Origin: an uncultured Verrucomicrobiota bacterium
GTDB lineage: Bacteria > Verrucomicrobiota > Verrucomicrobiia > Opitutales > Intestinicryptomonadaceae
Assembly (NCBI GenBank): GCA_949298545.1
Contig: CASFWX010000031.1
Coordinates: 1 to 35,408, forward strand
Direction of reading: 5' to 3'
Length of the DNA stretch: 35,408 nucleotides
Position 1 is the stretch's first letter. The number at the start of each line of letters is the position of its first letter. This document shows, one piece after another, positions 1-35,408 of the stretch. Under the pieces are notes generated by a model. That model did no database searches and was not told the DNA's origin. It worked only from the letters and a program-made list of their open reading frames with translations. The position numbers and the translations under genes were made by a program.

Positions 1-7874: not shown

Positions 7875-10193
7875 ATGAAAAACGAGATATCAGAAAAATT
7901 GCTCGAACTCATGCGGGAAAAGAGCTATGCGCCCCGCACCCTCCAGGAACTGTCTTCGATGCTCGGACTTAGGCGCAAAGACAATTCCAAACTTAAAAAA
8001 ACGCTATCAAAACTGCTTGGCGATGGAAGCATTGCAAAAGTAAAGGGCGACAGGTACGGCGTTTCTGCCGATCTCGATTTGGTCGCCGGAATAATAGAGT
8101 TTCGCCAGAGCGGGCGGGCTGTCCTCCGCACTGGAAATCCCTATGACGACATTGAAATCAGGCGCGAAGACACTGGAGTGGCTTTGAACGGAGACAAAGT
8201 TCTCGCTCGGATATTGGCATCGCGTTCCCGCGGCGGAAGGGGTTTGCGCGGGGGGGCGGCAAGGCGCTCGGAACAGGACGCTCGCGACGATAGAAAATAC
8301 GCGAAGGTCATACGCATTCTCGACCGGAAAAACACCAAGGTGGTTGGAACCTTGCGCCGCTCATACAACGTTTGGCATGTAGTGCCTGACGATCCGAAAT
8401 TTTTTTACGACATAATAGTCGCCGATCCCGCCGCTTCGGGTGTTTTCCCGATCCCTAAAGCGGACGATAAGCTGGTGGTTCGTTTAAATGAATGGACCCA
8501 GCGGCATATAAATCCGAGCGGGGAAATAATAGAGAATCTCGGGCAGAGCCATACTCCGATGGCGGAGTACAGGGGGATACTCGTCAAGTACGATTTGCGC
8601 GACAGTTTCCCGGACGCGGTTCTCAAGGAGATTTCGGGTGTTCCGTCCGCCGTTTCCGCCAAAGACAGGCAAGGCAGGCTCGACATACGGAATCTATTTA
8701 CAATAACCATAGATCCCGAGGACGCCAAAGATTTTGACGATGCGGTGAGCATAGAGCCCGCCGGAGAAGGCTTGTGGGAAGTGGGCGTGCACATTGCCGA
8801 TGTCGCCCATTACGTCCGCCCGGGAAGCGCGATAGATTTAGAGGCTCGGGCGCGGGGCAATTCGACATATCTGGTCGGAACTGTGATACCGATGCTGCCG
8901 TTTGAGCTTTCAAACGGAATTTGCAGCCTCGTCGAAAACGAGGACAGGCTGGTAAAGAGCGTTTTCCTCAAATTTGACGCCGCCGGAGACTGCAAGGGAG
9001 TGCGCTTCGCCAATTCCGTCATGAGGAGTTCAAAGCGCCTAAGCTACGAGCAGGCGCACGCTTTTTTGGTAGAGAACGATCTTGCGAAAATTGCAAAAGT
9101 CCGCCCTCCCGCAGATTACGAGACGGCATTTGCCGGAAAAAATCTGGATTCGCTTTCTGCTTCGGAGCTGGCAAAGATACAATCCGCCATTCGGCAAATG
9201 TGGAATATAGCATCTGCCTTGCGAAATAAGAGAATGAAAAAGGGAAGTTTGGATTTTGAGCTTCCCGAATTTAAAATTTTTTGCAACGCCGAGGGCTATG
9301 CCGACAGGATAGAGAAAATATCCTACGACGAAAGCCATCAGTTGATTGAGGAGTTTATGCTCGCCGCAAACGAAGCCGTAGCGCGGGAATTGTTTTGGCA
9401 CCATATTCCATTCGTATCGCGCGTGCACGACAAGCCGGAGGCGGACAAGCTTATCGAGTTGCGCGCCGAACTTGCTGGATTCGGCATAAAATGCGGAGAT
9501 TTGTCGTCGCGGCGGGAGCTTATAAGAGTGCTTGCGGAAATATCCAAACATACGCAGAGCTATTATCTAAAAACGCGTTTTCTCAGGAGCTTGAAGCGCG
9601 CCGAGTACCGCGCTTCGCCCGACGGCCATTACGGCCTTAACAAGGTTTATTATTCGCATTTCACCTCTCCAATACGCAGATATTCCGATTTGCTTTCGCA
9701 TAGGGCGATCAATTGGCTCTTGAGGGAGACTTCAGGTGCGGGGGCGCCCAAGTCGCAGGTGCAGCTGCCAAACAAGGCTGCTCTCGAGCAGATTGCGGCG
9801 GACATTTCCCGCACTGAGCAGAATAGCGCCGACGCCGAACGGGAAAGCAGGAAGATAAAGTTGATGGAGTTCTTTGAAAGGAAAATCGACACCGGAGAAT
9901 CTTTTGAGGCAGTTATAGAATCGGTTTCAAACCACGGATTTTTTGTGGAGTTGACCCAGTCTATGGCGTACGGATTTGTCCACGTCCACAACTTGCGGGA
10001 CGATTTTTACCATGTTTCTGGAGAGGGCGGGGAATTGCGCGGCAGGCGCACCGGCGAAACATTTAAAACTGGCGACAAAGTGCGCGTTGAGGTCGAAAGC
10101 GTCGACAGGTTTAAGCGTCAAATAGACTTCAGGCTTGCCGCTTCCTCCGACAGCGCTTCGCGCGCGAAGAAGCGCCGCAAGAGGAACTCGTAG
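7875..10193 (+). CDS. rnr: Ribonuclease R (RNase II family 3'-5' exoribonuclease)
   Basis: It degrades structured RNA processively from the 3' end. The order of domains is complete: an N-terminal winged-helix region (about 1-60), cold-shock/OB folds (about 65-250), the RNB catalytic domain beginning at DPEDAKDFDDAVS (280-292) with the clustered metal-binding aspartates, YYSHFTSPIRRYSDL near residue 600, and an S1 domain (about 667-755, FEAVIESVSNHGFFVEL). A lysine/arginine-rich tail (AKKRRKRNS) ends it. At 772 residues it has the length of RNase R rather than RNase II. It starts 10 bases after the ccsA-like gene without an obvious Shine-Dalgarno site. Confidence 0.96.
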   Translation: MKNEISEKLLELMREKSYAPRTLQELSSMLGLRRKDNSKLKKTLSKLLGDGSIAKVKGDRYGVSADLDLVAGIIEFRQSGRAVLRTGNPYDDIEIRREDTGVALNGDKVLARILASRSRGGRGLRGGAARRSEQDARDDRKYAKVIRILDRKNTKVVGTLRRSYNVWHVVPDDPKFFYDIIVADPAASGVFPIPKADDKLVVRLNEWTQRHINPSGEIIENLGQSHTPMAEYRGILVKYDLRDSFPDAVLKEISGVPSAVSAKDRQGRLDIRNLFTITIDPEDAKDFDDAVSIEPAGEGLWEVGVHIADVAHYVRPGSAIDLEARARGNSTYLVGTVIPMLPFELSNGICSLVENEDRLVKSVFLKFDAAGDCKGVRFANSVMRSSKRLSYEQAHAFLVENDLAKIAKVRPPADYETAFAGKNLDSLSASELAKIQSAIRQMWNIASALRNKRMKKGSLDFELPEFKIFCNAEGYADRIEKISYDESHQLIEEFMLAANEAVARELFWHHIPFVSRVHDKPEADKLIELRAELAGFGIKCGDLSSRRELIRVLAEISKHTQSYYLKTRFLRSLKRAEYRASPDGHYGLNKVYYSHFTSPIRRYSDLLSHRAINWLLRETSGAGAPKSQVQLPNKAALEQIAADISRTEQNSADAERESRKIKLMEFFERKIDTGESFEAVIESVSNHGFFVELTQSMAYGFVHVHNLRDDFYHVSGEGGELRGRRTGETFKTGDKVRVEVESVDRFKRQIDFRLAASSDSASRAKKRRKRNS

Positions 10194-10213
10194 GCGTAAT
10201 TTTGCTTTCAGGG

Positions 10214-10245
10214 GCTGGAATAGATGCGCACGGCACAATTCCAGC
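10214..10245. repeat. Inverted repeat in the convergent rnr/DUF475 intergenic region
   Basis: GCTGGAAT (10214-10221) pairs perfectly with ATTCCAGC (10238-10245) across a 16-base loop, about 20 bases after the rnr stop. It lacks a clean T run, so it may be an RNA-stabilising 3' hairpin or a weak terminator for the converging genes. Confidence 0.4.
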
Positions 10246-10322
10246 ATTCTGCGGAGGGCTTTGCTCGGGTATTAGAATTTGCGGAAAGCGCAATTCGCGC
10301 GTATTTTATTTGCGGGTCCAAA

Positions 10323-11381
10323 TTACGAGAGTTGAGATCCCGCGTCCTTTCGGCTTTGGCTTTTTGCTTTGCGCATGTAAAGCAGTGATGATGCCAGGGA
10401 CGCCAGGATTAAAGCCATTCCCAAAGAGCCCGTTATAATTTCATGTATTTCCTCAAAAGTTGAGAGCAGCATAATAGCTGCGAGCGATCCTATCGCCCAA
10501 TATGCCCCGTGGGTCAAGAATATTAGGCGTTCGAGCGTATGTTTTTCAACCAGCAGCAGCGTGAGCGAACGCACGAAAAACGCCCCTACTGCCAAGCCTA
10601 TCGTTATTATGACAACGTCCTTTGTGAGCGCAAAAGCTCCTAATACCCCGTCAAGGGAAAAAGATGCGTCTATGAGCTCCAGATAGATAAATGCGGCGAG
10701 GCCGGCGTGTTTTATTGCAAAGGCATTTTTCATTTCGGCAAGGCGCTCGAGTTTGGCGCTTACCCCGTGTATTAGCAGATGGGTCACTATTCCCGCTACA
10801 CCCGCTATCATAGATACGGATATTTGATCCGGCTTCAACATGGGCTGTATTGCGCCTAGGCCAATGAGAGTCAGAAGGGTGGGAGCCTGCGGTATGCGCC
10901 CGATTTTTTTCAATATTCTCTCGGCTGGCGCTATCCAATGCAGATTTTTATCCCGCTCAAACATGAATTCAAAAAATAGCATGAACAGGAAAGTTCCCCC
11001 GAAAGAGGAAATTCCGACATGCGCCTCCCTCAAATGCCGCGCGTATTCGTCGGGATTATTTAGAGCGAGATTCAAGACGCTGGAGCACGGTATTCCTGCA
11101 AATATTGCAACTATTACTATCGGAAATACAAAACGCATGCCGAATACCGCTATTGCTATCCCCCAAGTCAGAAAGCGCTTGCGCCATTTCAGCTCCATTT
11201 TTTTCAGCTTCGTGGCATTGATTACGGCATTGTCGAAAGACAGGCTGACCTCAAGTGCGCTGATTATAATTGCCGCCAAGACAAATTGCAATCCACTGTG
11301 TCCGGTTTCGTATCCGCGCATGTACGCGAAGACCATTCCAAGCGTGAGGACAAGTATGTCCCATTTAAAATATTTTGCCAT
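10323..11381 (-). CDS. DUF475 / TerC-superfamily integral membrane protein
   Basis: This 352-residue polytopic protein has about nine hydrophobic spans. It shows the internal duplication typical of the TerC superfamily: an acidic SFDNAVINA motif in an early helix (about 48-56) and a matching LELIDASFSLDGVLGA motif in the second half (about 235-250). The aspartates in these paired motifs are thought to form a metal or ion site. The DUF475 branch is suggested by KWRKRFLTWGIAIAVFGMR and overall length. TerC relatives have been linked to metal (Mn) export, tellurite resistance and membrane stress; the substrate here is unknown. It begins 46 bases after the EIIA-cyclase fusion on the same strand and may be cotranscribed with it. 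Confidence 0.82.
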   Translation of the reverse strand: MAKYFKWDILVLTLGMVFAYMRGYETGHSGLQFVLAAIIISALEVSLSFDNAVINATKLKKMELKWRKRFLTWGIAIAVFGMRFVFPIVIVAIFAGIPCSSVLNLALNNPDEYARHLREAHVGISSFGGTFLFMLFFEFMFERDKNLHWIAPAERILKKIGRIPQAPTLLTLIGLGAIQPMLKPDQISVSMIAGVAGIVTHLLIHGVSAKLERLAEMKNAFAIKHAGLAAFIYLELIDASFSLDGVLGAFALTKDVVIITIGLAVGAFFVRSLTLLLVEKHTLERLIFLTHGAYWAIGSLAAIMLLSTFEEIHEIITGSLGMALILASLASSLLYMRKAKSQSRKDAGSQLS

Positions 11382-11427
11382 TTTAGAAACGAAAGAAATT
11401 AGAAGTTTAAGAGCCTTCCCAATAGCG

Positions 11428-12789
11428 TCATTCTCTGCGCTTCTCGGTAATAGGCATCATTTGCCCTTTGCGGAACAGGGTTATTTGTCCCGTGCTCGAG
11501 GAAACTACAACAGATATGCAGTCTGCCATGAGGGAAATAGCGTATGCGGCGGCATGGCGCGCACCCAATCCCCCGGGAAGCTGAAGCTTGAAATCAGGCG
11601 TGTGTATGAGCGCCCCGGCCGCTTCCATTATTCCGCTTCCGTCTATTATAAAAGCCCCGTCGATGAGAGAGTATTCCTTTACAGTCTCGTCCATAAAAGG
11701 GTTGAGTATGTTTCTGTCTTCGGGGGCGTAGCCGTGGAAGGGATTTAATATCAGCTGCTTTAAGTGCGCTTGCAAATCGGATATCTTTCCCACCACGAAC
11801 AGACAGCCTACGGGCTTCCCCTCGCGCCCTTCGACCGAAAGTTCCGTCGCTATGTCTATTATCCGCTCTATTACTTCCGGCCTCACTCCGTCCGGCAGCA
11901 CGTTTTTCTGGCTTATAAAAATGTCTGAAAATTCGGCGGCTATATCGAGTATAACGACGGAGTCTATCTGCCCGCTTCCGCGAAGCCCGCCAAGGCAACA
12001 TAGTTTATCTTTAGGCTTTAATATTCCGCGCGTCAGGCCCACTATTATCGCGCTTCGAAGCTGGGAGAATCTCGCATCGGAGAACGCGCGGACGTTGATT
12101 GTATCCCAACCCGAAGGTATGGGGGTATTGGCATGCTCGGAGACGAGAATTATTTTTTTGTCTCCGAAATATTTTGAAAAGTCGGGAAGGGTTTCAAAAA
12201 CGTCGCCCTGCAATATTATAGAGGCACATTTGGCGACCTTTACCGCCCTCGCCGCGCATTTGGCTATAAGCTCGTTTATTTTTGAGGATTCGCTCTTGAA
12301 CGATCCAAGCTTTAAAATGGAATCTTGAGACCTGTCGAAAGCTCCGAGCACTTCGTTCCCAAAGGCGGAAACATCGGGAGCGGAGCGGATCTTTTCTATG
12401 GTGTCCGGAATCGAGAAAACTTTTGACAGCTTTGCGAGCACGTCGAAATAGGAATTTGCCTCGTCTCCGGACAATAGGAGGAAGAGCATTTTTGTATTGG
12501 TATATTCCTCCAAGTTTTCGAATTTTATTCCGTTCGGGCAGCGCCCCGCGGCGAACACGTACTTGTTCTTCAAGCCTTTGACGCGCGTGTGGGGTATGCA
12601 AATGCCGTTGCCGAGATATGTCGATATGGATTTCTCTTTCGACACGAGATCCGAAACGACGTCTTTTCTGTTTGTTCCGTTTAAAACGCTGTCCGGTACG
12701 GTTTGGAGGAGCTCCCCCAGCGCCGAGGCAAAATCAGAGCTTTTTATATCTATTATTCGCGATTTGGGAAGAAACCTCTTTAATCTCAT
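11428..12789 (-). CDS. PTS EIIA (type 2) fused to a DacZ-like diadenylate cyclase
   Basis: Three parts are visible in 453 residues. Residues about 10-150 are a fructose/nitrogen-type PTS EIIA domain; GNGICIPHTRV places the phosphorylatable histidine at His67, intact. Residues about 165-295 form an alpha/beta region (ASIILQGDVFETLPDF, KIILVSEHAN) that resembles the pyruvate-kinase-C-like domain found in archaeal DacZ proteins; this part is less certain. Residues about 340-445 are a DisA_N diadenylate cyclase domain with the DGA motif (377-379) and GLGARHAAAYAIS (407-419), whose RH matches the catalytic RHx motif, then a strand VVVSSSTGQITLF. Diadenylate cyclases make c-di-AMP from two ATP. In this branch the motif is GLGxRHxAA rather than the RHR of DisA. 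It begins 12 bases after nuoA, so they are probably cotranscribed. Fusion of a PTS phosphoacceptor with a cyclase suggests regulation of c-di-AMP by phosphorylation, an inference not shown by sequence. Confidence 0.8.
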   Translation of the reverse strand: MRLKRFLPKSRIIDIKSSDFASALGELLQTVPDSVLNGTNRKDVVSDLVSKEKSISTYLGNGICIPHTRVKGLKNKYVFAAGRCPNGIKFENLEEYTNTKMLFLLLSGDEANSYFDVLAKLSKVFSIPDTIEKIRSAPDVSAFGNEVLGAFDRSQDSILKLGSFKSESSKINELIAKCAARAVKVAKCASIILQGDVFETLPDFSKYFGDKKIILVSEHANTPIPSGWDTINVRAFSDARFSQLRSAIIVGLTRGILKPKDKLCCLGGLRGSGQIDSVVILDIAAEFSDIFISQKNVLPDGVRPEVIERIIDIATELSVEGREGKPVGCLFVVGKISDLQAHLKQLILNPFHGYAPEDRNILNPFMDETVKEYSLIDGAFIIDGSGIMEAAGALIHTPDFKLQLPGGLGARHAAAYAISLMADCISVVVSSSTGQITLFRKGQMMPITEKRRE

Positions 12790-12801
12790 GGGCGGTATCG
12801 G

Positions 12802-13185
12802 TTAATTTGTCTTTGGTATGTTCCAGTTGAGAGCTCCCTTTTTCAGTTCATAGAGCATGCCTATTGCTATTACGGCTATGAAAAACAAGACGGGAAGGAG
12901 CATGGGAAGCCCGTCGGATGCGAGATCCGAATAGGACATTGCCAGAGGTATCATGAATACGATTTCTATGTCGAATATTACAAACAACATTGCGGCCAAG
13001 TAGTATCTCGCTCCGAAGCGGGGGTGTGGCTGCCCTTCGGGGCTTATTCCGCATTCATAGGCGGAATTTTTTAATTTATTAGCTTTTGCTCTCTGTCCGA
13101 AAATATGGCTGGCTAAAACTATCGCTCCGCCCATGAAAATTGCCGCGAGAATTTGAATCAAAACGGGAATATAATCAGACTCCAT
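12802..13185 (-). CDS. nuoA: NADH-quinone oxidoreductase subunit A
   Basis: The 127-residue protein has three membrane helices and the conserved NuoA loop KNSAYECGISPEG and the helix motif YYLAAMLFVIFDIEIVFM with its acidic pair. These are diagnostic of complex I subunit A (ND3), a small membrane subunit near the quinone site. Length is normal. No nuoB or other complex I gene follows; instead the EIIA-cyclase gene starts 12 bases downstream. The remaining subunits must be elsewhere in the genome or outside the window, if complex I is made. Confidence 0.95.
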   Translation of the reverse strand: MESDYIPVLIQILAAIFMGGAIVLASHIFGQRAKANKLKNSAYECGISPEGQPHPRFGARYYLAAMLFVIFDIEIVFMIPLAMSYSDLASDGLPMLLPVLFFIAVIAIGMLYELKKGALNWNIPKTN

Positions 13186-13414
13186 TCTTGCCAGTATTCA
13201 TACGGAGTCTGAAAATGCAATTTAATTTTATTCACGCCCTTGTTTATTTTATTCCTTGCCGCGCGCGCAAACCGCGGCTGCAGAGGTGCATCATGCCGCG
13301 TTTTTTTTAATTATATGAATACATATAGAGCATTGCATGGCGAATGTGCTATCCTATGCGCCAAAAAGATAACGAAAAAAAAGTGTTTATTAACAGCCTT
13401 CCCGGCCGCTTTTA

Positions 13415-13432
13415 TTTTGCGATGCCGCAAAA
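13415..13432. terminator. Possible bidirectional terminator between nuoA and the HhH gene
   Basis: TTTTGCG (13415-13421) and CGCAAAA (13426-13432) pair around ATGC, with T/A-rich flanks on both sides. It lies about 35 bases after the stop of the HhH gene (minus strand). The GC core is only three pairs, so strength is doubtful. The rest of the 280-base gap between 13186 and 13465 shows no gene. Confidence 0.4.
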
Positions 13433-13465
13433 AATATTCCGATTCAGCAAAAACAGTGCGCAGGT

Positions 13466-13714
13466 TTACTCGGATTCCGCAAACTCTACTGCTTTTGAGA
13501 CAAACTTAAACAATTCAGGCGGGATATCAGGTCTCTTTCTTTTCGCTTCGGCGAATATTGCAGAGGGATCTCTTCCTTTTAGCTGGTATATTTCTCCGAT
13601 TCCGAGGTCGAGAAACATTCGCGCGGCTCTCACATCCATATTCGGAATGTGCATGAAAGGGCTGTTCAAAGCCGCGTAGTCGACTTTTTTCCCCTCTTTT
13701 TTACGCACCGACAT
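13466..13714 (-). CDS. Small Cdd1-like helix-hairpin-helix protein
   Basis: An 82-residue basic protein with a single recognisable segment, FLDLGIGEIYQLKGRDP, preceded by MHIPNMDVRAARM. This is the pattern of the Cdd1/'mitomycin resistance'-type helix-hairpin-helix family (IPGIG...A..L..LGI.s...LkG.dP), which are small proteins of unknown role with a nucleic-acid-binding fold. The classical GIG hairpin glycine pair is replaced by PNMD here, so the first hairpin may not contact DNA in the usual way. It follows the TPR gene by 12 bases and is the last gene of a coaX-TPR-HhH run. Confidence 0.6.
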   Translation of the reverse strand: MSVRKKEGKKVDYAALNSPFMHIPNMDVRAARMFLDLGIGEIYQLKGRDPSAIFAEAKRKRPDIPPELFKFVSKAVEFAESE

Positions 13715-13726
13715 TGCCTGCGCGCA

Positions 13727-14905
13727 TTACTTGGTGGATTTGAGCTTTGCGCTTACGGAAACTGCGCGCTTGTCCGCCGAGAACTTTTTGAGGCCGTCCT
13801 CTATGAGCGCGCGAACGTCAGGATCGGAATATAATATGTCCGAATTTTTATTATCGAGCGCGAAGAAGAATATGTCGGGATTGTCTCCCTGCCTCACGGA
13901 AAATTGGACGAGAGCAGCGCACAACTGCGGGGGCAGGGGCTTGCCCTGTGCCGCCTTGCTGTATTTTTCCCACATTTTTGCGCGCTTCGAGAGAATGAAG
14001 AGTTCAAGGCCGTCGATTACCGCGTCGCTATCGCCCGCGTCGTATGCCTTCGTTATATACTCGTCTGCACCGGATATGTCACCGGTCCGGTATGAGACCA
14101 AGCCCATGCCGCGGAGGGCAATCGGGTTTTTGGGATCATTTTCAAGGACCTTTTTGTATGTGTCAAGTGCGATTACCCAGGCTTCCGAAAGTACGGCAGC
14201 GCGCGCGGGTATGATAAGTTTTTCAACCGGCCAGTAGTTGCGCGTCACAAAATACAGGCGTAAAATATCCGCCAAGCCGCCGGGGGTCGCATTCGCAAGA
14301 ATCTTTTGCGGATCCGCATCCTGAAGAACCTCCTTTATAACTCCTTCATCTATTTTGTCTTTGTCGCGGAGTCCGTAAAAGAGCGCGAGATTTAAGGCTT
14401 CAAGGTTTGTGACGGCCATTCTCTTTATCGTGCCTATAATGTCGCCTATCTCATCGGGGCGCTTTTCCATGAAATAAAGGCTTGCAAGCAAAATGGCGGA
14501 AGCCTCATCGCCCATGCTGTATGCTTTTTTTAAGAGTTCTTTTGCTGCTTCATTTTGCTTTGTCATGAGGCGCACTGTCGCAAGCGTACGCGTGGCGCTA
14601 ATATTGTCGGGACGCACCTTTAAAAATTCTTCGAGAAGAAGGCCCGTCTTTTCAAAGTTGCGAAAGGACAAGTAGCATAGCGCAACCGGAAGGAGCTGCT
14701 CTCTCTTGTAGGCTTTCGGATTGGACTCATAATCCTTTATTAAGGCTTCATTCGCGTCTTTATCCGCGAATACGGAAACAGATTCAAACAATTCGCTCCT
14801 CTCAAAGAGTTCCTTATTCTTCAACAGATTTGGAGTGGCGTCTTGTGAAAAAGTCGCGCAGGTGAAAGTGAGCAATGCTATAAATGCGGCTGCTAATTTT
14901 TTCAT
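13727..14905 (-). CDS. Secreted TPR-repeat protein
   Basis: A 392-residue protein with a clear N-terminal signal peptide (about 1-20, MKKLAAAFIALLTFTCATFS), then helical TPR pairs: LPVALCYLSFRNFEKTGLL, ISATRTLATVRLMTKQNEA, and PIALRGMGLVSYRTGDISGA with DEYITKAYDAGD. It is expected to act in the periplasm or at the outer membrane as a protein-interaction scaffold, but no specific family is recognisable. It begins 16 bases after coaX on the same strand and is followed by the HhH gene, which makes a three-gene transcription unit likely. No functional link to coenzyme A synthesis is evident. Confidence 0.75.
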   Translation of the reverse strand: MKKLAAAFIALLTFTCATFSQDATPNLLKNKELFERSELFESVSVFADKDANEALIKDYESNPKAYKREQLLPVALCYLSFRNFEKTGLLLEEFLKVRPDNISATRTLATVRLMTKQNEAAKELLKKAYSMGDEASAILLASLYFMEKRPDEIGDIIGTIKRMAVTNLEALNLALFYGLRDKDKIDEGVIKEVLQDADPQKILANATPGGLADILRLYFVTRNYWPVEKLIIPARAAVLSEAWVIALDTYKKVLENDPKNPIALRGMGLVSYRTGDISGADEYITKAYDAGDSDAVIDGLELFILSKRAKMWEKYSKAAQGKPLPPQLCAALVQFSVRQGDNPDIFFFALDNKNSDILYSDPDVRALIEDGLKKFSADKRAVSVSAKLKSTK

Positions 14906-14921
14906 GTTTTTTTTATGGAAC

Positions 14922-15698
14922 TTACAATGTATTGTTTCTTAGAAAAGACAAAGCCAGTCCAAGTTCCGCAAGATTAGGTTCAATCTTTTTGCCTGCAAGC
15001 CATTTTTTCGGCATGGACCCGAGACTGCCCCCGGTGAATATGGTTTTGCCAGAGGCGTCGCTTCCGCAGAAATATTCGTTTTCAATATCTTTTATGAGGC
15101 CGTCGACAAGTTTGCAAAACCCTCCGACACAGCCTATGGATACAGCTTCTAAAGTATTTTTGCCTATAGAGTGTGCGCAGGCGTCCTTGTCGGGAATCGC
15201 TGCGGAAAGCTGGGCGGCGTTTTCTTTAAGATATTCCGAAAATATCCGCATTCCCGGCGCTATTACTCCTCCCCGATACTTCCCGTCGCGGTCCACAAAG
15301 TCTATAGTCAAAGCGGTTCCCATGTCTGCGACAATATAGGGAGCTTGGAAAAATAGTGAAGCTCCGATAGCGTCAGCCAATCTATCCTGGCCGAGGAATT
15401 GGGGGTTTTCGACTTCCACCGGCAGCGGGGAGTTCTCCCATGTCAGGCGCACGCAGGGAAAATCGCGCGGAAAATCGGAGTCCTCCAAAAGCCTTTCCGA
15501 TATCTTCGGAACTACGCTGCACCATGACATTCCGCTTGCCCCGCTCTCTTTCAAGAGCATTTGGCCGAAAAATATTTCGGGAAAAGTCTCCGTCGGGAAA
15601 TCGGAACGGGATATTACTTCAAAGCGTTCTCGCCCCGAGTTGCGAACCAAAGCGCAGTGCGTTCTGGTATTTCCGACGTTTACGCAATAAATGTCCAT
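14922..15698 (-). CDS. coaX: Type III pantothenate kinase
   Basis: It phosphorylates pantothenate, the first step of coenzyme A synthesis. The ASKHA-fold motifs of CoaX are in order: N-terminal VNVGNTRT for phosphate binding, QDRLADAIGA (substrate/ATP region), DMGTALTIDFVD with the catalytic aspartate, and RGGVIAPGM. Size (about 258 residues) is normal. A TTG at 15710 would add MHSQ, but the ATG at 15698 places the GNT motif where the family has it, so I chose it. Neither has a strong ribosome site. The gene lies just after a strong terminator for the small lipoprotein gene and so probably has its own promoter in the narrow gap. Confidence 0.93.
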   Translation of the reverse strand: MDIYCVNVGNTRTHCALVRNSGRERFEVISRSDFPTETFPEIFFGQMLLKESGASGMSWCSVVPKISERLLEDSDFPRDFPCVRLTWENSPLPVEVENPQFLGQDRLADAIGASLFFQAPYIVADMGTALTIDFVDRDGKYRGGVIAPGMRIFSEYLKENAAQLSAAIPDKDACAHSIGKNTLEAVSIGCVGGFCKLVDGLIKDIENEYFCGSDASGKTIFTGGSLGSMPKKWLAGKKIEPNLAELGLALSFLRNNTL

Positions 15699-15754
15699 TT
15701 GGGAATGCAAAATCTCTGCGGGCGCGAATGTTTTGCCCGTTTAGGCGGACACGT

Positions 15755-15792
15755 AAAAAGAAAACGCCGCGCGCCCGGGAGGGCGTACGGCG
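15755..15792 (-). terminator. Strong rho-independent terminator after the small lipoprotein gene
   Basis: On the minus strand CGCCGTACGCCC (15792-15781) pairs with GGGCGCGCGGCG (15776-15765), 12 positions with one wobble and one mismatch, around a four-base loop. It then enters a T-rich tail (A-rich 15755-15764 on the plus strand). It follows the lipoprotein stop codon by about 20 bases. Confidence 0.85.
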
Positions 15793-15812
15793 CAGGTGCA
15801 TTTAAAGTAAAA

Positions 15813-16067
15813 TCAATAATCTTCAATGGAGATGAGGCCCCAGAGGAACTGGGTCCTATCGCCGGAGGGAAGCTCCATTCCTGACATGTCCTCAGTGCGG
15901 ACCGACATGGTGGTGTCGGAGACTGGGGCAAAGCAACCCGGTTCATAGGTGTAGATACCCATGAAAGTTGTTTTTTGCTGGGCGGTTTGTTCATTGCCCG
16001 TGTTGCAGCCGCTGAGGAGGGCGCCCATTGCGGCAATGAGGATAAATAGCAAATTGCGAAGTTTCAT
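15813..16067 (-). CDS. Small lipoprotein of unknown function
   Basis: From the ATG at 16067 the product is 84 residues: MKLRNLLFILIAAMGALLSGC, a classic lipoprotein signal with lipobox LSGC, followed by a short mature part of about 64 residues ending in SGDRTQFLWGLISIEDY. An in-frame ATG at 16091 would add eight residues in front of the positively charged n-region, which is less likely. No family is recognised. It would be anchored to a membrane after lipidation at the cysteine. It stands alone, with a long upstream gap and its own strong terminator downstream, so it is probably an independent, well-controlled transcript. Confidence 0.7.
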   Translation of the reverse strand: MKLRNLLFILIAAMGALLSGCNTGNEQTAQQKTTFMGIYTYEPGCFAPVSDTTMSVRTEDMSGMELPSGDRTQFLWGLISIEDY

Positions 16068-16324
16068 GAGAAGCAATCTACCCCATCTCATTCTAAATGC
16101 AATACATTTTTTGCGATTTTTTCACAGGTTGTTTTCGCATTTGTTTTAATCCTTTGCAAATTCCGAGCTGTTGGGCCGATATTGGGAGATTTTTAACCGT
16201 GGCATATCAGAGCCGACCAAAGATGATGCATGTGATAAAAGCATATGGGGGAAAGGTTTATTTTCGAACTTGGGAAGGGGGGAGTTTTGCGGTATTTTGC
16301 GGCGCGTGTATAGCTTGCGCTTTA

Positions 16325-16348
16325 TATGCCAATGCGGATATTGGCATA
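16325..16348. repeat. Perfect 9-bp inverted repeat upstream of the secretin operon
   Basis: TATGCCAAT (16325-16333) and ATTGGCATA (16340-16348) are separated by six bases (GCGGAT). The AT-rich dyad with a TGCCAAT core and no T run looks more like a dimeric repressor/activator site than a terminator. It is about 180 bases before the secretin start. Confidence 0.55.
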
Positions 16349-16425
16349 ATGATCATAGGGAAAAACAAGTTCCGTTGTTTGCCCAAACATTGGAATGATG
16401 GAAGAAGCCATAAAAAAATGTTAAA

Positions 16426-16455
16426 ATAAAAAGTGTTGAAAGGGAAACTTTTTAT
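16426..16455. repeat. Second inverted repeat before the secretin gene
   Basis: ATAAAAAGT (16426-16434) and ACTTTTTAT (16447-16455) are perfect inverted copies separated by 12 bases. A TTGAAA box lies in the loop and TAATAT just after the second arm. It could be an operator overlapping a promoter or simply AT-rich chance; it is too AT-rich for a strong terminator. Confidence 0.4.
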
Positions 16456-16525
16456 GTAATATTGCATTTTATAAAATGGCGGGTGTTTGGTTTAAAGCCT
16501 GCGGAGTTTATTTTATAGATATTTT

Positions 16526-19120
16526 ATGGAAATATTTTTTCGGAATGGTAAACATTTCTCGATGGGGCGGCGGCTTATATGCATTTTTATTTTAAGCCAG
16601 TTTTTCCCGTTCCTTGCGCATGCGCAGATGGGCGCTCAAGGAATTAAGGTCTCTTCCGGTTCGGAAGGCATGTCTCGTTTGCCGGAGTCCGCGGCGAGAA
16701 ACATAAGCGCGGCTACTGCCGCTCCGGGCCCAATTAGGAGCGCTCCTGGCGCGAATGCGGGATTTGAAGAAAAAAAAGGCTTTAATGAGGATTTGCAAGG
16801 GCCTTTCTATCTTGTAGATGAAACTCCGGCGCAGGCGATCAAAATATACGAAGCCCTTTCCAAACAGATAGCGCTTCAATCCCCTGAGCTTCCGAACGTA
16901 AAGATAAATTTTTCATCGAACCGTCGCCTTCCCCGTTCCGAGGCGATACTTGCCTTTAAATCGCTCCTGGCAGTAAACGGCATTGCGATAGTGCCGATGG
17001 GCGAGCGCTTTTTTAAGGCGGTTCCCATAACCGGCGTCAACGCTCAGGCTCCCGCCTATCTCTTTGGGCGCGCGTCGGATTTGCCTACGAGCCAGTTTTT
17101 CTATTCAAAGCTCTACGAGTTGAAATATTTGGACATAAACACGTTTAAGGACGTCATATCTCCGTTTATCAGTCCAAACGACATAGCCGCATTGGCGGTA
17201 TTTCCGCGCACAAACGCTTTTTTGCTGACCGATACTCTCGCCAACCACCAACGCATAGAGATGCTTCTCGACAAGATAGACATTCCCGCCGAAATTCGCG
17301 AGGAAATAGGCTTCTTCACTCTTAAAAATATGTCGGCGGACGAGTTTAAGAAAAAGATAGATTCTTTGAGCGCGAATTATCTAAAAAAATATTTTGAGGA
17401 CACTTCAATAGAGTCCGACGAGCGCACAAACCAGATAATTGTCGTCACTCCGCGCGGCAATATGAAAAATATACAAAGCCTGATCGAGAAGTTTGACGTC
17501 GATTCCCAGCCCCTGACCAAGAGCGAGGTTTTTTACATCAAGCACGGCGAATCGAAAGACGTTGCAAGCGTTTTAAACGAGATAGTCAAAGGCCAGCAGC
17601 AGGCGGTAAAGACAGCGCAAAAAACAGCGGCTCAAAACGCCGCTGCCCAAAATGCGGCAAATAGGGCGGCAAACGCACGGGCGCGCGCTTCAGGCAATGC
17701 GGCGGCGGCGAACAGGCCGACAAATCTCGTAGGAGAGCTTTCCGGAGCGGCACTTCAGTTTAGCGATTACATAACGATAGTTGCCGACGAGCGGAGCAAT
17801 TCCATAGTCGTTTACGGAACGCCGACCGACCTGAAGCAGATAGGCGACATAATATCCAAGATAGACGTCGTTCTCGCCCAAGTTAAGATAGACGTGATAA
17901 TAACCGAAGTCACGCTCACCGACAAGCAGGTGTCGGGATTGTCGAATTTCGGGCTCAATTATTCCCTTTTGCCGGACGATAAGACAAATAAGAAGGGGTG
18001 GAGCGGGAATACGTCGACGCTTTCGCTATCTGATACCGGGACTTCCGCTTTTACAGTGTCCGCAGACGAATACAGTTTCGGGGCAGTTTTTAACATAGCC
18101 CAGCAAAACGAGACTGTAAAGGTGCTTTCAGCTCCGTCCGTTGTCACAACCCACAATAAGGACGCCGTGGTGAACGTTTCGCGCCGCTATCCTTTCATAA
18201 CAAGCAGCACTGACTATTCCTCCACCGTCTATCCGACTTCCAGCAACACTGTCGATTGGCGCGACGTCGGTATAACTCTCGAGGTCAAGCCTTTAATAGG
18301 CGAAAACGGGATCGTGCAGCTCGAGATAAAGCAGACCGTCAGCACGGTCGTCGGCTCCACATATATAAATAACACGGAGCAGTCGATTGTAGGCACGCGC
18401 GAGGCGGAAAGTTTTGTCAGCGCCATGAGCGGCGAGACCATAATACTTGCGGGGCTTCAGCAAGTGAACAACTCAGTCACTGACGGCGAGGTTTGGCTCT
18501 TGGCGGATCTCCCGCTAATAGGTGATTTATTTAAACCGGACTCCGTGAAGAACGAGCGAACCGAGCTCATAATTTTCATTCGTCCCACGCTTATAAAAAG
18601 CACTTCCGCCGCCACGACGCTTGCTTCCGAAAGCATTGGTACTACGGAGGTTTCGCGCGAAGTTAAGAATTATTTTAAATCCGGCAAGTTCCACGACGTC
18701 GAAACTGACGATATGGGAAAGTTTGAGCACAGTTCCTTCGTTAAGGGATTTTTGCCGAAGCAGTCCCAGTACGAAAGGAGAAGGCAGACGATTCAAAATA
18801 ACATCGACCTCGAGAGGAAAGAATCCGCCAATATGGGAAAAAGTGCGGCGAAAGATGGAAATTCTGCTTCGCCATCAATATCCGGCGCTTCAAATTCTTC
18901 TGGGGCTAGCGTTGAAGTCGGCGGAGGAGCTGCCGCAGTTCCCACTGGAGACAGCGCGCCTTCAGAAAGCAAGCAGTTGCCGGGGCAGGGCAAGGTTTCT
19001 GGCGCGGATAATTCTGCCGTCAGCGCGCCTTCGGAACAGGTTTCCGATGGCTCAGAACGCGAAGATTCAAAATCGCGTTTTGAGCGGAGGCAGTCAAGCA
19101 GGGGTGGACATTCAAAATGA
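16526..19120 (+). CDS. gspD: Type II secretion-type secretin (GspD/PulD family)
   Basis: It forms the outer-membrane channel of a type II secretion or type IV pilus-like system. The 864 residues comprise a signal peptide (MGRRLICIFILSQFFPFLAHAQ, if the second ATG at 16562 is used), an N0 domain (about 90-170), N1/N2/N3 ring domains, and the secretin beta-barrel domain from VLSAPSVVTTHNKDAVV (about 533) to ELIIFIRPTLI (about 690). An alanine/asparagine-rich loop (about 358-398) interrupts the N-domains. After the barrel comes an unusually long Ser/Gly/Ala-rich tail of about 170 residues, ending in RRQSSRGGHSK. The ATG at 16526 adds 12 residues before the signal peptide; 16562 is an equally good start. 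The next gene overlaps its stop as ATGA. Confidence 0.93.
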   Translation: MEIFFRNGKHFSMGRRLICIFILSQFFPFLAHAQMGAQGIKVSSGSEGMSRLPESAARNISAATAAPGPIRSAPGANAGFEEKKGFNEDLQGPFYLVDETPAQAIKIYEALSKQIALQSPELPNVKINFSSNRRLPRSEAILAFKSLLAVNGIAIVPMGERFFKAVPITGVNAQAPAYLFGRASDLPTSQFFYSKLYELKYLDINTFKDVISPFISPNDIAALAVFPRTNAFLLTDTLANHQRIEMLLDKIDIPAEIREEIGFFTLKNMSADEFKKKIDSLSANYLKKYFEDTSIESDERTNQIIVVTPRGNMKNIQSLIEKFDVDSQPLTKSEVFYIKHGESKDVASVLNEIVKGQQQAVKTAQKTAAQNAAAQNAANRAANARARASGNAAAANRPTNLVGELSGAALQFSDYITIVADERSNSIVVYGTPTDLKQIGDIISKIDVVLAQVKIDVIITEVTLTDKQVSGLSNFGLNYSLLPDDKTNKKGWSGNTSTLSLSDTGTSAFTVSADEYSFGAVFNIAQQNETVKVLSAPSVVTTHNKDAVVNVSRRYPFITSSTDYSSTVYPTSSNTVDWRDVGITLEVKPLIGENGIVQLEIKQTVSTVVGSTYINNTEQSIVGTREAESFVSAMSGETIILAGLQQVNNSVTDGEVWLLADLPLIGDLFKPDSVKNERTELIIFIRPTLIKSTSAATTLASESIGTTEVSREVKNYFKSGKFHDVETDDMGKFEHSSFVKGFLPKQSQYERRRQTIQNNIDLERKESANMGKSAAKDGNSASPSISGASNSSGASVEVGGGAAAVPTGDSAPSESKQLPGQGKVSGADNSAVSAPSEQVSDGSEREDSKSRFERRQSSRGGHSK

Positions 19121-19842
19121 CGCCAAGATCCACATTGTGCGCTTTCGCGCTTATAGCATGCGCGCCGTGGGTACTCGTGGCGGAAGAGCTTGATTCTATG
19201 AGCGGTTCCGCTCCGGAAATTCCGCCTCCGCCGCCATCTGTAGAGTCGGTTTCCGCGAAAGGGCCTTCCGCATCTTCTATTGGGCAGGTTCCGCCTGATT
19301 CGCCTTCGCAGGCTTCACCAAAAGAGCCTGATTCGCCTGGCGAAGCTTCTCCATCTCCCGAATCGCCTTTATCCGCTTCTTCTCAGAATTCCGCTTCGGA
19401 ACTTTCGGAGAGCGACAAATTGATAGTTTCTCTGCTTGAAAAGAATCCTTTCGGTTCTGGGAGCCTTTCGGAAAATGGGCAAACTTCTTCTTCCGCGCAA
19501 GCCGCGGAGGCTCCGAAGGGGTTGGAGCTGCGCTCCATATTTTGCGTCGACGACAGGTGGTATTTCAATATTGCCGATACCGCAACAAAGGCCTTTTATA
19601 CGGTTCCCCTCGGAAGAAAAGAGCAAGATGACTGCCCGTATACGATAGACTTTTTCGACGATGAAACCAACAGTATAAGCATTTCTAACAATGTCGGATC
19701 CTATACCCTCACTTTAAAAGTTCAGGATCCCCCTACCGGGAAGCTTCCGAGCATGTCCGCCAAGAGGGGCGGCAAACAGGCGGCATCTAAAGTTAAAGCT
19801 CCTGCTGCAAACAGGCAGAACACTCAAATCCGCCGCCGGTAG
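19117..19842 (+). CDS. GspC/PilP-like periplasmic partner of the secretin (putative)
   Basis: This 241-residue protein overlaps the secretin gene by 4 bases. It has an N-terminal hydrophobic signal/anchor (about 1-22, LCAFALIACAPWVLVA). A Pro/Ser-rich linker follows (about 25-95). After LIVSLLEKNPFGSGS come a second linker and a small beta-rich domain (about 133-207, LELRSIFCVDDRWYFNIAD...). Position between gspD and gspE, the short EKNPF segment and a small C-terminal beta domain resemble GspC or PilP, which connect inner-membrane parts to the secretin. Sequence similarity to those families is not obvious to the eye, so the role is inferred from context. The C-terminus is basic (RRR). Confidence 0.55.
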   Translation: MTPRSTLCAFALIACAPWVLVAEELDSMSGSAPEIPPPPPSVESVSAKGPSASSIGQVPPDSPSQASPKEPDSPGEASPSPESPLSASSQNSASELSESDKLIVSLLEKNPFGSGSLSENGQTSSSAQAAEAPKGLELRSIFCVDDRWYFNIADTATKAFYTVPLGRKEQDDCPYTIDFFDDETNSISISNNVGSYTLTLKVQDPPTGKLPSMSAKRGGKQAASKVKAPAANRQNTQIRRR

Positions 19843-19887
19843 GGGAAGGCGGAAGAATTTTTCAAGTCCAAGAAAAGGAGTTTGCAA

Positions 19888-21579
19888 ATGTTCGAGAACG
19901 ACGAGACGCTTTCTAAAAAGATAAGGGAGGAGTTTAAAGACACGCTGCTTCCCGACGAGATAGAAAGGCTCTTCGGGCTCCCGCGCGAGCGGCGGGCGAT
20001 GCACATACTCGAGCGGGGCAATCTTACGGAGATGGAAATTGTCCGGGCTTTGGCGAAGGTTTCCGGAATGGGATTTGTCGAGAAGTTCGAGCCCGCCAGG
20101 GACGCGGCAAAAATCCTTCCCTTGCGGCTGATAAACGAGTATCAATGCTTGCCGACCTCCGATGGAGACATAGTTTTGTCGTATCCGCCGACTTCCGATA
20201 TGAACAGATGGGTGGGCGCCCTTACGGGCAGCGTTCCAAGTTGGAAGATAGCTCCCGTCAATGCAGTGACTAAAAAAATAGCCGACAGCTTCGGAGTCGG
20301 CGCGGACAGTTTGGAGGGCAGGGGAGCGGACGATTTCTCGGATATCGCCGAGCCGGATTTCGAGGAGGACGAAAACGCGGCGATAATAAAATTCGTAAAC
20401 GAGATAATATCGCGCGCGTTGGTCGACCGCGCTACTGACATACACATTGAACCCCAGCGCGACGCCTTGGTAATCCGATACCGCATAGACGGCAACCTCG
20501 TGCCTGTGCGCCTCCCGGAAAATCTGGTAAAATTCAAGGATGCGATAATATCGCGCGTAAAAATCATGGCCCGCCTGAATATATCGGAGAAGCGCCGGCC
20601 CCAGGACGGGCGCATCACGTTTAATTCGCGCAACGGCGAGGAAATAGACATACGCGTATCGAGCCTTCCGACCCTGTACGGCGAAAGCGTTTCGCTGCGT
20701 TTGCTGAGCCAAAAGTCCCAGCCTGTCACAATAGAGGATTTGGGATTTTTGCCGGAGGATGCGGAAAAGATATCCCGCCCTTTGGCGCGCCCCCACGGAA
20801 TAATTCTCGTTACAGGGCCGACGGGATCAGGCAAGTCCACTACTCTTACTGCCTTCATACGCCGCCTCCGTTCTCCCGAGATTCGCATTATAACTGTGGA
20901 AGATCCTGTCGAATACGAGGTCGAGGGCGTAAACCAGACGCAGGTCCAGCCTGAAATCGGGCTGACGTTTTCATCGGTTTTGCGGTCGGTCCTAAGGCAG
21001 GATCCCGATGTTATAATGGTGGGGGAAATACGCGACAGGGAAACGGCGGATATCGCCATACGCGCCTCGCTGACGGGGCACCTCGTGTTAAGCACCTTGC
21101 ATACCAACGATGCTCCCGGAGCTTTGACGAGGCTTATCGACATGGACATAGAGCCGTTCTTAATAGCTTCGTCGGTCGAAATGATATTGGCCCAAAGGCT
21201 GGTCAGGCGGCTCTGTTCGTGCGCTGTGCCGGCGGACTACGCGATAGACTATGTGGCTTCGTGCCTGGTGTCTCTGGGCATAGATGCCTCGGAAGTGGGG
21301 AAGTCGGACGGCATAATGAAGCCGAAAGGCTGCGACAAGTGCAGGGGAATAGGTTATTACGGGCGCGTTGGCATATTTGAAATACTCTTGCTAAACGACG
21401 AAATACATTCAATGATCGTGGAGAAAAAAAGCGCGCAGGAAATAAGGCGCGCGGCGCAAAAACACGGCATGCGCTCGCTTCAGGAATGCGGCTGGGAGCT
21501 CGTCAAACGCGGATCTACGGGCATGGACGAAATAATGTACTACGCCAACATTGTGGAGGATTCTTCCGAACATGCCTGA
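19888..21579 (+). CDS. gspE: GspE/PilB-type secretion ATPase
   Basis: It is the cytoplasmic hexameric ATPase that powers pseudopilus or pilus assembly. The 563 residues comprise an N-terminal GspE_N domain (about 1-130, with [13 protein letters not shown]), then the ATPase core. This has Walker [10 protein letters not shown] (about 310-318), an aspartate box [10 protein letters not shown], Walker [13 protein letters not shown] (about 372-383), and a His box ([13 protein letters not shown]). The C-terminal zinc-knuckle region has CSC near 441 and CDKC near 480; the first pair is CxC rather than the usual CxxC. The start ATG at 19888 has AGGAG seven bases upstream (19876-19880); an in-frame TTG at 19882 is less likely. 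PilB is the alternative name. Confidence 0.94.
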
Positions 21580-22798
21580 CTTTAAATATAAGGCTGTTTC
21601 CGCAGACGGCAATTTTTCTTCGGGAGTGCTTTCCGGGGAAAATAAAAAGACAGTTGCGGAGATGCTTTCGGCTATGGGGCTGCGCCCGATCAGCATATCC
21701 GAGAGCAATAGCGCTTCCCGTTCCGTTTCGCCGGAAAGCTCCTCTGGAGGTTCCGGCGGAGGCGAGAAAACTGCTTTGGCACTATTTAAGAAACTGCACC
21801 AGCTTTGCGGAACCGGTGGAATGCCCGTAAGCGACGCTCTAAAGGCGCTGAGCCAGAGGTCTCTCGACCGGCGGATGAAAAAGATAGCCAGGGAGCTTTA
21901 TAAGGATTTAAGCGAGGGTAAAACGCTTGCCGACTCCCTTCGCAAATACCCAGATACCTTCGATTCTTGCACAACCCATCTTGTAGAGGCGGGCGAATCT
22001 ACGGCGAATCTCGGATTTGTCTTTGAAAATATTATAGCCTATATAAACGCGCGGCGCGCGCTTCGCCAGACCATAATTTCCGCCCTTGCATATCCCGTAT
22101 TTCTTTGCGTTCTTGCCAGCGCCGTGGTTTTGCTCTTTATATTTTTTATGTTGCCCACGATTAAATCCATGATGGACAACATGGGCGCGGGCGAAAATAC
22201 GCCCATTAAGCTGATGAATGCCATAGGCGACCTTTTGATTTACGGCGTTCCGTCCCTTGCGGCGGCGGCGGTTCTCGCCATAATAATTTTAAAATTTTAC
22301 AGGCGGACGGAGGCGGGTATGCGCAAGAGCGATGAGGCTTTTCTTAAAATACCGCTGATAGGCCCAATACTCTTCGATTCCGACGTGTGCAGATTCTCGA
22401 ATTTAGCCTCCACACTTTTTGCGTCCGGGGTGAATACGACTGAGGCTTTCAGGCTGTCCGAAAAATCCATAAAAAATTCCGGCTTGCGCGCGCGCTTTCA
22501 GTCCTTTCGGACGGCTGTTAACGACGGGGCGCCGATATCCGCTGCCCTTCAGCGTTTCGGGCTGCTCGGCAACGAGGACATAGACGTAATATCCGTGGGG
22601 GAGCGAACGGGAAGTTTAGTCTCGGGGTTTGCGGAAATATCCAAATCTCACGCGGAAACTTTGGATAGGCGCATAAAAACCGGCACGGCGGCTTTGGGAG
22701 GAATCGCTTTGGCGCTGGCTTTCGCGCTTGTCTTTATTTTTGCGATGGGCATAGTTCTGAGCATACTCGGCTTGAGCCAAAGCATTATCGCAAAATAG
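21572..22798 (+). CDS. gspF: GspF/PilC-type inner-membrane platform protein
   Basis: It forms the inner-membrane platform that couples the ATPase to pseudopilin assembly. The 408 residues start with [17 protein letters not shown], typical of GspF. Two T2SF domains follow (about 70-195 and 270-395), each with the pattern of LxELxxLxxxG and EAGExxxNL ([14 protein letters not shown] and [15 protein letters not shown]). Membrane spans lie at about 168-195, 222-243 and 380-400. The ATG at 21572 overlaps the end of gspE by eight bases and has GGAGGA 11 bases upstream; an in-frame start further upstream would lie deeper inside gspE. Length is normal for the family. Confidence 0.93.
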
Positions 22799-22801
22799 AA
22801 G

Positions 22802-24598
22802 ATGAATGAAATGAAGAAGGAGGCCGCTAGATCCGATACAAGAAAATTATCGCGTGCAAAATCTGGAAGAAGTTTCTTTTTCGGGTTGTTGCGGCGCGAG
22901 CGCGACGCGGAGACCGGGAAATGGAGTATACGGTTTAATATCGGCAGGTGTGCCGCTGCCCTGTTGACTTTGTGCATAATGGGGTGGTTCGGCTTGTCGT
23001 TTTGCATTTGGTTGGCGTATAAATACGTCGCCGATTACAAGGATATTTCATTCCTTCAAGTGGCGGCTTCCCCGTTTAACACCACCAAGCACAGGCGCTT
23101 GATGGGCGAATTCAACATCAGGGAGGCGGAACGGCTTTTTAGCGAGGGCAACTATTCTTCGGCAATAATAAACCTTCAAAAGGGAGTGGCGCGGTCCCCT
23201 GACAACCTTTCGGCGAGAATAAATCTCGCGTTGATATACATGGCGGCATTCGGGAAACCTGACGACGCTGCGCGCATTCTCGACGAAAAGGTAAAACTGG
23301 CGTTTGACGCAAAGAACAAGGCATACCTTATGATGTCTATTTCGGTTTTTGCAGCGGGCGATGAATATCTGAAAAAGAGTGCGGTTTTGGCTTCTGCGTG
23401 CGAGTCGTCGGGGATTCTCTCTCCCGATGAAATTATAAAATCGCTTCAAAGCGTCGTAAAACGAATGCGCTTGCAGAAACTCTATGCGAGTTTGGCGGCT
23501 TATTGTTCGGAGCTGGCGGAGAATTTATCCGACGCTAAGACGCGCAATTTTATCGGGGCCTGCGGGGCGGACGCATATTTATCGCTCATGGATTTCGATT
23601 CTGCCGAAGCCATGATAAAAAAATGCGGAGTCACTTCGCGGGATGTGATATTGTCGTTTGAATGCAGGAAGAAAATGGCTTCCGGAGATGAAATTGGCGC
23701 TTTGAAAACGGCGATGAAGGCGCTCAAGACTACGCGGAATCCAACGAGATTGTATAATTTTATTTCCCAGTGCCATTCCGATTTCGGTTTTCAGGACGAG
23801 TTTAACAAGGCGAGAAAGCTTGCGGATATGACCTCCGGAAAGCCTTATGCCGCCGATTTGGCTAAAATAAAAGAGGCGAATCCGTCGGAAGCGGGGCAAA
23901 TGTGCGAGAGTTATTTGAAGAAATATTCGTCCGGGCAAAGTGTGTTGCTATTGATGTCGTACGCGCTTTCCTCAAGGGACGAGAAGCTGATCAAAAAATG
24001 TTCGGATATATTGTCGGGGGGAAATTACGGCGATAAGGTTGCCGCCGGAATGATGATGGCCGAGTATTTTGTGCGCCAGCGCAAGCCGCAGGACGCCCTT
24101 TTCGAGATAAACACCGTAAAGAAGCTCGCCTTCTCCCAGAAAAAGCAAAACGCCCTCTTCCCGGGCGAGGGGATAGAGATAGCAATATCGGCCCTATCGG
24201 GGGAAAAAGTTGACGATAGAATTCGCAAATTCATAGATGCGCGCATAGAGAATCCTTTTGAAGTATACGCGTTTTCGGACTTTTTATGCGACGCCAATCT
24301 CGACAGAGAGGCTCAAATAGCGCTGGAATATTCTGCGGAAAAATTCCCGCAAGATTGGCGTTTCCCGTCATTAAGTTTTCAGCTGTGCGCCAAAAGGGGT
24401 GATATCGGCGAGCTTGTGTCCGAGGTCGGCAAGTCAAAAGTTAGAGTGCCTATAAAAATTCTTCTTTCGCTGCCGGAAAATCTCGACGGAGACGCTTATG
24501 TGTTCATAGGCGAATCTCTCCGCGAGGCGGCCGCATCGAAAGCCGCCGAGGCGAGAAGGAAGCTCGCCGAATACAAAGAACTTGTAGGAGTCGATTAG
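22802..24598 (+). CDS. Membrane-anchored TPR protein of the secretin operon
   Basis: A 598-residue protein starting three bases after gspF. It has a basic cytoplasmic head (about 1-46), one or two hydrophobic spans (about 50-78, AALLTLCIMGWFGLSFCIWLAY), then a large periplasmic region with clear TPR units (AERLFSEGNYSSAIINLQKG, SARINLALIYMAAFGKPDDAARIL) and further helical repeats to the end. No catalytic domain is seen. By position it belongs to the secretion operon and could be a scaffold or pilotin-like assembly factor, but that role is inferred. A second ATG at 22811 is an alternative start. No terminator is evident downstream, where cysE converges. Confidence 0.72.
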   Translation: MNEMKKEAARSDTRKLSRAKSGRSFFFGLLRRERDAETGKWSIRFNIGRCAAALLTLCIMGWFGLSFCIWLAYKYVADYKDISFLQVAASPFNTTKHRRLMGEFNIREAERLFSEGNYSSAIINLQKGVARSPDNLSARINLALIYMAAFGKPDDAARILDEKVKLAFDAKNKAYLMMSISVFAAGDEYLKKSAVLASACESSGILSPDEIIKSLQSVVKRMRLQKLYASLAAYCSELAENLSDAKTRNFIGACGADAYLSLMDFDSAEAMIKKCGVTSRDVILSFECRKKMASGDEIGALKTAMKALKTTRNPTRLYNFISQCHSDFGFQDEFNKARKLADMTSGKPYAADLAKIKEANPSEAGQMCESYLKKYSSGQSVLLLMSYALSSRDEKLIKKCSDILSGGNYGDKVAAGMMMAEYFVRQRKPQDALFEINTVKKLAFSQKKQNALFPGEGIEIAISALSGEKVDDRIRKFIDARIENPFEVYAFSDFLCDANLDREAQIALEYSAEKFPQDWRFPSLSFQLCAKRGDIGELVSEVGKSKVRVPIKILLSLPENLDGDAYVFIGESLREAAASKAAEARRKLAEYKELVGVD

Positions 24599-24678
24599 AC
24601 TCTCTTGTTCCGCAGGTATTGCCTGGGCAATTGCGCAGTCGGTGGAATTGAATTTTTAAAGTTGCCCGAGGCGAAAGT

Positions 24679-25467
24679 TCAGAGTTTCTGGTTCATTTCG
24701 GATGCCGGATTGCTTTCGCGCGTTGCGTGTATGGGTTTTGCTGGGACGCCGGCAACGGTTGTGTGCGCGGGCACGTCGTCAAGTACGACGCTCCCCGCTC
24801 CTATTTTCGCGCCCTTCCCGATAAGAATATTGCCTATGAGTTTTGCCCCAGCCCCTATGAGCACGTCGGACATCACTTTGGGGTGCCTGTCGCCGGTTTC
24901 GTTTCCGGTTCCGCCGAGGGTCACTTCGTGCAGTATGGATACGTTGTCTTCGACAACAGATGTTTCGCCAGCGACAAATGAAGTTGCGTGGTCGAGCATT
25001 ATGCCCCCTCCGAAGCGCGCAGCAGGGTGTATGTCCACTCCGAAAATTTCCGATGAAAGGCTCTGGAGATAATACGCCATATGCGCATGCCCTTTGAGCC
25101 ACAGCCAGTGCGAAACCCTATGTGTCGTTATGGAATGGAATCCTTTTAGATATAAAACCGGATTGACATATTCGGCGCATGCAGGATCCCGCGAAACGAC
25201 AGCTTCAATATCCATGACAATATTTTTTCGTAGCGCATAATCGTCGTCAAAAGCTTGTCCGAATATCTTGAATACGCTTTTCTCATCTACGGCGTTTCTG
25301 CCGAGCTTGCGCGATATCCTAGCGCGCACAGAATCGAAAAGGTTTGCGCGCGACAGTATGGTGTCGTTTACCAGGTCTTTTAAAAAAGGCTCCTGCGCGG
25401 CAATATTATCGGCGGATTTCAGCACCGAATCCCAGATTTGCGCCGCTTTTTTGTCATAATCTTCCAT
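24679..25467 (-). CDS. cysE: Serine O-acetyltransferase
   Basis: It acetylates L-serine with acetyl-CoA, the first step of cysteine synthesis. The 262 residues comprise the helical SATase N-domain (IWDSVLKSADNIAAQEPFL) and a left-handed beta-helix of hexapeptide repeats. The conserved active-site run HPAARFGGGIMLDHATSFV with catalytic histidines is present, then GGTGNETGDRHPKV, and the tail AGVPAKPI. The start at the ATG (25467) puts the first tryptophan where known CysE proteins have it; an in-frame TTG at 25503 would add 12 residues. It faces the secretin operon and is divergent from the lipoprotein gene at 25568. No cysK is seen beside it. Confidence 0.93.
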   Translation of the reverse strand: MEDYDKKAAQIWDSVLKSADNIAAQEPFLKDLVNDTILSRANLFDSVRARISRKLGRNAVDEKSVFKIFGQAFDDDYALRKNIVMDIEAVVSRDPACAEYVNPVLYLKGFHSITTHRVSHWLWLKGHAHMAYYLQSLSSEIFGVDIHPAARFGGGIMLDHATSFVAGETSVVEDNVSILHEVTLGGTGNETGDRHPKVMSDVLIGAGAKLIGNILIGKGAKIGAGSVVLDDVPAHTTVAGVPAKPIHATRESNPASEMNQKL

Positions 25468-25567
25468 TTCTTTGTAGCATGGAAGCTTCGCGGAGCTTTT
25501 CAACTATAATTTAAAAAAAGCGTTTTATTTCGTTGAAGTCGGCGCATTAAAATATGAAAATGCCATC

Positions 25568-26215
25568 ATGAAAAGAGCGGTAATTTCACTTTTTACATGT
25601 GTTGTTTTGCTGTGCGGATGCGCGGTTGTGAACCATGAAATGCAGGACGGCGTCAGTTTCGCCGGCTTGAAGAAATTTTATGTGGACACTCCCGTCGGGA
25701 CGGCGTCAATATTTGGAGCATACGCCGATGTGGCGAGCTTGGACGCCAAACTTGCAGGGGACATAAAAACCTTTCTCGAGGAGCGCGGTTTTGAGAGCGT
25801 GGGCAGGCGGGAAGACGCCCAAATAATATTCCGTCCTCTTTGGAACGTTTCTGTCATAGAGAGTAGAATGCCTGAGGAGCCGATAAGAAGCTCGTTCACA
25901 TCGATTGAAATCGGAACTTCTGCAAGCGAAGTGTACGCCACTCTTGAAATTCAGGCGATACTTCCCGACGGCGACATATGGGCTTGGCGCGGATTTTCTC
26001 CGATTGAAGTTTCAGTGCGCAATCTCAATCCGGGGTCTTTCCCCGAGCAGATTCGCTGGTGCTTGGAATATTTCCCCCCCGAGGAGCACCCGGCATTTTT
26101 GCAGGAATATAAGAAGGAAAAAGCTGAGGCGGATGCGGAGGCCGCGGAAAATCCATACAAGGAAACACTGATCAGGCACAGGCAGTCGGAAGAAGGCCAG
26201 AAGCCGTCAATATAG
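25568..26215 (+). CDS. Lipoprotein, possibly DUF4136-like
   Basis: The 215-residue product starts with a lipoprotein signal (MKRAVISLFTCVVLLCGC, lipobox LCGC, cysteine 18). The body (SFAGLKKFYVD..., IKTFLEERGFESVGRREDAQIIFRPLW) resembles the DUF4136-type outer-membrane lipoprotein pattern: an FxxxKxFxVD strand, a long helix before a G-F, and an 'AD(A)-I-I' strand. That match is by general appearance only. A charged tail rich in E/K/A (about 178-215) ends the protein. It is followed by a 10-base inverted repeat and then macA, so it could belong to the efflux unit, but the gap of 133 bases and the repeat argue for partial separation. Confidence 0.55.
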   Translation: MKRAVISLFTCVVLLCGCAVVNHEMQDGVSFAGLKKFYVDTPVGTASIFGAYADVASLDAKLAGDIKTFLEERGFESVGRREDAQIIFRPLWNVSVIESRMPEEPIRSSFTSIEIGTSASEVYATLEIQAILPDGDIWAWRGFSPIEVSVRNLNPGSFPEQIRWCLEYFPPEEHPAFLQEYKKEKAEADAEAAENPYKETLIRHRQSEEGQKPSI

Positions 26216-26268
26216 CCAGGAATCCGGTTGGGGCAATAGGCGATTTTATTCGGGCGGTATATTTGTCG

Positions 26269-26305
26269 GTGCGCGCGTAAAAATGCTTGAATGAAACGCG
26301 CGCAC
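26269..26305. repeat. Perfect 10-bp GC-rich inverted repeat before macA
   Basis: GTGCGCGCGT (26269-26278) and ACGCGCGCAC (26296-26305) pair perfectly over a 17-base loop. It lies 54 bases after the lipoprotein stop and 43 bases before the macA GTG. No T run follows, so it is either a hairpin in the mRNA leader or an operator, not an obvious terminator. Confidence 0.6.
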
Positions 26306-26348
26306 TAATAATTTGAAGGGTGTTGTTGTATAAAAAACGGAGGAATTT

Positions 26349-27647
26349 GTGAAGGCAAAGAAAATTTTGATTTTGTCGCTTTTGGTTGTGATAGCGGGCG
26401 CTGTTGCCTATTATCAATTTGGTTATAAGGAATCCGCGGATTATTCTTTTAAAACTGCGCCGGTCAAGGTGCGCGATGTCGTTCAGACAATAGACGCTAC
26501 CGGCACAGTGGAACCCGAGGAACTCGTCGATGTCGGCGCGCGCGTTTCGGGTGAAATTGTCTCCTTCGGGAAAGATAGAAACGGGAAGGAAATAGACTAC
26601 GGGTCGACGGTGATAGAGGGCGACGTCATTGCTTTGATAGACGATGTCCTGCAGCGCTCCAGCCTCCTGAAGGCTCAAGCTGAAATGGAACTTGCAAAGG
26701 CTTCACAAGAGCAGGCGAAAGCCAATCTCGTCCTTTGCCAGACCAATCTCAGGCAAGCCGAGCGCGACTGGAACAGGGCCAAAAGGCTCGGAGTTTCGGA
26801 GGCTTTGTCGCAGGCTTCGTATGACTCGTATTTATCCGCATGGGAACAGGCTACGGCTCAAATCAGCGTCGCCCAGGCGCAAATTTCGCAGGCGAATGCG
26901 AGCGTGGAGCAGGCGGAAGCGGGCCTTAAGGAGGCCCAGCGCAATCTCGAGTATTGCGTGATAAAGGCGCCAGTAAACGGCGTAATTATAGACCGGAAGG
27001 TCAATATTGGTCAGACTGTCGTTTCAAGCATGACTGCAAGCAGCCTATTCCTCATTGCCAAAGACCTCAAAAAGATGGAGGTTTGGGCGTCCGTCAATGA
27101 GGCCGATATCGGGGGAATACGCCTCGGGCAGCCGGTGGACTTTACTGTCGACGCGTTCCCCGGCGTCATTTTCAAAGGCGAGGTCGGAAAGATACGCCTC
27201 AATGCGACAATGTCTCAAAACGTAGTCACTTATGTGGTGGAGGTCATAACTGACAATTCCGACGAAAAGCTTCTTCCGTACCTCTCAGCAAATCTATATT
27301 TTGAAGTCGCGCGCGAAGACGGGGTTCTCTCGGTTCCGAATTCCGCCTTGCGCTGGAGTCCGGAAGCGTCTTATGTCGAAGAAAAATTTAGGGGGATTGA
27401 GCCTCCGGACGGCGAGGACGCGCTTTGGGTACCTAGCGGCAACGGGAAAGTCAGGCCTGTTTTCGTAAAAGTGGGAATCAGCGACGGGGCGTTCACTTCT
27501 GTCCATTCTCCGGATTTGAAAGAGGGCATGAGAGTCGTTACGGGAATAAGCGAGGCGAAGTCAGGCGCCTCAAAGGCTTCTCCTTTCATGCCGAAAGTTC
27601 CCCAGCGCAAAAAGGGAAACACCATAGCTTCGTCTTCTTCCAAGTAG
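26349..27647 (+). CDS. macA: MacA-type periplasmic adaptor (HlyD/RND-MFP family)
   Basis: It links the inner-membrane ABC transporter to the outer-membrane channel. The GTG start has GGAGGA four bases upstream. The 432 residues show an N-terminal membrane anchor (about 5-24, ILILSLLVVIAGAVAYYQF), a lipoyl half with GTVEPEELVDVGARVSGEI, and a long coiled-coil hairpin (about 105-195, repeated Ala/Gln/Lys heptads). The second lipoyl half (CVIKAPVNGVIIDRKVNIGQ) and a beta-barrel and membrane-proximal domain follow. The tail is short and basic. It is followed 9 bases later by the macB ATPase gene, fitting a complete MacAB-TolC-type tripartite pump. Confidence 0.9.
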   Translation: MKAKKILILSLLVVIAGAVAYYQFGYKESADYSFKTAPVKVRDVVQTIDATGTVEPEELVDVGARVSGEIVSFGKDRNGKEIDYGSTVIEGDVIALIDDVLQRSSLLKAQAEMELAKASQEQAKANLVLCQTNLRQAERDWNRAKRLGVSEALSQASYDSYLSAWEQATAQISVAQAQISQANASVEQAEAGLKEAQRNLEYCVIKAPVNGVIIDRKVNIGQTVVSSMTASSLFLIAKDLKKMEVWASVNEADIGGIRLGQPVDFTVDAFPGVIFKGEVGKIRLNATMSQNVVTYVVEVITDNSDEKLLPYLSANLYFEVAREDGVLSVPNSALRWSPEASYVEEKFRGIEPPDGEDALWVPSGNGKVRPVFVKVGISDGAFTSVHSPDLKEGMRVVTGISEAKSGASKASPFMPKVPQRKKGNTIASSSSK

Positions 27648-27656
27648 GATTAAAAA

Positions 27657-28378
<722 letters not shown>

Positions 28379-28382
<4 letters not shown>

Positions 28383-29737
28383 AAAAGCTCAGAGTAATAA
28401 AGTCCGCCCTGAAGTCGATTTGCAGAAATCCGACGCGCACGTTTTTGACGACTCTGGGAATAATAATCGGTATAGCCGCCGTCATCGCCCTGATGGAGAT
28501 TGGCGACGGAGCCCAAAAAACTCTCAAAGAAACCATAGAAAATATGGGCGTCAACACGATTCGCGTGTGGGGCGGCCCCATAACCCGCGGCGGCGTGAGA
28601 TCGGGGTCCGGCGGCCGTGCAAACATCACTCTTGCCGACGCTAGAAACATATTGAAGAGCTGTCCGAGCGTCAGCGCAGTGTCCCCCGTCGTTTCAGTCA
28701 GGGGACAGGTGATTTACGGCGGAAAGAATTGGAGTCCGTTCAGCATCAACGGCGTAAACGAGGACTATCTTAAAATATCGAATTGGGAGCTTGAGGAGGG
28801 CGAGCCTATAGACGCTGTGAAAGTCGCGCGCGGTTCAAAAGTCTGCCTCGTAGGGGCGACGATAGTCAGGGAGCTCTTTTACGGCGAGAATCCCATAGGA
28901 AAGCTTTTGCGAATTCAGAATGTCAGCTTTAAAATCATAGGCGTTTTAAAAAGCAAGGGCGCCAATATGATGGGCATGGACCAGGACGATTGCGTTCTCG
29001 CTCCGTGGACGGCCGTCAAGCTCAGGCTAAAGGGAGCGGGCAGCTCCTCTATATCTTCGTCGTCCTCGTCCACCACCACAACCACCACAACCACTTCGTC
29101 AACATCTGACATCTATACGAGCGGAGTTTCTTTTTATCCTGAGGTTTCCGACGCCAATATGCCACCTGTTAGGTTCGTGAACGTCGACAGCCTGATAATA
29201 TCGTCGACTTCCGCCGACAACGTTTATAAGGCGTACGACGAGGTCGTTGCCGCGATGCGAGAATCGCACAAGCTCGCCGACGACGAGGAGGACGATTTCC
29301 GCGTCAGGACTCTCGCGGAATTTACCGACATGATGACGTCGACTACAAAGACCATGACGAACCTTCTGCTTTGCGTGGCTTTCATTTCGCTGCTTGTGGG
29401 AGGCATAGGCATAATGAACATAATGTTGGTCTCTGTAACCGAGCGCACGCGCGAGATAGGGCTGCGCATGGCCGTGGGCGCGCGCGCGGGCGATATACTC
29501 AAACAGTTTCTAATAGAGTCCGTAGTGATATGCGTAATAGGCGGCATTATGGGCATAATCGTTGGGCACGGCCTTTCCATGGCAATTACCGCAATTATGA
29601 ACTGGCCTTCAGCCGTTTCTCCAAGGGCGATTTTTATATCCGTGGGAATTTCCGCTCTCGTCGGCGTAATATTCGGGTATTATCCGGCGTGGAAAGCCGC
29701 GCGCCTCGATCCGATAGAAGCTCTCAGATATGAATAA
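28379..29737 (+). CDS. MacB-type ABC transporter permease with Ser/Thr tract
   Basis: The 452-residue permease has a first membrane helix (about 22-42, [19 protein letters not shown]), a large periplasmic MacB_PCD domain (about 45-315), and three C-terminal helices in the FtsX domain (about 330-440: [81 protein letters not shown]). The family-typical TREIG motif is present. An insertion of Ser/Thr residues (222-243; [20 protein letters not shown]) interrupts the periplasmic domain and is encoded by tandem ACCACCACA-type repeats. The start overlaps the ATPase stop, and its stop overlaps the outer-membrane lipoprotein gene by eight bases. Confidence 0.9.
29042..29107 (+). repeat. Ser/Thr-coding microsatellite inside the MacB permease
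   Basis: A run of 22 Ser/Thr/Ile codons uses TCG/TCC and then two copies of the 9-base unit ACCACCACA followed by ACC ACT. Such tandem short units can slip during replication; here any change in units of three bases would keep the frame. Confidence 0.8.
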
Positions 29738-31208
29738 GTTTTGCACTCTCTTAATATGCGTTCCGATTGTTTTAGTCGCTTCATGCGCGGTCGGACCGGA
29801 CTTTGAAAAGCCTAAGGCCGACCTCCCCGAAGCATGGGAGACTAATGCCAGCGGGGCCTCTCTCAGCGAGTCGGGAGACGCAACCCGCCTTTCCGAGGAC
29901 GAGCTCGTATCATGGTGGGATGTCTTTAACGATCCGCAGCTGACTTCTCTTATCAGCCGCGCATTCGACGGGAACCTCGATTTGGCGGGCGCGCGCGCCA
30001 AAATAGCTGAAGCGAGATTCAAATTGGGAGTGGCACAGAGCGGGCTTTATCCATTTTTAGACGTAAATGCGAGCATGGCCGAATCGTCGCCTAAAATGGA
30101 CTCAGCAAAACCTTCTTACGGAATGGGAGCTTCGGCATCATGGGAGCTTGATGTTTTTGGAGGAACTCGAAGGAACATAGAATCGACGCTTGCCGCCTAT
30201 GAGGCGTCCAAGGCGGATAGCTGCGCCACTCGAGTGGCAATAGCGGCGGAAGTCGCGCAAAATTATTTTCAATACAGGGCGTACCAGCAGGAGCTCGTCA
30301 TAACGCGCTCAAACCTTCAAATACAGAAAAAGACTTATAAGATTACGCGCCAGCGCAAGGAGAATGGATTTGTCTCGCAGCTCGACGTAGTGAGATCCGC
30401 CGCCCAGGTCGATTCTACCGCCTCACAGATTCCGCAGCTTGAAAACAAGATGGAGCTCGTACGCCACGCCCTTGAGCTCCTTCTCGGCTTGCCGACGGGT
30501 GCTTTGAAGGAAGAGTTGGAACAGGAGAAAGATTTGCCCGAACTTGAGCGCTTTATTCCCGCCGGCGTTCCCGCAAACCTGGTGGAGCGGCGTCCGGATA
30601 TAATCTCAGCCGAATACGCCTTGCGGTCGGCGGTTGCCGCCATCGGCTATGCGAAGGCGGATCTGTATCCGAAATTCTATGTGACCGGAAAAGTCTCCTA
30701 TGAGGCCCCGGATGTGGGGAATATAATCCAAAACCGCTATGGGAGCTGGTCGGTTGGACCAAGCGTTTCTTGGAACCTTTTTCAAGCGGGCAAAATTTAC
30801 TATAACGTGAAAGTGCAGGAGGCACTTGAGGAGTCGGCGGGCATAGCCTGGCGCTTGGCGGTATTAACCGCCTTAAAAGAAGTGGAAGACGCCATGCTTT
30901 CGGCAACAAAAGAGCGGGAGAGAATAGGATATCTCAATAGCGTGGTGGACAACAGCCGCAAGGCATACGAATATTCGTCGACCCTTTATAGCGAGGGGGA
31001 AATAGAGTTTTTAGATCTGCTAGAGGCGCAGAAATCGATGCTTGAGTCTGAACTCAACCAGGTGTCTTGCAGGCAGCTTTTCATATCGAACCTGATATCG
31101 CTTTACAAGGCTCTCGGTGGTGGGTGGAGCATGGAAGATATGCGAGACGAATACATGGAAGACTCATTCCTGAAGATGTACGAGGACGCATGGGGAGATT
31201 TGTTATAA
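29730..31208 (+). CDS. NodT/TolC-family outer-membrane efflux lipoprotein
   Basis: The 492-residue protein starts with a lipoprotein signal ([19 protein letters not shown], lipobox VASC). It then shows the family opening [18 protein letters not shown], the [18 protein letters not shown] motif, and two OEP repeats made of long helices (for example [23 protein letters not shown] and [24 protein letters not shown]). This is the outer-membrane channel for MacAB-type pumps. The start ATG overlaps the permease stop by eight bases, which argues for coupled expression. The last 20 or so bases before the stop are duplicated just behind it (see findings). Confidence 0.92.
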
Positions 31209-31239
31209 ACGCATGGAGAGATTTTTTGCAAAAACTCCC

Positions 31240-31269
31240 TTGACAATTTTTAAATAAACGGATTTTACT
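31240..31269 (+). promoter_or_regulatory. Candidate sigma70 promoter of tRNA-His
   Basis: A perfect -35 box TTGACA (31240-31245) lies 18 bases upstream of TTTACT (31264-31269). The tRNA begins 18 bases after the -10 box. The -35 is perfect; the -10 matches at four of six positions. Confidence 0.55.
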
Positions 31270-31286
31270 CTCTACCCATAAAAAAT

Positions 31287-31364
31287 GGTGGTAGTGGCTC
31301 AGTTGGTTAGAGCACTGGATTGTGGATCCGGGGGTCGTGGGTTCGAGCCCCACTTACCACCCCA
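31287..31364 (+). tRNA. tRNA-His(GTG)
   Basis: The full cloverleaf folds: an 8-pair acceptor arm including the extra G(-1) at 31287 opposite C73 at 31361, unique to tRNA-His; D stem GCTC/GAGC; anticodon stem CTGGA/TCCGG with loop TTGTGGA (anticodon GTG); and T arm GTGGG-TTCGAGC-CCCAC. CCA is encoded in the DNA at 31362-31364. Confidence 0.97.
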
Positions 31365-31375
31365 TTATTTTTATG

Positions 31376-31418
31376 TCGCGGAAAGGCTTTCTAAAAGTCG
31401 CGTTTCCGCGATTTTTTT
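31376..31418 (+). terminator. Rho-independent terminator of tRNA-His
   Basis: TCGCGGAAA (31376-31384) pairs perfectly with TTTCCGCGA (31403-31411) and is followed directly by seven T residues (31412-31418). It begins 12 bases after the tRNA 3' end. Confidence 0.85.
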
Positions 31419-32464
31419 GTGCGAAAGTTTTCGGATTAGCAAGCATAGGCTATCTTGAATGACAAGAATGTCTTATAAATTTATTTCGGCATTTTCGCCT
31501 TTTATATGCGTGTGCTGGCTAGGCAGGCGGGTATCTTTGCTGCTCTTTTAGCGCATAAACTCCACTTCACATATTTAAATTGCGCATTTTACCTTTTAAT
31601 CTGCAAACTTCACATGTACATAGCAGAGCTAGCTTGGCGACTGTTGCTATTTGCGCATCTGCAATGAATAAATTTTTCTGACGTTTTCCTATCTGCGCCA
31701 TTGAAATTTTAGAATTAGCTTTATTTTAAATACCCGAATTATATTTAATTCGAGCTTCGTTTTATAATGCGAAGCGCTTTTATCCAAGGAACAGATGAAT
31801 CTATTTTATAATATTTTCTCATACGCGGTAGCGAAGATAAGCATGGCAGTATTTGGGCGGAAGCTTTTAGCGATAGTGTATCGCAATATTAATCCAATAA
31901 ATCTGCAAGATTGATTTCTATTTGAGCAAAAAAAGGCAATTTTCCCGTATTGAAAAATCGCCTTATGCTTGCAAGTCCATTGAATTTAATATTTTCCAAG
32001 CCTATTTGAACTTTGCAATCGGAGCTTAATAACCTGCCATATAATATTAGAAAACTAATTGGAAATTTTAATAAATATAAAAATTTCAAAATACCAACTG
32101 CGAAATTTATTTTATATTATCCGAATAGTTTATTGATGGTTCTTTAAAGGATAAAGGCTAATAATTTATCAGATCAATTCTTTATAAAAGGAAAAAATGC
32201 CCAATCGGAATTAAGTGAAAAGTTTATAATTGCGAAACTATCGCTTAAAAAAATCTTGAATTGAAATTCCCTACGTGCAAGAGGCTGCATGGGAAATTTT
32301 ATTTACTTGTCTTTTAGTGAATAGTTGAAGCAAGAATCAAAATTTAAGTTTTGTGAAGAGAAAAATATCCGTATCAGCTTGCGCGCTTTCCTTTGAAGAG
32401 CCTTGCCTGGCGGCGGGAACTTTTAATTTGACATTTCTATTACTAACTGGGAATTTTCAATACG
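31419..32464. other. AT-rich region with no recognisable gene
   Basis: About 1 kb of AT-rich DNA between the tRNA-His terminator and fcl. I find no protein or RNA I can name. Short open frames exist (for example a 66-codon frame at 31889-32089 minus and a 39-codon frame at 31796-31915 plus with AAGGA upstream), but they match nothing I know and overlap each other. Small hairpins occur at 31754-31775 (GCTTCG/CGAAGC) and 31870-31884 (GCGATA/TATCGC). TTGACA at 32428-32433 may be the -35 box of the fcl promoter, but no good -10 is seen. The region looks like decayed sequence or a long leader. Confidence 0.5.
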
Positions 32465-33412
32465 ATGGATCAAAAAAGCAAAATATTTATTGCCGGCGCG
32501 CGTGGAATGGTAGGTTCCGCTTTAGTTAGGAAATTTACCTCCGACGGATTCTCCAATTTGTTGCTTCCTTCGCATTCTGAATTAGACTTGACAAGGCAAG
32601 ATGCAACAGAACGATTTTTTATGCGGGAGCGCCCGGATGTCGCGGTAATAGCGGCCGCAAAAGTCGGAGGAATTTATGCCAATAATACATATCCCGCAGA
32701 TTTTATATCCATAAATATGCAAATAGCCGTTAATTCGATACTTTCGGCTTATAAATCGGGTGTGAAGCGGCTATTGTATTTAGGAAGCACATGTATTTAT
32801 CCGAAGTTTGCTCCCCAGCCTATAAAAGAGAGTTCGTTGCTGACTGATTCACTTGAGAAGACGAACGAGGCTTATGCTATCGCAAAAATTTCGGGGGTGA
32901 AGCTTTGCGAGTATTTCAGGAAGCAGTATGGTGTGCTCTACCATTCGGCAATGCCTACGAATCTCTACGGACCGCATGACAATTATGAGGACATGAATTC
33001 CCATGTGATGCCGGCGCTCATTAGGAGGTTTCACGAGGCTAAAGTGAATAATCTCCCTGAGGTTATTCTTTGGGGGACAGGGAATCCTCTCCGCGAATTC
33101 TTACATGTAGACGATCTGGCATCGGCTTGCCTGTGGCTGCTTGAAATAGAAAATCCTCCTAACCTTGTAAATTTGGGAAGTGGGGAAGAGGTCTCTATCA
33201 GGGAATTGGCCAGCATAGTTGCCGGCGTGGTAGGGTACAAGGGGAAAATAAAACACGATTTGTCGAAGCCGGACGGCACTCCAAGAAAACTCTGCGATAC
33301 AAGTTTATTGCGCTCGACAGGGTGGAGGCCTAAGTATACCTTGCAAAGCGGTATAGAGGCCGCATACAAGTCTTTCCTTTCTGAAATCGACACTCACACT
33401 GTCCGCATGTAA
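32465..33412 (+). CDS. fcl: GDP-L-fucose synthase
   Basis: It converts GDP-4-keto-6-deoxy-mannose to GDP-L-fucose by epimerisation and NADPH reduction, for surface glycans. The 315 residues include the SDR Rossmann motif [10 protein letters not shown] (11-20) and [18 protein letters not shown]. Active-site residues Ser108 and Cys110 lie in LGSTCIYP, and Tyr137-x3-Lys141 in YAIAK, in the same register as E. coli Fcl. [12 protein letters not shown] and [10 protein letters not shown] follow. The frame is intact and the length normal. The start is an ATG with little ribosome-site signal. GDP-mannose 4,6-dehydratase (gmd) is not in the window. Immediately downstream are the remains of a dehydrogenase, so the surrounding cluster is decaying although this gene appears functional. 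Confidence 0.93.
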
Positions 33413-34114
33413 TTGTAGCTGGCACATCTCGCGATGTAAGGTTTGCTTTTGCAAACGAAATAGCCAGAGCTTGTGTCGCTCTTGGAATAGATGCCTACGA
33501 GGTCATCCATTGTGGTAAATAGATTATCCGCGCACTAATGTAGCGCTTCCAGGTCTTGTCGGCGGTCCTTGCCTTGAGAAGGATCCGCATATTTTTATAT
33601 ATTCCCTGAAGCATGCTGGAATAGAATTGGAGATTAGTAAAGCTTCGAGGCATGTCAATGAACAGCAGCTTTCCGAAACAGCGGATAAAATTGCGCACAT
33701 GGCCGAAAAGAAAAATTTAAAGAAGCCCTGCAAGGTTGCTTTGTTGGGATTAGCTTTCAAGGGAGTTTTTGCCACAAACGACTTGCGCGGATCAATGTCG
33801 CTAAAGATATATAAGCAGATCGAATCTAGGGCGATTTTGGCGCTGTGAATGGATTTGACTCTGTAATAGGGGGCTCATCCTTCTGAGATCCGCCTCAAAT
33901 AAAAACGTTTGATAACATAGATGATTCTATCATGGGTGTTGATATCGCAATAATACCCAATAACCGTTCATGTTTTTCAAAGTACAGCATAGATTTCTAT
34001 AAGGATAATTTATCCGCAAATGGTTTTATATACGATTATTGGAACAACCTCAATTTTGAAACGCTGTCGCACCGGAATCAGTTCTACTATTCAGTTGGGA
34101 ATATATGGAGATAA
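33412..34114 (+). pseudogene. Nucleotide-sugar dehydrogenase remnant (UDP-sugar/WecC-like), 5'-truncated and frameshifted
   Basis: Three blocks of one dehydrogenase can be read in different frames. Block 1 (33412-about 33513) reads [22 protein letters not shown], the central-domain opening. Block 2 (about 33517-33848) contains RTNVALPGLVGGPCLEKDP with the catalytic Cys of GGxCxxKD, then KVALLGLAFKG and NDLRGSMSLKIYKQI. Block 3 (about 33848-34114) has GFDSVIGG, an internal TGA, then GVDIAIIPNNRSCFSKYSI and FIYDYWNNL, the C-terminal NAD/UDP-sugar domain. The N-terminal Rossmann domain of about 200 residues is missing, at least two frameshifts and one stop are present, and the fragment begins at the last base of the fcl stop codon. 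The intact ancestor would have oxidised a UDP-sugar to a uronic acid; WecC-type is the closest style. Confidence 0.85.
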
Positions 34115-34992
34115 CAAAGAAAAATATTAATATGTGAAGTGTGTCAGTAAGCGGCGCCGGCGGATTTATAGGTGCGTACTTTGTTAGAAAGCTTTTAGAT
34201 TTGAACTGTAAGGTTCGTGCTATTGACAATTTTTCCAGGGGCAATCCGGAACGACTTAGATCGATAAACAATCCAAACTTGACTATATATAAAGCCGATG
34301 TAAGGCAAAGGAGCGAGCTGCTTCCAGTTTTCGATAATTGCATTGCAGTTTTTCATCTCGCCGCAATAAACGGGACTGAAAACTTTTACAAGCATCCTGA
34401 TTTGGTTTTAGATGTTTGTGTTCGCGAAATGCTTGCAATCGCGAATGCTTCTTTGAAGGCAAAGGTATCGAGCCTTATAGTCGCTTCGTCTGCTGAAGTT
34501 TACCAAACTCCTAAAGCTCTGGAAAAGGTTCAAGTATTCAGGCCTCACAATGTGTACGGTCCCGATATGGGATGGAAGCATGTCATACCGCAACTTATTA
34601 AGAAAATCGAAAAGTCTGGGACAGGCAACGAAAGAACTATTTCCATACAAGGCGACGGCAGTCAAACTCGAGCTTTTTGCTATGTAGGCGACATAGTAGA
34701 CGGAATCATAACGATGTGGTTGAAGGGAGATTCTATGAATATTTACCATATCGGTTCTATGCAGGAGATTTCTATAAAAGAGCTCGCAGAGCAAATTGCC
34801 AAAATTTATCACGTCCGCTTGGCATTAAAGTCCAGCGACCCAAATAAAGGTGAGACTTCGAGAAGATGTCCGGATATTTCAAAAATTGCGGCGCTTGGAT
34901 ATACTCCAAAGGTTTCTCTGGAAGATGGACTCAGAAAAACAGTGGAGTGGTATAAGCTTCATCCCAATGTAGCTGGCAACAATTTGCTGTAG
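34105..34992 (+). pseudogene. NAD-dependent sugar epimerase/dehydratase, decayed (start and active site lost)
   Basis: From GTG at 34141 an open frame of 283 codons encodes an extended-SDR epimerase: the Rossmann motif SGAGGFIGAYF, FHLAAINGTENFY, IVASSAEVYQTP, FRPHNVYGPDMGWKHVIPQ, and a C-terminal half with IYHIGSMQEISIKELA. Two defects are clear. The natural start is probably ATG at 34105 or 34132, but TGA at 34135-34137 interrupts that frame. Between EVYQTP (ending residue 124) and FRPHNVYG (133) only eight residues remain, whereas this family normally has about 40-50 there, including the catalytic YxxxK. No YxxxK occurs in this stretch. The product would lack the active-site base and probably be inactive. 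It may be annotated elsewhere as an intact CDS from 34141. Confidence 0.8.
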
Positions 34993-35302
34993 TCGGAAGG
35001 AATTTTTTACCCACAAAATAAAGTTATAAGCATATCAGCGCTTTTGCGATTCGCATAGGCATAGGGTTATAGTGGTTTGTATGGGATAAAATTAAAAGTA
35101 TGGGAAAGCTTGCGAACTGATGAAATAAGGATTCGGTTTGGAATTACCAAAACCGCAGAAAATTATGGAAGCATCAATCTTTCCATTTTTATCATTTTAT
35201 TTAGATACAAAAAAATCGCAATTTTTTGTCTTCAAACAAGTTTATTGAGACTTTTTGAGTATGCCCCAAAACCTTTCAAATTTGCATAAGTTGCCAATTT
35301 GA
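34993..35302. other. Intergenic region without recognisable gene
   Basis: AT-rich sequence between the epimerase remnant and the tRNA-Val terminator. A 70-codon open frame at 35077-35289 (plus strand) begins MYGIKLKVWESLRTDE but matches no family I know and has no ribosome site, so I do not call it a gene. Confidence 0.5.
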
Positions 35303-35337
35303 AAAATAGAGAAGCCGCAAATTATTGAACTTGCGGC
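35303..35337 (-). terminator. Terminator downstream of tRNA-Val
   Basis: On the minus strand GCCGCAA (35337-35331) pairs with TTGCGGC (35320-35314) across a 10-base loop, then a T-rich run (TTCTCTATTTTTC) follows. It starts about 10 bases after the tRNA-Val 3' end. Confidence 0.7.
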
Positions 35338-35346
35338 CCTTTAAAA

Positions 35347-35408
35347 TGGTGGGAGTAGCAGAACTCGAATCTGCGACCCCTTGCGTGTCATGCAAGTGCT
35401 CTAACCAA
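35347..35408 (-). tRNA. tRNA-Val(GAC), 5' end outside window
   Basis: The minus strand reads from within the D loop to the 3' end. The anticodon stem is CTTGC/GCAAG with loop ATGACAC (anticodon GAC), the T arm is GCAGA-TTCGAGT-TCTGC, the 3' acceptor strand is TACTCCC with discriminator A, and CCA is encoded at 35347-35349. The acceptor 5' half and D stem 5' half are cut off by the window edge. Confidence 0.9.

Follow-up and report, generated by a model that had tools for sequence, protein, structure and literature searches.

A predicted diadenylate cyclase of the DacD class carrying a PTS EIIA domain in the Opitutales

The dacD-type locus

The window, i.e. the whole stretch of 35,408 nt that was analysed, comes from an uncultured bacterium of the order Opitutales (phylum Verrucomicrobiota; assembly GCA_949298545.1, contig CASFWX010000031.1). 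An open reading frame of 453 aa is present on its minus strand (12789→11428) and starts with an ATG at position 12789. An earlier note on this DNA had placed a gene at 11428–12789 and gave no strand; the open reading frame is real, and it is now assigned to the minus strand. A chance or frame artefact is ruled out because the sequence is conserved across 71 homologues. The features are as follows:

11428..12789, minus strand: dacD-type gene, EIIA – DacZ_P (PK_C fold) – DAC, 453 aa (open reading frame, Pfam matches and homologues)
12322..12789, minus strand: EIIA domain, residues 1–156, EIIA-Ntr/Mtl fold (PF00359, E = 2e-17; Z = 18.7 to E. coli and Neisseria PtsN)
12589..12591, minus strand: His67, predicted phospho-acceptor (kept in 70/71 homologues; aligns with the active-site PH of PtsN)
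12448..12450, minus strand: Tyr114, at the place of EIIA's second active-site His (65/65 Opitutales have Tyr, 6/6 of family f8 have Phe)
11920..12294, minus strand: middle domain, residues 166–290, DacZ_P/pyruvate kinase C-terminal fold, probable ligand sensor (PF21755; fold matches; weak sequence match)
11443..11892, minus strand: DAC (diadenylate cyclase) domain, residues 300–449 (PF02457, E = 2e-18; CdaA/DisA fold, Z = 14–16.8)
11653..11661, minus strand: DGA motif, residues 377–379 (D377 and G378 in 71/71, A379 in 67/71)
11545..11565, minus strand: G-A-R-H-A-A-A motif, residues 409–415, with the RH invariant and Ala at the third position (R411, H412 and A414 in 71/71)
12802..13185, minus strand: nuoA-like gene (Oxidored_q4), conserved neighbour 12 bp upstream of dacD, no role proposed

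The nuoA gene is found directly upstream of dacD and on the same strand at no fewer than 55 of 93 loci. No further nuo gene adjoins nuoA in the window, and the linkage may be mere synteny. Downstream of dacD lies an open reading frame for a DUF475/TerC-family membrane protein (positions 10323–11381), an arrangement that only a few close relatives from the gut share with the window; in many marine members trpA comes after dacD.

A profile search with PF02457 covering the whole assembly (1.88 Mb in 112 contigs, 92% complete) found the dacD-type gene as the sole DAC gene of this genome. DacD is listed as a bacterial DAC class with Opitutae representatives, namely Lacunisphaera, Puniceicoccaceae and Coraliomargarita, in Braun et al. 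2019 (PMC6741144), which cites Corrigan & Gruendling 2013 and Commichau et al. 2018 for the list. By its Opitutae membership, as the class is listed there, the window protein belongs to DacD, and the novelty implied by the earlier note is lower than suggested, since that text already treats the Opitutae DACs as a separate class. The Coraliomargarita and Puniceicoccaceae loci carry the same full-length protein (matched to the listed members by taxon), and no difference from the window protein was found. The EIIA–DacZ_P–DAC arrangement is probably covered, reportedly, by a survey that Galperin made in 2023 of the architectures of DAC proteins, which is said to have defined DacZ_P. No experimental test of DacD was found in the literature searched.

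The EIIA domain and the phospho-relay

Residues 39–142 match PTS_EIIA_2 (PF00359) with 63.9 bits against a cut-off of 27, and the best sequence matches of the domain are PtsN proteins. An AlphaFold2 model of the protein, built as a monomer on the 71-sequence alignment, has a mean pLDDT of 88.8 and a pTM of 0.62. Residues 1–156 of this model superimpose on the EIIA-Ntr structures 1a6j and 2a0j (2.3–2.4 Å over 144–145 residues). The domain is a PTS EIIA_2 domain with an intact His67 in the sequence GNGICIPHTRV, as had been read from the letters alone. In the homologue L002, position 67 is Tyr. Arg51, the partner of His67, is present in 67 of 71 homologues; the window protein itself has Lys51. 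In a wider set of 82 sequences, R51 and H67 take the 9th and 10th places among 150 EIIA positions by weighted conservation.

The second active-site His, a hallmark of phosphate-donating sugar EIIAs, is absent in all 71 homologues: 65 Opitutales proteins have Tyr (Tyr114 here) and the six of family f8 have Phe. An alignment with EIIAs of the PDB shows His at this position in Burkholderia and Neisseria PtsN, 3oxp and E. coli EIIA-Mtl. According to a 2026 review, the second His acts in transfer to EIIB; in PtsN it faces away, and PtsN is a terminal acceptor (PMC13104625). PtsN shares the fold and the phospho-acceptor His with DacD; it consists of one domain and has retained the second His, whereas DacD has Tyr/Phe there and is fused to a cyclase domain. 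The loss of the second His thus fits a terminal phospho-acceptor, and the sequence suggests this role for the EIIA domain of DacD. The other EIIA_2 protein of the genome also has Tyr at this position.

Enzyme I (EI) is encoded in 113 of 113 genomes of the class, including that of the window, where it is 588 aa long and without a GAF domain; since none of the class genomes lacks it, finding it here is not discriminating. The genome also encodes one HPr, with the motifs GIHARPA and GKSIMS (the His and Ser regulatory motifs), and HprK. With both EI and HPr found, the absence of a PTS phosphotransferase, which the earlier note had named as an objection, does not apply. A family profile search of the genome gave no PTS_EIIC (PF02378) and only two EIIA_2 domains, thus the PTS of this organism is likely regulatory. 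An identity as a sugar-transport EIIA was rejected on the absence of PTS_EIIC (PF02378, the EIIC family searched) together with the missing second His.

The second EIIA_2 protein (141 aa, L129:8518–8943, contig C13 of genome G000) adjoins a CBS-domain ClC chloride channel (6763–8508). This channel, next to an EIIA_2 with Tyr at the second-His position, is possibly a PTS-controlled anion channel.

The cyclase and middle domains

The Pfam match to DAC (PF02457) covers residues 318–443 (66.5 bits, cut-off 27), and model residues 289–451 match the structures of CdaA and DisA. A C-terminal DisA_N domain with DGA (D377-G378-A379) and GLGARHAAA (R411-H412), as proposed earlier, is borne out by the Pfam match, the motifs and the fold; the outcomes that would have spoken against it were the lack of a DisA_N match or of a DAC-like structure, and DisA_N matches while the predicted fold is DAC-like. 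In total, 40 columns of the DAC domain are invariant among the 71 homologues.

The complete RHR motif of the DisA/CdaA type is lacking, the window protein having RHA and family f8 having RHE. A change of RHR to AAA abolishes the activity of M. tuberculosis DisA (PMC3328451), and the DAC domain of DacD could accordingly be inactive or make a different nucleotide. This is highly improbable, since D377, G378, R411 and H412 are invariant along with the other invariant columns, and DacD is the lone DAC gene in most genomes of the order, mostly with PgpH. In addition, two haloarchaeal proteins annotated as DacZ carry RHH, with the third Arg missing as in the window protein. This softens the weight of the missing Arg, at the level of annotation; a Haloferax DacZ is described as active in PMC6741144. 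DacD is expected to make c-di-AMP.

The best NCBIfam match of the window protein is DacZ (NF041371), with 95 bits over residues 242–445 against a cut-off of 430. The earlier description as “DacZ-like” therefore holds for the DAC domain, and does not hold in the sense of a DacZ equivalog. Archaeal DacZ (CdaZ) is the closest DAC subfamily: it has a PK_C-like domain ahead of the DAC domain and, like DacD, a GxRHxAA sequence without the third Arg, but it has no EIIA domain, whereas the window protein has one. CdaA (DacA), the DAC type expected in the rest of the class, has the DAC fold, DGA and the RH residues in common with DacD; it is membrane-anchored with RHR, whereas DacD is soluble and carries EIIA and PK_C-like domains.

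The middle domain gives a marginal match to DacZ_P (PF21755) at residues 173–287 (E = 2.5e-6; 27.6 bits, cut-off 27.4), and scores in relatives reach 85.5 bits. Folded alone, it gave a pLDDT of 88.6 and a pTM of 0.82. Among the PDB matches listed for it, 50 of 50 are pyruvate kinase C-terminal domains (Z = 12.6–13.5, about 10%–25% identity), and pyruvate kinases also dominate a profile search of PDB sequences, in which the matches are weak (best E = 0.0017). Since the listed structural matches are all pyruvate kinase, with Z up to 13.5, the earlier reading of a “PK-C-like” domain is right; the weak sequence match and the DacZ_P match agree with it.

The pyruvate kinase C-domain binds allosteric effectors. 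The middle domain could then be the main regulator of the cyclase, binding a metabolite, with EIIA a minor or decaying add-on. The uniform pyruvate kinase matches favour this, as do the EIIA-less DacZ_P-DAC proteins L175 and L176 and the absence of His67 in family f4 (see below). Against this, the domain varies more than the DAC domain does (mean entropy 1.60 vs. 0.85 bits), and FBP binding is not predicted because the DacD stretch that aligns with the first phosphate-binding loop for FBP in pyruvate kinase reads GDTFxGG. Such a role as main regulator is quite improbable. FBP sensing as in pyruvate kinase is unsupported, and, judging from this loop, any ligand that the middle domain may have is probably bound in a way different from FBP.

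Natural variants and the proposed regulation

The earlier note had called for a survey of the three-domain architecture, and this was run within the phylum (289 genomes). The same full-length protein is common in Opitutales (41 of 43 genomes of the order). In the class sample, family f8 is a further family that carries it, and outside the class it occurs in four genomes from two families. A single DAC match is present in 18 of 19 order-mates, and PgpH accompanies it in most genomes of the order. Most other families of the class have short DAC open reading frames of about 250–310 aa, the size expected for CdaA, and in two families inspected by eye these sequences look CdaA-like. Thus Opitutales appear to have exchanged CdaA for DacD. 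Beyond the class, L177 combines a full RHR with the canonical His at position 114, and f52 has Phe or Leu at position 114 and an RHT motif.

Family f4, of the same order, shows a different type of variant. Its phospho-acceptor is replaced by Ser with the cyclase motifs intact (L181:2994–4370 and L182:2458–3849), and its EIIA profile score is below the cut-off (PF00359, 23.9 bits). HPr is still encoded in f4 genomes, which rules out that loss of the His is paired with loss of the PTS. In the L181 and L182 homologues the EIIA input is naturally uncoupled. With L002 (Tyr67), family f4 shows that some lineages can do without the phospho-acceptor. Another f4 genome, G091, gave neither a DAC nor a PgpH match in profile searches and has kept EI and HPr; c-di-AMP signalling has possibly been lost there as a whole. 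G240 has a second, EIIA-less DacZ_P-DAC copy (L175:2738–3637) beside its full-length DacD. The loss of the His in f4 and the existence of EIIA-less DacZ_P-DAC proteins show that the EIIA input is a module, and one that can disappear.

These variants bear on whether the EIIA domain is a phospho-switch or a scaffold. As a docking module, it would bind TrkA-type or CPA1-type transporters or HPr, and c-di-AMP synthesis would be localised rather than switched by phosphate. PtsN works by direct binding to K+ transporters (PMC13104625), the EIIA-like domain of family f4 persists with its phospho-acceptor His gone, and none of the 71 homologues has the second His. A pure scaffold, however, needs neither His67 nor Arg51, and both are conserved like the structural core in nearly all lineages. 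A scaffold role is unlikely.

The genome encodes a PgpH-type HD phosphodiesterase of 768 aa. A GdpP-type phosphodiesterase was rejected: two DHHA1 matches that were examined are RecJ-like and NrnA-like proteins, and the length of a third (899 aa) suggests AlaRS. TrkA_C domains are present in TrkA (which adjoins TrkH), a CPA1 antiporter and an Asp-Al_Ex transporter, and these three proteins are candidate c-di-AMP targets. No known c-di-AMP riboswitch reached the gathering threshold in 131 kb near the PTS, TrkA or DAC genes. In E. coli, unphosphorylated PtsN controls K+ transporters (PMC13104625; PMC11808508). Since a PTS phospho-relay, PgpH and TrkA/TrkH occur in one genome, a circuit from the PTS through c-di-AMP to potassium, as had been put forward earlier, is possible.

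The preferred reading, which we consider somewhat probable, is that DacD is a soluble diadenylate cyclase whose activity is set by the regulatory PTS. Phosphate would pass from PEP to EI, HPr and then His67 of the N-terminal EIIA domain; there it would probably stop, with no passage to EIIB, since Tyr stands where the second active-site His would be. The phosphorylation state may alter how EIIA packs, by way of a long helix (residues 140–186), against both the PK_C-like domain and the DAC dimer; this could tune the conversion of 2 ATP to c-di-AMP. The PK_C-like domain would add a second, ligand input. PgpH would degrade c-di-AMP, which may act on the TrkA_C-domain proteins (TrkA/TrkH and the CPA1 antiporter).

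A bolder proposal, which we put forward as doubtful, is that DacD senses the PEP-pyruvate node through two inputs, which together set c-di-AMP and hence potassium, and that it replaced CdaA in Opitutales. EIIA would read PEP through PTS phosphorylation, and the pyruvate-kinase-derived domain would read a glycolytic metabolite. Pyruvate kinase itself requires potassium.

If the relay controls the cyclase, DacD would connect within a single protein the PTS, which reflects carbon/PEP status, to c-di-AMP with its control of potassium and osmotic balance; to our knowledge these two circuits otherwise meet only at transporters. The natural variants without the His would serve as built-in controls. 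Opitutales is a large and uncharacterised order in which DacD is usually the sole cyclase gene found, and such control would supply for a diadenylate cyclase what most DAC classes have so far lacked, a named input signal.
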